Source: Planctomycetota bacterium
Lineage (GTDB): Bacteria > Planctomycetota > UBA1135 > JAKEFM01
Assembly (NCBI GenBank): GCA_022616055.1
Contig: JAKEFM010000086.1
Coordinates: 1 to 64,000, forward strand
Length of the DNA stretch: 64,000 bases
Reading direction: 5' to 3'
This document shows, one piece after another, positions 1-64,000 of this stretch; the first letter of the stretch is position 1, and each line of letters starts with the position of its first letter. A program made the translations under genes and the position numbers. The notes below the pieces were generated by a model. That model was not told the DNA's origin. It worked only from the letters and a program-made list of their open reading frames with translations, and searched no databases.

Positions 1-1
1 C

Positions 2-889
2 AATCTCGGCGGCGATCCCTCCGGGGGCCTCGTCTTCCGGCTCTGGGCGAACCTGATGCGGGCGGGACAGCCGAGCCGGCCGAGCGACGAGCCGGTCTTC
101 CCGCGGGTCTACCTGCCGGACCGGAGCATCGACCAGATCCTCGCGCTCGCGGGCGTCGGGGAACCGGGGATCGGAGAGACGCTGCCGGTCCGGTTCGCGG
201 AGACCCGCCGCATGAAGAGCGACGTCACGCTCGCCTGCGAGAACGTCGTCGGCTTCTGGCCGGGGAGCGATCCCGAGATCTCGAACCAGGTGGTGATCGT
301 CTCCGCCCACTACGACCACCTCGGCGTCGGCTCCGACGGGCGGATCTACAACGGCGCCGACGACAACGCGTCGGGGACCTGCGGCCTGCTCGCGCTGGCC
401 GAGGCCCTCGCCGCGCACGGACCCCTCGCCTGCTCGGTCCTGCTGATCTGGGTCTCCGGCGAGGAGAGGGGGCTCTGGGGGTCGCAGGCCTTCGTCGAGG
501 ACCCGTGGTTCCCGCAGGGGACCACGCCCGTCCTCAATGTCAACCTCGACATGATCGGCCGCGACGCAGGGCACCGGATCCTCGTCACGCCGTTCGACGA
601 GGCGCACCCGGCCTACAACGGGGCCACGAGACTTGCGAAGGAGTTCGCGCGGGAGGAGGGGTTCACGGACATCGGGAGCAACGACGGGTACTACGCGCGC
701 TCCGACCACGCCAATTTCGCCAAGCTCGGCATCCCGATCATGTTCCTCAGCAACGGTCCGCACGCCGACTACCACGAGCCGACCGACGACGCCGACAAGA
801 TCGACGGCGACAAGATCCGCCGCGTCGCCCGGGTCGTGTTCCGGATGCTGGCCGCGATCCAGGAGCGGCCGCGAGAGCGGGCGAAGTGA
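2..889 (+). CDS. M28 family metallopeptidase (5' truncated by window edge)
   Basis: Frame open from base 2; motifs VSAHYDHLG, NGADDNASG, SGEERGLWGS, NVNLDMIGR, SDHANFAKLGIPIMFLSNGPHADYHEPTD typical of M28 Zn aminopeptidases. Confidence 0.9.
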   Translation, partial: NLGGDPSGGLVFRLWANLMRAGQPSRPSDEPVFPRVYLPDRSIDQILALAGVGEPGIGETLPVRFAETRRMKSDVTLACENVVGFWPGSDPEISNQVVIVSAHYDHLGVGSDGRIYNGADDNASGTCGLLALAEALAAHGPLACSVLLIWVSGEERGLWGSQAFVEDPWFPQGTTPVLNVNLDMIGRDAGHRILVTPFDEAHPAYNGATRLAKEFAREEGFTDIGSNDGYYARSDHANFAKLGIPIMFLSNGPHADYHEPTDDADKIDGDKIRRVARVVFRMLAAIQERPRERAK

Positions 890-1143
890 CCGGAGCGCGC
901 GTTCCCTCCCGGCGGTCCGGGGGAGGACTCGCTGGTGCTCCCGCAGGGGCTCCGTGAGAATCCGGGCGCCCCGGCCCCGCCTAGGTCGGTGCCGGACGCA
1001 TCCGGAGCCCCGCGGGACGGCGAAGCCCTTCCCGACCCTCCATCCGGTTCCGATCGGGAACGCTCGAGGACCGGCGCGGAGGGGAGCCGGGCAGGTCCGA
1101 GGGGACCTCGGGTCGACGGACGAGTCCGGAGGAGGTGACGGCC

Positions 1144-2670
1144 ATGGCAGAGCGAAGGACCGGAGTCCCGATTCCGCGTCCGATGCGGCGCGTCCTGACC
1201 TGGTGCGCGGTCCTCGCGGCGCTTCTCGCCGCGACCGTCGGGACCTCCCCCCGACAATCGGGCCCGTCGCTCGACGCCCAGCTGGCGGAGGTCCTGGAAG
1301 CGGCCGGGTTCACGGGGGAGGTCGAGGCGTCCCTCGAGGCGCGCCTCGGAAGGCCTCTCGACCCGAACAAGGCCGAGCTCGGGAGGCTCCTCTTCTTCGA
1401 CAACATCCTCGGCCTCCACGGCGACAACTCGTGCGCGGGCTGCCACTCCCCCGCCTTCGGCTTCGGCGACTCCCAGCCGATGGCGATCGGGGTGGACAAC
1501 AACGGGGTCGTGGGACCCGGCCGGGCCGGGCCCCGCAACCAGCGACGCTCGCCCCTCGTCGCCAATACGGAGTTCTATCCGGCCCTGATGTGGACGGCGC
1601 GCTTCGTGGCGCTGTCGGGCGACCCGTTCGACAACTCGCTCGGCTTCCAGTTCCCGCCGCCGGAGAACGTCGTCGCCACGACCCAGACCCTCCTCCAGGC
1701 CCAGGGCTCCCTCCCCTCGACGGAGCTCGTCGAGATGGCCGGGTTCACCGGCATCACGGCGAACCCGGGGCCCTTCGGCCCGGCCCATTTCCAGTTCGAC
1801 GACGGCCACGGGGAGGCCCTGCCGGCCCCCGACGCGACCGGGTTCCACAACTTCCCGATCCAGGACGCCGTCGACGCCCGGCTGAACGCGATCGAGGCCT
1901 ACCGCGTCCTCTTCGGAACGGCCTTCAACGGCGGCGTGCCGCTCCCGCCCGGCGGGATCACGATCGCGATGCGCCGGGAGGCGATCGCCGAGTTCCAGAT
2001 GTCGCTCCCCGGGGCAGACGCCCCGATCGACCGCTTCGCCCGGGGGGATCACGACGCGATGACGGCGAAGCAGAAGCGGGGGGCCCTCCTCTTCTTCGGC
2101 AAGGCCGGCTGCGTCGCGTGCCACGCGGTGGCGGGGCCCGCGAACGAGATGTTCAGCGACTTTGAGCTGCACCGCATCGGCGGCCCGCAGCTCTTCCCGG
2201 GCTTCGGCGTGGGCCTCGGCAACGTGATCTTCGACGGACCGGGGGCGAACGAGGACTTCGGCGTGGAGCAGACGACGGGCGACCCCACGCTGCGGTACAT
2301 GTTCCGGACGGCGCCGCTCCGCAACCTCGCGGTCGCGCCCGCCTTCTTCCACAACGGGGCGTTCGGGTCGATCGAGGCCGCCATCGAGCACCACCTCGAC
2401 GTGATCGACTCCGTGGCCGACTACGACCCGGACGACAACGACGTGCCGGCGGACCTCTCCGTCGGACCGATCGATCCGGTCCTCGCGGCGGGGATCGACC
2501 CGCTGCTGGCGAGCCCGATCTCGCTCACGAGGAAGGAGCGGAACGAGCTGACGGCGTTCGTGGCCCAGGCCCTCCTCGACGAGCGCGTCCTCGACTTCTG
2601 CGACCTCGTCCCGGCCTCGGTCCCGAGCGGCCTGCCGGTGGCGCTGTTCCAGGGCTGCGGGGAGGACTGA
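1144..2670 (+). CDS. Di-heme cytochrome c peroxidase / MauG-like secreted protein
   Basis: Signal-like N-terminus, two CxxCH sites (CAGCH, CVACH), LGRLLFFDNILG and APLRNLAVAPAFFHNGAF motifs; GGAGG about 10 nt before ATG 1144. Confidence 0.88.
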   Translation: MAERRTGVPIPRPMRRVLTWCAVLAALLAATVGTSPRQSGPSLDAQLAEVLEAAGFTGEVEASLEARLGRPLDPNKAELGRLLFFDNILGLHGDNSCAGCHSPAFGFGDSQPMAIGVDNNGVVGPGRAGPRNQRRSPLVANTEFYPALMWTARFVALSGDPFDNSLGFQFPPPENVVATTQTLLQAQGSLPSTELVEMAGFTGITANPGPFGPAHFQFDDGHGEALPAPDATGFHNFPIQDAVDARLNAIEAYRVLFGTAFNGGVPLPPGGITIAMRREAIAEFQMSLPGADAPIDRFARGDHDAMTAKQKRGALLFFGKAGCVACHAVAGPANEMFSDFELHRIGGPQLFPGFGVGLGNVIFDGPGANEDFGVEQTTGDPTLRYMFRTAPLRNLAVAPAFFHNGAFGSIEAAIEHHLDVIDSVADYDPDDNDVPADLSVGPIDPVLAAGIDPLLASPISLTRKERNELTAFVAQALLDERVLDFCDLVPASVPSGLPVALFQGCGED

Positions 2671-2748
2671 TCGAGGGCAGGGGGGGACGAGACGGGGTTG
2701 CGTCTCTCCCTCCGACCCGCGGGCGGCGGCCGTCTACCGCGAGCCCCT

Positions 2749-2775
2749 CCGACCCCGGAGCGTCTCCGGGGTCGG
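2749..2775. terminator. Hairpin between convergent genes (possible bidirectional terminator)
   Basis: Perfect 12-bp arms CCGACCCCGGAG-CGT-CTCCGGGGTCGG; no clear T-tract. Confidence 0.5.
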
Positions 2776-2802
2776 CTTGTCCCTGGATCCGGAGACGTCG
2801 GG

Positions 2803-3251
2803 TCACCGGGGAGTCCCGAAGAGGACCGCCAGCGTGGCGGCGAGGAAGACCGCCTGCAGCAACGCGCGGGGGAGAAGGGGGTCACCGGCCGTCCCGCGAT
2901 GGTCAGGCCCTCGCGCGCGGCCAGCACGTTCGCCGGGAAGAGGGCCACGAGGAGGAGAGCCAGCCCGAGCGCCGCGGGCGCGGCAAACCCGGGGACGAGG
3001 AGTCCGACGGCTCCGAGGATCTCGAGCACGCCAGTCAGCGTCACCCAGAGCCCGGGGTTGCGAAAGGTGCGCGGGACCATGCGGACGAGGTCGGGGCGCC
3101 GCCTTCCCCAGTGGGCGCTGGCGGTGAGGAGGAACATCACGGCCAGCGCGCCGCGAAGCGACGCGGTCCAGTGCGAGGGGCCGAGCCACTTGGCGAGCGA
3201 AAGGGCCTGGAGCCCGAGGAACGAGACGACGAGGACGAGGAAAGGCGCCAT
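2803..3251 (-). pseudogene. DoxX-like membrane protein interrupted by an apparent frameshift
   Basis: N-terminal part in one frame (MAPFLVLVVSFLGLQALSLAKWLG...GLTIAGRPVTP), C-terminal part (LLPRALLQAVFLAATLAVLFGTPR*) in another; switch near the GGGGG run at 2877-2881. Confidence 0.6.
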
Positions 3252-3269
3252 GCTCCTACCCCCGCCGAG

Positions 3270-4709
3270 TCACGAAGGCTTGCCGTCGCGCCCGGGGACC
3301 TCCCACCCTCCCCCGAGCACCTTGTAGAGGAGGACGAGGCTCGAGGCGATCGCGGCGTCGCTCGCCGCGAGCCGGTCCTCCGCGTCGTAGAGCTCGCGCT
3401 TGGCGTCGAGGACGTCGAGGAAGGTGACGAGGCCCGCGCCGAAGAGGTCGTCGGCGAGAGCGACGGCGCGCCGGTTGGCCGAGGCGGCGTCGGCGAGCGC
3501 ACGGCGGCGATCCCACTCGCGCAGGTAGCCGACGAGAGCGTTCTCGACCTCCTCGAGCGCCTCGAGGAACGCGCGCTCGTAGGCCGCCGCCGCCTGCTCC
3601 GCCCGGGCGTCGTTCGCCTCGACCGTCGCGCGAATGCGCCCCCCGGCGAAGAGGGGCCAGCGGACGGCGGGGCCGAGCGCCCACGCCCGGCTCGCCGCGT
3701 CGAAGAAGTCCCCCGAGTCGAGGCTCTCGAGCCCGAAGGCCCCCGTGAGGGAGACGCGCGGATAGAGGTCGGCCTCCGCCTCCCCCACTCGCGCCGTCGC
3801 CGCGGCGAGGCGCCGTTCCGCGGCCCGAAGGTCGGGACGGCGCTCGAGGAGGTCGGAGGGAAGGCCGACGACCACCCTCGGGGGAGGAACCGGGATCGGC
3901 GCCTCCTTCGCCAGCTCGGCGCGCAGGGTGTCGGGGGCTCCTCCGAGGAGGACGGCGAGGCGGTGCATCGCCTCGTCGCACGCGGCCTCGAGCGGGGGCA
4001 CCTGCGCCTCGACCGAGGCGAGGAGGGCCTCCGCCCGAGAGACGTCGAGGTCGGTCGCGAGGCCCGCCTGACTGCGCGCGCGCGTCAGGGCAAGCGTCTC
4101 CCGGGCGGAACCTTCGTTCTCGCGGAGCACGGCGAGCCGCCGCTGGCTGCCGCGCAGCGCGACGTAGCTGCGCCCGACCTCCCCGAGGAGGGAGACTAGG
4201 ACCGCACGCCGGTCCTCCTCGGCCTCCCCGAGGTCCGCCGCAGCCGCCTCCGTGCCTCGCCGGAGCCCGCCGAAGATGTCGATCTCCCATCCCGCGTCGA
4301 GGCTTGCGCGGAAGGAATCGAACTCCGGGTCCTGCTGGACGGCGGGACTCTGGCCGAAGAATCCGTTCTGGCTCGCGCGCTCGCGGGCGACCCGCCCGCC
4401 TGCGTCGAGCGTCGGAGCGAGGGCCGCTTCGCTCACCCGGTGGAGGGCGCGGACCTCGCGGACGCGGGCCCGCGCGATCCGGAGGTCGAGGTTCGAGCGG
4501 ACCGCCCCCTCGACGAGCGAGGAGAGGACGGGGTCGTCGAACGAACTCCACCAGCGCGCGAGGTCGGCCGGGGCCTCGTCGACCCGTCCCGCCTCCGCGC
4601 GTGCCCACTGCGCAGGCGACGCGAGGTCCGGGGGGCGATAGTCGGGACCCACGGTGCACCCGCCCAGGGCCGCCGAGAGGAGGGCGGGAAGAGTGCGTCG
4701 CGGATTCAT
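3270..4709 (-). CDS. RND/ABC efflux outer membrane lipoprotein, NodT/TolC family
   Basis: Lipobox LGGCTVGPDYRPP, W-SFDDP-L..L...A...N.DL..A-AR, GLATDLDVSRAEALLA repeats. Confidence 0.93.
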   Translation of the reverse strand: MNPRRTLPALLSAALGGCTVGPDYRPPDLASPAQWARAEAGRVDEAPADLARWWSSFDDPVLSSLVEGAVRSNLDLRIARARVREVRALHRVSEAALAPTLDAGGRVARERASQNGFFGQSPAVQQDPEFDSFRASLDAGWEIDIFGGLRRGTEAAAADLGEAEEDRRAVLVSLLGEVGRSYVALRGSQRRLAVLRENEGSARETLALTRARSQAGLATDLDVSRAEALLASVEAQVPPLEAACDEAMHRLAVLLGGAPDTLRAELAKEAPIPVPPPRVVVGLPSDLLERRPDLRAAERRLAAATARVGEAEADLYPRVSLTGAFGLESLDSGDFFDAASRAWALGPAVRWPLFAGGRIRATVEANDARAEQAAAAYERAFLEALEEVENALVGYLREWDRRRALADAASANRRAVALADDLFGAGLVTFLDVLDAKRELYDAEDRLAASDAAIASSLVLLYKVLGGGWEVPGRDGKPS

Positions 4710-5794
4710 CGGACCTCCCCCTTCCCGTGCGCGCCGGAGTCCGCGGGGGGCTCCGCGCCCTCGATGAAGACGTCGACCTGCTGTCCGGCGAACAGGGGAG
4801 GCCCGCCCGTGACGAGCCGGTAGATCACCTGGAGGACTCGGGTGTCGACGCGCTCGCCGACCGAGCCGGTGAGGGAGCGCTTGGGGATCACGAAGGGCTC
4901 GAATCGGACGAACTCGAGGGGCACGCGGAGCGAGGCGTTGCCGCGGACGGAGGCCGTGGCGGGCGCGCCCGGCCGCACGCGCCAGGCGTCGGCCTCGTCC
5001 ACATCGGCCCGGACGTGGAGCGGCTCGACGGCGCCGAGGAGCATGAGCGGCGTCTCGAGCGCGGCGCTGGCGGCGTACTCCCCGGCGCGCACCTTCACCT
5101 GGAGGACCTCGCCGTCGAGGGAGGCGCGGACGATGCGCCGCTCGATCTCCGTCTCGACGCGACGCGCCTCGGCCTGGGCCCGCCGGATCTCGGCGCGCGC
5201 GACCTCGAGGTCCTCGGACCAGGCGCCCGCCTCGAGCAGGGCGAGGTCCGACTGCGCCCGGTCCCTCCGGGCGCGGGCGGCGTCCACGGCGAAGCGCCGC
5301 CGGGAGAGGTCCTCCTCGCGGATCGCGCGCAGGTCGTGAACCTGCTCCATCCGCGCGAGCTGGAGCGTCGCGTCCCCGAGGTCCGCCTCCCCCTCGCGAA
5401 GGCGCGCCTCCGCGGAAGGGATCTCCTCCCTCCGCGGCATCGCCTCGAGCCGGGCGAGCCGGGCCTGCGCCGCGGCGACCGCCGCGCCCGCGACCTCGAG
5501 CTCGGCGCGGAGCTCCCGGTCGTCGATGGAGAAGAGGGGGTCCCCCGCCTTCACGCGATCCCCAGGCCGCGCGTGCACGGCCTTCACGACGCCGGGGACC
5601 GGCGTGCCGACGGCGACATTCTCGCTCGACGCCTCGACGAGGCCGGCCGCGGCGACCGGGCGATCGAAGGTCGTGCTCGGCGGAGGCTCCGGAGGAAGCG
5701 TGACCCGGGGGGAGGGGAGCGCCTTCACGACCGAGACGACCGCGAAGACGAGCATCCCCAGGGCGAGTGCGGGGAGGAGGATGTGCTTCACCAT
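4706..5794 (-). CDS. HlyD-family periplasmic adaptor subunit
   Basis: N-terminal TM, lipoyl-like half (PGVVKAVHARPGDRVKAGDPLFSIDDRELRAEL), coiled coil, DGEVLQVKVRAGEYA; 4-nt overlap with OMF gene. Confidence 0.9.
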   Translation of the reverse strand: MVKHILLPALALGMLVFAVVSVVKALPSPRVTLPPEPPPSTTFDRPVAAAGLVEASSENVAVGTPVPGVVKAVHARPGDRVKAGDPLFSIDDRELRAELEVAGAAVAAAQARLARLEAMPRREEIPSAEARLREGEADLGDATLQLARMEQVHDLRAIREEDLSRRRFAVDAARARRDRAQSDLALLEAGAWSEDLEVARAEIRRAQAEARRVETEIERRIVRASLDGEVLQVKVRAGEYAASAALETPLMLLGAVEPLHVRADVDEADAWRVRPGAPATASVRGNASLRVPLEFVRFEPFVIPKRSLTGSVGERVDTRVLQVIYRLVTGGPPLFAGQQVDVFIEGAEPPADSGAHGKGEVR

Positions 5795-5807
5795 GACCGT
5801 TTCCTTG

Positions 5808-6545
5808 TCAGGCCAGGGCGGGCTCTCCCCGCCGCGACCGCTTCTCGGTCCGGACGACGCGCCCGTCGTCCATGAAGGCCATCGCGTCGGCGAAATCGAA
5901 GACGCGGCTGTCGTGCGTCACGACGAGGACGGCGCGGCCGGGCTGCACGGCGATCCCCGAGAGAAGGCGCATGACCGCGTGGCCCGTCTCCCCGTCGAGG
6001 GCCGCCGTCGGCTCGTCGCAGACGAGGAGTCGCGGCTCGTGGATCAGCGCCCGGGCGATCGCGACCCGCTGCTGCTGCCCTCCGGAGAGGTGACGGGGGA
6101 GGGCGCCCGCGCGCGGACCCATCCCGAGGGTCTCGAGGAGCGCGCGCGCCCTCGGGAGCGCGTCCTTCCGGCGCACGCCGGAGGCGAGGAGGGGGACGGC
6201 GGCGTTCTCGGCCGCGGTCAGGGCCGGGAGGAGGTTGTACTCCTGGAAGACGAAGCCGACGTTCCGGCGCCGGAAGAGGATCCGCTGCTCTCCCCGGAGC
6301 CCGTCCGCGTCGACTCCGAGGACCCGGAGGGACCCGGCCGTCCGGTCGAGGAGGCCCGAGATCACCGAGAGGAGGGTCGTCTTCCCCGATCCGCTCGGGC
6401 CGACGAGCATCGTCATCCCGCCGAGACGCACGTCGAGGTCGACCCCTCGGAGCACGAGGGAGCGGGACTCGCCCCGGCCGAACTCCTTGGTCACCCCGCG
6501 GCACTCGACCGCGAGGGAATCTGCGTCGTTCGTCATGGCGTTCAT
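5808..6545 (-). CDS. ABC transporter ATP-binding protein (LolD/DevA/MacB-type)
   Basis: Walker A GPSGSGKTT, signature LSGGQQQRVAIARAL, Walker B LLVCDEPTAALD; ATGA overlap with permease. Confidence 0.95.
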   Translation of the reverse strand: MNAMTNDADSLAVECRGVTKEFGRGESRSLVLRGVDLDVRLGGMTMLVGPSGSGKTTLLSVISGLLDRTAGSLRVLGVDADGLRGEQRILFRRRNVGFVFQEYNLLPALTAAENAAVPLLASGVRRKDALPRARALLETLGMGPRAGALPRHLSGGQQQRVAIARALIHEPRLLVCDEPTAALDGETGHAVMRLLSGIAVQPGRAVLVVTHDSRVFDFADAMAFMDDGRVVRTEKRSRRGEPALA

Positions 6546-7681
6546 CCCCGGAAGACGGTGGCGGGCTCGAGGAACCACACGCGGCGGACCGAGAGGAGGC
6601 TCGCGAGGAGGACGATCGCGATCACCGCGCCTCCCGTCCCGACGAGGATCTGCCAGGGGAGGAAGAAGGCGCGCAGGTGCGGGATGTTCTGGGTGGCCGC
6701 GAAGAAGGCCGCCGCGAGCCCGCTCCCGAAGCCGAACCCCATCCCGCCGACGACGATCGCCTGGAGGGCGATCATCGCGGTGATCCGGCCGTTCCCGACC
6801 CCGATCGCCTTGAGCGCCCCGAACTGCTTCAGGTTCTCGATCGTGAAGATGTAGAAAGTCTGGCCGGCCACCACGGTCCCGACGAGGAACGCCATCGCGA
6901 TCGTGATCCCGAAGTTGACCGGGATCCCCGTGTGCGTGAGGTAGTAGCGGACCGTCGCCCAGGCGAAGTCGTCCCTCGGGAGCGCCTGGAGCCCGGTCTT
7001 GTCCCGGATCCGCCGCGCGAGCTCCTCCTGCGGGATCCCCGGGGCAGGGTGGGCGAGGACGAACGACATCTGCTTCCTCTCTCCGCCCGTGTACTGGAGC
7101 GCCTGGCTGTAGCGGGTGTAGAGGAGCGGGACGGTCTGGAACGGCGGGTTCGCGCGGCAGATGCCGACCACGACCGCCCTCCGGTCGTTCATCTCGAGGG
7201 TCTTCCCGAGCGCGAGCGGCTCGCCCGGCCAGAAAAAGCCGAACCCGACGTCGTCGACGATCACCCCGTCCGGGCGGCGGAGGTCCGCGACAGAGCCGTG
7301 GAGCATCGTCCGGGGCGCGCCGACGAGCGTCGCGTCGTCGTGGCCGAGGAGGAACGCCACCTGGAAGCGTCCCTCGGCGGTCTTCGCGCGGGCGAGGATC
7401 TTGGCGAGCGGCACGGCCCACTCGACCCCTTCGACCCCCCTCACCCGGAGGAGGTCGTTGTCCGTGAGCGGCTCGTTCTCGTCGAAGTACTGGACGCGGG
7501 GGTCCATCACCCAGACCTCGGCGTCCGCCACGTCCCGGATCTGGCTCGTCGTCCGGCGCATGAGACCCACGAAGATCGACGTCTGGTGCGCGATCAGCAT
7601 CGAGGCGAAGGCGATCGCGAAGACGAGGCCGAAGTACTTCGCGCGGTCTCCGAAGAGCATCTTCAGGGCGATGAGGTTCAC
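6542..7681 (-). CDS. ABC transporter permease (FtsX/DevC-like)
   Basis: N-terminal TM, large periplasmic region, C-terminal TM block with FGALKAIGVGNGRI typical of FtsX-like permeases. Confidence 0.88.
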   Translation of the reverse strand: MNLIALKMLFGDRAKYFGLVFAIAFASMLIAHQTSIFVGLMRRTTSQIRDVADAEVWVMDPRVQYFDENEPLTDNDLLRVRGVEGVEWAVPLAKILARAKTAEGRFQVAFLLGHDDATLVGAPRTMLHGSVADLRRPDGVIVDDVGFGFFWPGEPLALGKTLEMNDRRAVVVGICRANPPFQTVPLLYTRYSQALQYTGGERKQMSFVLAHPAPGIPQEELARRIRDKTGLQALPRDDFAWATVRYYLTHTGIPVNFGITIAMAFLVGTVVAGQTFYIFTIENLKQFGALKAIGVGNGRITAMIALQAIVVGGMGFGFGSGLAAAFFAATQNIPHLRAFFLPWQILVGTGGAVIAIVLLASLLSVRRVWFLEPATVFRG

Positions 7682-7728
7682 GGGGAGGTCTCCGGCGGCT
7701 TGTACGGGATTCGAGCTACTTGTCGATC

Positions 7729-7745
7729 ATTGACAATTCGTCAAT
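7729..7745. promoter_or_regulatory. Putative TetR operator upstream of efflux operon
   Basis: Inverted repeat ATTGAC-AATTC-GTCAAT 48 nt upstream of permease start; GTCAA half-sites recur upstream of the tetR-like gene. Confidence 0.45.
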
Positions 7746-7764
7746 CAGGTGGACACGAAAAAAG

Positions 7765-8523
7765 TCAGCGCCGCGGGGCGCGAGAGATCTCCTCGGGGAA
7801 CACTTCGGAATGGATCCGGGCGTAGGTCTTCTCGTAGTCCCACCCGGAAAAGAGGGGGCGCCAGCCGTACCCGTCCATCAGGGCGTGGCAGTTCCTGCGG
7901 AGCGCGCCCCGCGCGTCCGCGAGGCCGAGGTGGCGAAGCGGCAGCTCCGCCGACATCAGGAAGTAGGACCCGAACGTCATCGACCAGAGGCCGAAGGAGA
8001 GGACGACGGGGTTCGCCGGCGGCCGGAGTTCGAGGTCTCCCTGCGCGACCGCGTCCCGCACGATCCCGCTGACCGTCCCCATGCACCGGTTCTCGCACCC
8101 CTGGAGCGCCTCTTGCCGGTCCGGGGCGCTCCTCTGCCTCACGGAGCTCATGCGGAGGATCTGCTCCGTCCGGAAGTGGGAGGGATAGAGGTCCACGAAC
8201 AGCGCGCAGGCCTCCCCGACCGCGACCATCCTCTCGCGGGTCCCTCCCCGGAACTGCGCGGCGCGCTCGAACATCTCGGCGCGCCTCTCCGCCGTCTCGC
8301 GCGCGAGGGCCATCAGGACGTCCTCCTTGCTCCGATAGTGGAGGTAGACGGTCCCCTTCGAGTACTCGATCGCCTCTGCGATCGCGTCCATCGAGACGCC
8401 GTGGTAGCCCTTCGCGAGGAGGAGCTCGCGCGCGACCTCGAGGATCCGTCGGTCCCGCTCGCGGAACTCCCGCTCCTGGCGGGCGGCGCTGCGGCTAGGG
8501 GGGAGGGCTGCGGTCCGCTTCAT
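7765..8523 (-). CDS. TetR family transcriptional regulator
   Basis: HTH: RRILEVARELLLAKGYHGVSMDAIAEAIEYSKGTVYLHYRSKEDVLMAL. Confidence 0.93.
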   Translation of the reverse strand: MKRTAALPPSRSAARQEREFRERDRRILEVARELLLAKGYHGVSMDAIAEAIEYSKGTVYLHYRSKEDVLMALARETAERRAEMFERAAQFRGGTRERMVAVGEACALFVDLYPSHFRTEQILRMSSVRQRSAPDRQEALQGCENRCMGTVSGIVRDAVAQGDLELRPPANPVVLSFGLWSMTFGSYFLMSAELPLRHLGLADARGALRRNCHALMDGYGWRPLFSGWDYEKTYARIHSEVFPEEISRAPRR

Positions 8524-8564
8524 CCGGGGTCCTGGGCGTCTCAAGGCATCCCTTCCTAGACGAC

Positions 8565-8590
8565 TCGTCAACAGTTGTCAATGAGTCAAT
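8565..8590. promoter_or_regulatory. Putative autoregulatory operator of the TetR regulator
   Basis: Three GTCAA repeats (8567-8571, 8577-8581, 8585-8589) just upstream of ATG 8523, sharing half-sites with 7729-7745. Confidence 0.4.
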
Positions 8591-8629
8591 TCCCACGCCT
8601 CCGAGCCGGCTCCGGCCCCGGGGGGGGGG

Positions 8630-10276
8630 TCACCGCGCGCCCGGCCGGGCGAACTCGTCGCCGGGCAGATAGGCGGGCATCTCCGCTCCGTCCGCGATCG
8701 TCGCGCCGAGGACGAAGGCGAACCGGGCCATCTTCACCATCCCCTCGAGGTCCCACGCCGGGTCGAACTCGTCGCCGGGGCGGTGGTAGCGGTTCTTCCG
8801 GTAGTCCTCGTAGCGCTCCTCGCCCCAGGTCGCCGGCTTGCCGACGAACCGGAGCCCGGTCCCGAGCCGGATCGCGGGGACGGAGCCCTTGGCGAAGTTG
8901 AAGTGGTCGGACCGGTAGAAGAAGCCCTGCTCGGGGTGCGGGTCGGGCACGAGCGCGACGCCGAGGGAGCGGGCGGCCGCCTCGACGACCCCCTTCAACG
9001 TGCAGCGCTCGTAGCCGTCGGGCTGGACCTCCGCGGGCTCCCCGTCGACGGCGATCCCGTCGAGGTTGATGTCCGCCGCGATCCTCGGGAGCGGCACCGG
9101 AGGATGGGCGACGAAGTACTCCGAGCCCCGCAGCCCCTGCTCCTCCGCGGTCGGGAAGAGGAAGTAGACGGAGCGCGCCGGGGCCTTCCCCAGCGTCGCG
9201 AACAGCCGGGCGATCTCGAGCACCGTCGCGCAGCCGCTGCCGTTGTCGACGGCGCCGTTGAAGATCGCGTCCCCCTCCTCCTCGACCCCCACGCCGAGGT
9301 GGTCGTAGTGGGCCGTGTAGACCAGGGCCTCCTCGGGCCTCGTCGATCCGGGGAGCCGCCCGACGACGTTCGACGTCTCGAGGGGCCGACGCTTCGAGAC
9401 CAGCGTCGCCCGCACGCGCAGTCCCGTCGGCACCGGGGCGAAGTCCCGTCGCGCCGCCCGTCCCGTCAGCTCTCCGAGGTCGAGCCCGGCCAGCGCGAGC
9501 GCCTCCTTCGCCTTCCTCTCCGAGATCCACGCCGCGACGGAGAGGCGCTTCTCCCCCGGCCCGGGCTCGAGGTAGGCGCGCTCGCGGCCCCAGGAGTTGC
9601 GGACGACGCTCCACCCGTAGCCCGCCGAGGCGTCCGTGTGGACCAAGAGCGCCCCGACCGCTCCCCTCCGGGCGGCCTCCTCGAACTTGTAGCTCCAGCG
9701 GCCGGCGTAGGTGAGGGCCTTCCCACCGAAGATTCCCGGCTCGTCGGCCGGCTGGGGCTCGTTGACGAAGGCGAGGAGGACCTTCCCCGCGACGTCGGCG
9801 CTCTTGAAGTCGTCCCACTTCTCCCGCGGCGAGGAGATCCCGTGGCCGACGAAGAGGACCTCCGCGTCGATCGACCCCGACTCCCGGAGGGTCTCGTCGA
9901 CGGCGACCGCGTCGTCCAGGATCGCGAGGGAGAGGGAGGGCTTCCCCGGCGCCGAGATCTCGAGGCGCGAGCGGGCGGCGTCCGTCTCGACCCCGACGAG
10001 CGGGACCCTCTGGAGCCAGGAGCCGTCGGGCATCCCGGGCTCGAGGCCGAGCGCCTCCATCTGGGCCGCGAGGTAGCGCGCGGCCATCGCCCCGCCCCGC
10101 GCGCCGGTTCCCCGGCCCTCGCAGAGGTCGTCGGCGAGGAAGCGCAGGTGGGCCCGGAGGTTCGCCTTGCTCACGAGGGCGGAGTGGGAGAGATGGGGAG
10201 AGGGGGCTCCCTCCTGCGCCGGGACCGGACAACCCGACAGGGACGGAGCGAGGGTGAGGAGGAAGGGGAGGGTCAT
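8630..10276 (-). CDS. M28 family metallopeptidase with PA-like insert
   Basis: YTAHYDHLGVG, NGAVDNGSGCA, TAEEQGLRGSEYF, ADINLDGI, YRSDHFNFAKGSVPAIRLGTG. Confidence 0.9.
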   Translation of the reverse strand: MTLPFLLTLAPSLSGCPVPAQEGAPSPHLSHSALVSKANLRAHLRFLADDLCEGRGTGARGGAMAARYLAAQMEALGLEPGMPDGSWLQRVPLVGVETDAARSRLEISAPGKPSLSLAILDDAVAVDETLRESGSIDAEVLFVGHGISSPREKWDDFKSADVAGKVLLAFVNEPQPADEPGIFGGKALTYAGRWSYKFEEAARRGAVGALLVHTDASAGYGWSVVRNSWGRERAYLEPGPGEKRLSVAAWISERKAKEALALAGLDLGELTGRAARRDFAPVPTGLRVRATLVSKRRPLETSNVVGRLPGSTRPEEALVYTAHYDHLGVGVEEEGDAIFNGAVDNGSGCATVLEIARLFATLGKAPARSVYFLFPTAEEQGLRGSEYFVAHPPVPLPRIAADINLDGIAVDGEPAEVQPDGYERCTLKGVVEAAARSLGVALVPDPHPEQGFFYRSDHFNFAKGSVPAIRLGTGLRFVGKPATWGEERYEDYRKNRYHRPGDEFDPAWDLEGMVKMARFAFVLGATIADGAEMPAYLPGDEFARPGAR

Positions 10277-10453
10277 GACGTGGGCAGCGTGGAGGGCCCG
10301 GCGACGATACCGAGGCCCCGAGCGCGGCGGCCAGTCGGGAGGGGCAAATCGCCGATACAGGCAGGGCGACTCCCCCCGTCCCCCAGTTCCGTGGGCCCCG
10401 GAGAAGGAGCCTCCCGGCGCCCTCCGGGACCCCCTCGGGGGGAAGCCCGCCCC

Positions 10454-12463
10454 ATGCCCGAGACTCCGGTCAAGGAGGCGCCCCCGCCTTCCTCTCCCCC
10501 CAGGGACGAGGAACCGCTCGGCCGTCGACTCCGGCGCCTCGTGATCGGCGCCCCGAGGAACCTCGAGGACCGGACCCTCTTCCACCGCCTCGCCCTGGTG
10601 CCCCTCCTCGCCTGGGTGGGCCTCGGGGCGGACGGGCTCTCCTCCTCCGCCTACGGCCCGGAGGAGGCCTTCCGGACCCTCGGAGGGCACACCTTCCTCG
10701 CCCTCCCGCTCGCCGTCCTGATGGCGGGGACCGTGTTCCTCGTCTCTTCCGCCTACAGCCGGATCATCGAGCAGTTCCCCCACGGCGGCGGAGGCTACGT
10801 CGTCGCGACGAAGCTCCTCGGGGAGCGGGCGGGCGTCGTCTCGGGGTGCGCCCTCCTCATCGACTACGTCCTGACGATCACCGTCTCGGTCGCCGCCGCG
10901 GGCGACGCGCTCTTCAGTTTCCTCCCGCCCCACGCGCAGTCGTTGAAGCTCCCCGTCGAGGTCCTCCTCCTCGCGGGTCTGACGACCCTCAATCTCCGCG
11001 GCGTCCGCGAGTCGGTCCTCACCCTCGCCCCGATCTTCCTCCTCTTCGTCGCCACCCACGTCGTCCTGATCCTCGGCGGGATCGTCGCGCACGCCCCCGC
11101 GTTCCCCGCGACGGCGCGCTCGATCGCCGGGGGCTGCGGGGAGGGGCTCTCGACGCTCGGCGTCGGGGGGGTCCTCCTCCTCCTGCTGCGGGCCTACTCG
11201 CTCGGGGGAGGGACCTACACCGGCATCGAGGCGGTCTCGAACGGCCTCCCCCTCATGCGCCGGCCGCGCGCCCGGACGGCGAAGCGGACGATGGTCTACA
11301 TGGCCGCGTCCCTCGCCTTCACGGCGACGGGGCTCCTCCTCTGCTACCTCCTCTGGAACGTCGCCCCCGTCCCGGGGAAGACGATGAACGCCGTCCTCGT
11401 CGAGCGCCTCGCCGCCCCGCTCCCGGGAGGGGGGGTCCTCGTCGTCCTCACCCTCCTCTCCGAGGCCGCGCTCCTCGTCGTCGCCGCGCAGGCGGGATTC
11501 CTCGACGGTCCGCGCGTGCTCGCCAACATGGCGGTCGACTCCTGGGTGCCCCACCGCTTCTCGGCCCTCTCCGACCGCCTGACGACGCAGAACGGCGTCC
11601 TCCTCATGGGGGCGGCCTCCCTCGCCGCGCTCTTCTACACGGGAGGCGCGGTCGGCCACCTCGTCGTGATGTACAGCATCAACGTCTTCCTCACCTTCTC
11701 CCTCTCCATGCTCGGGATGACGCTCTGGCGGCTGCGCAACCGGCGCCGGGACGCCCGGTGGAAGCGCCGCGCCGCCCTCTTCGGCGTCGGCTTCGCCCTG
11801 TGCGCGACGATCCTCGTCTCGACGGTCGTCCTCAAGTTCCGGGCGGGGGGGTGGGTGACGCTCCTCCTCACGGGGTCGGTCGTCTCCCTCTGCTTCCTGA
11901 TCCGCCGCCACTACCGGACCGTCGTCGCCAAGCTCGCGCGGCTCTACGCCGACCTCGGGACCCTCCCCCTCGTGCCCGCGGAGAAGCCGGGGGCGCTCGA
12001 TCCGGGCGCGCCGACCGCGGCCGTCCTCGTCGGCTCCTACGGCGGCCTGGGGATCCACACGACCCTCAACGTCTTCCGCGCCTTCCCCAACCACTTCAAG
12101 AACCTCGTCTTCCTCACCGTCGGCGTGATCGACTCCGGCGTCTTCAAGGGGGAGGAGGCGGTCGGGTCGCTCCGGAAGCGGACGGAGGAGACGGCGAAGA
12201 AGTACGTCGAGGTCGCGCGCGCCCTGGGCGTCCCGGCGACCTACCGGACGGCGATCGGCACCGACGCCGTGGCGGAGGTCGAGCGGCTCTCGCTGGCCGT
12301 CGCGAAGGACTTCCCGCAGACGACCTTCTTCGGGGGGAAGGTCATCTTCCAGCGCGAGAAGTGGTACCAGCGGATCCTCCACAACGAGACCGCCTTCGCG
12401 CTCCAGAAGCGCCTCCAGTGGGCGGGGAAGACGATGGTCGTCCTCTCCGCCCGGGTCCTGTAG
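10454..12463 (+). CDS. APC superfamily amino acid/cation permease
   Basis: ADGLSSSAYGPEEAF, multiple TM segments, GGTYTGIEAVSNGLPLM; soluble C-terminal domain. Confidence 0.85.
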   Translation: MPETPVKEAPPPSSPPRDEEPLGRRLRRLVIGAPRNLEDRTLFHRLALVPLLAWVGLGADGLSSSAYGPEEAFRTLGGHTFLALPLAVLMAGTVFLVSSAYSRIIEQFPHGGGGYVVATKLLGERAGVVSGCALLIDYVLTITVSVAAAGDALFSFLPPHAQSLKLPVEVLLLAGLTTLNLRGVRESVLTLAPIFLLFVATHVVLILGGIVAHAPAFPATARSIAGGCGEGLSTLGVGGVLLLLLRAYSLGGGTYTGIEAVSNGLPLMRRPRARTAKRTMVYMAASLAFTATGLLLCYLLWNVAPVPGKTMNAVLVERLAAPLPGGGVLVVLTLLSEAALLVVAAQAGFLDGPRVLANMAVDSWVPHRFSALSDRLTTQNGVLLMGAASLAALFYTGGAVGHLVVMYSINVFLTFSLSMLGMTLWRLRNRRRDARWKRRAALFGVGFALCATILVSTVVLKFRAGGWVTLLLTGSVVSLCFLIRRHYRTVVAKLARLYADLGTLPLVPAEKPGALDPGAPTAAVLVGSYGGLGIHTTLNVFRAFPNHFKNLVFLTVGVIDSGVFKGEEAVGSLRKRTEETAKKYVEVARALGVPATYRTAIGTDAVAEVERLSLAVAKDFPQTTFFGGKVIFQREKWYQRILHNETAFALQKRLQWAGKTMVVLSARVL

Positions 12464-12474
12464 CGGGGAGCCTC

Positions 12475-13863
12475 CTACAGCGCCCCGACGATCTTGTTCG
12501 TCACCTTGGCGAGCGGGGGGCTCGCGACGTTGAAGACCGCCGCCTGCATGTGGACGAACGAGCCGTCGAGGACCGGGAGGACCGGGATCGGGATGGGAGG
12601 GGTCGCCGCCGCCGGCGTGACCCCGGAGGGGAAGAACTGGATCAGGATCGTCGGGTCGATCAGCACGTTCCCGAAGGGCTGGAGGACGAAGTTGAGGGGG
12701 CCCAGCGAGAAGAAGTAGGCGACGAACCGGGCCGCGGGCGCCGCCACGTCGAGGGAGAAGGTCTGCCCCTGCCCGAAGGTCCCGTTGAGGAGGAGCCGGA
12801 CGTCGGTCACCTCGTCGTAGCCGATCTCCGGGACCGCGAAGGCGTCGTTGTCCGAGTCGATGAACCGCGGGTCGCCGTCGCCGTCCGAGTCGAGGAAGGG
12901 GGGCACGATCGAGGTCCCCGCGTCGACGAGGGGGGAGGTCGCGAGGAGATGGTGGTCGCCCGGGGGGACCGGGTTCACGAACAGCGGGTCGACGGAGACG
13001 TCGTTCGGCCCCGGGGCGATCGCGGAGTAGTCGGTCCCGTTGCCGAAGACGCAGTTGAAGTCGTTGAGGAGGTTGAGCAGCGCCGGTGGAGCGATCCCGA
13101 AGTCGAAGATCCCGAGGCCCGAGTTGTTCGCGACGATGTTGTTGAAGACGTTCCAGTTCCCCCCCTGGACCCGGATCCCGTTCAGGCCGTCGACGATCGT
13201 GTTGTTGTAGACGTCCCCGCCCCCGGGGCTCCCCGTCGTGATGTCCGAGATCCAGAGGTTCGCGTCGGTCGCGCCCTGGATCAGGTTTTCGTGGATCCGG
13301 AGGCCGCTCGCCGGCCCGAAGGTCGCGATCCCGTAGGCGGAGAATCCCGCGCCCGTCTCGACGACGCAGTGGTCGATCTCGATGTTCGTCGTCTGGAAGC
13401 TCGACCCGGCGGTGATGCTCCCGATCCGGACGACGCCGAACCCGCCGTTGTGGTTGCGGAGCGTGAACCCGGAGAGCCGGCCCCCGCTCCCCATGGCGCG
13501 GAAGGAGATCATCCCCGCGACCGACGTGCTCGCCCCGCCGCCGTCGACGATCGTCGCGGCGGCGCCCCCGACGCCGAGGATCTGGACGTTCTGCTGCGGG
13601 ACCGCGACGCCTCCGGGGAGCCCGATGTTGATCGGGAAGATCTCCCCCGTCGTCCCCGGGGCGTAGGTCCCGGGGCGCACGAGGATCCGGTCCCCCGGGA
13701 CGGCGATGGTCGCCGCCGCCGTGATCGACAGGAGCGGGAGGGAGAGGGTCCCGGGATTGGCGTCGTTGCCGGTCGCGGCGTCGACCCAGATGTCGACCGC
13801 CGACGCGCGGGAGACGGCTCCGGAGAGGAGGAGGGCGGAGCCGAGGAGCGAGGCGAGGCGCAT
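12475..13863 (-). CDS. Secreted right-handed parallel beta-helix protein (DUF1565-like)
   Basis: Signal peptide, IWVDAATGNDANPGT start, repeated N-x-I/V strands, GYDEV; C-terminal beta domain. Confidence 0.82.
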   Translation of the reverse strand: MRLASLLGSALLLSGAVSRASAVDIWVDAATGNDANPGTLSLPLLSITAAATIAVPGDRILVRPGTYAPGTTGEIFPINIGLPGGVAVPQQNVQILGVGGAAATIVDGGGASTSVAGMISFRAMGSGGRLSGFTLRNHNGGFGVVRIGSITAGSSFQTTNIEIDHCVVETGAGFSAYGIATFGPASGLRIHENLIQGATDANLWISDITTGSPGGGDVYNNTIVDGLNGIRVQGGNWNVFNNIVANNSGLGIFDFGIAPPALLNLLNDFNCVFGNGTDYSAIAPGPNDVSVDPLFVNPVPPGDHHLLATSPLVDAGTSIVPPFLDSDGDGDPRFIDSDNDAFAVPEIGYDEVTDVRLLLNGTFGQGQTFSLDVAAPAARFVAYFFSLGPLNFVLQPFGNVLIDPTILIQFFPSGVTPAAATPPIPIPVLPVLDGSFVHMQAAVFNVASPPLAKVTNKIVGAL

Positions 13864-13954
13864 GGAGACCTCCAGATTCGGGCCTTCGGTCGGGCCCGAC
13901 GAGGGGCCCGCATCACGGCGTCCGATTCTAGCGAGCCGCCCGGAATCCGCCGCT

Positions 13955-15694
13955 CTATTGCAGCGTCACGGCGAGCCCGCGCGTCATCACCCCCGGGAGA
14001 GGGGCCGGACCGGGATCGACGACGAACCACTGGACGTAGGCGACCCCGCCCACGAGGAGGGGATCGGGCGGGATGGCGAAGGGGAACGAGACGCGGCCGG
14101 CGCCCGGCCCCGGTCCGCTCGTCGCCGCCGGGAGCATCGCGTCGAGGGAGACGAGGAGGCTGCAGGCGGGCATCCCGAGGAGGCCGAGGTTGAGGGGAAG
14201 GGGGAGGCCCCCCGGCAGGGACGCGTTCGACGCCCCGAGGAGGAGGAGGGCGAAGGTGCCGGGGAGGGTCCTCGAGAGATGGACCTCGAAGGTCGCCCCG
14301 ACGAAGGGGGTCCCCGTGACGCCGATCCGCGGCGCGGCGCCGAGAGACCCGGGGCATCCCGAGCCGAACGAGTCGATGCCGGGCGGGACGCCCGAATAGG
14401 CGTAGGCCTTCCCGACGTCCCCGGTCCCGACGTCGTGGAAGTGGGCGCCGACGGAGACCTCCCCGAAGCCGTCGCCGTCCATGTCCCCGCCGGGGCCGAG
14501 CCCGGTCCCGAAGAAGTCGGCGAGGGCCTCGCCCCCCTGCTCGAAGAGGAGGGGCGGGGGGGGGACGGGGGACGGGCCGCCGCGGAAGACGTAGATGCGG
14601 CCGGTCTGCCCGTTCTGGGAGGGGGCGCCCGCGGCGTAGTCGGCGAATCCGTCGCCGTCGACGTCGCCGGCCGCCGAGACGGAGGTGCCGAGGGCGTCGC
14701 CCGGAGCGAGGCCGTCCGCGGTCGTGAGGAGCGCGCCGGTGAGGCCGGAGTAGAGGTAGACGCGCCCGGCGAACGCCCCGCCGCCGCTCGCCTGCCCCCA
14801 CGCCCCGACGAGGATGTCGGCCCGCCCGTCGCCGTCCGTGTCCCCGGGCCCCGCCACCGCCGCGCCGAAGGCCGCGGCGGGGGACTCCCCGTCGAACGTG
14901 AAGAGGGGGGCGCCGGTGAGTCCCGAGAAGACGGCCACGCGGCCGGCGTTCGTTCCGCTCGGGGGGTCGAACCGCCACGCCCCCACGACGAGGTCGGAGC
15001 GGCCGTCGCCGTTCGCGTCTCCCGCGCCCGCCACCGCCGCCCCGAGGTTGTCCTGCTGCGCGAGCCCGGTCCAGGAGTAGAGGAGGAGGGGCGCGGCGGC
15101 GGGGAGCGCGTAGACGTAGGCCTTGCCGGCGTCGAGCGCTCCCGGGGCGTTCCACCGGTCGGCCCCGACGATCACGTCGGCCCTCCCGTCCCCGTTCACG
15201 TCCCCCGCGCCCGACACCGCGAATCCGAACCGGTCCCCGACCGCCTCCCCCGTGACGCTGAGGAGGAGGGTCCCGTCCGGCCCCGAGAGGACGTAGGCCT
15301 TGCCGGCGTCGACGCCGCTCGCCGCGTTGTGGAGCGGCGCGCCGACGATCACGTCGGCGGTCCCGTCGCCGTTCACGTCCCCGGCGAGCGCCACCGCGTA
15401 CCCGCATTCGTCGGCCGCCGCCTCCCCGTCGAAGATCCAGAGCTGCGCGAGGCTCTGCGGGGAGTAGACGTACGCCTTCCCCGCGTCGATCCCCCCGGGG
15501 CCGTCGTGCCGCCAGGATCCGACGACGGCGTCGTCGAAGCCGTCCCCGTCGAGATCCGCCCCTCCCGAGACGGAAATCCCGAACCGGTCGTCCTGCGCCT
15601 CGCCGTCCTGCGACCAGACGAGGGTCTGGGCGGGGGAGGAGGCGGACAGGAGGGCGGAGGCGAGAAGGGCGGGACGGAGCGCGCGCAGCCTCAT
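13955..15694 (-). CDS. Secreted FG-GAP (integrin-alpha-like) repeat propeller protein
   Basis: Repeated FG.aVsgagDvnGDGraDviVGA units; C-terminal GSGCPGSLGAAPRIGVTG... domain. Confidence 0.88.
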   Translation of the reverse strand: MRLRALRPALLASALLSASSPAQTLVWSQDGEAQDDRFGISVSGGADLDGDGFDDAVVGSWRHDGPGGIDAGKAYVYSPQSLAQLWIFDGEAAADECGYAVALAGDVNGDGTADVIVGAPLHNAASGVDAGKAYVLSGPDGTLLLSVTGEAVGDRFGFAVSGAGDVNGDGRADVIVGADRWNAPGALDAGKAYVYALPAAAPLLLYSWTGLAQQDNLGAAVAGAGDANGDGRSDLVVGAWRFDPPSGTNAGRVAVFSGLTGAPLFTFDGESPAAAFGAAVAGPGDTDGDGRADILVGAWGQASGGGAFAGRVYLYSGLTGALLTTADGLAPGDALGTSVSAAGDVDGDGFADYAAGAPSQNGQTGRIYVFRGGPSPVPPPPLLFEQGGEALADFFGTGLGPGGDMDGDGFGEVSVGAHFHDVGTGDVGKAYAYSGVPPGIDSFGSGCPGSLGAAPRIGVTGTPFVGATFEVHLSRTLPGTFALLLLGASNASLPGGLPLPLNLGLLGMPACSLLVSLDAMLPAATSGPGPGAGRVSFPFAIPPDPLLVGGVAYVQWFVVDPGPAPLPGVMTRGLAVTLQ

Positions 15695-15751
15695 GGCGGT
15701 TCTCCCGGTCGTCCGGGGAACCTGGGATTATGCGCGGCGCGAGGCGGAGGG

Positions 15752-17497
15752 CTACGGCGAGTCGACGAGGGTCTCGGAGACGGGCTCCTCGCCGATCTGG
15801 ACCATGCCGCGGACGAGCTTGCCCCGGCAGGCGCTGAGCTCGAGCGTGTAGATCCCGGGCGGCGCGTCGAGCGACACGAGGCAGCGGCCGTCGGCCCGCC
15901 GCGCGGCGCGGTAGACCGTCTCGACGACGGGGATCCCTCCCGGCCCGAGAAGGCGCGCCTCGCACACGACGGAGCGCTGCGGCCCGAGGATCTCCGGCCG
16001 CGGCCGGAACCGGACCTTGAGGCGGCGGGGGCGGCGGAGGGGGAAGCCCCGGTCGGAGTTCTCGCCGCTCGCGAGCTCGAGGCGGAGCGCGTTCCCCGCC
16101 AGGACGAGGAAGCCCGACCCCGGCGGGGCGGCGCCGAGCCGAACGCTCTCCCCCTTCTCGTCGAGCTCCCCGGGGCAGGGGAGGCGCAGGCCCGCCACGT
16201 TCCGGTACTCGAACTCGAAGCTCTCGCGCTCCGGCAGCCAGCCGTCGACCGGGACGAGATTGAGCCGCACCGTCGCGCGCCGCGCGAGCTCGACGACCGC
16301 CCGGGCGTTCCCGAAGGGGGGGATCTCGACGCGGGCGGCCGCCGCCGCGTAGTCCGGGGCGAGCACCTCGGCGGCGTACGGGCCCGGCGGGAGGCCCCGC
16401 GCGAGGAGCGAGGGCTGGGAGGACCCGGTGTGGAGAGCGCGCATCCCGAAGTCGCCGACCAGTTTCCGCAGCGAGACCTCCGCGCCCGCCACCGGCTGGA
16501 GCGACCCGGCGTCGAGGACGTCGAGCTCGAGGGCCCCGAGGGTGCGGTTGAGACCGGGGACGTCGATCCGGAACTCGAGGGGAGGATCGCCGTCCTTCCA
16601 GCGCTTCTCCGCGATCGCCTGGTCCCGGAAGACCACCGTGACGATCCGCTCGGACCCCGAGGGCACTTCCGCCTCGAAGAGGGCCGTCTCGAGGTCGATG
16701 TCGGCCTGCTCCCCCTCGACGCTCCCGCGCCAGGCGCCCGGGCAGAACGCCTCGGCGGCCGCGTAGATCCCGGAGGCGCCCCAGAAGTCGCGGACGCGGT
16801 GGGAGCCCGCGCTTCGGACGGCCTCCGGGAAGAGGAAGAGGAGGTTCACCGGGCGGAGGGGCGCCCCCTCCAGGTCGAGGAGCCTGCCCCGCACGCGCGA
16901 GACCTTGCGCGTCCGCAGGGCGAGGTCGACGCGCGTCTGGAAAGGGGGATCGGGGAAGTTCCGTCGCAGGGTCCCGTCCTCGTAGCCGGCGACGGCCGCC
17001 CGGAGCGCGAGCTCCCCTCCCATCCGCGTCTCCAGCCGATAGACGCCGCTCGCGTTCGCCCGGCAGTCCGCGACCTTCTCGAAGGAGACCTTCGTCTCCT
17101 CCCCCTCGTCGTCGACCTCGCGGCGCTCGATCGCGAGCGTGACCGACGCGAAGCGCAGCGGCGACCCCCGCTCGTCCGTGATCCGGCCGGAGAGGGTTCC
17201 CACAGGTCCGCTCGGCTTCGCGACGGTTGGCTCCGCGGGCTCGGGTCGACCCTCGTCTCCCTCGAGGGGAGGCTCGGCCGGGGGCTCGAGGTCCCCCTCC
17301 CCTCCCTCGGCCGGACGGCTCGCGGGCCGGGTGTCGATGGGCCATTCCGCGCCCGGCACCAGCGTGGTCTCCGGCCGCGGGAGACTGCGTGCGAGCTTCG
17401 GCGTCCCGCGAACGACGAGCGTCAGGACGAACGCGACGGCCCCGATGAGGAAGGCGGCGCTCGCGAGGACGAGGCGCTCCCGCTTCGAGAGTGTCAT
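15752..17497 (-). CDS. Membrane-anchored protein with carboxypeptidase-regulatory-like (CarboxypepD_reg) repeats
   Basis: N-terminal TM; GTLSGRITDERGSPLRFASVTL, VRGRLLDLEGAPLRPVNLL and further Ig-like units. Confidence 0.7.
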   Translation of the reverse strand: MTLSKRERLVLASAAFLIGAVAFVLTLVVRGTPKLARSLPRPETTLVPGAEWPIDTRPASRPAEGGEGDLEPPAEPPLEGDEGRPEPAEPTVAKPSGPVGTLSGRITDERGSPLRFASVTLAIERREVDDEGEETKVSFEKVADCRANASGVYRLETRMGGELALRAAVAGYEDGTLRRNFPDPPFQTRVDLALRTRKVSRVRGRLLDLEGAPLRPVNLLFLFPEAVRSAGSHRVRDFWGASGIYAAAEAFCPGAWRGSVEGEQADIDLETALFEAEVPSGSERIVTVVFRDQAIAEKRWKDGDPPLEFRIDVPGLNRTLGALELDVLDAGSLQPVAGAEVSLRKLVGDFGMRALHTGSSQPSLLARGLPPGPYAAEVLAPDYAAAAARVEIPPFGNARAVVELARRATVRLNLVPVDGWLPERESFEFEYRNVAGLRLPCPGELDEKGESVRLGAAPPGSGFLVLAGNALRLELASGENSDRGFPLRRPRRLKVRFRPRPEILGPQRSVVCEARLLGPGGIPVVETVYRAARRADGRCLVSLDAPPGIYTLELSACRGKLVRGMVQIGEEPVSETLVDSP

Positions 17498-17635
17498 CGG
17501 GCGCCTCTCCGGTCGATGGAGAGGGCGTTCTCCGCGCCGAGGACGAGGGGAGCTCCCATGCGAGCGAGCGGGGGCTCCCCTGTTTCGGCCTCCGGGGCGC
17601 CCCGACCGAAGCCCCGCGGAGACCTCCCCGGCCGG

Positions 17636-18172
17636 CTAGGGAGAGGGGGGGGCGGCGAGCCGAGGGAGGGAGAGCGCGCCCCCGACCGCCCGCCAGCGGG
17701 AGGGCTCCTGCGTGAGGAGGGCCCGGTAGTAGAGGCGCACGTCGGCCGCCGGGAACTCGGCGAGGAGGGCCTCCGTCGCCTTCGCGACGACCTCGACCGA
17801 GGGGACGACGGGGTTCTCCTCCTCCCCGATCATCCCGTCCTCGTGCGGGATCCCGACGAGGTCGAGGAACCGGCGCAGGAGCGGGCGGCGCCTCTCCATG
17901 TGGAAGACGAGCAGGAGGGTCGCCGCGACGTCCTCCCGGAGATCGAGGGTCGAGGCGAGCATCCTCACGCGCAGGTCGAGCGCAAGCCGCAGGAAGCCCG
18001 CCTCGCGGAAGCCGCGGCGCGGGCCGATCTCCCGCGCGAGGGCCTCCGCCGCCTCGGGAGCGAGATCCTTCTGCTCGAAGAAGGCGCGGGCGACGGCCTC
18101 GCGCTCTTCCTTGGGGAGCTCCCGCCACAGCCGCGCCGCGGTGGGGACTTCCCCGGTCCTCGGGTCCGCCAT
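17636..18172 (-). CDS. Hypothetical helical protein
   Basis: Open frame MADPRTGEVPTAARLWRELPKEEREAVARAFF...; gene spacing consistent; no recognised domain. Confidence 0.6.
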   Translation of the reverse strand: MADPRTGEVPTAARLWRELPKEEREAVARAFFEQKDLAPEAAEALAREIGPRRGFREAGFLRLALDLRVRMLASTLDLREDVAATLLLVFHMERRRPLLRRFLDLVGIPHEDGMIGEEENPVVPSVEVVAKATEALLAEFPAADVRLYYRALLTQEPSRWRAVGGALSLPRLAAPPSP

Positions 18173-18225
18173 AAGGGGTTCCCTCCGGGTCCGCCGGGAT
18201 TCTCCCACGCCCTCCCCGGTCCCCT

Positions 18226-18969
18226 TCAACGGGCGAGGAGGGCGAGCGCCGCCTCCGGGAGGCGGCGAAGGTCCTCGACGACGGCGTCGGGCTCCGGGCC
18301 CTCGGGGGGCGACTCCCCGGCGAGGGAGGGGACCACGCGGGCGAGGACGCTCTTCATCCCCGCCGCCCGGGCCCCGGCGACGTCGACGAGCGGGAGGTCC
18401 CCGACGTGGACGCAGTCCCGCGGGTCGACGCCGAGGTAGTCGCTCGCCGCGCGGAAGATGCGCGGGTCGGGCTTGCGGAACCCGAAGGCGCTCGAGCTGA
18501 CGAGCACGTCGAAATGCGGCCGCATCCCGAGCCGCTCGAGGGTCCGGGCGATCGGCGCGTGGTAGGTGTTGTTCGAGACGAGCCCGAGGCGGACCCCCGC
18601 CTCCCGCAGCGCCGCGAGCGCCTCGAGCGCGCCGGGGACCGGCCGGTAGGCGGCCTCCTCCTTCGCGCAGAAGACGTCGAGCGCCGCCTCGATCTCCTCC
18701 GGCGCCGGGGCGTGGAGCCCTCCGGTCTCGAACGCCGTCTTGAGGTGGCCCGCCGCCGGCTCCTCGACGTACGTGCGCCGGGCGCGCCCGATCCCCTCGC
18801 GCCGCAGGCGCAGGAACCGCGCGACGACCTTCGCCGCGTCGCGGTCGGCGAGCCGCCTCGACAGGTGGGCCTCGAGCACGGGGGCGGCGGCGGGGTCGTA
18901 GACCTCGAAGGAGGAGACCTCCCCGACGAGGGTGTTGCCGAAATCGAGGAGGACGGCGCGGCGGGTCAC
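18226..18969 (-). CDS. HAD family hydrolase
   Basis: RRAVLLDFGNTL, LGLVSNNTY, RKPDPRIFRAA, VHVGDLPLVDVAGARAAGM; GTG start. Confidence 0.88.
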   Translation of the reverse strand: MTRRAVLLDFGNTLVGEVSSFEVYDPAAAPVLEAHLSRRLADRDAAKVVARFLRLRREGIGRARRTYVEEPAAGHLKTAFETGGLHAPAPEEIEAALDVFCAKEEAAYRPVPGALEALAALREAGVRLGLVSNNTYHAPIARTLERLGMRPHFDVLVSSSAFGFRKPDPRIFRAASDYLGVDPRDCVHVGDLPLVDVAGARAAGMKSVLARVVPSLAGESPPEGPEPDAVVEDLRRLPEAALALLAR

Positions 18970-18977
18970 GGGGCGGC

Positions 18978-21554
18978 CTAGAGGATCGCGACCCGGACCC
19001 AGTTCGTCAGCTCGTTCAGCGCGCCGCCGCTGAAGGAGGCGCCGGCGAGGTAGAGGGCGAGCCCCGAGATCCCCGGGATCGCGGGGATGGAGAGCGTCAT
19101 CGTCGCCTGCCCCGCGGGGTCGAGCGTCCCGACGTTCCCCGAGAGGACGCCGTTCCCGGGCGCGAGGAGGAGGAAGAAGAGCGGATCGGGGTTGAGGGGG
19201 ACGATCCGCCCCGCGTCGATCGGGACGCCGGGGAAGTTCCCGAGCGAACCGGTCACGGCGAAGGGGAGCCCCGCCGAGCCCGGCAGCGTCACGGGGATCG
19301 AGCGGGAGGCGCCCGGCGCGATCGGGTCCTGGGGCGGGATCGGCAGCGGGGCGAGGTCCTCGAGGACTCGCCCCATGACGGCGTCGCGCGGCGCGCCCTC
19401 GACGATCGTCTCGAAGGGGAATCCGAACCCGATCACGTGGTAGCCCGGCGCCACGAAGCGGACCGCGGCCCCGCCCCCGTTGGCGTAGGTGAGGACGATC
19501 GCCCCCTGCAGGGAGGAGGGGAGGAGGACGTCGGGGAAGTTCGCGTCGTAGGTCCCCTGCGTCCCGTCGTCGAAGGTGAACCCCGGGATCCCGGCGAAGA
19601 ACGAGCCCGCCGGCGGCTGCGCGATCGAGTGGGTGTTCGCGTCGTCGGCGACGTAGTTCAGCCCGAGGGTCGACTCGTAGAACGTCCGGTCGGCGACCGA
19701 CCCGAGGAAGTCGAGGTCCCACCCGATCTCGGCGCCGGTCGCGAAGAGGTTGCCGCCGCCGGCGAGATAGACGGCCACGAGGGCCTGCTCGGCGGAGGAG
19801 AAGGTCTCGTCCACGGTCGACTCCTCCCCGAGGATCCAGTCGACCATGACATAGGGGGCGAGCGCGATCAGGCCCGGCACCGCCTCGTTGTTCGCGCCGT
19901 CGAAGCTCCACCCCGCGTCCACGGCGGCCGAGACGGCCGCCGCGTGCTGGCGCTGGAAGTCGAAGCTGTTGTCCCGCTCGAGGACGAAGGCGTCGAGCCG
20001 GTCGAACCCCGAGACGAGGAGGACCGGGACCGGCCCCCCCTTCGCGGCGCGGGCGGCGACGACCTCGGTCGGACGGCCCACTCCCCCGGCGTTGAAGGAA
20101 GCGACCCTGGCGTGCACGACCTCCCCGAGGGCGACGCCGGTCAGGGCGAGCTCGCCCGTCCCGCCCCCCGCCACGATCGTCCCGTCGTCGAACGCCTTGC
20201 CGTTCGGCGAGCGATAGACGACGTAGCCGGTCGCCCCGGCGACCGACGACCAGCGGACCTTCAGCGCGCCGTCGGCCTGGTTCTGGATCGCGACCTCGAC
20301 GGGCGGCTCCGGCACGAAGGGCGCGCCCGGGAGGAAGTAGCTCGCGATCCCCCGGTAGATCGCCCGCCCGGAGATCTCCCGGAACTCGGGCTCGTGGAGG
20401 TAGGGGTTGTCGAGGGCGACGTTGTCGTGGAACGCGAGCTCGATCAGGCAGCCCGGCATCGTCACGAGCTCGCGCACCTCGCCGAAGTTCGCCTGGAGGA
20501 GCCCGCCGTTCGTCCAGGTCGCGTCCCACTCCGCCTGGATGTCGAGGACGATGCGGTTGTGGATCGAGGCCTGGAGCGCGGCGCTGCCGGGTGTCGCGCT
20601 CCCGCCGCCCGCCCCGTTGTAGATGTAGGTGCTCGTCCCGCTCCCCGTCCCGGTCGGGCTCGCGTTCGTGTGCAGGGAGACGAAGGCGTCCGCCCCCCAC
20701 CATTCCGCGAAGTTCGGCCGCGTCGTCACGTCGTCGCAGTTGTCCTGGTTCGTGGGCCCGCAGGGGTCCCAGACGCTCGAGGGGGCTCCGGAGTACTCGG
20801 CCCAGTAGCGGGAGCACTCCCGCCACCGCGGGTCCCCGCTCGTCGTCCCTCCGCGCACGATCGAGCCCATCCCCGCCCCGATCCGGACGGCGTCGGCGAT
20901 CACGACGCCCGTCTCGGCCGATTCGTTCGACAGGGTCACCTGCGCGAGGTCCCCCGCGAACCAGTGCCACGAGCCGAGGTAGTTCCAGCGCAGGCCGTCG
21001 ATCTCCTGGTTCACCCGCACCTCGCTCAGCCCGCCCGGGTGGAGGACCCGGTAGAGCGCGTCCGTCACCCGGTTCGCCCCGTCGCGGGAGAAGACGTAGA
21101 CGGGGTAGAGCCCGTCCGCGGGGATCACGGCGCTCCACGTCGCGGTTGCCGTCTCCGTCGGGCTCGCGTTGACGAAGCGGTAGGTGAGCCCGGCGTAGCC
21201 CGGGGTCCCGCTCGTCGTCCAGGTTCCGGTCTCGGCGTACGTCGCGGGGACGTCGTTGTCCCGGATCGCCTCGAAGGGGACGTAGCCCCGCTCGCGGCAG
21301 GCGATCACCTTCGCCCCCGCCCCCTCGAGGTAGCGGTAGAGATGGTCGATGGCGATCTCGTTCGTGTGGACGTCCTCGACGAGACCGTTGATCAGCGGGC
21401 GCTGGTAGATCCAGCCGAGCGTCGAGTGCCAGTACCGGCCGTGGCCGGGGGAGATGACGATCCGCTTCCCCGAGAGGGTCCCGGGCACGGGCGGGGTCTG
21501 CGCGGTCGCGGGGGGGAGAGAGAGGAGGACCGCGAGGACCGGGATCTTCTTCAC
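18978..21554 (-). CDS. N-acetylmuramoyl-L-alanine amidase with inserted golvesin-like domain, FnIII and C-terminal beta domain
   Basis: RIVISPGHG, NEIAIDHLYRYLEGAGAKVIACRE, AFVSLHTNAS, PGCLIELAFHDN; intervening Y.F.......A.W...IP..G.YPVYVF segment; GTG start with AGGAG upstream. Confidence 0.85.
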   Translation of the reverse strand: MKKIPVLAVLLSLPPATAQTPPVPGTLSGKRIVISPGHGRYWHSTLGWIYQRPLINGLVEDVHTNEIAIDHLYRYLEGAGAKVIACRERGYVPFEAIRDNDVPATYAETGTWTTSGTPGYAGLTYRFVNASPTETATATWSAVIPADGLYPVYVFSRDGANRVTDALYRVLHPGGLSEVRVNQEIDGLRWNYLGSWHWFAGDLAQVTLSNESAETGVVIADAVRIGAGMGSIVRGGTTSGDPRWRECSRYWAEYSGAPSSVWDPCGPTNQDNCDDVTTRPNFAEWWGADAFVSLHTNASPTGTGSGTSTYIYNGAGGGSATPGSAALQASIHNRIVLDIQAEWDATWTNGGLLQANFGEVRELVTMPGCLIELAFHDNVALDNPYLHEPEFREISGRAIYRGIASYFLPGAPFVPEPPVEVAIQNQADGALKVRWSSVAGATGYVVYRSPNGKAFDDGTIVAGGGTGELALTGVALGEVVHARVASFNAGGVGRPTEVVAARAAKGGPVPVLLVSGFDRLDAFVLERDNSFDFQRQHAAAVSAAVDAGWSFDGANNEAVPGLIALAPYVMVDWILGEESTVDETFSSAEQALVAVYLAGGGNLFATGAEIGWDLDFLGSVADRTFYESTLGLNYVADDANTHSIAQPPAGSFFAGIPGFTFDDGTQGTYDANFPDVLLPSSLQGAIVLTYANGGGAAVRFVAPGYHVIGFGFPFETIVEGAPRDAVMGRVLEDLAPLPIPPQDPIAPGASRSIPVTLPGSAGLPFAVTGSLGNFPGVPIDAGRIVPLNPDPLFFLLLAPGNGVLSGNVGTLDPAGQATMTLSIPAIPGISGLALYLAGASFSGGALNELTNWVRVAIL

Positions 21555-21572
21555 GGGGCTCCTGTCGATGCG

Positions 21573-21598
21573 GCGACCTACGTGGGTCGCCTGCCGGA
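21573..21598. repeat. 26-nt repeat with palindromic core, copy 1
   Basis: GCGACCTACGTGGGTCGCCTGCCGGA; 24/26 identical to copy 2 at 21915-21940. Confidence 0.7.
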
Positions 21599-21731
21599 AT
21601 GCTAATCGAGGTCGCTCGCCGCCGAAACGCGCGGGGCCCCCCGGGATCAGCCGGCGGAGAGCTCTCGCAGGATGTCGGCGCACCCCGCGACCCGGAGGAG
21701 GAACCCCCCCGCGCGACGCATGAAGGCGTGC

Positions 21732-21757
21732 TTTACATCCAGCCGTCTGGATGTAAA
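21732..21757. promoter_or_regulatory. Perfect inverted repeat, operator-like
   Basis: TTTACATCCAG-CCGT-CTGGATGTAAA, 11-bp arms, in a ~400-bp non-coding gap; no T-tract. Confidence 0.5.
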
Positions 21758-21914
21758 TCACGGTTGCGGGGCGGCTCCCCCGGCTCCGGCAGGCCTCGGC
21801 TTCCGCCTCCTCGGGAGCGCCACGCGTTCGGCGGGGGTCCGAGCGGAGTCTGGAGCGCGAGGAGGGGAACGATCGCTCGACCGGGATCCCCTCCGCGGGG
21901 CATCCCTCGGCGCT

Positions 21915-21940
21915 GCGACCCACGTGAGTCGCCTGCCGGA
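21915..21940. repeat. 26-nt repeat with palindromic core, copy 2
   Basis: GCGACCCACGTGAGTCGCCTGCCGGA; same orientation as copy 1. Confidence 0.7.
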
Positions 21941-21957
21941 TCGTCGGACGGGCCGCC

Positions 21958-24579
21958 TCAGCGCGCCCGGGTCACCCGGAACTCGCCCTCGAGCCGGACG
22001 TCGGAGGAGGACGCGCCGACCATCGCCCGGAACGTCCCGGGCTCGACGAGCGGCCTCCCGTCCGGCCCCGGGAAGGCGAGGTCCCGCGGTCCGAGGCCGA
22101 AGGCCACGGTCCGCGTCTCGCCGGGAGCGAGCGCGATCCGCCGGAACCCGCGGAGCTCCTTCACCGGCCGCACGACGCTGCCGACCTCGTCGCGCAGGTA
22201 GAGCTGGACGACCTCGTCCCCCGGACGGGATCCGACGTTCTTCACGTCGGCGCGCACCTCGACGCGCCCCGCCGGGGGGATCTCGGCCGGCTCGATCCGG
22301 AGGTTCGAGTACTCGAAGCTCGTGTAGGAGAGCCCATGACCGAAGGGGAAGAGCGGGCGCCCCGTCAGGTCGACGTAGTCGTAGCCCCGGCCAGTCGGGC
22401 GGTGGTTGTAGAAGAGGGGGACCTGTCCGACGGACCGCGGGAAGGTGATCGGGAGGCGGCCGGCGGGACTGACGTCGCCGAACAGGACCTCGGCGAGGGC
22501 GCTCCCCCCCTCTTCACCCCCGTACCAGGCCTCGAGGATCGCCGGGGCCTGCCCGATCCAGCGCGCCATCGTGACCGCGCTTCCCCCGACGAGGACGACG
22601 ACGAGGGGCTTCCCGACGGACGCGACGGAGAGGATCAGCTCCTCCTGCGCCGGGGAGAGGTCGAGGCTCGCGCGGTCGCGCCCCTCCCCCTCCTCGATCC
22701 CCGCGAGGACGACCGCGGCGTCGGCGCTCTTCGCGGCGTCGATCGCCTCCTCGAGGAGGGAGCCCGACCGCCAGTCCCAGCCGAGGCGCGCCACGGCCCC
22801 GCCTCCATTCTCGTAGTACTCGAGTCGGAGGTCGTGCGGCTCTCCTCCCGTCCACCGGACGGAGACCCGATCGGTCGTGGACGAGCGGTCGGACCAGGCG
22901 TCGACGAGGAGGCGGCCGTCGATCCACAGTCGAACCCCGTCGTCGGTCGTGACGGAGATCTCGTACGCCCGTGTCTCGGGAGGGACGACCTGCCCCCTCC
23001 AGCGGACCGAGAAGTGGTCCGCCTTGACCTCCTCGCCGGGCGAGCCTTCCTTCCAATCGAAGTCGACGCGATCGTCCGTGCGCACGAGGACCGCGTTCCC
23101 TTCGAGGTCCCGATTGCCGAAATACTCGCCCCGCAGACCCCGGGCCTGCGCGTCTCCTCCCTCGGGACGGAGGAACTCGGGCGGGATCGCCGGAAGGGCG
23201 GAGGCCATCTCGCACCCCCGGGCGTGGAGGACCTTCGTCCCGGGCGAGACCTTCGCCCGGATTCCCTCGAGCGCGCTCACGGTCTTCATCCCCGATCCGC
23301 TGTACCCGCCGAGGCGGACCTCGTCGGCGAGAGGCCCGATCACGGCGATCGCCCCGAGGTCCTTGCGCAGCGGGAGGAGGTCCCCCTCGTTGCGGAGGAG
23401 GACGATCGCCTCGCGCGCCGCGCGCCGGGCGAGCGCGCGGTGCTCCGCGCAGTCGGCGAGCGCCGCGGCCCGCCCCGGATCCACGCTCGCGTCCTCGAAG
23501 AGGCCGAGCCGGAACTTCGCCTCGAGGACCCGCGTGGCGGCGCGATCGAGCGCCTCGCGAGGGACGAGCCCCTCCCGCAGCGCCTCGAGCAGGGGAGGGC
23601 CGTAGAGCTCGACCTTGGGAAGCTCGACGTCGAGGCCGGCCCCGAGCGCGCGCGCCGCGCCCTCCTTCTTCGAGGCCGCGGCCCGGTGGAGGCTCACGAT
23701 CCCGCCGACCGAGTCGTAGTCGGAGACCACGAAGCCCCGGAACCCCCACTCCTTCCGCAGGATGTCCGTGAGGAGCCAGGGGTTCGAGGAGCAGGGGAGG
23801 CCGTTGAGCGAGTTGTAGGCCGCCATCACGGATCCCGCCCCCGCCTCGCGGAAGCACGCCTCGAAGGGGACGAACTCCGTCTCGCGCAGCATCCGCTCCG
23901 GGAGGTCGATCGCCTGGCTGTCCCGCCCGCCGTCCCCGACGTTCACGGCGAAGTGCTTGGGCGTCGTGATGACTCCCGCCCCCTCGAGCCCGCGGCAGAA
24001 GGCGACCCCCATGCGGGCCGAGAGGTGGGGGTCCTCCCCGTAGGTCTCCTCCACCCGGCCCCAGCGGACGTCGCGCGCGAGGTTGACGACGGGCGAGAGG
24101 GCCTGGTGGATGCCGCGGCTGCGCGTCTCCCTCCCGATCGCCGTCGCGACCTCGAGCATGAGGTCCGCGTCGAAGGTCGCCGCGAGCGCGATCGCCTGGG
24201 GAAAGGAGGCGGCCCCCTTCCCGACGAGGCCGTGGAGCGCCTCGTCGTGGACCAGGATCGGGATGCCGAGCCGGGTCTTCTCGCGCGCGATCCGCTGCAC
24301 GCGGTTCGCCTTCTCCGCCGCCTCGGCGGCGGGGAACGGGCGGAGGAAGGTCCCGAGGTTCCCGATCCCTTCCGCCGGGATCACGGGCTTCTCCTCCGGG
24401 TCGGAGAGGCTGCAGCGCAGCTGCGCCGCTTTCTCCTCGAGCGTCATCCGGGAGAGGAGGTCCGCGGCCCGCTCCTCGGGCGGCCTCGACGGATCTCGCC
24501 ACGCCTCGGCCCTCCTTCCCCCCGGTCCCGCGCAGGCGGCGAGGAGGACGACGAGGACGGCACGCGATGCGTTTCTCAC
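21958..24579 (-). CDS. Glycoside hydrolase family 3 (beta-glucosidase/xylosidase-like) with PA14 insert
   Basis: KHFAVN, GFVVSDYDSVGG, VVLVGGSAV, LRGEYFGN...DDGVRLWIDG (PA14), C-terminal FnIII-like. Confidence 0.93.
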   Translation of the reverse strand: MRNASRAVLVVLLAACAGPGGRRAEAWRDPSRPPEERAADLLSRMTLEEKAAQLRCSLSDPEEKPVIPAEGIGNLGTFLRPFPAAEAAEKANRVQRIAREKTRLGIPILVHDEALHGLVGKGAASFPQAIALAATFDADLMLEVATAIGRETRSRGIHQALSPVVNLARDVRWGRVEETYGEDPHLSARMGVAFCRGLEGAGVITTPKHFAVNVGDGGRDSQAIDLPERMLRETEFVPFEACFREAGAGSVMAAYNSLNGLPCSSNPWLLTDILRKEWGFRGFVVSDYDSVGGIVSLHRAAASKKEGAARALGAGLDVELPKVELYGPPLLEALREGLVPREALDRAATRVLEAKFRLGLFEDASVDPGRAAALADCAEHRALARRAAREAIVLLRNEGDLLPLRKDLGAIAVIGPLADEVRLGGYSGSGMKTVSALEGIRAKVSPGTKVLHARGCEMASALPAIPPEFLRPEGGDAQARGLRGEYFGNRDLEGNAVLVRTDDRVDFDWKEGSPGEEVKADHFSVRWRGQVVPPETRAYEISVTTDDGVRLWIDGRLLVDAWSDRSSTTDRVSVRWTGGEPHDLRLEYYENGGGAVARLGWDWRSGSLLEEAIDAAKSADAAVVLAGIEEGEGRDRASLDLSPAQEELILSVASVGKPLVVVLVGGSAVTMARWIGQAPAILEAWYGGEEGGSALAEVLFGDVSPAGRLPITFPRSVGQVPLFYNHRPTGRGYDYVDLTGRPLFPFGHGLSYTSFEYSNLRIEPAEIPPAGRVEVRADVKNVGSRPGDEVVQLYLRDEVGSVVRPVKELRGFRRIALAPGETRTVAFGLGPRDLAFPGPDGRPLVEPGTFRAMVGASSSDVRLEGEFRVTRAR

Positions 24580-24711
24580 GGCGGCGCTCTCCTTGGCCCT
24601 CTTCCGGGAGCCCGGCCGGAGGATAGCCCCGGCGGCTCCCGCCGCGGAAAGAGAGCGCCCTCGAACCGCGCCGCCGACCGCCGTAGGTTCGCCTTCGCGA
24701 CGGGTCGCGTC

Positions 24712-25383
24712 ATGCCCCCCAACCCCGCCAACCTGGTGCGGCGATTCCTCGCGCACTCGACCTGCACGGTCTCCGATGCGCTCGACCGGCTGAACCTGAA
24801 GGGCGCCCCGAGAGGGATCCTCCCGATCTGGAGCGGCTGCCCGAGGATCGCCGGCCGCGCCGCGACGATGCGGCTCGTGCCGGAGGGGCCCGCCTCGCCC
24901 GTCCGCGGGACGCTCGAGACGATCGCCGCCGCGGGCCCCGGCGAGGTCCTCGTGATCGACCACGGGGGACGCCTCGACGTGAACTCCTTCGGCGGCATCG
25001 CCTCCACCACCGCCAGGCGCCGGAGACTGTCGGGCGTCGTGATCGACGGCGTCACGCGCGACGTCGACGAGATGAAGACGCTGCGTTTCCCGGCGTTCGG
25101 CCGGGGGGTGATCCAGCAGTCGGTCCGCGGCCGCTGCGCCTTCGGCGGCCGCGGCGTCGAGGTCGGGCTGGGTGGCGTCCTCGTCCGGCCCGGCGACCTC
25201 GTGGTGGCGGACGTCAACGGGGTCGTCCTCGTTCCCTGGGACCGGACCGAGGAGGTCCTCCGGATCGTTCAGGAGTGCGCGGCCGCGGAGAGGAAGGTGA
25301 AGGCCTGGATCGCGAAGGGGATCGACCCGGTCGAGGCGCACGAGCGGGCGCGCTACGACGTCCTGGGAAGCTCCTCCGGTTGA
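24712..25383 (+). CDS. RraA-like family protein
   Basis: CTVSDALDRL, GGIASTTARRRRLSGVVIDGVTRDVDEM, VRPGDLVVADVNGVVLVP. Confidence 0.88.
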   Translation: MPPNPANLVRRFLAHSTCTVSDALDRLNLKGAPRGILPIWSGCPRIAGRAATMRLVPEGPASPVRGTLETIAAAGPGEVLVIDHGGRLDVNSFGGIASTTARRRRLSGVVIDGVTRDVDEMKTLRFPAFGRGVIQQSVRGRCAFGGRGVEVGLGGVLVRPGDLVVADVNGVVLVPWDRTEEVLRIVQECAAAERKVKAWIAKGIDPVEAHERARYDVLGSSSG

Positions 25384-25438
25384 GAGGGGGGCCGGGGGAG
25401 TTCCTAGAATCGGGCGGACCCGGAGCCCTCACCCGACC

Positions 25439-27865
25439 GTGACCGCCCGCACCGTCCCGCGCACCCTGCGGGCGCTGTTCGAGCCCGACCCCGGTCCGGC
25501 GGCGTTCCGCGCGGCTCTCGCCTCGCTTCGTTCCGCCTCGACCGAGCCGCAGCATCCCGTCTACTCGACGGGATCGCCGAAGGACCTGTCCGCCCTCGTC
25601 GAGAGACACCGGGGAGCCGCCGAGCGCATCCGCGCGGACCTCGAGTTCTGGGCCCTCGAGCTCGCGAACCTGGCCGAAGGCTTCGAGGACGGACCTCCCC
25701 GGAGCGCCGAAGCGGAGGCGTTCCTGCGCGAAGGGTCGCGCTTCCGCCTCGGCCACCTGCTCACCGAACAGCCCCATCCGAAGACGTCGGACCTGAGCCG
25801 CGTCGTGGACCGGGACGTCGAAGAGGGGCTTCGTCTCCTGAACGCCGTCGACCGTGAGATCCCGCCCGCCTTCTCGCGAGCCGCCGAGTCGGGAGTCCTC
25901 GACCCCGCCGTCGACGCCGCGGCGGAGGCCCTGGCCGCGGGAGGCCGGATCTTCTTCACCGGATGCGGCGCAACCGGGAGGCTGAGTCTGCTCCTCGAAT
26001 CGGCCTGGCGCGGGTTCTGGCGGCGCGCCGGCCGGGAGAACCCCGAGCCCGCCGCACGCGCGCGCGCGGCCTTCTCCTCGGACCCGGCGGAGCGCGTCCT
26101 CGGCGCGATGGCCGGCGGGGACTACGCCCTCATCCGGTCGGTCGAGCACTTCGAGGACGAGGAGTCCTTCGGCCGCCAGCAGGTCCGCGAGCTCGGGGTC
26201 GGGCCCGGCGACGTCCTCTTCGCCGTGACCGAGGGGGGCGAGACGACCCACGTCCTCGGCACGGCCTGGGAGGCCCTCGAGCGCGGCGCGCGCGCCTTCT
26301 TCGTCTACAACAACCCCGACGAGGTCCTCCGCGGCGTGGAGCGCAGCGCGCGGATTCTCGCGGAGCCGAGGATCCGGAAGATCAACCTCGCGACCGGGCC
26401 GCAGGCGCTGACCGGCTCGACGCGGATGCAGGCGGCGAGCATCGACACGCTCGTCCTCGGATGCGTCCTCGAGGCGGCCCTCGGCCGGGTCCTCTCGAGG
26501 AGGCTCCGTCCGGACGATCTCTCCGCCCTCGGCTTCCCTTCTCCCCCGGACGACATCCGGAGCGCGGCCCGCGCCTCGGCGCGGATCCCCGAGTGGGCCG
26601 CCGCCGCGATCCCGGCGCTCGCCCGGCTCGCCCGCATCGAGGCGCGGACCTATCGGGAGGGGGGGAATCTCGATACGCCGAGGGACGTCGAGCCCGCCCG
26701 CGGCTTCACCCTCTACCTCGCGGGGGAGGAATCGGCTCTCGTCCTCCTCACGGACACGACCGAGCGCTCCCCGACGTTCGCGCTCCCTCCCTTCCGGCCC
26801 GTCGACCGGCCCGAGGCGAAGGCGCCTCCCGCCTCGCTGATCCTCGAGGCCGCCACGAACGAGGAGGCCTGGTGCCGGCTCCTCGGGCGCGAGATCCGCG
26901 CCCTCGAGTGGCAGGCCCCGACCTACCGGCGACTCCTCGGGGAGGAGGGGTTCGCCCGCTTCGGCGGCGCGGCGCCCGCGATCGGCCGCGAGGCCGTCCT
27001 CCGGTTCCGGATCGGCGGAGAGGGCGCGCTCGAGGAGAGGCCCCTCGGGCGCGGAAACCTCCTCGTCGCGGTGGGGATGGAGGAGGACCTCGAGGCGGCG
27101 CGACGCCCGGGCTCCCTCCTCGGGCGTGCGTTCGCGCGCGCGGAGGCGGAGGGAGCCTCGCGGACCTGGATCGTCGTCTCCTCCCGCGGACGCTCGCGGG
27201 CCGGGCTCCTCCCCCACGACGAGGCGGTCCTCGTCGAGGGGGTCCCCCGGAGCCCGCTCGACCTTTCCCGATCCCTCGTCCTCAAGCTCCTGCTCAACTC
27301 CCTCTCGACCATCGTGATGGTCTCCCTCGGCCGGGTGAGGGGGAACTGGATGACCTACGTCCTGCCGACGAACGGCAAGCTCGTCGATCGGGCCGGTCGG
27401 ATCACGGCCTCCCTCTCCGACCTCCCCTACGAGGAGGCCGTCCGCCTCGTCCTCTCCACGGCGGAGGAGACGAGAGAGGACCTCCGCGCGGGGCGAGGTC
27501 TCCCCCCCGTCGTGAACCTCGCGGTCGTCCGCGCCCGGCTCGGGGTGAGCACCGCGAAGGCGACGGCGCTCCTCTCCCTCCACCGCGGCCTCCTCGCTCC
27601 GACGCTCGAGGCGGCGGAGGCCTTCGGCGGGATGGCGGCGCGGATCGTCGAGCGGTCGCTCGAGGCTGTTCCGCCCGGAGAGAGGACGCGGCTCCTCGCC
27701 GAGCTGCGGCGCGCCCTGCCCCTCCCCGGCGACCTCGAGAGCGCGCTCGAGCGGCGCCCCGAAGCCGCTCCGCGCCTGCTCGCGAGCCTCCAGTCCCTCG
27801 CCCCGCTCCCCGAGCCGCTCCGCTTCGCCTCGCTCCCCGTCGCCCCGGACCGGCGAAAGGCGTGA
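25439..27865 (+). CDS. Tandem SIS-domain protein, MurQ/GCKR-like
   Basis: LTEQPHPKTSDLSRV, GGRIFFTGCGATGRLSLLLESAWR, LTGSTRMQAAS, second region LVLKLLLNSLSTIVMVSLGRVRGNWMTYVLPTNGKLVDRAGRI. Confidence 0.82.
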   Translation: MTARTVPRTLRALFEPDPGPAAFRAALASLRSASTEPQHPVYSTGSPKDLSALVERHRGAAERIRADLEFWALELANLAEGFEDGPPRSAEAEAFLREGSRFRLGHLLTEQPHPKTSDLSRVVDRDVEEGLRLLNAVDREIPPAFSRAAESGVLDPAVDAAAEALAAGGRIFFTGCGATGRLSLLLESAWRGFWRRAGRENPEPAARARAAFSSDPAERVLGAMAGGDYALIRSVEHFEDEESFGRQQVRELGVGPGDVLFAVTEGGETTHVLGTAWEALERGARAFFVYNNPDEVLRGVERSARILAEPRIRKINLATGPQALTGSTRMQAASIDTLVLGCVLEAALGRVLSRRLRPDDLSALGFPSPPDDIRSAARASARIPEWAAAAIPALARLARIEARTYREGGNLDTPRDVEPARGFTLYLAGEESALVLLTDTTERSPTFALPPFRPVDRPEAKAPPASLILEAATNEEAWCRLLGREIRALEWQAPTYRRLLGEEGFARFGGAAPAIGREAVLRFRIGGEGALEERPLGRGNLLVAVGMEEDLEAARRPGSLLGRAFARAEAEGASRTWIVVSSRGRSRAGLLPHDEAVLVEGVPRSPLDLSRSLVLKLLLNSLSTIVMVSLGRVRGNWMTYVLPTNGKLVDRAGRITASLSDLPYEEAVRLVLSTAEETREDLRAGRGLPPVVNLAVVRARLGVSTAKATALLSLHRGLLAPTLEAAEAFGGMAARIVERSLEAVPPGERTRLLAELRRALPLPGDLESALERRPEAAPRLLASLQSLAPLPEPLRFASLPVAPDRRKA

Positions 27866-29355
27866 CGGGAGGGGCGAGGCACGAGCGGGTCCGCGACCTC
27901 TTCCTGCGGCTCCTCGGCCTCGTCTTCCTCGACGCCTTCGTCTCCCTCGCGGTCCAGGTCGCAACCCTCGTCGGGGAGGGCGGCCTCCTGCCCGCGGGCG
28001 AGTTCCTCGACGCCGTCGCGGGGAGCCTCGGCGCCGAGCGCTTCCACCGGGTGCCGACGCTCTTCTGGATCGCGCACGGCGACGCCGTCCTGGTGACCGC
28101 CGCGTGGCTCGGGGCGGCCCTCTCGATCCCCCTTGTCCTCGGCCGCGCCCCGATCGCCCTCCGCATCGGCCTCTGGGCGCTCTACCTCTCCTTCGCCTCG
28201 ATCGGGCAGGACTTCCTCTCGTTCCAGTGGGACAACCTCCTCCTCGAGGCCTCCTTCGCATCGATCTTCCTGGGACGGCGGGGCCGGCCTCCCTGCGGGG
28301 CGGGGCTCTTCCTCGGACGCTGGCTCTTCTTCCGCCTCCTCTTCGAGTCGGGCGTCTCGAAGCTCGCCCTCGGGGATCCGACCTGGCGCGACGGGACGGC
28401 GATGGTGGCCTACTTCGAGACCGCCCCGATCCCGACCGCGCTCGGCTGGTGGGCCCACCAGCTCCCCGCGGGCGTGCTCCGGTCGAGCGCATTCCTCTCC
28501 CTCTTCGCCGAGCTCGTCCTCCCCTTCGCGGTCTGGGCGCCGCGTCCCGTGCGATTGGGTGCTCTCGCGGCGCTCCTCCCGTTCCAGCTCGGCATCCTCC
28601 TCACCGCGAACTACGGATTCTTCAACCACCTCTCGATCGTCCTCCACCTCTTCCTCCTCGAGGACCGCGACCTCGAGTGGGCCTCGGCGCGCCTGCGCGG
28701 GCTCCTCCGCCGTCCCGCTCCGATCGAACCGCTCCTCCCGACCGAGCCTCCGCCTCGCCCGCCCCTCCCGCGAATCGCGCTCCGGATGCTCGCCGGTGCC
28801 GTCGTCCTCTGTTCCGTTGCCGATTTCGCGCTCGTCGTCCTGCGCCCTCGCCGGGAGCCGGTCCTCCCCTTCCTGTACGCGGCCGCCGGGGAGATCCACG
28901 AGTTCTACGGCCCCTACCGGTCGGTGAACTCCTACCACCTTTTCGCGTCGATGACCCTCGAGCGGTACGAGGCGGTGATCGAGGGGACGGCGGACGGGAG
29001 GGAATGGAGACCCTTCGAGTTCCGGTGGAAGCCGGGCGACCCGAAGAGACGGCCTCCGTTCGTCGCGCCCCACCAGCCGCGCGTCGACTTCCAGCTCTGG
29101 TTCTTCCCCCTCGGCGGGAGGTCCGCCTACCTCGCGCGCCTGCTCGATCGGATCTGCGAGAAGCCGGGCTCCGCGCGCGGCCTCTTCGCTCCCGACCCGT
29201 TCCCTCAGGTTCCTCCGATGGCGCTCCGCCTCGGCCTCTGGAAGTACACCTTCACGGATCGGGCGCGGCGGCGGGAGACGGGAGAGTGGTGGCACCGGAC
29301 GTTCGTGCGCTACGTCGTCGAGAACCGCCGTTGCGGCGAAGGGCGTCCACGCTGA
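27862..29355 (+). CDS. Lipase maturation factor (LMF)-like multi-TM protein
   Basis: SFQWDNLLLEASFASIF, FRLLFESGVSKL.LGDPTWRD.TAM.AYFETAPIPTALGWWAHQLP, LTANYGFFNHLSIVLHL; GTGA overlap with upstream gene. Confidence 0.85.
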   Translation: MTGGARHERVRDLFLRLLGLVFLDAFVSLAVQVATLVGEGGLLPAGEFLDAVAGSLGAERFHRVPTLFWIAHGDAVLVTAAWLGAALSIPLVLGRAPIALRIGLWALYLSFASIGQDFLSFQWDNLLLEASFASIFLGRRGRPPCGAGLFLGRWLFFRLLFESGVSKLALGDPTWRDGTAMVAYFETAPIPTALGWWAHQLPAGVLRSSAFLSLFAELVLPFAVWAPRPVRLGALAALLPFQLGILLTANYGFFNHLSIVLHLFLLEDRDLEWASARLRGLLRRPAPIEPLLPTEPPPRPPLPRIALRMLAGAVVLCSVADFALVVLRPRREPVLPFLYAAAGEIHEFYGPYRSVNSYHLFASMTLERYEAVIEGTADGREWRPFEFRWKPGDPKRRPPFVAPHQPRVDFQLWFFPLGGRSAYLARLLDRICEKPGSARGLFAPDPFPQVPPMALRLGLWKYTFTDRARRRETGEWWHRTFVRYVVENRRCGEGRPR

Positions 29356-29481
29356 CCCGCGCTTCGCGCGGAGGCTTGATCCGTCCCAGTCTCCCGGAGA
29401 CTCTGCGGCGCGGGAACCCGCTCCGATCGTCGCCGTGTCTCGAAGCTCGTCCAAGGTAGCCCACTCCCCGGGGAGGCCCCC

Positions 29482-30657
29482 ATGAGTCCGCGTCCGGTCG
29501 GAAGAACCAGCGCCTCCTTCCTCGCCCTGGCCGCGTTCGCGATTCCTCCAAACGGCGGAGGCAAGCCGCGCGCCCGCGACCTCGGCGTCCCTTTCGACGG
29601 CACGCCGGGCCCCCTGAACTCGATCACCGACGTCGCGGGAGTCGAGGTCGGGCACGCCACGATCGTCTCGGGGGAAGGGAAGCTTGAGGTCGGGAAGGGC
29701 CCCGTCCGGACGGGCGTGACGGCGATCCTGCCCCGGGGAAAGAGGTCGGCGACCGATCCGGCGTTCGCCGGCTGGTTCTCCCTCAACGGCAACGGGGAGA
29801 TGACCGGCACGACCTGGCTCGAGGAGTCGGGATTCCTCGAGGGGCCCGTCCTCCTCACGAACACCCACAGCGTCGGCGTCGTCCGCGACGCGGCGATCGC
29901 CTGGCGGGTGAAGCAGGGGGGGGCGGACGCGACGGGCTACTGGTGGTCGCTCCCGGTCGTCGCGGAGACCTGGGACGGCTACCTGAACGACATCAACGGA
30001 TTCCACGTGAAGGCGGCCCACGTCTTCGAGGCCCTCGAGGGGGCGCGCGGCGGTCCGGTCGCCGAGGGGAACGTCGGCGGCGGGACCGGGATGATCTGCC
30101 ACGAGTTCAAGGGAGGGATCGGGACCGCCTCCCGGCGGCTCGACGCGAAGGCGGGCGGCCACACGGTCGGGGTCCTCGTCCAGGCGAACTACGGGTTGCG
30201 CCACCAGCTGCGCGTCGCGGGCGTCCCGGTCGGCGGGGAGATCCCCGAGGGCGCCCTCTGGAGCCGGGAGAACGGCTCGATCATCATCGTCGTGGCGACG
30301 GACGCGCCCCTCCTCCCCCACCAGCTGAAGCGGCTCGCCCGCCGCGCGTCCCTCGGCCTCGCCCGCCTCGGCAGCGTCTCGGGGAACGGCTCCGGCGACA
30401 TCTTCCTCGCCTTCTCGACCGCGAATCCCGGCGCCGCGGCGACGGAGGGAATCATTTCTCTCCAAATGCTCCCCAACGACCGGACGAATCCGCTCTTCGA
30501 GGCGACCGTCGAGGCGACGGAGGAGGCGATCGTGAACGCCCTGGTCGCGGCGGAGACGATGGTCGGGATCGACGGGAAGAAGGTGGTCGCCCTCCCCCAC
30601 GACCGGCTGCGCGAGGTCCTGCGGAAGTACGGCCGCCTCTCCGCCCCTCCCAAGTAG
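29482..30657 (+). CDS. P1/S58 family peptidase (DmpA-like aminopeptidase)
   Basis: NSITDVAGVEVGHATI, VRTGVTAILPRG, NGNGEMTGTTWLEESGFLEGPVLLTNTHSVGVVRDA, GSGDIFLAFST. Confidence 0.92.
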   Translation: MSPRPVGRTSASFLALAAFAIPPNGGGKPRARDLGVPFDGTPGPLNSITDVAGVEVGHATIVSGEGKLEVGKGPVRTGVTAILPRGKRSATDPAFAGWFSLNGNGEMTGTTWLEESGFLEGPVLLTNTHSVGVVRDAAIAWRVKQGGADATGYWWSLPVVAETWDGYLNDINGFHVKAAHVFEALEGARGGPVAEGNVGGGTGMICHEFKGGIGTASRRLDAKAGGHTVGVLVQANYGLRHQLRVAGVPVGGEIPEGALWSRENGSIIIVVATDAPLLPHQLKRLARRASLGLARLGSVSGNGSGDIFLAFSTANPGAAATEGIISLQMLPNDRTNPLFEATVEATEEAIVNALVAAETMVGIDGKKVVALPHDRLREVLRKYGRLSAPPK

Positions 30658-30660
30658 GAA

Positions 30661-30691
30661 CCGGCCGGGCTCCACGAGGCGGCCCGGCCGG
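30661..30691. terminator. Hairpin between convergent genes
   Basis: Perfect 10-bp arms CCGGCCGGGC / GCCCGGCCGG with 11-nt loop. Confidence 0.5.
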
Positions 30692-30714
30692 GAGGGAGGG
30701 AAGACCCGCCCGTG

Positions 30715-32907
30715 TCAGGGAATCGTGCGGGTCACGGGTGCGGACTTGACCGAGTCCTCGCCTGCCGGACCTCGGATCGCGATCGCCTGGAAGTGGACGG
30801 CGATCGGCGGGACGTTCGAGGGGACGGGGATCGCCAGGGACGCGACGCCGTTGGGCCCCGCGACGGGCGAGGCGAGGAGGAAGATCGGCGGCAGGAGGTC
30901 GAGACACAGTCCCCCGAGGGAGGGGATGCAAGGCCCCGCCCCGATTCCGGCAAAGGAGAGGCCGACGTGGACCGTCTCGCCGGGCTGGGCCTCGGAGACG
31001 ACGAGGGCCGACGCCTGGCCCGGGACGAGCGGGTCGACGTGGAGGTGGAGGGGGAAGGGTCCGACGGGGTCGCGCTGCTCCTCCGTCAGGAGGGCGATCC
31101 ATCCCTCGACCTCGGGCGAGAGCGCCCCCGTCCCCGCGAGGGCGACGGTCTTCTGGATCCACCCGTCGTGGGTCATCGGCAGGGGCTTCACCCCCTGTCC
31201 GCCCGTCCCGTCGGTCGCTCCGGCGCCGGGACTCCCGTTCGAGAGGAGGATCGTCCCGACGACCGCCGCGTCGCACCCTTCCCCGTCCCCGTCCGGGTCG
31301 GGATCGATCACCGTGAGGACGTTCGCGTGCTGGTTCGTCACGTAGGCGTAGTAGCCCCCGCCGAGCTTCGCCCCCCAGTTGACGCCGTGCGTCCCCGCCG
31401 GGGTCGGGAGGAGGGCGACCACCTCGTCGAGGCTCGTGTCGATGATCGCGACGTGGTCGGCCGAGCCCGTCGTCGCGCGCGGGACGGTCGTGAGGGAGAA
31501 GACGGCGGTCGCGACCCAGCGCTCGTCGGGGCTGACGGGAGTCTGGATCGGGACCTGGAGGGTGTGCAGCAGGCCGAGCCCCGTCTGGCCGTCCGGCGTG
31601 AGGGTGACCGGGATCGTCCCGAGGAGGGCCATCGCGTCGACGTCCACGACGGTGAGCAGGCCGGAGGCCGCGTTCGCGACGTAGGCCTTCTGCGCGCCGT
31701 TCACGTGGCACTCGCCGGCCGCGATCGGCATCAAGAGGGAGGAGCGGATCGGGTCGGCGGGATCGTGGAGGAACTCCTCGAGGACCTCCCCGCTCGCCGT
31801 GTCGAGGATGGAGATCGAGCCCGCGAAGCCGATCCCCTTGAAGACGTTGGGGACGACGACGCGCGTCCCGTTCCCGCAGGTGATCCAGTGCCCGTGGGGG
31901 TGGGTCTTCCCGGCCCCGGTCGGCGAGGAGTCCACGGCGTCCAGGCCGTCCGGTCCGTCCTCGACCTCGACGAGCAGCCGGTCGGCGCTGAGGGGGATCG
32001 TGAGGTGGCCGAGCTGCGGGGAGCCCAGAGTCGGGATCGTCACGATGTGGGTGGGGGCCTCCCCGACCTGGAGGCTGTCGAGAATCGCGCCGCTCGATCG
32101 GTCGAGCTTGTTGATCCAGCGGCCGAACCAGTTGGAGTTGTAGACGACGTCCAGGGCGAAGTTCGCCCAGAGGTTGTGCGGGTTGTTCCACATCCCGTCG
32201 GCCGAGAGCCCGTCGATCTCCCGCTCGACGCCGAAGGTGGCGGCGTCGACGACCGTCAGCGTTCCGGGCTTCGGGACGTCGTGGTCGTCGACCTGGCCCG
32301 CGACGCGCTCGAACTGCGTCGTCACCCAGACCTCTCCCACGCCGGGGACGGGGGGGATCACCACGCTCGAGGGACCGAGGAGATCCCACTTCGCCTGCTT
32401 GTCCGCATCCGTGGGGGCGATCGTGGTCACGACGGCGAGGACGTCCGCGGCGGGAAGGGAGGCGAGACCGAGGTGGGAGAGGAACGGGAGGGAGGTCGCC
32501 GTCACGTCGGGGAGAGCCCCCGCGGCGTCGCCGACCCCGACGACCGCGGTCATGTAGGGGTGGATCTTGCAGACGAAGAGGTAGACGCCCGGCACGTCGA
32601 GGTCGACGGAGAGCGTCCCGTTCTGGGACTGGTCCTGGTCCAGCGTCGCGGCCGATCCGTCGGGGCGCACGAGGAGGGTCGCGGTGTGGCGCGTGTTCGT
32701 GCAGCAGTTGCCGATCTTGAAGTCGACGCGCGCGCCCTGGGGAACGAGGGTGAAGGGGATGCCCGTCGTCTCGCTCCGGAACCAGTTCCCCGGCTCGTCC
32801 GAGAGGTGGAGCTCGTCGGCCGCGCCGCCCCCCTGCGTCGGACACGGCGCGAGGGAAACGACGGCGGGGGTGGCGAAAAAAAGCGCACAGGCGAGGGTTC
32901 TTTGCAT
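30715..32907 (-). CDS. Secreted cupredoxin-domain plus YVTN/N2OR-like beta-propeller protein
   Basis: Signal peptide; cupredoxin-type ligand pattern RHTATLL...GVYLFVCKIHPYMTAVVGV; propeller repeats with NPHNLW, HPHGHW, ECHVNG, YVANAASGLLTVVDVD, YVTNQHANVLTVIDPD; C-terminal beta domain. Confidence 0.78.
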   Translation of the reverse strand: MQRTLACALFFATPAVVSLAPCPTQGGGAADELHLSDEPGNWFRSETTGIPFTLVPQGARVDFKIGNCCTNTRHTATLLVRPDGSAATLDQDQSQNGTLSVDLDVPGVYLFVCKIHPYMTAVVGVGDAAGALPDVTATSLPFLSHLGLASLPAADVLAVVTTIAPTDADKQAKWDLLGPSSVVIPPVPGVGEVWVTTQFERVAGQVDDHDVPKPGTLTVVDAATFGVEREIDGLSADGMWNNPHNLWANFALDVVYNSNWFGRWINKLDRSSGAILDSLQVGEAPTHIVTIPTLGSPQLGHLTIPLSADRLLVEVEDGPDGLDAVDSSPTGAGKTHPHGHWITCGNGTRVVVPNVFKGIGFAGSISILDTASGEVLEEFLHDPADPIRSSLLMPIAAGECHVNGAQKAYVANAASGLLTVVDVDAMALLGTIPVTLTPDGQTGLGLLHTLQVPIQTPVSPDERWVATAVFSLTTVPRATTGSADHVAIIDTSLDEVVALLPTPAGTHGVNWGAKLGGGYYAYVTNQHANVLTVIDPDPDGDGEGCDAAVVGTILLSNGSPGAGATDGTGGQGVKPLPMTHDGWIQKTVALAGTGALSPEVEGWIALLTEEQRDPVGPFPLHLHVDPLVPGQASALVVSEAQPGETVHVGLSFAGIGAGPCIPSLGGLCLDLLPPIFLLASPVAGPNGVASLAIPVPSNVPPIAVHFQAIAIRGPAGEDSVKSAPVTRTIP

Positions 32908-33134
32908 GCCGTTCTCCAGTGGGTCTCGCCGCCTCCCTCCGAGCGGATGCAGGGGCGGCCTGCCGCGCGACGCGGCTGGGGCGGTCCCGCCGGGCCTCCT
33001 CGCGTTCGACTCGGACTTCCGCGCGGCAAAGGCCGTTCCCCGCGGTCGCGCCACCGGGGAGAGCGATGGACGACGACCGCGACGTTCCGAGTCTCGGACC
33101 GGACGTCCGGGATTCGGACGCTCTGCGAACCCTC

Positions 33135-33284
33135 TCAGGTCTTCGGGCCGGGAGGAGGAACGGTCGGCGCGGGTTTCTTCCCGGGTCTGGAGGGGACCTT
33201 CGTGCCCGCTCCCGCGCAGTCGACGCAGGCGACACCCTTCACGTAGCCCTTCCCCTGGCATGTGTTGCACATCTCGATCGTCAT
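33135..33284 (-). CDS. Small (49 aa) CxxCxGxG zinc-ribbon-like protein, absent from the ORF track
   Basis: MTIEMCNTCQGKGYVKGVACVDCAGAGTKVPSRPGKKPAPTVPPPGPKT*; DnaJ-like CNTCQGKG and CVDCAGAG knuckles. Confidence 0.65.
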   Translation of the reverse strand: MTIEMCNTCQGKGYVKGVACVDCAGAGTKVPSRPGKKPAPTVPPPGPKT

Positions 33285-33419
33285 GGGCTCGATTCCCTCG
33301 TCCGGCGCGGATCGCGGCCGATGACTGTGGCGAAGCGCGCCGCGAGTTCAAGAGGGCGCCTCCTCCTTGCCTCCCCCGCGGGTTCTTCTACCCTTCGCGA
33401 TCGACCTCTCCTCCCGAGC

Positions 33420-34376
33420 ATGCCGACCCTCGACGACGTCCGGCGCGCGGCGAAGTCCCTCGCCGGCTCGATCGAGCGGACCCCTCTCGCGCGCTCGGAG
33501 GCCCTCTCGCGGGAGATCGGCGCCGAGGTCTTCCTCAAGCTCGAGAGCCTGCAGCGGACGGGGTCCTTCAAGGTCCGCGGGGCGACCTACGCGGTCTCGC
33601 GGCTTCCGAGGGAGGCCCGCGCCCGCGGCGTCGTCACGATCTCCGCCGGCAACCACGGCCGCGGCCTCGCCCACGCGGCCGCCGCGGCGGGGATCCCGTG
33701 CACGGTCGTGATGCCCGCCGGGGCGAACCCGGTGAAGGTCGAGGCGACTCGCGCCCTCGGCGCCGAGATCGTCTTCGCGGCGAACGCGAACGAGGCCTTC
33801 GCCCTCGTCGACCGGATCTCGGCCGAGCGGGGGCTGCGGTTCGTCCCCCCCTTCGACGACGAGGACGTGATCGCGGCGCAGGGGACGGTCGCTCTCGAGG
33901 TCCTCGAGGACCTCCCGAACGCCGACGTCCTCCTCGCCCCCGTCGGGGGGGGAGGCCTGGTCGCCGGGTGCGCCCTCGTGGTCAAGTCGGCGGCTCCGAA
34001 GTGCCGCGTCGTCGCCACCGAGCCCGCCGGCGCAGACAAGCTCCGCCGCGCGCTCGAGGCGGGGAAGGTCGTGAGGCTCGAGCGGGTCCAGACGGTCGCC
34101 GACGGCCTCGCCGCCCCCTTCACCGGCGAGCGGAACCTCCGGATCCTCCAGGGCCGCCTCGACGGCCTCGTCGTCCTCTCGGAGGAGGAGATCCTCGCGG
34201 GCCTCCGCTTCCTCCTCGAGCGGTGCCGGGTCCTCGCCGAGCCGGCGGGGGCCGCCTCCGCGGCCGCCCTCCTCACGCGCCGCGCGGGGGTGAAGCCCGG
34301 CGAGCGGGTCGTCGCGATCGTGAGCGGGGGGAACCTCGACCTCGCGCGGCTCCCCGAGTACCTCGGAAAGGGGTAG
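33420..34376 (+). CDS. PLP-dependent threonine/serine dehydratase family
   Basis: LESLQRTGSFKVRGA (PLP lysine), SAGNHGRGLAHAA, PVGGGGLVAG. Confidence 0.92.
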   Translation: MPTLDDVRRAAKSLAGSIERTPLARSEALSREIGAEVFLKLESLQRTGSFKVRGATYAVSRLPREARARGVVTISAGNHGRGLAHAAAAAGIPCTVVMPAGANPVKVEATRALGAEIVFAANANEAFALVDRISAERGLRFVPPFDDEDVIAAQGTVALEVLEDLPNADVLLAPVGGGGLVAGCALVVKSAAPKCRVVATEPAGADKLRRALEAGKVVRLERVQTVADGLAAPFTGERNLRILQGRLDGLVVLSEEEILAGLRFLLERCRVLAEPAGAASAAALLTRRAGVKPGERVVAIVSGGNLDLARLPEYLGKG

Positions 34377-35611
34377 TGCCCCGTCGCGTCGTCGTCGTCG
34401 GGTGCGGGATCGTCGGGGCCTGCGCCGCCCTCGAGCTCGCCCGCAAGCGCTTCGCCGTCACGGTCCTCGAGCGCCTCCCCGCCCCCGGCCGCGGCAGCAC
34501 GCGCCGCTCCTCGGCGGTCATCCGCTGCCACTACGGCGAGCGCGAGGCGATCAAGCTCGCCCACGAAGGGCGCGCGACCTGGGAGACGTGGGCCGAGCAC
34601 CTTCGCCTCCGGAGGACCCGGGCCCGCTTCGTCCGCTCCGGCGTCCTCTTCCTCCTCCAGGAGACCGCGGCACGTCGAAGCGCCTCCGCGCTCGGCCTGA
34701 AGCCCGAGGCGAGCGGAGCGGACCTCCACCGGATCGTTCGCGGGCTGCGGTCCCTCGGCGTCGGCTGCGACCTGCTGCGGGGGAGCGCCCTCCGGGAGGC
34801 CTTCCCCTTCTTCGCCTTCACCGGGCCCGCCGAGGTCGGCCTCGTCGAGCCCGATTCGGGCTACGTCGCGGGGCCGCGCGAGGCCGTCCTCGACGCGGTC
34901 GAGGCCGCCGGCGCGGACGGCGTCCAGTTCCGGTTCGGCGAGCGTCTCCTCGCCGTCGACACGACGGACGGCGATCCACCGCGCATCCTCGGGGTCCGGA
35001 CGACGAAGGGTCGGATTCCCGCGGAGGCCCTCGTCAACGCCGCGGGGCCCTGGTCTTCCGAGGTGAACCTCCTCGCCCGCTGTCCGCTCCCGCTCGCGAC
35101 CGTCCCGCTCGGCCAGACCGTCGTCGAGGTCGCCCTCGCCGGGGCGCGCGAGCCGCGACTCCCCGCCATGATCGACTTGCGGCAGGGCTTCTACCTCCGA
35201 CCCTCGCCGAGCGGCGTGCGCCTCGGCTCCGGGCTCCCGCGCGAGCACCGCGACTTCCGGTCGAAGCCGCTCGAGCGGACCGACCGCGACGCACTCGCCG
35301 CGTTCGCCCGGGAGAAGGTCGCCGCGTTGCGCGCGCGCTGGCCCGCTGCTCGAGTGCGACGGCTCCGCCCGCTCCCCGCCCTCTACGACTGGACTGTCGC
35401 CGACGGTTATCCGCTGATCGACCGGACGGACGTCGAGGGCTACTTCGTCGCGATCGGGACCAGCGGCGCCTGGTTCAAGGGCGCGCCCGCGATCGGCCGG
35501 ATCGTCGCCGACCTGGTCGAGAATCCCGGCATCCGCCGCGCGCGGCTCCCTCGCACCGGACACCTCCTCGACCTCCCGGTCCTCTCCCGTCGCCGCGCCC
35601 CGATCGGCTAG
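34376..35611 (+). CDS. FAD-dependent oxidoreductase (DAO family)
   Basis: RRVVVVGCGIVGACAALELARKRFAVTVLER; C-terminal GYPLIDRTDVEGYFVAIGTSGAWFKGAPAIG; GTG start overlapping TAG. Confidence 0.9.
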   Translation: MPRRVVVVGCGIVGACAALELARKRFAVTVLERLPAPGRGSTRRSSAVIRCHYGEREAIKLAHEGRATWETWAEHLRLRRTRARFVRSGVLFLLQETAARRSASALGLKPEASGADLHRIVRGLRSLGVGCDLLRGSALREAFPFFAFTGPAEVGLVEPDSGYVAGPREAVLDAVEAAGADGVQFRFGERLLAVDTTDGDPPRILGVRTTKGRIPAEALVNAAGPWSSEVNLLARCPLPLATVPLGQTVVEVALAGAREPRLPAMIDLRQGFYLRPSPSGVRLGSGLPREHRDFRSKPLERTDRDALAAFAREKVAALRARWPAARVRRLRPLPALYDWTVADGYPLIDRTDVEGYFVAIGTSGAWFKGAPAIGRIVADLVENPGIRRARLPRTGHLLDLPVLSRRRAPIG

Positions 35612-35620
35612 GGGCGCCGC

Positions 35621-36400
35621 TCAGGAGAAGTCGGCGACGACGGGGGCGTGGTCGGAGGGCTTCCCCTCGCCCGTCGACTCCTTGCGCTCCTCCCGGTCGA
35701 CGGTGACCTCGCGGCAGCGCTCGGCGAGGGGAGGGCTCCCGAGGAGGAGGTCGATCCGCAGCCCCCAGCCCCGGTGGAACGATCCCATCCGGTAGTCCCA
35801 CCAGGTGAAGATCCCGGGCTCGGGGTGCTTCCGTCGCAGCAGGTCGACGAGTCCCCAGTCGCAGAGGGCCCGGAGCCTCTGGTGCTCCTCGGGATGGAAG
35901 AGGACCTGCCCGCGCCACCGCTCGGGGTCGTGCACGTCGCGGTCCTCGGGCGCGACGTTGAAGTCGCCGCAGACGAGGATCGGCTCCGAGGGGTCGGTCG
36001 ACCCGCGCAGCCACGCGGCGAGCCTCTCGAGCCAGCGCAGCTTGTAGGGGAACTTCGGGGAGTCGACCGCCTCGCCGTTGGGGACGTAGATGTTGACGAC
36101 GCGCACCCCTCCGACGGTGGCCGCGACGAGACGGGCCTGCTCGTCCCCCTCGGCGTCCGGGATCCCGCGCTGGACGTTCTCGACTTCCGACCGCGAGAGG
36201 ATCGCGACGCCGTTGTAGGTCTTCTGCCCGTGGAGGGTCGGGCGATAGCCAGCGGCCTCGAACGGGGCGGAGGGAAACTCCGCGTCCGCAACCTTGGTCT
36301 CCTGGAGGCAGAGGACGTCGGGGCGGTGGCGATCGAGGAGGGCGAGGCAGCGGGGAAGCCGGGTGCGGATCGAGTTGACGTTCCAGGTGACGATCCGCAA
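35621..36400 (-). CDS. xth: Exodeoxyribonuclease III
   Basis: MRIVTWNVNSIRTRLP, CLQETKV, GDFNVAPEDRDVHDP, LRIDLLLGSPPLAER, PSDHAPVVADF; TTG start. Confidence 0.93.
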   Translation of the reverse strand: MRIVTWNVNSIRTRLPRCLALLDRHRPDVLCLQETKVADAEFPSAPFEAAGYRPTLHGQKTYNGVAILSRSEVENVQRGIPDAEGDEQARLVAATVGGVRVVNIYVPNGEAVDSPKFPYKLRWLERLAAWLRGSTDPSEPILVCGDFNVAPEDRDVHDPERWRGQVLFHPEEHQRLRALCDWGLVDLLRRKHPEPGIFTWWDYRMGSFHRGWGLRIDLLLGSPPLAERCREVTVDREERKESTGEGKPSDHAPVVADFS

Positions 36401-36412
36401 CGGAGGGGTCCG

Positions 36413-37183
36413 CTACCGGCGCGCGAAGGAGATCTCTCCCACCCCGGTCTTCGCCGTGATCCTCCCCGGCCCGCCTCCGAGCCTTCCTCCGCAGGAGGCG
36501 CTCGCCCCCGTGCGGTCGACGTGCACGTCCGAGGCGTTCCGGACGTCGATCTCGCCGACGCCGGTGCGGAGGGAGAGCTCCCCGTCGAAGGCGGCGGGAA
36601 CGGCGAGGGTGATCTCGCCGACGCCGGTCTCGCACTCGAGGGCGCCGGCCGGGCCTTCCGCGCCCACCTCGACGGTGAGTTCCCCGACCCCCGTCTTCGC
36701 GCGCCCGCCCCGCAACGACTCGGCGCGGACCTCGAGCTCTCCGACGCCGACCTCCGCCGAGATCTCGCCGAAGGCGCCCGAGAAGGTGCCGTCCCCGACC
36801 CCCAGCCGGAACTCGAGGTCGAGGCCGGGCGGCGCGGAGACGACGATCGACATCTTCCAGTCGTCGCGGTCCGGGTCGTCGCGGTGGGCGTTCTCGACGA
36901 TCACGGCCTCCCCCTCGACCTCGACGCGAAGGTCCTCGGGCCCGGCGGTCCGGATCGTCCCGTCGCTGCGGTGGTAGACGACGGCCTTCGCCGTGACCGT
37001 CGCCTCGGCGTCCGTCCGGACGATCACATCGCCGACGGTGTTCCGGACGACGAGGCGGCGGGCGCCGCCGACCTCGATCCGCGCCTCGGTCTCCCCGATC
37101 CTCTCGAAGTCGGACTGGCGGATGATCCGGCAACCGGCGAGGAGCGCGAGGACCGGGACGAGGGGGGCGACGGGGAATCTCAT
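36413..37183 (-). CDS. Lipoprotein with DUF4097-like beta-strand repeats
   Basis: Lipobox LLAGC; six GVGE/GVGD repeats (TGVGEI/L). Confidence 0.72.
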   Translation of the reverse strand: MRFPVAPLVPVLALLAGCRIIRQSDFERIGETEARIEVGGARRLVVRNTVGDVIVRTDAEATVTAKAVVYHRSDGTIRTAGPEDLRVEVEGEAVIVENAHRDDPDRDDWKMSIVVSAPPGLDLEFRLGVGDGTFSGAFGEISAEVGVGELEVRAESLRGGRAKTGVGELTVEVGAEGPAGALECETGVGEITLAVPAAFDGELSLRTGVGEIDVRNASDVHVDRTGASASCGGRLGGGPGRITAKTGVGEISFARR

Positions 37184-37294
37184 GGGGACCTCCCTGGGGG
37201 GGGACGGGCCGGATACGGGGCGCCGTCCCGCTATTCGCGAGGGGGGGGATTGTAGAACGACGGCTCCCGGGCCGGGGTTCCTCCCCCCTCCCCG

Positions 37295-38503
37295 CTACCA
37301 GGGAAGGACCGAGGGGTAGAACTTCGGGAGGAACGCGCCGAGGAGCTCCGCCCCGAGGAGCGCGAGGAAGGTGCCGGCGAGGAGGGCCGGGATCCGGCGG
37401 AACCGGCCGGGCCCCGCGACCTCCTCCAGCGTGGACACGGCGGCCGCCGCAAGCGGAGCGAGCACCGGGAAGAGGAAGCGGCCCTGCGACTGGCCGTACC
37501 GCCACCCGAAGGAGGCGACGAAGGCGAGGAGGAGGACGACCCCCGTGTAGGCGGCGAGCGCCAGGGCGCGCCGGCCCCGGTCGGGGAAGCGGACCTCCCG
37601 CCCGGCCCATCGCGCGAAGACGAGGAGGAGGACGGCGCCGAGCGCGAAGAGGAGGGGGCGGAGGGCTTCGACCTCGACCTCGTTGTGGCGGCCGAAGGAG
37701 ACCCAGAAGGTGCGCGCGGCGTAGCCCGCCTCCCACGCCGCCGCCTCGAGGGCGGGAGGCCGATCCCCCCAGGGGACGTTCGCGATCTCGTGGGGGAGGA
37801 GGCCTCCGTAGACGAGGAGGTTGCGCAGGTACCAGGGCGAGGCGAGGAGCGCCGCGCCGCACCCGACACCGGCCGCCTCCGCGCATCCCCGCAGGCCGCC
37901 CCTCGCGACGAGGAGGCCGAGACCGACGACCGGGAGAAGGACGGCGCCCGAGACCTTCGTCAGGAGCGCGGCGGCGAGGAGGAGGGTCGAGGCGAGCCGG
38001 TCGATCGGCCGCAGGCGAGGCGTCCGGACGGCGTGGCCCAGCCGCTCGAGCGCCAACGTCGAGAGGAGGACGAGCAGGGCGTCGTTGTTGACGGCGGATC
38101 CGTTCGCCGCGAACGAGGGGTGGAACGCCAGGAAGGCCGCGACCCCCACGGGGAGGGAGGGCCGATCCGGGGCCCACGTCCGGACGAACCGGGCGCCGGC
38201 CGCGACGGTCAGGACGGAGAGGATCGCGTTGAGGACCCGGACCGCGTAGAGCGCGCGGTCCCCCCCCCCGGCGATCGAGTGGAGCGGCGCGGCGAGGACG
38301 TAGAAGAGGGGCGGCTGGTAGTACTCATAGCGGTCTCCCTCGCCGGTGCGCTCCGTCTGGACGGGGAGACGCCGCTCCTCGGCGAGGAAGCGCACGAACT
38401 CCGCGTGGGCGCGCTCGTCGGGGGCCTCCCCGGGCGGGACCGCCGCCGCGAGGAAGAGGCGCAGGAGGATTGCGCCGAGGAGGACGCGGCGGAGCCCGCT
38501 CAC
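37295..38503 (-). CDS. Multi-TM glycosyltransferase (GT39/PMT-like)
   Basis: PPGEAPDERAHAEFVRFLA, YYQPPLFYVLAAP, multiple TM helices; GTG start in 4-nt overlap. Confidence 0.8.
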   Translation of the reverse strand: MSGLRRVLLGAILLRLFLAAAVPPGEAPDERAHAEFVRFLAEERRLPVQTERTGEGDRYEYYQPPLFYVLAAPLHSIAGGGDRALYAVRVLNAILSVLTVAAGARFVRTWAPDRPSLPVGVAAFLAFHPSFAANGSAVNNDALLVLLSTLALERLGHAVRTPRLRPIDRLASTLLLAAALLTKVSGAVLLPVVGLGLLVARGGLRGCAEAAGVGCGAALLASPWYLRNLLVYGGLLPHEIANVPWGDRPPALEAAAWEAGYAARTFWVSFGRHNEVEVEALRPLLFALGAVLLLVFARWAGREVRFPDRGRRALALAAYTGVVLLLAFVASFGWRYGQSQGRFLFPVLAPLAAAAVSTLEEVAGPGRFRRIPALLAGTFLALLGAELLGAFLPKFYPSVLPW

Positions 38504-39435
38504 CCGGAGTCGAGCCAGGCCGGCCCGCGTCCGCTCCGCCGCAGCAGCGCGTCGCGCAGCGCGGCGAGCTGGGCGCGGGCGCGAACGAGGTCGCGGCGGT
38601 CCCTCCCCTTGAGATAGCCCGCCGCGTAGTAGGCCGCCCCCGCGACCAGGTTCTTCCAGAGGTAGCGGGGGAGGAAGCGGAGCCTCGTCCCGCGCGGGGC
38701 GTGGAGGGCGAGGAAGCGGGGGAGGTTGCGGGCGTAGTAGTAGAGGAAGTAGGGGCTCTTCGTGAGGGAGAGGGAGCTCCCCTCCCGGTGCGAGGCGAGG
38801 GGCTCGGCGAGGAGGGAGACGCGGAAGCCCGCCCGCAGCATCCGCGTGCACCAGTCCACCTCCTCGAGGTAGAGGAAGTAGGCGGGATCCATCACCCCCA
38901 CGCGAAGGACGGCCTGCGCCCGCACGAGCATCGCGCAGCCGGGGATCCAGTCGACGTCGAGGATCCCCCCTTCCTCCCCTGGGCGCGGCCGTCGGATGTC
39001 GGTGCGCCCTCGGATCCAGTCGACCGTCCCGCCGGCGTAGAGGATGCGCTCGGGCCGCTCCGCGGAGAGGACGTAGGGGCCGATCGCCCCGATCCGCTCG
39101 TCCGCCTCCGCCGCGGCGACGAGCCGGGAGATCGCGGAGGGGGCGACCGTGGCGTCGCTGTTCACGAGGAAGACGAACGCCGCCCCCCCGGCGACGGCCT
39201 CGAGGAGGGCGGGATTGTTCCCGCCGGCGTAGCCGAGGTTGGCTCCGTTCGCGCGGACCCGGACCGTCCCGATCCCTTCCCGCAGTCGCGCGAGGGCCTC
39301 GGGGCGCGAGTCGTTGTCCGCGACGACGACCTCGTGGGCGGGGTAGTCGGAGCGGAGGAGGGAGGCGACGCACGCCGCCGTCTCCTCGGGCTGGTTCCAG
39401 TGGACGACGACGCTGACGACGCGACCGCCGCTCAT
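38500..39435 (-). CDS. Family 2 glycosyltransferase (rhamnosyltransferase-like)
   Basis: VSVVVHWNQPEETAACVASLLRSDYPAHEVVVADNDS, FLVNSDATVAP, YFLYLEEVDWCTRMLRAGF. Confidence 0.93.
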   Translation of the reverse strand: MSGGRVVSVVVHWNQPEETAACVASLLRSDYPAHEVVVADNDSRPEALARLREGIGTVRVRANGANLGYAGGNNPALLEAVAGGAAFVFLVNSDATVAPSAISRLVAAAEADERIGAIGPYVLSAERPERILYAGGTVDWIRGRTDIRRPRPGEEGGILDVDWIPGCAMLVRAQAVLRVGVMDPAYFLYLEEVDWCTRMLRAGFRVSLLAEPLASHREGSSLSLTKSPYFLYYYARNLPRFLALHAPRGTRLRFLPRYLWKNLVAGAAYYAAGYLKGRDRRDLVRARAQLAALRDALLRRSGRGPAWLDSG

Positions 39436-40955
39436 CGCCGGGTCGAGGCGGGACGTCGCAGGAGGACCGACACCTCCCCCAGGATCTCGCGCTGCGTCCC
39501 GGGCATGAAGAGCCGTCCCGCGAGGAGGTAGGCGACGACGCCCAGGCCGACCCGGGCCGCGAGCCTCCCGAGCGGGCCCGGCCCCGGACCGAGGAGCGAG
39601 CCGGCGAGGAGGACGAGCCCCGCCATCGCGACCGCCGAGGCGAAGGGGCCGGAGAGGTCGAGGAGGATCTCGCGCGCAGAGACCCCGGCGATCCCCGCGG
39701 CGGCCCGCATGGCGATCGACGTCGCGACGAGGGCGGCGAGGACGCCCGCGGCCGCCGCGCCCGGCAGCCCGAGGGCGGGAACCCCGAGCAGGAGCCCCCC
39801 GAGGAGGACGACGAGCATCGCCCCCTGTCCGACGGTGACCACGTGGGGCCGGCCGGCCGAGAAGATCACCGGATGGCTCACCCGCTCGAAGGAGAGGACG
39901 AGGCCGAAGAGGCACAGGACCTGGAGCGGGACGATCGTCCCGTCCCACTTCCCGGGATCGCCGGGGGGATTGAGGACGGCGCGGACGAAGTCGGGCGCGA
40001 CCGCGGCGAGGCCGAGCGTCAGGGGGAAGACGATCGCGCCCGTCGCCCGGAGCGTCGCGCGCCAGCCCGCGCGCCGGGCGGCGGGGTTGGCCTGCCGCCT
40101 GGCGAAGGCGGGGTAGAGCGTCTCCGAGAGGAGCTGCGCGACCTCGGCGACCGCCCAGGTGCCGTAGACGTAGGCCTGGCGGAAGTCCCCGACCGCCGCC
40201 ACGCCCAGGAGCTTGCCGAGGACGGGGCTCGCGACGTTCCCGTTCGCGAAGAAGAGGAGGTCCGCGGCGAGGACGAACCGGCCGAACCCGAACAGCTCCC
40301 GCGCGACCTCGCGGTCGAATCTCAGCCGGGGCCTCCAGGGGGAGAAGGCGGCGTAGCACGCCCAGGTCGCGAGATTCCCCGCCACGACTCCCACGACGAA
40401 GCTCCAGACCCCCGCGCCGGAGATCGCGGCGAGGAGGATCCCCGCGCCCTTCGCCGCCTCCCCGGCGAACTGGGCGAACCGCGTGCGGCCGTGCCGGTAG
40501 TCCCGGTAGAGCCGGACGCTCGGGACGAAGAAGAGGCCGGAGGCGACCGTCGGCACGAGGATCGCCCACACGAGCGGAGCGACGAGCGGCTCGCCGGTGA
40601 ACGAGGCCCAGAAGGGCGCCAGGGCGGCGAGGATCGCCCCGGAGACGAGGAGCGCCCCCAGGCGGAGCGTGAAGGCGGTCTCGAGGGTCGCCGGATCGTC
40701 GCGCTGGCGCTGGACGACGGCGGCGGCGAGCCCCATCTCGCTGAATCGCGAGAAGAACCCCGTCAGCACCGAGGCGATCGCGAACAGCCCGAAGTCCTCC
40801 CGCGACAGGACGCGCGCGAGGACGATGGCCACGGCCCAGTTGAGGATCCAGGAGAGGCCCTTCCAGAGCCCCGCGAGCCCGAGGTTCGAGACCGCCGCCC
40901 GGCGCAGGCCCGCGCCGGCGTGGGGGGAGCCGGCCGACGCGGCGGGGGCGCTCAC
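39432..40955 (-). CDS. Polysaccharide flippase (Wzx/MATE-like oligosaccharide exporter)
   Basis: Multi-TM; AIVLARVLSREDFGLFAIASVLTGFFSRFSEMGLAAAVVQR. Confidence 0.9.
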   Translation of the reverse strand: MSAPAASAGSPHAGAGLRRAAVSNLGLAGLWKGLSWILNWAVAIVLARVLSREDFGLFAIASVLTGFFSRFSEMGLAAAVVQRQRDDPATLETAFTLRLGALLVSGAILAALAPFWASFTGEPLVAPLVWAILVPTVASGLFFVPSVRLYRDYRHGRTRFAQFAGEAAKGAGILLAAISGAGVWSFVVGVVAGNLATWACYAAFSPWRPRLRFDREVARELFGFGRFVLAADLLFFANGNVASPVLGKLLGVAAVGDFRQAYVYGTWAVAEVAQLLSETLYPAFARRQANPAARRAGWRATLRATGAIVFPLTLGLAAVAPDFVRAVLNPPGDPGKWDGTIVPLQVLCLFGLVLSFERVSHPVIFSAGRPHVVTVGQGAMLVVLLGGLLLGVPALGLPGAAAAGVLAALVATSIAMRAAAGIAGVSAREILLDLSGPFASAVAMAGLVLLAGSLLGPGPGPLGRLAARVGLGVVAYLLAGRLFMPGTQREILGEVSVLLRRPASTRR

Positions 40956-42268
40956 GGGGAGACCGCGAGGCGCCGTCCCGCCTCGGACGCCGGCCGGGGC
41001 GCGGGGCCGGGCCCGCCGAGGAGACCTCCCTCGGCGAGGCGGCTCAGGACCTCCCCCGCCCTCGCCTCCCAGGAGTTCCCGCGCGCGAACGCGCGCCCGC
41101 GCTCGACTTCCCCCGGATCGCGCCGCGCGAGGGCCTCCTCGATCGCGCGCTCGAACGCCTCGGACCCCGTGGCCACCCGGACGAACTCGCGGACCCGCTC
41201 CGCGCCCGAGGCCTCCGTCGCCACCACCGGCCGGCCCGCGGCGAGGTACTCGTAGAACTTGATCGCGTCGGCGTCGCGCGTCGCCTCGTCGCGCCGGAAC
41301 GGGACGAGGCAGACGTCCATGCCGCGGTAGAGGCCCGGGATCTCCGAGGCGGGCCGCGGCCCGAGGCGGCGGACGTTCGGGAGCCCGAAGAACGCCTCCC
41401 CCGCCCCGCCGAGGCGGCGCTCGGGGCCGACGAACGCGAACGTCCACTGCGGCCGGCGCCGGGCGAGCGCCTCGAGGAGCGGGAAGTCGAGACGCGGCGA
41501 GAGGAATCCGACGAAGCCGAGGACGGGACGCGGCAGTCCGGCGACCTCTTTCGCCGCGGGCACCGTCCCCTCGGCGGCCGCCTCGAAGAACTCGGGATCC
41601 GTCGCGTTCGGGAGGAGGAAGGAGGCGGGGTTGAGGGCCGCCGCCCGCGCGCGAAGACCCGGCGAGACGGCGAAGACGAGGTCCGCGCGCCGCAGCCACT
41701 CCTCCGTCCAGAGACGGGTGACATCCCGCTCGGAGGGAGAGGCGAACGCCTCCCAGTCGTCGGACCAGTGGAAGACCGTTCCCCGGACGGGAGCCGCGGC
41801 CTCGAGGAGGCGGGGCTCGAAGGGCCGGTTCACCCAGAGGAGCGGCTCGCGGATCCCGAGGCGGCGCAGGGCGCGCCGGAAACCGGAGCGGAGGAGCGCG
41901 CGGTCGAGCGCCCCGAGCGCTCCCCAGCGCCCGGCGAACGGGACGCGGTGCACGGGAGTCCAGACCCCGATCTCCCGGGCCGGAAAGGAGAGGCCCCCGC
42001 GCAACGCCCGGGAGCGAGCCTCCGCCTCCCCCGGTTCGGGACGCTCGAGGGGCTCGAGGAGCCTCGAGAGCCAGGCCTCGGGCTCGACGAAGAGCACCCG
42101 CCCGATCTCCGGCCGGGCGGCCAGGCGGCGCATCAGCCGGTGGATGTTCTTCTCGTAGGCCCCCCAAGGGTCGTAGGAGAAGCAGACGAGGGGAGCCTGC
42201 CCGATCCCGCCCGCCCCGCCCCGTCCCTTCTCCGGCGCGTGCCGCCCCGATCCGACTGCGCCCGCCAT
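40952..42268 (-). CDS. Family 1-type glycosyltransferase
   Basis: GSVFHW-like GTVFHWSDDWEAF, VLGFVGFLSPRLDFPLLEALARRRPQW, GMDVCLVPFRRDEATRDADAIKFYEYLAAGRPVVAT. Confidence 0.9.
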   Translation of the reverse strand: MAGAVGSGRHAPEKGRGGAGGIGQAPLVCFSYDPWGAYEKNIHRLMRRLAARPEIGRVLFVEPEAWLSRLLEPLERPEPGEAEARSRALRGGLSFPAREIGVWTPVHRVPFAGRWGALGALDRALLRSGFRRALRRLGIREPLLWVNRPFEPRLLEAAAPVRGTVFHWSDDWEAFASPSERDVTRLWTEEWLRRADLVFAVSPGLRARAAALNPASFLLPNATDPEFFEAAAEGTVPAAKEVAGLPRPVLGFVGFLSPRLDFPLLEALARRRPQWTFAFVGPERRLGGAGEAFFGLPNVRRLGPRPASEIPGLYRGMDVCLVPFRRDEATRDADAIKFYEYLAAGRPVVATEASGAERVREFVRVATGSEAFERAIEEALARRDPGEVERGRAFARGNSWEARAGEVLSRLAEGGLLGGPGPAPRPASEAGRRLAVSP

Positions 42269-42313
42269 GGAGAGGCGCTTAGTATATCGGCGACCGGCCC
42301 GCGCCCGACTCCG

Positions 42314-44212
42314 ATGAGCGAATCCCGACCCCGCTCGGTGCGCGACGCCGCGGTCGCGGGGGCGTGGGTCGGAGGCGGCTTCGGCCTCGTCGAGGGCTGG
42401 GGTCTTTGCGCCCAGCCTCCCGCCCCGCTCCCGGGCCGCGGGGCGGTCGTCGCCCTCCTCCCCGCGCTCGTCCTCTGGCTCCACTGCGCCGCCGGGGCGG
42501 GCGGACTCTCGCTCGCGGGGCTCCTCGCGATCCTCTTCCGGAGGACTCCCGGCCTCGCCGGATGGTTCGCGATCGGCGCCGGCCTCGTCGCGGGCGGAGC
42601 GCGCCTCGCCGCCCTCCTCGCGCAGAGCGCTCGCCCCGCGGCGTGGATGGGGGGCCTCGAGGTCCTCGCGGTCGCCGGCGCATGCGGGATCGCGGCGAGC
42701 GCCCTCGGCCCACGCCTCGTCCTCGGACCCGTCGGCTCTCGCCCCCTCCTTCTCGCCTGCGCTCTCACCGCCGCCGCCCTCTGGGGAGGGATCGCGACCT
42801 CGCTCCGCGCGGGCCGGATCTGGGGACCGGGCTCCCTCCCCCGCGTCGAGGCGCGCGATCCCGCGACCGGCCCCAACGTCCTCCTCCTCACCGTCGACAC
42901 CCTGCGGGCGGACGCCCTCGGCTGCTACGGGAACGGCGGCGCCCGGACGCCCCACCTCGACGGGCTCGCGTCCCGCGCCGTCCTCTTCGAGAGCGCGCAC
43001 GCGGCCTCCCCCTGGACCCTCGCCTCGCTGAGCGCCCTCTTCACCTCGAGGTTTCCCTCGGAGTGCGGAACCGGACGGACGGGCGAGGAGGAGGGGCGCG
43101 TTCTCGAACGCTTCCTGCTCCGCCGACCCCCCCGATCGGGGGAAGGGGGCTCGCTCCCCGGCGTCCTCGCGCGGGCGGGCTACGCCACGGAGGCCCAGGT
43201 CACGAACGTGTGGTGCGAGGCGCGCTTCGGACTGGACGAGGGCTTCGCTCGCTACCGGCGGCTCGACCGCCCCGGGTGGATGGCCCACCTGCGACCCCTC
43301 CACCTCGCGCGTCTCGTCCGACGTCTGCGTTCCGATCCGGACGGGGATCCGGCCCGGGCCCGCCCCGTCACCGACGCGGCGATCGCCTCGATCGATCGGC
43401 TGCGGGACCGCCGGTTCTTCCTCTGGGTCCACTACCTCGACCCCCATCTCCCCTACGACGCGCCCGGCTCCTCCCGGCCCGTCCCGCTCTCCTTCCTCGA
43501 GGACGTGCGCGTGGGTCGGGTCGCCCCCGCCTCGGCCCTCCCCCGCGCCCGCGAGGCTTACGCGGAGGAGGTCGCCTACGCGGACCGGGAGATCGGCCGG
43601 CTCCTCGCCCACCTGCGGGCGAAGGACCTCGAGAGGGAGACGCTCGTCGTCCTCACCTCCGACCACGGCGAGGAGTTCGGCGAGCACGGCGGCTTCGAGC
43701 ACGGACATTCGCTGCACGACGAGGTCCTCCGCGTCCCCCTCCTCCTCGCCTTCCCCGGAGGTCGCCACGCGGGCCGGCGCGTGGCGCCGCCGGTGAGCCT
43801 GCTCGACGTCGCCCCGACGATCCGCGCGGTCGCGGGACTCCCCCCGGATCCCGGAGCGGAAGGCGCCTCCCTCCTTCCCCTCCTCGAGGAGGGCGGCGCG
43901 CCGGCTCCTCGGACCGCTTTCTCCGAGAGCCTCCTCTACGGGGAGGAGGCGAAATCGCTCCGGACCGAGCGCTGGAGGCTGATCCTCCGACACGGGGAGG
44001 CCGAACCCCTCGTCCTCGACTACGCCCGGGACCCGGCCGGGGAACGCGCGGACCGGACCGAGGACCCGGACGTGCGCGGACTCCGCGACCGGCTCCTCGA
44101 GTGGGCCGGGCGCATGCGTGGCGAGGCCGTGAGGGTCGAGGCGCATCGCACCGCCGACCCCGCGGACGCCGAGACCGAACGCAGCCTCCGCGCGCTCGGC
44201 TACCTGCGGTGA
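42314..44212 (+). CDS. Sulfatase with N-terminal multi-TM domain
   Basis: NVLLLTVDTLRADALGCYGN, ASPWTLASLSALFTSRFPSECG, LTSDHGEEFGEHGGFEHGHSLHDEVLRVPLLL. Confidence 0.92.
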   Translation: MSESRPRSVRDAAVAGAWVGGGFGLVEGWGLCAQPPAPLPGRGAVVALLPALVLWLHCAAGAGGLSLAGLLAILFRRTPGLAGWFAIGAGLVAGGARLAALLAQSARPAAWMGGLEVLAVAGACGIAASALGPRLVLGPVGSRPLLLACALTAAALWGGIATSLRAGRIWGPGSLPRVEARDPATGPNVLLLTVDTLRADALGCYGNGGARTPHLDGLASRAVLFESAHAASPWTLASLSALFTSRFPSECGTGRTGEEEGRVLERFLLRRPPRSGEGGSLPGVLARAGYATEAQVTNVWCEARFGLDEGFARYRRLDRPGWMAHLRPLHLARLVRRLRSDPDGDPARARPVTDAAIASIDRLRDRRFFLWVHYLDPHLPYDAPGSSRPVPLSFLEDVRVGRVAPASALPRAREAYAEEVAYADREIGRLLAHLRAKDLERETLVVLTSDHGEEFGEHGGFEHGHSLHDEVLRVPLLLAFPGGRHAGRRVAPPVSLLDVAPTIRAVAGLPPDPGAEGASLLPLLEEGGAPAPRTAFSESLLYGEEAKSLRTERWRLILRHGEAEPLVLDYARDPAGERADRTEDPDVRGLRDRLLEWAGRMRGEAVRVEAHRTADPADAETERSLRALGYLR

Positions 44213-46353
44213 GGGGTCGGCTCGCCGCGATCCTCCGCCGGTCCACCCTCGCCTTCTGGGTCCTCCTCGCCGGCCGGCTCGCGTGGGCGCTTCTCCGGTT
44301 CCGCGCTCCCTCCGAGCCCGCCTGGCTCGTCCTCCTCGACCGGACGGAACGGGACGCGCCGCGTCTCGCCCTCCTTTCGCTCGTCGCCGGCGCCGCCCTC
44401 TCGTTCCTCCGGAGAGACCGGCTCGACGAGGCACGACCCCGGAGGATCCCGTTCGCGGCGGCGCTCCTCCTCCTCGCCGGATTCCCCCTCTTCCGGCTCC
44501 GTTCCCCGCGCCCCTTCGTGGACGTCACCGAGGGGGCCGGCGTCGGCGCGCCGCCCGACCTCGTCGGCGACGCCTTCGACGCCGCCTGCGCCGACGTCGA
44601 CGGGGACGGGGATCCCGACCTCCTCGTCAATGCCCACAACCTGCGCGACTCGATCCTGTACCGGAACGAGGGGGGGATGCGCTTCCGCGACGTCGCCCGC
44701 GAGTGCGGCCTCGTCCCGGAGCCGGGCGTGAGCGCGTTCCTCGGCGAGCCGAGGGAGCCGCCTCCGGAGGGGGGCTTCGACCTCTACCACGACCCGCCGC
44801 GCGGAGAATCCGCGCCCGGGAACTGGCGCGTGCGTTGGCGCGCCGGCGAGGCGCGCCGGAGGTTCGAGGGGACGATCGAGACCAACTCGACGATCCTCGG
44901 CGCGGAGGCGACCGGGGCGCGGGTGGAGCCGGCCGCGGACGGACGGTCCGTCCGCTTCGACTCGCAGGGGCCCGCGGCCGGAGGGGTGCTCGAGTTCCGG
45001 ACGAAGTTCCTCGAGGGGACCTACCGGTTCGACCTCCGGGTCGACGGACGTCCCGAGGTCGAGCGCGTGCGGATCGGACCGGCCGGCATCCGGCCGGCGA
45101 GCGCGCCGATCCGCATCGTCCTGGGGGATCCGCACGGGACCGCGTTCGGGGATGCCGACGGCGACGGGGACGCCGACCTCTACGTCGCGCACGGGGCGAT
45201 GGCGGGGGAGCTGCGTCCTCCGGCGGAGCCCAAGTCGGACCGGTTCTACCGGAACGACGGAGGCCGCTTCCGGGAGTCCGGCGCGGAGGCGGGGATCTCC
45301 AACCCCTACGGCCGTGGCCGCTGCGCCGCATGGCTCGACCTCGACCGCGACGGTCGCTCCGACCTCTTCGTCGGCAACCTCCGCCAGCCCGCGCTCCTCC
45401 TCCGTGGACGCGCCGTAGGCGGTTTCGCGGAGGAGGCGTCGGCGCTCGGGCTGGCGCTCGAGGGGGCGTCGGCCTTCCGCTGGTCCGACGTGGAGGAGGA
45501 CGGCGACCTCGACCTGCTCTCCATCGCCCCCCTCGCCCTGTTCCGCAACGACGGCGGCCGCTTCGAGGAGGTCCCCGACGCCGCGGGCTTGCCACGCGGC
45601 GCCTTCGCCGGGAGGGCGGCGCAGGGTCTCTTCCCCGAGGTCTCCGCCTCCTTCGCCGACGTCGACGGGGACGGCGACCAGGACCTTTACCTCGCGGGCC
45701 CGCGGCCGGAGGGGAGCCGGCTCTTCGAACGCCGAGGACCTTCCTTCGCCGACGCCACGGACCGGAGCGGACTGCCGGAGGGAGTGCGCCACGCCGCGTT
45801 CGCCGACTACGACAACGACGGTCGCGTCGACCTCTACCTGGTGGGGCAGACCGGGCCGAACCGGCTCTTCCGGAACGAAGGGGGAGGACGATTCGCCGAT
45901 CGGACGCGGGCGTGCGGTCTCGCGCTCGACGGCTCGGTCGGGCGCACGGCTCTATGGCTCGACGCCGACGGAGACGGGTCGCTCGACCTCCTCGTCCTCG
46001 ACCGGACGGAGCGGCGTCCGTGGGACGTTTTCTTCGATCCCTCCGGCCCGCACCGGCTCTTCCGGAACCGCGCGTCGGGGTCGAACCGATGGCTCGAGGT
46101 CTCGCTGCGCGCCCGCCGCAGCGGCGCCGGCGGGCTGGGGGCGCGGGTGCGCGTCGCCACGGAGAACGGCGAGCAGATCCAGGTCGCCGGAGACCGGTGG
46201 TTCACCGTCTACGGGCAGAGCCTCGCGCCGCTCCACTTCGGCCTCGGGTCCGCCGGCCGGGTGCGCGCGCTCGAGGTGTCCTGGCCCTCGGGCGGGCGCA
46301 GCCTGCACCTCGACGTGCCGGTGAACCGCCGGGTCGAGATCGAGGAACGCTGA
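44209..46353 (+). CDS. Membrane-anchored FG-GAP/VCBS repeat protein with ASPIC/UnbV (CRTAC1-like) C-terminus
   Basis: D.DGDGDPDLLV repeats, LFRNRASGSNRWLEVSLRARRSGAGGLGARVRV, LHFGLGSAGRVRALEVSWPSG. Confidence 0.88.
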   Translation: MRGRLAAILRRSTLAFWVLLAGRLAWALLRFRAPSEPAWLVLLDRTERDAPRLALLSLVAGAALSFLRRDRLDEARPRRIPFAAALLLLAGFPLFRLRSPRPFVDVTEGAGVGAPPDLVGDAFDAACADVDGDGDPDLLVNAHNLRDSILYRNEGGMRFRDVARECGLVPEPGVSAFLGEPREPPPEGGFDLYHDPPRGESAPGNWRVRWRAGEARRRFEGTIETNSTILGAEATGARVEPAADGRSVRFDSQGPAAGGVLEFRTKFLEGTYRFDLRVDGRPEVERVRIGPAGIRPASAPIRIVLGDPHGTAFGDADGDGDADLYVAHGAMAGELRPPAEPKSDRFYRNDGGRFRESGAEAGISNPYGRGRCAAWLDLDRDGRSDLFVGNLRQPALLLRGRAVGGFAEEASALGLALEGASAFRWSDVEEDGDLDLLSIAPLALFRNDGGRFEEVPDAAGLPRGAFAGRAAQGLFPEVSASFADVDGDGDQDLYLAGPRPEGSRLFERRGPSFADATDRSGLPEGVRHAAFADYDNDGRVDLYLVGQTGPNRLFRNEGGGRFADRTRACGLALDGSVGRTALWLDADGDGSLDLLVLDRTERRPWDVFFDPSGPHRLFRNRASGSNRWLEVSLRARRSGAGGLGARVRVATENGEQIQVAGDRWFTVYGQSLAPLHFGLGSAGRVRALEVSWPSGGRSLHLDVPVNRRVEIEER

Positions 46354-46421
46354 CCTCCCCCCCCTTGTCCGACCTCGCCCCGGGTCTATTCTCGCTCACG
46401 CCAAGCGCCCAGGAGTCTTCC

Positions 46422-46802
46422 ATGAGAGAATTTCGGGTCTCGCTGCCCAACCGGCCCGGAGAGCTCGCGCGGCTGGCCGAGATCTTCTCGACGAAGGAGA
46501 TCAACCTGAAGTCGGTCGCGGTCGTCGCCGAGGGGAACCGGGCGATCGCCTGCCTGGTCGCCGAGAACGTCACGGCCATGCGCGACACGCTCCAGGAGTC
46601 TCGCATCCCGTTCGCCGAGGCCGAGCTCCTGACCGAGCTCGTCGAGAACGAGCCGGGCGTCATCGCCGGGCTCGCGGCGAAGCTCGCCGGAGCCGAGGTG
46701 AACATCGAGTCGCTCTACGTCCTCGCGCGCGACTCCGACCTGACCGAGCTCGGCCTCACGGTCAACGACCCGAAGAAGGCGAAGAAGGCGCTCGGGCACT
46801 GA
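46422..46802 (+). CDS. Tandem ACT-domain protein
   Basis: REFRVSLPNRPGELARLAEIFSTKEINLKSVAVV; second ACT half ENEPGVIAGLAAKLAGAEVNIESLYVLA. Confidence 0.85.
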   Translation: MREFRVSLPNRPGELARLAEIFSTKEINLKSVAVVAEGNRAIACLVAENVTAMRDTLQESRIPFAEAELLTELVENEPGVIAGLAAKLAGAEVNIESLYVLARDSDLTELGLTVNDPKKAKKALGH

Positions 46803-46838
46803 GCGGGGATCCAGCCCTGCTCCCCGGCGCCGCGCCTC

Positions 46839-47645
46839 TCATCCCTCCCCTTCGCCGAGAATCTGCTCGAGCGTGCGCCTGCGCAGGGGATGGCGCTCGA
46901 GCCGCAGGGCCCGGCCGGCGAGCTCGCGCGCCTCGGTCCGCCGGTCCTGACCGTCGAGGAGCTCCGCGAGTCCCTCGAGCGCGGAGAGGTGCTCGGGATC
47001 CCGCTCGAGGGCGCGGCGGTACTCCTCCTCCGCTCCCGCGAGATCCCCGCGGACGACCCGCAGGGAGGCGAGGTCGTGGTGCAGGTCGGCGGCCTCGGGC
47101 CGCAGGTCCCGCGCGGCGCGGAGCTCCTCCTCGGCCTCCGCGAGGAAGCGCGCGTTCGCGGGGGCGCCCGCGATCGCCTTGCGGTAGAGCGCGGTCCCGA
47201 GCGCCCGACGTCCCTCCGCATCCCCGGGGGCGATCGCGGCGAAGCGTCGCAGCCCGACGAGGGCCTCCTCCACGTCCCCGATCCGGAGCCGCGCCCTCGC
47301 GGAGTGGTAGAGCGCGTCGAGGTCGCCGGGCGCGCGCGCCGACAGCCGGTCGTAGACCGCGATCGCCGCCCGCTCCTCCCCGAGCGACTCGTGCAGACGG
47401 GCCTTCAGGCGCAGGGCCTCGTTCCGGTCGGGCTCGCGGAGGAGGGCGGCGTCGACCGTCTCGATCGCAGCCCGGGCGAAGCCCTCCGAAGCGAGCGCGC
47501 GCGCGCGCGCGAGGTGGGCCTCGACGGGCGCAGGGGCGGCCGGCGCCGGAGGGACCGGTCGGACCCCCGGACCCGCGCAGGCGGGACCGAGGAGGAGGAG
47601 CGCGGCCCGGAGACGCCGGAACGGAGAGCGGCCCTCGATCGACAT
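46839..47645 (-). CDS. TPR-repeat secreted/lipoprotein-like protein
   Basis: Signal-like N-terminus; repeats YRRALERDPEHLSALEGLAELL etc. Confidence 0.8.
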   Translation of the reverse strand: MSIEGRSPFRRLRAALLLLGPACAGPGVRPVPPAPAAPAPVEAHLARARALASEGFARAAIETVDAALLREPDRNEALRLKARLHESLGEERAAIAVYDRLSARAPGDLDALYHSARARLRIGDVEEALVGLRRFAAIAPGDAEGRRALGTALYRKAIAGAPANARFLAEAEEELRAARDLRPEAADLHHDLASLRVVRGDLAGAEEEYRRALERDPEHLSALEGLAELLDGQDRRTEARELAGRALRLERHPLRRRTLEQILGEGEG

Positions 47646-47739
47646 GGCGGGGGACGTCGCGGGGCCCCGGGGAAGACCCGGACGGGGGCGCGCCGCCGGT
47701 TTCGGGCCGATATGGTATCCATCCCCGCTCTCCCCGCCC

Positions 47740-48507
47740 GTGCCCGATCGCCGCCTCCCCACCCGCCCCGTGCGCGCCGTCTTCTTCGACGCCGGGAACA
47801 CCCTCTTCCGCGAGCAGCCTCTGCGCTGGGAGATCTACGCCTCCGTCGCGCGCGAGTTCGGCCTGCCGGGCGAGGTGGAGCGCGTACGGGCCGAGATGAT
47901 CCGCGCCCACGACGCCCTCCCGCAGCGGGTCGAGGGGCACTTCCGCTACACGAACGGGTGGTTCCGGGCCTACATCGCCCAGGTCTTCCGGCCGCTCGGG
48001 GCGCCGGCGGGCCAGCTTCCCGCGATCGAGGAGCGGCTCTCCGCGACCTTCCGGGACCGGCGGACGTTCCACATCTTCCCCGAGGTCGAGTCGGTCACGC
48101 GGACGCTCCGCGAGCGGGGGCTCACCCTCGGCATCATCTCGAACTGGAGCCCGCGGCTCCCCCGGCTCCTCGGGGATCTCTCCCTGGAGGACCGCTTCGA
48201 CTTCACCGTCTGCTCGGCGATCGAGGAGGTCGAGAAGCCCGACCCCGAGATCTTCGGCCGGGCGCTCGCCCGGGCCGGCGTCGAGCCGGCCGAGTCGATC
48301 CACGTCGGGGACTCCGTGGAGAAGGACGTCGAGGGGGCGCGCGCGGTCGGGATCGTCCCGGCCCTGGTCGAGAGGGAGGGACCCTGCGGCCTCGACGGGG
48401 ACACCGCCGACGCCCATCTCTGCCCGCCCGCGCCGGGGGACGGCCCCTTCGCGCGCCTGCACGACCTGCGGGGGCTCCTCCCCCTGATCGACGGGCGGGA
48501 CGCGTGA
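47740..48507 (+). CDS. HAD family hydrolase
   Basis: RAVFFDAGNTLF, LGIISNWS, EKPDPEIFGRAL, IHVGDSVEKDVEGARAVGI; GTG start. Confidence 0.88.
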   Translation: MPDRRLPTRPVRAVFFDAGNTLFREQPLRWEIYASVAREFGLPGEVERVRAEMIRAHDALPQRVEGHFRYTNGWFRAYIAQVFRPLGAPAGQLPAIEERLSATFRDRRTFHIFPEVESVTRTLRERGLTLGIISNWSPRLPRLLGDLSLEDRFDFTVCSAIEEVEKPDPEIFGRALARAGVEPAESIHVGDSVEKDVEGARAVGIVPALVEREGPCGLDGDTADAHLCPPAPGDGPFARLHDLRGLLPLIDGRDA

Positions 48508-49508
48508 ATCCGGCCGAGCTCGAGAGCCTCGAGCGCGAGATCGACGCGCTCCGGGGAAAGGTCGACGCCCTGCGCGCCGAGGTGGGCCGGGTCTTTCTCG
48601 GGCACGAGGACCTCGTCGAGCAGGCGATCCTCGCCCTCCTCGCCGGCGGCCACTGTCTGCTCGAGGGGGTGCCGGGCCTCGGCAAGACGCTCCTCGTGCG
48701 GGCCCTGGCGCGGGCGCTCGAACTCCGGTACGCGCGCATCCAGTTCACCCCCGACCTCATGCCGGCCGACATCACCGGCACGAACCTCCTCGTCGGGGAC
48801 GAGCGGGGGAACCGGGGCTTCCGGTTCCAGGAAGGACCCGTCTTCGCCAACGTCGTCCTCGCCGACGAGATCAACCGGGCCACGCCGAAGACGCAGGCCG
48901 CCCTCCTCGAGGCGATGCAGGAGTCCGCGGTGACCGTCGCCGGCACGCGCCATCCCCTCGAGGAGCCCTTCCTCGTCTTCGCGACGCAGAATCCGATCGA
49001 GATGGAGGGGACCTTCCCCCTCCCCGAGGCCCAGCTCGACCGCTTCCTCCTGAAGCTCCGGATCGCCCCCCCCACGGTCGACCACCTCGTCCGCATCCTC
49101 GACGCCACGACGGGAGGGGATCCCGCCTCGGTCGAGCCGGTCCTCGGGCGGACCGACATCCTGAGGCTCCGGCAGCTCGTCCGGGAGGTCCCCGTCGCGG
49201 AGCACCTGAAGCGCTTCGCGGCCCTCGCGGTGACCCTCTCCTCCCCCTCCACGCCCGAGGCGCCGGAGCCGGTGCGGAAGTACCTGCGATTCGGGTCGAG
49301 TCCGCGAGGGGCCCAGGCGATGGTCCTCTGCGCGAAGGCCCGGGGCCTCCTCCGCCGCCGGTACCACGCGAGCTTCGAGGACCTGAAGCAGCTCGCCGTC
49401 CCCGCCCTCCGCCATCGGCTCATCCTCAACTTCGAGGCGGAGGCGGAGGGGATCGATCCGGACCGGATCGTGGACGCCGTCCTCGAGGCGGCCGGCGCCC
49501 GGGCCTAG
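48504..49508 (+). CDS. MoxR-type AAA+ ATPase
   Basis: GHCLLEGVPGLGKTLLVRALA, RIQFTPDLMPADITG, VLADEINRATPKTQAALLEAMQE, FATQNPIEMEGTFPLPEAQLDRF. Confidence 0.95.
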   Translation: MNPAELESLEREIDALRGKVDALRAEVGRVFLGHEDLVEQAILALLAGGHCLLEGVPGLGKTLLVRALARALELRYARIQFTPDLMPADITGTNLLVGDERGNRGFRFQEGPVFANVVLADEINRATPKTQAALLEAMQESAVTVAGTRHPLEEPFLVFATQNPIEMEGTFPLPEAQLDRFLLKLRIAPPTVDHLVRILDATTGGDPASVEPVLGRTDILRLRQLVREVPVAEHLKRFAALAVTLSSPSTPEAPEPVRKYLRFGSSPRGAQAMVLCAKARGLLRRRYHASFEDLKQLAVPALRHRLILNFEAEAEGIDPDRIVDAVLEAAGARA

Positions 49509-49509
49509 G

Positions 49510-49815
49510 TAGAAGTACGGAGGCCCTGGGAGCGGGTCCCCTCGAACCCCACCCCCACCAGGGGACGGAACCCCTGGTAAACCCTTTATGTTTAGCCCGT
49601 TAGGGGCTACTAGAAAAATGCTTGCTAAACCGCCCTTCGAGCCACGGATATAGTGACCGAGCGTGAATAAAGGTTTAGGGTCTGGGTCTTCTTTCCTTCA
49701 TTAGGCTTACTTTTTCTTGGAACCTTCCATCACACCCACATTTCCCATCACCTCTGATTCCAGATCCTAAACCCTTTTGAACCGGATGGGCCGGACGCGG
49801 ACGTCCGGCCCTTTT
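49510..49815 (+). ncRNA. Putative structured non-coding RNA (AT-richer island)
   Basis: Composition break in very GC-rich DNA; hairpins 49558-49577 and 49593-49609; 14-bp helix 49672-49685/49760-49773; ends in intrinsic terminator 49788-49815. 5' end not determined. Confidence 0.55.
49788..49815 (+). terminator. Intrinsic terminator T1
   Basis: GGGCCGGACG-CGGA-CGTCCGGCCC followed by TTTT(CGTTT). Confidence 0.9.
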
Positions 49816-49824
49816 CGTTTCTCC

Positions 49825-49847
49825 CGCGGGGCGGCCCGCGTGTTTTT
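49825..49847 (+). terminator. Intrinsic terminator T2 (tandem)
   Basis: CGCGGG-GCGG-CCCGCG followed by TGTTTTT. Confidence 0.75.
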
Positions 49848-49877
49848 CCCCCCCACTACAATCCGCCCCCTCGCCGG

Positions 49878-50738
49878 ATGGACTACCTCGCCGCCCTCGT
49901 CCAGAACCGCCCCGTCCTCGGAGACCTGGACGAGAACCTGACCCGTCACGAGGAGTCGGCGCGGAAGGCGATCGGGAAAGGAGCGCAGCTGGTCGTCTTC
50001 CCGGAGCTCTCGCTGACCGGCTACCACCTGCGCGACCTCGTGCCGGACGTCGCGCTACGCGCGGGGGACCGGAGGCTCTCGGGGCTCGCGCGGCTCTCGC
50101 GACGGGCCTCGCTCGCGGTCGGCGCCGTGGAGGAATCCGCGGACCACCGGTTCTTCAATTCCGCCTTCTTCTTCGAGGGAGGCGCCCTCCTCGCCGTCCA
50201 CCGCAAGGTCTACCTCCCCGACTACGGGATGTTCGAGGAGGGGCGGCACTTCGCCCCGGGCGACCGCTTCGAGCCGGTGCGCTCGAGGCTCGGCACGCTC
50301 GGCATCCTCGTGTGCGAGGACCTATGGCATCTCTCCTCCTCCTACCTCCACTTCCTCCGGGGGGCCGACGCGATCCTCTGCATGGCGGCCTCCCCCGGGC
50401 GGGGCGTCGCGGGGACGGAGGGGGAGGTCGCCACGGCCCGCGTCTGGAACGCGCTGCTCGAGGCGCAGGCGCTCGCCTTCACCGTCCATTCCCTCTTCTG
50501 CAACCGGACCGGCTTCGAGGACGGGGCCTACTTCTGGGGAGGCTCGAAGGTCCTCTCCCCGTTCGGGAGGGTCCTCGCCCAGGCGGGCGACGCCGAGGAG
50601 ATCGTGCTCGCCCGGATCGAGGACGGGGCGCTCCGGCGGAGCCGCACGCTGACCCCGCTGAGGAGGGACGAGAAGGCTCTCCTCACGCTCCGCGAGATCG
50701 ATCGGGCGATCCGGACCGAACGTGACGCTCCCCCTTGA
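49878..50738 (+). CDS. Nitrilase-superfamily amidohydrolase, likely glutaminase partner of NadE
   Basis: Glu-Lys-Cys triad contexts FPELSLTGYHLRDLV, HRKVYLPDYGMFEE, LVCEDLWH. Confidence 0.88.
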   Translation: MDYLAALVQNRPVLGDLDENLTRHEESARKAIGKGAQLVVFPELSLTGYHLRDLVPDVALRAGDRRLSGLARLSRRASLAVGAVEESADHRFFNSAFFFEGGALLAVHRKVYLPDYGMFEEGRHFAPGDRFEPVRSRLGTLGILVCEDLWHLSSSYLHFLRGADAILCMAASPGRGVAGTEGEVATARVWNALLEAQALAFTVHSLFCNRTGFEDGAYFWGGSKVLSPFGRVLAQAGDAEEIVLARIEDGALRRSRTLTPLRRDEKALLTLREIDRAIRTERDAPP

Positions 50739-51540
50739 CGCGCCTCTCGCGGCCCGCCTCCTCGCGGGGTTTCTCCGCGAGGAGGCGGGGAAGTTCGGCT
50801 TCCGGCGCGCCGTCCTCGGACTGTCCGGCGGGGTGGACTCCGCGGTCACCGCCGCGCTCGCCGCGCGCGCCTTCGGCGGCCGCAATGTCCTCGCGGCTCT
50901 CCTCCCCTACCGGCACTCGGCCCCGGAGAGCGTGCGCCTCGCCCGCGGCCTCGCCCGGCAGCTGCGCCTGCGGACGGTCGAGATCGACATCACCCCGATG
51001 GCGGACGGCTATCTCGCCCGCGCCCGCGGCGCGAGCCGGGTCCGTCGGGGCAACGTCCTCGCGCGCTGCCGGATGGCGGTCCTCTACGACCTCTCGGCCG
51101 CGTGGCGGAGCCTGGTCCTCGGGACGAGCGACAAGTCGGAGTGGCTCCTCGGCTACACGACCCTCCACGGCGACTGCGCGAGCGCCCTCAACCCGATCGG
51201 CGACCTCTACAAGACCCAGGTCCTCGCGCTCGGCGCGCACCTCGGCGTCCCCGAGGAGATCCTCCGCCGGCCGCCGAGTCCCGACCTCTGGCCCGGACAG
51301 AGCGCGGAGAAGGAGCTCGGCTTCTCCTACGCCCGGGTCGACGCCCTCCTCAACGCCCTCGTCGACCGGCGCTACTCGGAGGCGGAGTGCGTCGCGGAGG
51401 GTTTCCCCCGGGCGCTCGTCCGGGGCGTCGCCGCGCGGATCCGCGACTCCCAGTTCAAGCGCCGGCCTCCCCTGATCCCGAAGGTCTCCAACCGGACCCT
51501 CCACTGGGACTTCCGGTACCTGCGCGACTGGGGGCGGTAG
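50722..51540 (+). CDS. nadE: NAD+ synthase
   Basis: LGLSGGVDSAVTAALAARA, GTSDKSEWLLGYTTLHGD, LNPIGDLYKTQV, PPSPDLWPGQSAEKELG; GTG start. Confidence 0.92.
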   Translation: MTLPLDAPLAARLLAGFLREEAGKFGFRRAVLGLSGGVDSAVTAALAARAFGGRNVLAALLPYRHSAPESVRLARGLARQLRLRTVEIDITPMADGYLARARGASRVRRGNVLARCRMAVLYDLSAAWRSLVLGTSDKSEWLLGYTTLHGDCASALNPIGDLYKTQVLALGAHLGVPEEILRRPPSPDLWPGQSAEKELGFSYARVDALLNALVDRRYSEAECVAEGFPRALVRGVAARIRDSQFKRRPPLIPKVSNRTLHWDFRYLRDWGR

Positions 51541-51553
51541 CCTCCGCCCGGGC

Positions 51554-52060
51554 TCAGGCCCCGAGGAGGCGCTGGAGGAGCGTCTCGAGATTCACCGTCC
51601 GGACGTCCTCCAGCCGCACGGGCGGCAGGCGCCGGAATCGGCGGAACTCCTCGAGACTGGAGAGCTCCACGTAGTCCCGGAACGTCATCGGGCGCGGATC
51701 GGGCGCCGGGGCGTCGGGACGGCGGACGGAGTCGTTCGGCTCCTCGTGTTTCATCGCGGTTTCCCCCGAAGTCAGTCCGGGCACGGCTTCGCCACGCTCG
51801 AGCCCCGTTCGCGCCCGCCGGCAGACGCGAAGCGTCCGACTGAGGTTCTCGCTGACGCGGGTGAGGCGCTCGGCGTCCGCCCGGGGCGTCCTCCGTTCCG
51901 CCTGGATGCGCGCCAGGGCGACCTCGAGGATCACGATGAGCCCTTCGAGCTTCCTCAGGAGCTTCTCCCGGTATTCCCCCGAACGCGGGTCCGGGGGAGC
52001 GGGCAGGATCGGACCCTCCTCGACCATGACTGGCCCGGCGAGGGGCAGGCCCCGTGCCAT
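51554..52060 (-). CDS. Hypothetical protein
   Basis: Frame ...EKLLRKLEGLIVILEVALARIQAERR...LETLLQRLLGA*; start uncertain (52060 or 52027). Confidence 0.5.
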   Translation of the reverse strand: MARGLPLAGPVMVEEGPILPAPPDPRSGEYREKLLRKLEGLIVILEVALARIQAERRTPRADAERLTRVSENLSRTLRVCRRARTGLERGEAVPGLTSGETAMKHEEPNDSVRRPDAPAPDPRPMTFRDYVELSSLEEFRRFRRLPPVRLEDVRTVNLETLLQRLLGA

Positions 52061-52236
52061 CCCGCGGGACGGCGCGGCCCGCGGCGGAGGTCCGACCCCA
52101 ACCTCCGGTTCACCAGATCCTTGGGAGATCGGAAGGAGGAACGGCGAGCCGGTCGGGAGAAGGCGCCCGTCTCTGCGGCGTCGAGTTCGCTCGACGCCCG
52201 TCCTGCGGATTGAACGTCCCGGAGACGGGGGGCGGG

Positions 52237-53934
52237 CTAGAGGAGGTCGGCGATCTCGCCGAGGAGCGGGAGGCTCACCCGGTAGTTGGCGTTGAAGAAC
52301 GCCTCGGAGAGGAGCGGGTAGGTGTGCGCGTCGCCGAGCGAACCGAGGGCGGCGCACGCGTAGACGGAGCGGTCCGGGATCGGCGCGCCCCGGGAGAGGA
52401 GGTCCGACAGGATCCTGGCCGCCGCCGGATCGCGGAGGAAGCCGAGCGCCATCGCCGCCGATCCCCGCACGACGTCGCGCCGCTCCTCGCTCAGGGCCTG
52501 AAGGACCAGGGGCGTCCCGAGGCTCTCGCCGAACAGCCCGAGGCCGAGGAGCTGGCCCCGCCGGAAGTCGTCGACCGCGTCGGCCTCCTCCCGGACGACC
52601 CTGAGCAGTCGGGGGAGCCCCTCGTCGGGCCGGATCATCCCGATCGCGATGGCGGCGTACCCTCGGAGGTCCGGATCGAGGCCCCGGTTCTCGAGGACGC
52701 GGAAGAGCGTTTCCGCGGACTCCTGATCGCCGAGGAACCCGAGGGCGATCGCGTAGGCCCCGCGGACCGCCTCCTCCCCGGGGGCCTCGAGCGCCCGCCG
52801 GAGGTCGGCGGCGGAACCCTGGTCCCAGGCGAGGCCGAGGCCGAGCGCGCCGTAGCTGCGGGCGACGCGGGAGGCGCCCTTCGCGGAGAACGCCGACCGG
52901 AGCGCCGCGACCGCCTCCTCCCCGCCGATGCGTCCGAGGGAGATCGCGGCGAATCCGCGCACCTGCAGGTCGGCGTCCCCCGACAGCGCGGCGGCGAGGC
53001 GGGGCACCGCCGCGGGATCGCCGAGTTCCCCGAGAGCGAGGGCCGCGGAGCGTCTCAGCTCGATGTCCTTCTCCTCGACGGCCTCGAGCAGGGTCGAGAG
53101 CGCGGCGGCGTCGCGCAGCCTCCCGAGGGTCGTCAGGAGGGCCCCGAGGACGGTGCGGCACCGCGAGCGCCGCTCCTCGAGGAGGTCGCGGTATCGGCCG
53201 ACCAGGAAGGGGACGAACGACGGATCCCCGACCATCCCCGCGGCCACCAGCGAGCCGACGAGGAGGTCCCGCGCGTCCCCTCCCGCGTGCTCGACGTCGA
53301 GGTTCTTCTGGAGGTAGTTGCGGAGGATGGGCGCGGACTCGCGCCGGCCCTGCAGCCCCATGCCGAGCGCGGCCGCGGCGCGCAGCTCGTAGGCGGCGGA
53401 GGGATCCTCGTAGACCCCGACGACGGCGAGCAGGGCCTCCCGCTCCCCGGAGAGCCCCAGGGCGAGAAGGGCGTGGCGCCGCGTCTCGGGGGACCCGTGG
53501 CGGAGCGCCTCGAGGAGGGGCGGGACCGAGGCGGGCCCGCCGATCTTCCCCGCGGCGAGCAGGGCGGCGTGCACGAGGTGGGGATCCCCCGGGCCGCAGC
53601 GTGCGAGGACGAGGGGAAGGATCTCGTCCCGGGCGAACGTCGTGTCCACGCGGGCCGCCTCCCCCTCCCGCAGGGCCGGCATCTCCGCGCGCCGGGGGTC
53701 CCGCGATCGCAGGAGGATGTCCTTGTTCCACTCGAACCAGAACTCCCAGCGCTGGTATCCCTCGATCGCGTTCTCGGAGTCGAGCCCCCCGCCGGGTCCG
53801 AATTGACCCGCGCCGCCGCCCGGTCCCGCCGTCGCCCGGCCCATCGTGAGGACCTCGTCCGCGGGGCCCCGGTACTGCCCGTGGTGGAGGAGGGCCGCCA
53901 GGAAAGCGGCGATCGCGGCAGCCGGCGGTCCCAT
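52237..53934 (-). CDS. HEAT-repeat protein
   Basis: Many GDPAAVPRLAAALSGDADLQVRGFAAISLGRIG-type repeats; signal-like N-terminus. Confidence 0.88.
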   Translation of the reverse strand: MGPPAAAIAAFLAALLHHGQYRGPADEVLTMGRATAGPGGGAGQFGPGGGLDSENAIEGYQRWEFWFEWNKDILLRSRDPRRAEMPALREGEAARVDTTFARDEILPLVLARCGPGDPHLVHAALLAAGKIGGPASVPPLLEALRHGSPETRRHALLALGLSGEREALLAVVGVYEDPSAAYELRAAAALGMGLQGRRESAPILRNYLQKNLDVEHAGGDARDLLVGSLVAAGMVGDPSFVPFLVGRYRDLLEERRSRCRTVLGALLTTLGRLRDAAALSTLLEAVEEKDIELRRSAALALGELGDPAAVPRLAAALSGDADLQVRGFAAISLGRIGGEEAVAALRSAFSAKGASRVARSYGALGLGLAWDQGSAADLRRALEAPGEEAVRGAYAIALGFLGDQESAETLFRVLENRGLDPDLRGYAAIAIGMIRPDEGLPRLLRVVREEADAVDDFRRGQLLGLGLFGESLGTPLVLQALSEERRDVVRGSAAMALGFLRDPAAARILSDLLSRGAPIPDRSVYACAALGSLGDAHTYPLLSEAFFNANYRVSLPLLGEIADLL

Positions 53935-53979
53935 GGCGCCCTTTCTAGTCCGCGCCGCGCCCGGGCGCGAGGGCGGAAC

Positions 53980-55473
53980 CTAGCGCCGCAGCGAGGCGAG
54001 GACGATCTTGAGATCCTCGGTCGCGAGCTTCCCGACGACGGTCACCAGCGCGTCCGGGAGGTCGACCTCGAGCAGCTCGATCGCGCCCACGTTCAGGCGC
54101 CGGATCTCGACGAACGGCGAGGCCGGGGAGTTCGAACCGGGAGCGGGTTGCTGGAAGAGGAAGAGTCGATCGATGCCGTCCGTGTACTCGTCGACACGGG
54201 CCGTCTCGCCGCCCGGGATCTGGCGGCCGAAGGCCTGGCGGTGACGGAACCCCGGCGGGAGCGCGTGCGGGAGGTACCCGGGAGGGGGCTCCTCCTCGGC
54301 CGGCTCGACCACGACGGGAGGAGAGGGGGAGGGACGCGAGGCGTACTGGACGGGGCCGTACCGCATCGCGACGGCGAGACGCCCGGGGGAGGGGCTCTCC
54401 TCGACCTCGAGGACGAGCCCGGTCTCGACGTCCCAGGCGACGGAGAGGGTCTGCCCGTCGAAGTTCCGGCGGAAGCGCGCCCGCCCGGTCGGCCGGTCGA
54501 GAATCGGGGCGGGGCCCTGCGCTTCCTCGATCGTGTAGTTCTCGAGGAGGAGCTCGGCGTCGACGACGGCGAAGTCGCGATTCGTCGCGAAGAACCCCGT
54601 CCGGCCCGCGTAGGAGTTCGCGAAATCCGCCCACTCGGCGGCGCGGCCGGCGGCCCGGAACTCCTCCGCGCTCCAGCCGTCGAGCCGGATCGGCTCGACC
54701 TTGGGCTCGCCCGTGCCGTCCCCCTTGACCCTCTCGACGAACTTCCGGAGCACGACCCCGTCGCGGGAGATCGTCACCTCCCGCTCCCCCACGAACGCGA
54801 GCCTCCTCGGCGTCACCGCGAGCGAACCGAGCCCGGTCGCCGGCAGAGGCAAGGCGTCCGCCGACACCCGAGAACCGGGGGGCGGGGCGCTCGCGACGCG
54901 CCGCCTCGGGTCCTGCGGGGGAGGGAGGGAGACGAGCTCCCGCGACGGCCCGGGGGCGAAACCGAGCGCGCCGGGGTTCCGCATCTCGTCCCGGCCCACG
55001 TCGCGGATGACGAGCGTGGCCCCCCGCAGCGGCTCCTCGGTGGAGAAGAGCGCCGTCCAGACGAGCAGGAGGGCGGCCGCGGCCGCGGCCGCCGCGGCGG
55101 AGAGCCCGAAGAGGCGCCGGCGCGCGGAGGGAGCGGATCCCCCGATCTCCTGCAGGACCCGCGCGTCGAGCGCGGCGGGCACGGGGAGGCGGCCGACGCG
55201 AGAGAGCCATCTGGAGACGAGACGCTCGCGGGAGTCCGCCGGGGAGGCCTCCAGGGCCGCGATCTCCGCTTCGACGGCGCGGTCGAGCGCTTCCGGCGCC
55301 GCCGTCCGGGGGAGGGAGCGGAGGAGGCCGATCCGCGCGCGGGTCTCCCGCTCCCGGGAGGCGCAGGCGGAGCAGTCCCGGACATGCCGCTCGATCGCCG
55401 CGGAGTCCTCGCCGGGCGGACCGCCGTCCGCCCGGAAGAGGAGCGCCGTCGCGAGTCGATCGCAGTCCTTCAC
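53980..55473 (-). CDS. Anti-sigma factor with zf-HC2-like domain, TM and MucB/RseB-like periplasmic region
   Basis: HVRDCSACASRERE; TM LSAAAAAAAAALLLVWTALF; C-terminal LPPGFRHRQAFGRQIPGGETARVDEYTDGIDRLFLFQQ...VTVVGKLATEDLKIVLASLR. Confidence 0.8.
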   Translation of the reverse strand: MKDCDRLATALLFRADGGPPGEDSAAIERHVRDCSACASRERETRARIGLLRSLPRTAAPEALDRAVEAEIAALEASPADSRERLVSRWLSRVGRLPVPAALDARVLQEIGGSAPSARRRLFGLSAAAAAAAAALLLVWTALFSTEEPLRGATLVIRDVGRDEMRNPGALGFAPGPSRELVSLPPPQDPRRRVASAPPPGSRVSADALPLPATGLGSLAVTPRRLAFVGEREVTISRDGVVLRKFVERVKGDGTGEPKVEPIRLDGWSAEEFRAAGRAAEWADFANSYAGRTGFFATNRDFAVVDAELLLENYTIEEAQGPAPILDRPTGRARFRRNFDGQTLSVAWDVETGLVLEVEESPSPGRLAVAMRYGPVQYASRPSPSPPVVVEPAEEEPPPGYLPHALPPGFRHRQAFGRQIPGGETARVDEYTDGIDRLFLFQQPAPGSNSPASPFVEIRRLNVGAIELLEVDLPDALVTVVGKLATEDLKIVLASLRR

Positions 55474-55531
55474 GTCCGTCCCGTCCTCGGTTCGCCCACC
55501 TTATCGGCTCGGGGGAGGTCCCGTCGTTCGC

Positions 55532-56263
55532 TCACTCGACGTAGTGGCGCTCCACCACGCCCACGAGGGCCTTCTCCAGAGACTCGTGCGCCCGCGCGAG
55601 TCTCGATTTCACGGTCCCCATCGAGCAGCGGAGGACCTCGGAAATCTGCTCGTAGGAGAGGCCCTCGATGTGCCGCAAGACCACGATGGACCGGAGTTTC
55701 GGGCTCAGGTGGTCGATCGCCCCCTGGACCTCGGCCTCCAGTTCCCTCCCGTCCGCCCAGCGCTCGGGGCCCCGGCCCCGGTCGCTTTCCTCTTCCAGCT
55801 TTTCCATCGTCACAGGCTCCGGGGCGGACGGGAAACGCCGCGCGACTCCTCGCCTCCGGAGGTCGATCGCGGCATTGATAGCGATCCGGTAGACCCAGGA
55901 GGAGAACTTCGAGCGGAACCGGAAGTCCCGAATCTTCCGGAAGAGAATCCCGAAGGTCTCCTGAGAAGCATCCAAGGCATCCACAGAGTTTCCCGTTATC
56001 CGATAGGCGACGTTGTAAACCCTTTCCTTATAAAGGTTGTAGAGCTCCTCGAAGGCCTTCCTGTACCTCTCGGGGCCAGATCGCTGGCAGGCCTCGACGA
56101 GCTCCCGGTCCGGGTCCATCCGTTCACCAGGCTCTCGGATACGACGAGGGCTGATCGCCCGAGGTTCCCCCCCCGTCGCGGGGGGGCGAGGGACCGCCGT
56201 CGGGCCAGGGAAGGACGGCTCGCCCGCCGACCCGATGGTGCCCCCGTCCGGGATGGTGCTCAT
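55532..56263 (-). CDS. ECF RNA polymerase sigma factor
   Basis: AFEELYNLYKERVYNVAYRITGN..DALDASQETFGILFRKI, SKFSSWVYRIAINAAIDLRR, LRSIVVLRHIEGLSYEQISEVLRCSMGTVKSRLARA; start may be 56119. Confidence 0.92.
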   Translation of the reverse strand: MSTIPDGGTIGSAGEPSFPGPTAVPRPPATGGEPRAISPRRIREPGERMDPDRELVEACQRSGPERYRKAFEELYNLYKERVYNVAYRITGNSVDALDASQETFGILFRKIRDFRFRSKFSSWVYRIAINAAIDLRRRGVARRFPSAPEPVTMEKLEEESDRGRGPERWADGRELEAEVQGAIDHLSPKLRSIVVLRHIEGLSYEQISEVLRCSMGTVKSRLARAHESLEKALVGVVERHYVE

Positions 56264-56348
56264 TCGACGCCCCGTTTCGTCCCGCCGGGGCGCCGACAAG
56301 ACGACAGCCCGGCGGATCCGCCGGACTCTTCCCCGTCGGATCGGGAGC

Positions 56349-57353
56349 CTATCCCCCCCCGATGAGCCCTAGGACATCGAGGACGTGGCGGACGGAGCCG
56401 ACCTTGGCGCTGCAGTCCCCCGCGTTGCAATAGGCGGGGTACGGCGAGCAGGATGCGCCCGTCACCTCGATCAGCACGTAGGGGCTCCCGCTCCCGCCCC
56501 CGCTCCCGCTCGACTGCATCGTCAGGACGCAGGCGGTCCCGAAGGTCCCCCACGCGAGCGCTCCCGGGTCGAGCGGCGTGAAAGACGCATTCGCCGCGGA
56601 GCCGGAGCTTCCCGGCGGAAGCTGGATCGGCTGCAGGGAGTAATAGCCGAGGAAGCCACCCACCTCATCGAAGCTGATCGAGTCCAGACCCGGACCGTTC
56701 GCGGCCAGGGATCCCGCCCCGAAGCTGAAGGGGAGGAAATCGTCGACGAGGGCGACCGGGAGGCTGAAGGAGAATCGCGCGATGAGCGAGCCCGGGTCGT
56801 GCCCGGGGTAGAACTCCATCCCCTGGGAGTCCTGGAAGGCGAGGGGGGTCAGGACGATGGGGGGCCCCGTACTGTTGGCGCTGTCGAAACTGGCCGCCAT
56901 CACGAGCTGGCTCAACCAGGCGGTGTTCCCGTCGGGGGAGTAGAGGGCCACTCCCATGCGGACCATGGGATCCGGCGCGAAGGACTCCGTGTAGGCGTAG
57001 GCCCGCGCCTTCGGAGCCGGCGCCTGATCTCCCACCGCGAGGTTGCTCGTCGGCGGCGTGCGGCGGATCCATTCCTCGAGGTCGCCGTATCCGTCTCCGT
57101 CCGTGTCGGGGACGCCCTTCGAGCTCCCGTACTGGAGCTCGAGGATGTCCGGAAGCCCGTCGCAATCGAGGTCGACGGCGCAGTAGATGACGGGGCTCGC
57201 GACGACCGTCCGAGGAGAGAGGGCGACGGTCAGGGCGGCGGCGCCGGACGCCGCGCCCATCCCCGCGAGGAGGAAGAGCCGCCGCGTCCTCAGCCGGCCG
57301 CGCTCCTGCACGCGCGAGCCGTTGGGGCTGAATTCGGGCTCCATCTTTGGCAC
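56349..57353 (-). CDS. Secreted protein with thrombospondin type-3/calcium-binding-like segment
   Basis: TM/signal LFLLAGMGAASGAAALTVAL; CDGLPDILELQYGSSKGVPDTDGDGYGDLEEWI; alternative start 57344. Confidence 0.72.
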   Translation of the reverse strand: MPKMEPEFSPNGSRVQERGRLRTRRLFLLAGMGAASGAAALTVALSPRTVVASPVIYCAVDLDCDGLPDILELQYGSSKGVPDTDGDGYGDLEEWIRRTPPTSNLAVGDQAPAPKARAYAYTESFAPDPMVRMGVALYSPDGNTAWLSQLVMAASFDSANSTGPPIVLTPLAFQDSQGMEFYPGHDPGSLIARFSFSLPVALVDDFLPFSFGAGSLAANGPGLDSISFDEVGGFLGYYSLQPIQLPPGSSGSAANASFTPLDPGALAWGTFGTACVLTMQSSGSGGGSGSPYVLIEVTGASCSPYPAYCNAGDCSAKVGSVRHVLDVLGLIGGG

Positions 57354-57516
57354 CCTCGGGGGGACTCGAGGTCGAATCCCTGGAACCGGTTCGTGGAACC
57401 GTAACCGTGGACCCTGGTTTCGGTCAAGGGAGAGGCGTCCGTTCCCGTTTAGTCCCCCCGTCGACCCCGGTAACCGGTCCCTCCCGCCCCTCCCCGATTC
57501 CCGCCCTCCGGCGTCC

Positions 57517-57545
57517 TTGTGACGGGTCGGGGGGAGCCCTACGAT
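57517..57545 (+). promoter_or_regulatory. Putative promoter for tRNA-Arg
   Basis: TTGTGA-17 bp-TACGAT, ending 12 nt before tRNA start. Confidence 0.45.
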
Positions 57546-57556
57546 CCCTCCCGTCC

Positions 57557-57633
<77 letters not shown>

Positions 57634-57653
57634 CCGGGGCCGCGGGAGAGGAG

Positions 57654-58262
57654 CTACGGCGCGAGGCGCGAGATCTCCCAGGCGGCGCCGGTCCGCCGGT
57701 AGAGGAACCGGTCGTGGAGGCGGTGGTCCCGGTGGATCCAGAACTCGATGGCATCCGGGATCACGCGGAAGCCCCCCCACGACGGCGGGCGGGGGACCTC
57801 GCGCGCCTCGAATCGGCCCGCGGCCTCCCGGACGTGCTCGAGGAGCTTCTCCCGCGAGGCGAGCGGCTCGCTCTGCGGCGAGGCCCAGGCCGAGATCTGG
57901 CTCTCGCGCGGCCGCGTCCGGAAGTACGCGTCCGCCTCGCCCGGCGGGACGGGGAGGACCGTTCCCTCGATCCGCACCTGGCGCCCGAGAGCCTGCCAGA
58001 AGAAGAGGAGGGAGGCCCGCGGGTTCTCGGAAAGCTCGCGCGACTTGCGGCTCCCGAGATTGGTGAAGAAGTCGAAGCCTCCTCCACGGATTCCCCGGAA
58101 GAGGACGAATCGCGCCGAGGGTCGCCCCTCCCGGCTCGCCGTCGCGAGGCCCATGGCGTCGGGCTGCGCGATCCCCGACCGGACCGCCTCCTGGTACCAG
58201 GCCTCGAAGAGCCGGACGGGGTCGCGCTCGGTCCCGGCGCCGAAGCACTCCCCCTCGGTCAT
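57654..58262 (-). CDS. pdxH: Pyridoxamine 5'-phosphate oxidase
   Basis: MGLATASREGRPSARFVLFRGI, FFTNLGSRKSREL, RVEG-like QVRIEG, RPRESQISAWASPQSE, PSWGGFRVIPDAIEFW. Confidence 0.94.
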   Translation of the reverse strand: MTEGECFGAGTERDPVRLFEAWYQEAVRSGIAQPDAMGLATASREGRPSARFVLFRGIRGGGFDFFTNLGSRKSRELSENPRASLLFFWQALGRQVRIEGTVLPVPPGEADAYFRTRPRESQISAWASPQSEPLASREKLLEHVREAAGRFEAREVPRPPSWGGFRVIPDAIEFWIHRDHRLHDRFLYRRTGAAWEISRLAP

Positions 58263-58285
58263 CCCCTTCGCGCCTCGGCGGGGCT

Positions 58286-59788
58286 TCAGAGCGCGCGGAG
58301 GGCGGGGGACTCGGTCGTCGCCTCGCGCCGCTCGCCCGTCGACTCGACCCTCTCCTTCTCGATCGAGGCGAGGAGCTCCGGGGTCACGTCTCCCGTCGGG
58401 TAGATCCCCGTCATGCAGGCCGAGCAGAACGTGTCGATCGAGGGGTTGTCGGCCCGCACGGACGCGACCATCGCGTCATGCGGGAGGTAGAGGAGGTAGT
58501 CGGCCCCGAGCTCCCGTCGAACCTGGTCGACGGTCTTGCCGCGCGCGATGAACTCCGTCTTCGTCGCCATGTCGATCCCGTACGGACAGGGAGAGATGAG
58601 CGGAGGGCAGCAGATCGCGAGGTAGACCTCGCGCGCGCCCGCGCTCCGCACGATCCGGACGAGGCTCCTCGCGGTGTTCCCGCGGACGATCGAGTCGTCG
58701 ACGAGGAGGACCCTCTTCCCCTCGAACTCCTCGGGGATCGGGTTGAGCTTGCGCCGGACGGACCGCCGCCGCATCTCCTGGTCCGGCATGATGAAGGTCC
58801 GGCCGATGTAGCGGTTCTTGACGAGCCCCTCGCGGTAGGGGACGCCGAGGGAGCGCGCGAGCGCCGTCGCGGCGTCGCGGGCCGAGTCGGGGACCGGCAC
58901 GACGATGTCGGGCATCGGGGCCCCGCGGCGGCGCCACTCGGAGCCGAGGGCCTCCCCGAATCCCAGGCGGGAGCGATAGACGCTCGCCCCGTCGAGGCGG
59001 GAGTCGGGGCGCGCGAAGTAGACGTACTCGAAGACGCACGGACGGTGGGGGCGGTCGGAGAGTTTCGCCGCGTGGAGGCGCCGCTGCCGGTCGACGAACA
59101 CCCCCTCCCCGGCGGCGACATCCCGGAGCCGGTGGAACCCGGCGACGTCGAGGGCGACCGACTCCGACGCGAAGGCGTACGCCACTCCCCGCTCGTCCCG
59201 CCGCTCGCCGAGGACCAGGGGCTTGATCCCGTAGGGATCGCGGAAGGCGACGAGCCCGGCCCCGGCGATCATCCCGACGACGGAATAGGACCCCTTGACC
59301 GTGGCAAAGACGCCGCGGATGGCCTGGAAGACGCGCTCCGGGGTGACGCCGTCCGGGCCGGCGTCGATCAGCTCGCGCGCGAAGACGTAGAGGATCGCCT
59401 CGAGGTCGCACCTCGACTGGAGGTGGATCCCGCGCGCGCGGAAGTAGCTGTCCTTCAGCTCGAGGAAGTTCGTGACGTTCCCGTTGTGCGCCAGCGCGAC
59501 GCCGTGCGGGAAGGTGATGACGAAGGGCTGGACGTCCTCGCCCGCCCCGGCGCCCACGGTCGGGTAGCGGACGTGACCGATCCCGAGGTTTCCCCGGAGG
59601 CGGGAGACGTTCTTCTCGACGAAGATGTCCCGGACGAGGCCGTTCCCCTTCTTCACGTGGAAGGCGTCGGAAAACGTGACGATGCCGGCGGCGTCCTGGC
59701 CGCGGTGCTGGACCGCGATCAGGGCCTCGTAGAGGAGGGGAACGACCTCCTCGCCGTCGGAGCCGTAGATCCCGATGAATCCGCACAT
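58286..59788 (-). CDS. purF: Amidophosphoribosyltransferase
   Basis: N-terminal Cys nucleophile MCGFIGIYG, LIAVQHRGQDAAGI, NPI...KRVLLVDDSIVRGNTAR, MTGIYPTGD. Confidence 0.95.
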   Translation of the reverse strand: MCGFIGIYGSDGEEVVPLLYEALIAVQHRGQDAAGIVTFSDAFHVKKGNGLVRDIFVEKNVSRLRGNLGIGHVRYPTVGAGAGEDVQPFVITFPHGVALAHNGNVTNFLELKDSYFRARGIHLQSRCDLEAILYVFARELIDAGPDGVTPERVFQAIRGVFATVKGSYSVVGMIAGAGLVAFRDPYGIKPLVLGERRDERGVAYAFASESVALDVAGFHRLRDVAAGEGVFVDRQRRLHAAKLSDRPHRPCVFEYVYFARPDSRLDGASVYRSRLGFGEALGSEWRRRGAPMPDIVVPVPDSARDAATALARSLGVPYREGLVKNRYIGRTFIMPDQEMRRRSVRRKLNPIPEEFEGKRVLLVDDSIVRGNTARSLVRIVRSAGAREVYLAICCPPLISPCPYGIDMATKTEFIARGKTVDQVRRELGADYLLYLPHDAMVASVRADNPSIDTFCSACMTGIYPTGDVTPELLASIEKERVESTGERREATTESPALRAL

Positions 59789-59937
59789 CGAAGCGCGTGG
59801 AGATAGGCCCGGGACCGGCAGCCTCGACCCGCCATCACCCGGGCGCGCAACCTAGCATTCCCGCGCGGGGGACGGAAGCGCTCGCGCCCGCCTGCGCGTG
59901 GACGCCCGCGGAGGCGAGGGGCTATCCTCGTCGGGCG

Positions 59938-61149
59938 GTGCGATTCCGCCTCTCGACCCTCCAGCGCGTCGACCGCGACCTCGGCCCGCTCGTCTGCGGC
60001 GCGCTGCAGCCCCTCCGATGGCTCCGGGGATGCCGGGATCCCGACGTCCCGGTCCGCTCGATCCTCGCCGTCAAGTTCTGGGGGATCGGGAGCCTCGTCC
60101 TCCTCGGCCCGGCGCTGCGCGCGCTCCGCGCCCGCCACCCCGGCGCGCGGCTCGACCTCCTCACCCTCGAGGGGAACGCGCCCCTCGCCCGCCTCCTCCC
60201 CGTCCTCGACGGCGTCCTCCCCGTGAGCCTCGAGGGGGGCGCGATCCGGATCGCCCGGAACCTCGCCGCCCTCTTCCTCCGCCTGCGCCGGCGCCGCTAC
60301 GACCTCCTCGTCGACTTCGAGTTCTTCTCGCGCTTCTCGGCGATCCTCGCCTTCCTCTCCGGGGCCCGGCGGACGGCCGGATTCTGGGCGCCGAACGCCT
60401 ACCGCGGGGACCTCCACGACGATCGCGTCCCGTTCAACCGCTACTGGCACGTGACGCGCAATTTCCGCGCCCTCGCGGGCGCGCCCGAGGAGCCGGTTCT
60501 CGCCCCGGACCTCGTCCGGCCGGTCCTCGGAGCGGCGGCGCGCGCGCGCGCGTCGGCCCTCGAGGCGGAGCTCGGCGTCGGCGAGGATCGGCCGCTGATC
60601 CTCCTCAATCCCAACGCCGGGGACCTCGCCCTCGAGCGGCGCTGGCCCGCGGAACACTTCGCCGCGCTCGCCGACCGGTTCGCTCCCGAGGCCGCTCTCG
60701 CCTGGATCGGCGCGCCCTCGGAGCGCCCCTACGTCGAGTCGATCCGGGCGCGCATGGCTCGCCCTGCGGCGAGCGCGAACCTCGCGGGGACGCTCTCGAT
60801 CGAGGAACTCCTCGCGCTCCTCGAGCGCGCCGCCCTCCTCGTGACGAACGACTCGGGGCCGCTCCACCTCGCCTCCTCGCTCGGCGCGCCCACCGTCGCC
60901 CTCTTCGGCCCGGAGACGCCCGTCATGTACGGTCCGCTCTCCCCCGGGGCCGTCACCTTCTACCGGCCTCCCCCCTGCAGCCCGTGCATCAACGTCCACG
61001 AGAACAAGATGCACGCGTGCTACTTCAGCCGGGCCGAGTGCCTCGTGCGGATCCTCCCCGAGGAGGTCCTCGCCGCTTGCCGGGAGCTCCTGGCGCTCCG
61101 CCGCCTGCGGCCGAGGCCCGCCGTCGCGGCGGTCGAGGCGGCGCGGTGA
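59938..61149 (+). CDS. Family 9 glycosyltransferase (heptosyltransferase-like)
   Basis: ILAVKFWGIGSLVLLGPALRALRARHP, LILLNPNAGDLALERRWPAEHFAAL, LVTNDSGPLHLASSLGAPTVALFGPETP; GTG start. Confidence 0.9.
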   Translation: MRFRLSTLQRVDRDLGPLVCGALQPLRWLRGCRDPDVPVRSILAVKFWGIGSLVLLGPALRALRARHPGARLDLLTLEGNAPLARLLPVLDGVLPVSLEGGAIRIARNLAALFLRLRRRRYDLLVDFEFFSRFSAILAFLSGARRTAGFWAPNAYRGDLHDDRVPFNRYWHVTRNFRALAGAPEEPVLAPDLVRPVLGAAARARASALEAELGVGEDRPLILLNPNAGDLALERRWPAEHFAALADRFAPEAALAWIGAPSERPYVESIRARMARPAASANLAGTLSIEELLALLERAALLVTNDSGPLHLASSLGAPTVALFGPETPVMYGPLSPGAVTFYRPPPCSPCINVHENKMHACYFSRAECLVRILPEEVLAACRELLALRRLRPRPAVAAVEAAR

Positions 61150-62555
61150 TCGCCTCGAGGCTCCCCTCCCGCCACGCGCGGCGCGTCGTCCTCCTCAACC
61201 CCCCGGGCCGCGAGCTCTACCTGCGCGACTACTACTGCTCGAAGACGACGAAGTCGAACTACCTCTACCCGCCGATCGACCTCGTCGTCCTCTCGGGCTC
61301 CCTGGCGCGCGACTTCGAGGTCCGCGTCCTCGACGCGCTCGCCGAGCGCCTCGATCCGCCCCGGGCCCTCGAGCGCCTCGCGTCCCTCGCCCCCGACGCC
61401 ATCGTCTCGCTCGTCGGGGCGGTCTCGTGGGAGGAGGACCGCCCCTTCCTCGAGGAGGCGAAGCGGCGCACGGGCGCCCTCCTCCTCGCGACGGGCGACC
61501 TCTTCCGGGAGGGGGCCGCGGAGACCCTCGCCGCCAACCCCTCGATCGACGGCGCGCTCCTCTCCTTCGCGAACGGCGACGCCGGGGCGATCCTGCGCGG
61601 GGACATGGGAGCCGTCGAGTCGGCGGTCTTCCGCGACGGCGGGGGGATCCGCGAGCGGCCCCCGCGCGCCGCGCGCGGCTCCTTCCGCGTCCCGACGCCG
61701 CGCCACGACCTCTTCCCCCGCCGCGGCTACCGCTTCTCCTTCGCCCGTCGCCGCCGCTTCGTCTCGATGCTCACCGACTTCGGCTGCCCCTACCCGTGCA
61801 CCTTCTGCATCATGGGTACGCTCGGCTTTGCGACGCGCCCCCTCGCCGACGTCCTCGAGGAGCTGGCGTTCGTCCGCTCGCTCGGCGTCCGGGAGATCTT
61901 CTTCCTCGACCAGACCTTCGGCGTTCAGGCCGAGCGCGCCCGCGACCTGTGCGCCTCGATGGCGGGGAGGGGCTGGTCCTGGACGGCCTTCACCCGACCC
62001 GATCGCGCCTCCTCCGGCCTCTTCGAGGCGATGGCGGGGGGGGGATGCCACACGGTGATCCTCGGCGTCGAATCCGCCGACGACGCGCGCCTGCGCGAGT
62101 ACCGCAAGGGATACACGACCGAGGAGGTCCGCGAGGCCTTCGCGCGGGCGCGCCGCTCGGGCCTGCGCACCGTCGGCACGTTCCTGATCGGCGGGCCGGA
62201 GGACGACGAGGACTCCTTCCGCCGCGCCGTCGAGTTCGCGGTCGAGCTGCGCTGCGACTTCGCCTCCTTCAACGTCGCCGTTCCGAGGTTCGGTACCCCC
62301 TGGCGCGAGGAGCTCGTCCGGGACGGACTCGCCGAACCGAATCGAGTCGACATGGACCAGGCGGGCGAGCGAATCGCCATGCCGACCCGGTTCCTGACCC
62401 GCGAGGAGGTCCTTCGGGCCAAGAGGCGCGCGATCCGCTCCTTTTATCTCCGGCCGTCGTACCTCGCGCGCCGCCTCCTCGCGCTCCGCACCCTCCACGA
62501 GGCGCGCTCCCAGTTCTCGGAGGGGCTCGCCCTGCTCGCGCGCAATCGCGGATAG
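61146..62555 (+). CDS. B12-binding-domain-type radical SAM protein
   Basis: N-terminal VVLLNPPGRELYLRDYYCS..., radical SAM CPYPCTFC, GVESADDARLREYRKGYTTEEV, GTFLIGGPEDDEDSFRRAVEFA; GTGA overlap. Confidence 0.9.
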   Translation: MIASRLPSRHARRVVLLNPPGRELYLRDYYCSKTTKSNYLYPPIDLVVLSGSLARDFEVRVLDALAERLDPPRALERLASLAPDAIVSLVGAVSWEEDRPFLEEAKRRTGALLLATGDLFREGAAETLAANPSIDGALLSFANGDAGAILRGDMGAVESAVFRDGGGIRERPPRAARGSFRVPTPRHDLFPRRGYRFSFARRRRFVSMLTDFGCPYPCTFCIMGTLGFATRPLADVLEELAFVRSLGVREIFFLDQTFGVQAERARDLCASMAGRGWSWTAFTRPDRASSGLFEAMAGGGCHTVILGVESADDARLREYRKGYTTEEVREAFARARRSGLRTVGTFLIGGPEDDEDSFRRAVEFAVELRCDFASFNVAVPRFGTPWREELVRDGLAEPNRVDMDQAGERIAMPTRFLTREEVLRAKRRAIRSFYLRPSYLARRLLALRTLHEARSQFSEGLALLARNRG

Positions 62556-62567
62556 CCTCTCTCCCCC

Positions 62568-64000
62568 CTGACGTCCCCTCCTCCGCGCCGCACGGATCGC
62601 GCCGACGCCGCCCGCGGCGCCCTTTTCGTCGGGGCGCTCCTCGCCCTCGCCTACGCCGACGCGCTCGTCGGCGGGAAGGCGCTCGCCCCGAGCGTCGGTC
62701 TCCCGGGCGTCCTTCCGACGGGTCCGGTCGCGGCTCGCGCCCCCGCGCCGCCGGCGCCCTACGCCGACGTCTCGGCAGCCTTCATCGACGAGCCGCTCGC
62801 CCCCGTCGTCTCGGACGCCTGGGCGCGCGGGGAAGCCCCGCTCTGGAACCCCTACAACGGCTGCGGGTCCCCGCTCCTCGCGAGCATGCAGCCGGCCCCG
62901 CTCTCTCCGCTGCGCCTCCCCGCCTTCCTGTTCCCCGCGGACCCGTTGGCCCTCGACCTCGGCTACCTCCTGCGTCTCTTCGTCGCCGGATGGTTCACCT
63001 TTCTCTTCCTGCGCGGTCGCGGGATCGCGCAGGCCGGGGCCTGCGCGGGGGCGGCCGCCTTCGCGCTTACCGGATACCTGACCCTCCATCTCCCGATGCA
63101 CCACCTCGGCGTCGAGGTGTGCCTCCCCGCCGCCTGTTTCGCCGTCGACCGGGCTCTCGCGAGCGGCACTCGCGCCTCCCTTGTCGGCGTCTTCCTCGTC
63201 GCCTGGTCCGCCGGAGTCGGCGGGAATCCTCAGGCGACCCTCCTCCTGTACGCCTTCACGGCCGCCCTCGGGCTGGGCCACGCGCGGCGCTCCGGCATCG
63301 GCTCCCTCCTGCGGGTCGGAACCGCGGCCCTCCTCGGGGCGCTCGCGGCCTCCCCGGCCCTCCTCCCCGCGGTCGAGTACATCCGCCGGTCCTCGAGCCC
63401 CCACGATCACCTCCCCGGTCTCGACCACTTCCAGCCGGGCGCCCTCCTCGGGGCGTTCGTGCCTGGAGCCTGCCGCGCGAGCGCCCCCCCGGGGGGGGTC
63501 TCCCCTTACGCCCCCTTCCCGATCGGAGCGGCGGTCGGAGCCCTGGCGGTCCTCGGGATCTCGCGCCGGGAGACCCGCCTGCCGTCGCGGGCCTTCGCGG
63601 CGGCGGCCCTCCTCTATCTCCTGCAGGCCTTCGGCGCCCCGGTCGTCTCGGAGGCGATCGGAGGACTCCCGCTCCTGGGCGAGACGCGGATCTACAAGTA
63701 CGGGGCCTCCCCCTTCGCCTTCGCCGCCGCCTGCCTCGCGGCTCTGGGCGTGGACCGGCTCGCGCGGGCGCGGCCCCGCGCGGCCCTCGCGGCGGCCGCG
63801 CTCGTCCCCCTCGAGCTCGTCCTCGCCGTGCCCCGAACCCGTCCCGAGCGCGTCGAGCCGTTGACCGCAGCCCCCTACCTCGACTTCCTCCGGCGCCAGG
63901 AGGGGCCCTTCCGGACCTTCGGGATCCTCGGCGCGCTCCCCCCGAACGTGAACGCCCCCTTCGGGATCGAGGACGTGCGCATCCACGAGGGGATCCTCGA
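62568..64000 (+). CDS. YfhO-like multi-TM membrane protein (3' truncated by window; non-canonical CTG start likely)
   Basis: Frame LTSPPPRRTDRADAARGALFVGALLALAYADALVGGK... open to window end; WNPYNGCGSPLLASMQPAPLSPLRL, LALTGYLTLHLPMHH-type membrane motifs; stop at 62553 in frame. Confidence 0.7.
   Translation, partial: MTSPPPRRTDRADAARGALFVGALLALAYADALVGGKALAPSVGLPGVLPTGPVAARAPAPPAPYADVSAAFIDEPLAPVVSDAWARGEAPLWNPYNGCGSPLLASMQPAPLSPLRLPAFLFPADPLALDLGYLLRLFVAGWFTFLFLRGRGIAQAGACAGAAAFALTGYLTLHLPMHHLGVEVCLPAACFAVDRALASGTRASLVGVFLVAWSAGVGGNPQATLLLYAFTAALGLGHARRSGIGSLLRVGTAALLGALAASPALLPAVEYIRRSSSPHDHLPGLDHFQPGALLGAFVPGACRASAPPGGVSPYAPFPIGAAVGALAVLGISRRETRLPSRAFAAAALLYLLQAFGAPVVSEAIGGLPLLGETRIYKYGASPFAFAAACLAALGVDRLARARPRAALAAAALVPLELVLAVPRTRPERVEPLTAAPYLDFLRRQEGPFRTFGILGALPPNVNAPFGIEDVRIHEGIL

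Follow-up and report, generated by a model that had tools for sequence, protein, structure and literature searches.

The window analyzed here, a stretch of 64,000 nt, derives from contig C341 of the 5.8-Mb draft genome of a Planctomycetota bacterium and carries an AT-rich island between a moxR gene and the genes of an NAD synthetase. An earlier note had proposed this island as an undescribed structured non-coding RNA. We therefore asked what the island is: a gene for a small RNA, the untranslated end of the upstream transcript, a leader of the downstream genes, or a remnant of inserted DNA.

Locus and composition of the spacer

The genes flanking the island and the spacer itself are as follows.

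48597–49508, + strand: upstream gene, MoxR-type AAA ATPase (AAA_3); the scanned interval ends with the stop codon, and the gene begins further upstream than 48597
49509–49877, + strand: AT-rich non-coding spacer of 369 nt (~370) between moxR and the gene for the NadE amidase subunit
49878–50738, + strand: carbon-nitrogen hydrolase (CN_hydrolase), glutamine amidase subunit of a split NAD synthetase
50722–51540, + strand: NAD synthase subunit (NAD_synthase, PF02540)

Thus, moxR, the spacer and the split glutamine-dependent NAD synthetase genes are all located on the + strand. The NAD synthetase at 49878–51540 is encoded by separate amidase and synthase genes with overlapping reading frames.

Over 49550–49849 the GC content of the spacer is 0.47–0.55 vs. 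0.73 window-wide, which agrees with the earlier statement that its composition is sharply different from the GC-rich surroundings. For a wider comparison we used 1.15 Mb of the same genome, sampled by regions. Six 250-nt islands with GC below 0.56 were detected in this sample, the spacer island being the joint lowest (0.49), and two of the remaining five consist of coding sequence that contains PD40/TolB-like repeats. The spacer also has the lowest GC among the 53 stretches in 329 kb that lack the coding periodicity of the genome. The sequence at 49685–49787 is the most G-poor stretch in the 1.15-Mb sample, with 78-nt windows that contain at most 7 G (minimum 5); only one other sampled stretch reaches 7 G per 78 nt, and it is purine-rich and read on the other strand. 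The segment 49690–49770 is composed of 35% C, 37% T and 7% G and contains 21 YC dimers.

All six frames of the spacer are interrupted by stops, and their comparison with Pfam gave a single chance-level match (E = 0.3). The earlier view that no credible ORF is present is thereby upheld, and a hidden or decayed protein in the island was rejected.

Several other regions of low GC were observed in this genome, which is otherwise 73% GC. AT-rich coding islands with PD40/TolB-type repeats in their translations lie at L226 306–801 and L238 1–343. In the window, a low-GC segment at 55860–56109 resembles by eye, on the − strand, the 5′ end of a gene for an ECF-type sigma factor and was possibly acquired recently. 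A cluster of dnaA, dnaN, ParA/Soj-like and ParB-like genes (recognized by eye; L115 4850–15000, corresponding to C341 about 88850–99000) has several low-GC spacers; located about 40 kb from the island, it is probably the region of the replication origin.

Folding of the island

Elements identified within the spacer are listed below.

49557–49578, + strand: hairpin ACCAGGGG-ACGGAA-CCCCTGGT (arms 49557–49564 and 49571–49578), 5′ half
49593–49609, + strand: hairpin TAGCCC-GTTAG-GGGCTA, same 5′ half
49626–49654, + strand: weak sigma-70-like promoter candidate, TAAACC-17-TATAGT (8/12)
49672–49686, + strand: 5′ arm of a 15-bp closing helix
49685–49787, + strand: G-poor, C/U-rich stretch that includes the loop of the helix
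49759–49773, + strand: 3′ arm of the 15-bp closing helix
49788–49811, + strand: strong intrinsic terminator GGGCCGGACG-CGGA-CGTCCGGCCC followed by TTTTCGTTT, with a 10-bp stem and a T-rich tail
49825–49840, + strand: second terminator-like hairpin, weaker than the first, CGCGGG-GCGG-CCCGCG, then TGTTTTTCCC
49857–49862, + strand: TACAAT, 3′ of both terminators; judged by eye, it may serve the NAD synthetase genes as a −10 box

Both of the clean hairpins reported earlier are present, but the 5′ half around them does not fold better than its dinucleotide shuffles (z −0.9 for 49550–49660 and z −0.2 for 49512–49660). The long helix reported with them was recovered in the 3′ half, where 15 contiguous pairs between 49672–49686 and 49759–49773 enclose an open, C/U-rich loop of ~70 nt. 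None of 500 shuffles of 49661–49787 equaled this helix by score, while shuffles of the whole island equaled or surpassed it in 12/500 cases by length and 9/500 by score (about 2%). Helix and terminator together (49661–49817) gave a z-score of −3.9, with 0/200 shuffles folding as well, and the fold of 49672–49817 reached z −5.9; the boundaries of both segments were picked after the fold had been seen, and these z-scores flatter the structure. For the helix core without the terminator (49661–49787) the value was only −1.3. A 10-nt direct repeat, TAAACCCTTT, occurs at 49578–49587 and 49768–49777, and a repeat of this kind was reached in 24/500 shuffles.

Terminators and promoter candidates

Two terminators were found on the + strand of the island vs. 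0.7 expected from shuffles, and by scan the main one (49788–49811) works on the + strand only. The island thus carries an intrinsic terminator on the predicted transcribed strand, as is required of a trans-acting sRNA. Of the terminators that the earlier note had called strong, this description fits 49788–49811, whereas the hairpin at 49825–49840 is weaker.

The promoter candidate matches at only 8/12 positions and was picked out after the fact, and a stricter 9-of-12 scan found no promoter in the island. Its candidate −10 box, TATAGT (49649–49654), places the predicted start near 49661, about 11 nt 5′ of the helix.

Comparison with known RNA families and elements

The search against Rfam 15 gave nothing at gathering score in the island, and the sub-threshold matches were of chance type; the best, CRISPR-DR29, scored 23.8 of 39 bits on the terminator hairpin. 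Among the families named in the earlier note, tmRNA (RF00023), RNase P RNA (RF00010) and SRP RNA (RF00169) had no match in the island, and the genome has its copies elsewhere (C177:14490–14842, C185:40644–41010, and C50:17973–18072, respectively), in line with the earlier failure to match these three RNAs by eye. 6S RNA (RF00013) matched neither the island at E up to 5 nor any other part of the genome. Like 6S RNA, which is of similar length, the island has an open region closed off by a long stem, yet in the island this region is a large loop, whereas in 6S RNA it is a central bubble within a rod.

An integron attC site was rejected, as neither GTTRRRY nor RYYYAAC boxes occur on either strand. 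We also rejected the motif AUCACCUC in the loop as an anti-Shine-Dalgarno mimic (P about 0.12 vs. shuffles); this test used the usual bacterial 16S tail, as the 16S end of the genome itself was not found by pattern. No paper found by literature search describes such an element in its title or opening abstract.

Homologues and gene order in relatives

The earlier note had proposed a search for homologues in related genomes. As relatives we used 153 genomes of the order, all of them from outside the genus and family of the window. DNA search of this set revealed no homologue of the island, only pieces of 18–44 nt, several of them on the terminator, and a single-sequence covariance model of 49660–49782 had no match across the order. 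The class comprised no genome beyond the 154 of the order, and the class-level covariance-model search added nothing. As a single-sequence model detects only moderately diverged relatives and all genomes searched lie outside the family, the absence of homologues is weak evidence either way. Homologues with covarying pairs, the mark of a conserved structured ncRNA family, were thus not found in the genomes searched.

No second copy of the island was found in the same genome, and no DNA relative in plasmids or phages; a repeated or mobile element was rejected on these grounds. In viral contigs we detected 26 exact 16-mer matches, about the estimated chance level for such a collection, and none of these loci fits the covariance model. 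A viral link was therefore rejected as well.

The gene order HAD-moxR-NAD synthetase is conserved across the order. In ten relatives (loci L003, L004, L005, L010, L012, L016, L019, L023, L025, and L027) moxR and the amidase gene share a strand, moxR lying directly 5′ at a distance of about 0–45 nt vs. 369 nt in the window, and in most of them the HAD hydrolase gene is also located upstream, as in the window. The spacer is thus a lineage-specific gain, that is, added material and not a standard intergenic gap.

Interpretation of the island

Our preferred but tentative reading, to which we assign a little less than an even chance, is that the 3′ half of the island encodes a lineage-specific orphan sRNA of ~155 nt on the + strand. 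Several results point in this direction: the combined fold of helix and terminator and the core helix exceed all the shuffles of their segments, the terminator works on this strand only, the −10 candidate lies just before the helix, and the loop, the most G-poor stretch of the sample, is found in a non-coding spacer absent in relatives. Such an RNA would start a few bases 3′ of the weak −10-like box and end at the intrinsic terminator at 49788–49811. Its helix and terminator would protect the RNA ends, as in ordinary trans-acting sRNAs, while the unstructured pyrimidine loop could pair with purine-rich mRNA stretches, e.g., ribosome-binding sites. The same terminators would keep transcription of moxR from reaching the NAD synthetase genes. 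Terminator-bounded trans-acting sRNAs as a class share with the island the intergenic position, a length of about 150 nt, the intrinsic terminator, the stable helix and the open pyrimidine-rich loop, but the island has no homologue in described sRNA families, its promoter is weak and its transcription only predicted. Against the sRNA reading also stand the missing covariation support, as no homologue was found in the order, the post hoc choice of the promoter, the modest excess of the helix over whole-island shuffles and of its fold once the terminator is removed, and a loop that does not match the usual 16S 3′ tail above chance.

It is rather improbable, but deserves weighing, that the island is merely the 3′ UTR and termination zone of a HAD-moxR transcript. 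In this reading the C-rich, G-poor part would load Rho in the manner of a rut segment, and both hairpins would be intrinsic terminators that part moxR from a separately promoted NAD synthetase operon. Every element lies on the strand of moxR, two terminator-like hairpins follow in tandem, and the TACAAT box is found just 5′ of the next start codon. Known Rho sites are C-rich, G-poor and abundant in YC dimers, and the make-up of 49690–49770, 3′ of a stop codon, resembles them. In contrast to rut segments, the stretch in the island lies partly within a strong helix, and the strong intrinsic terminators 3′ of it leave a Rho site unneeded. In addition, it occurs essentially once in 1.15 Mb, so it is no routine termination device of this genome, and the relatives cope with almost no gap between moxR and nadE. 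We consider it unlikely that the island instead stems from foreign DNA (a small mobile element, a gene fragment or an assembly join) that was inserted and is now decaying, with no present function. Its lineage-specific insertion within a conserved gene order, its foreign-looking GC content and the TAAACCCTTT repeat would suit such an origin; yet the repeat is part of the helix arms, clear terminal inverted repeats are absent, and the terminator is intact, in the right place and on the right strand. The single copy, the lack of plasmid or phage matches and the lack of a protein remnant in six frames likewise speak against a relic.

The position directly 5′ of the NAD synthetase genes, with the terminators ending 37 nt before the start codon, suggests a riboswitch or attenuator that acts in cis as their leader and senses NAD or a precursor, but we regard this as highly improbable. 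No Rfam riboswitch, NAD riboswitches included, was detected even at E up to 5, the relatives have no leader at this place, a separate −10-like box lies 3′ of the terminators, and we see neither an upstream segment competing for the arms of the main terminator nor an antiterminator.

Returning to the orphan sRNA reading, the proposal of an undescribed structured ncRNA holds in that a real non-coding island of extreme composition is present, which ends in terminators and matches no Rfam family at gathering score, but it does not extend to the 5′ hairpins, which are at chance level. The label of a new RNA needs covarying homologues or a transcript and, with no homologue in the genomes searched, is unsupported. 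That the island yields a real, expressed RNA of a previously undescribed family, confined to a family-level Planctomycetota-type lineage and acting through its large pyrimidine loop, appears doubtful to us.

At present the island is an unusual spacer without homologues, and a marked spot for future transcriptomes or closer genomes. It may be a small RNA restricted to its own lineage. Should it prove to be expressed, it would add a further lineage-specific sRNA to a group in which such RNAs seem to have received little study, and would exemplify the gain of a non-coding gene within a conserved gene order.
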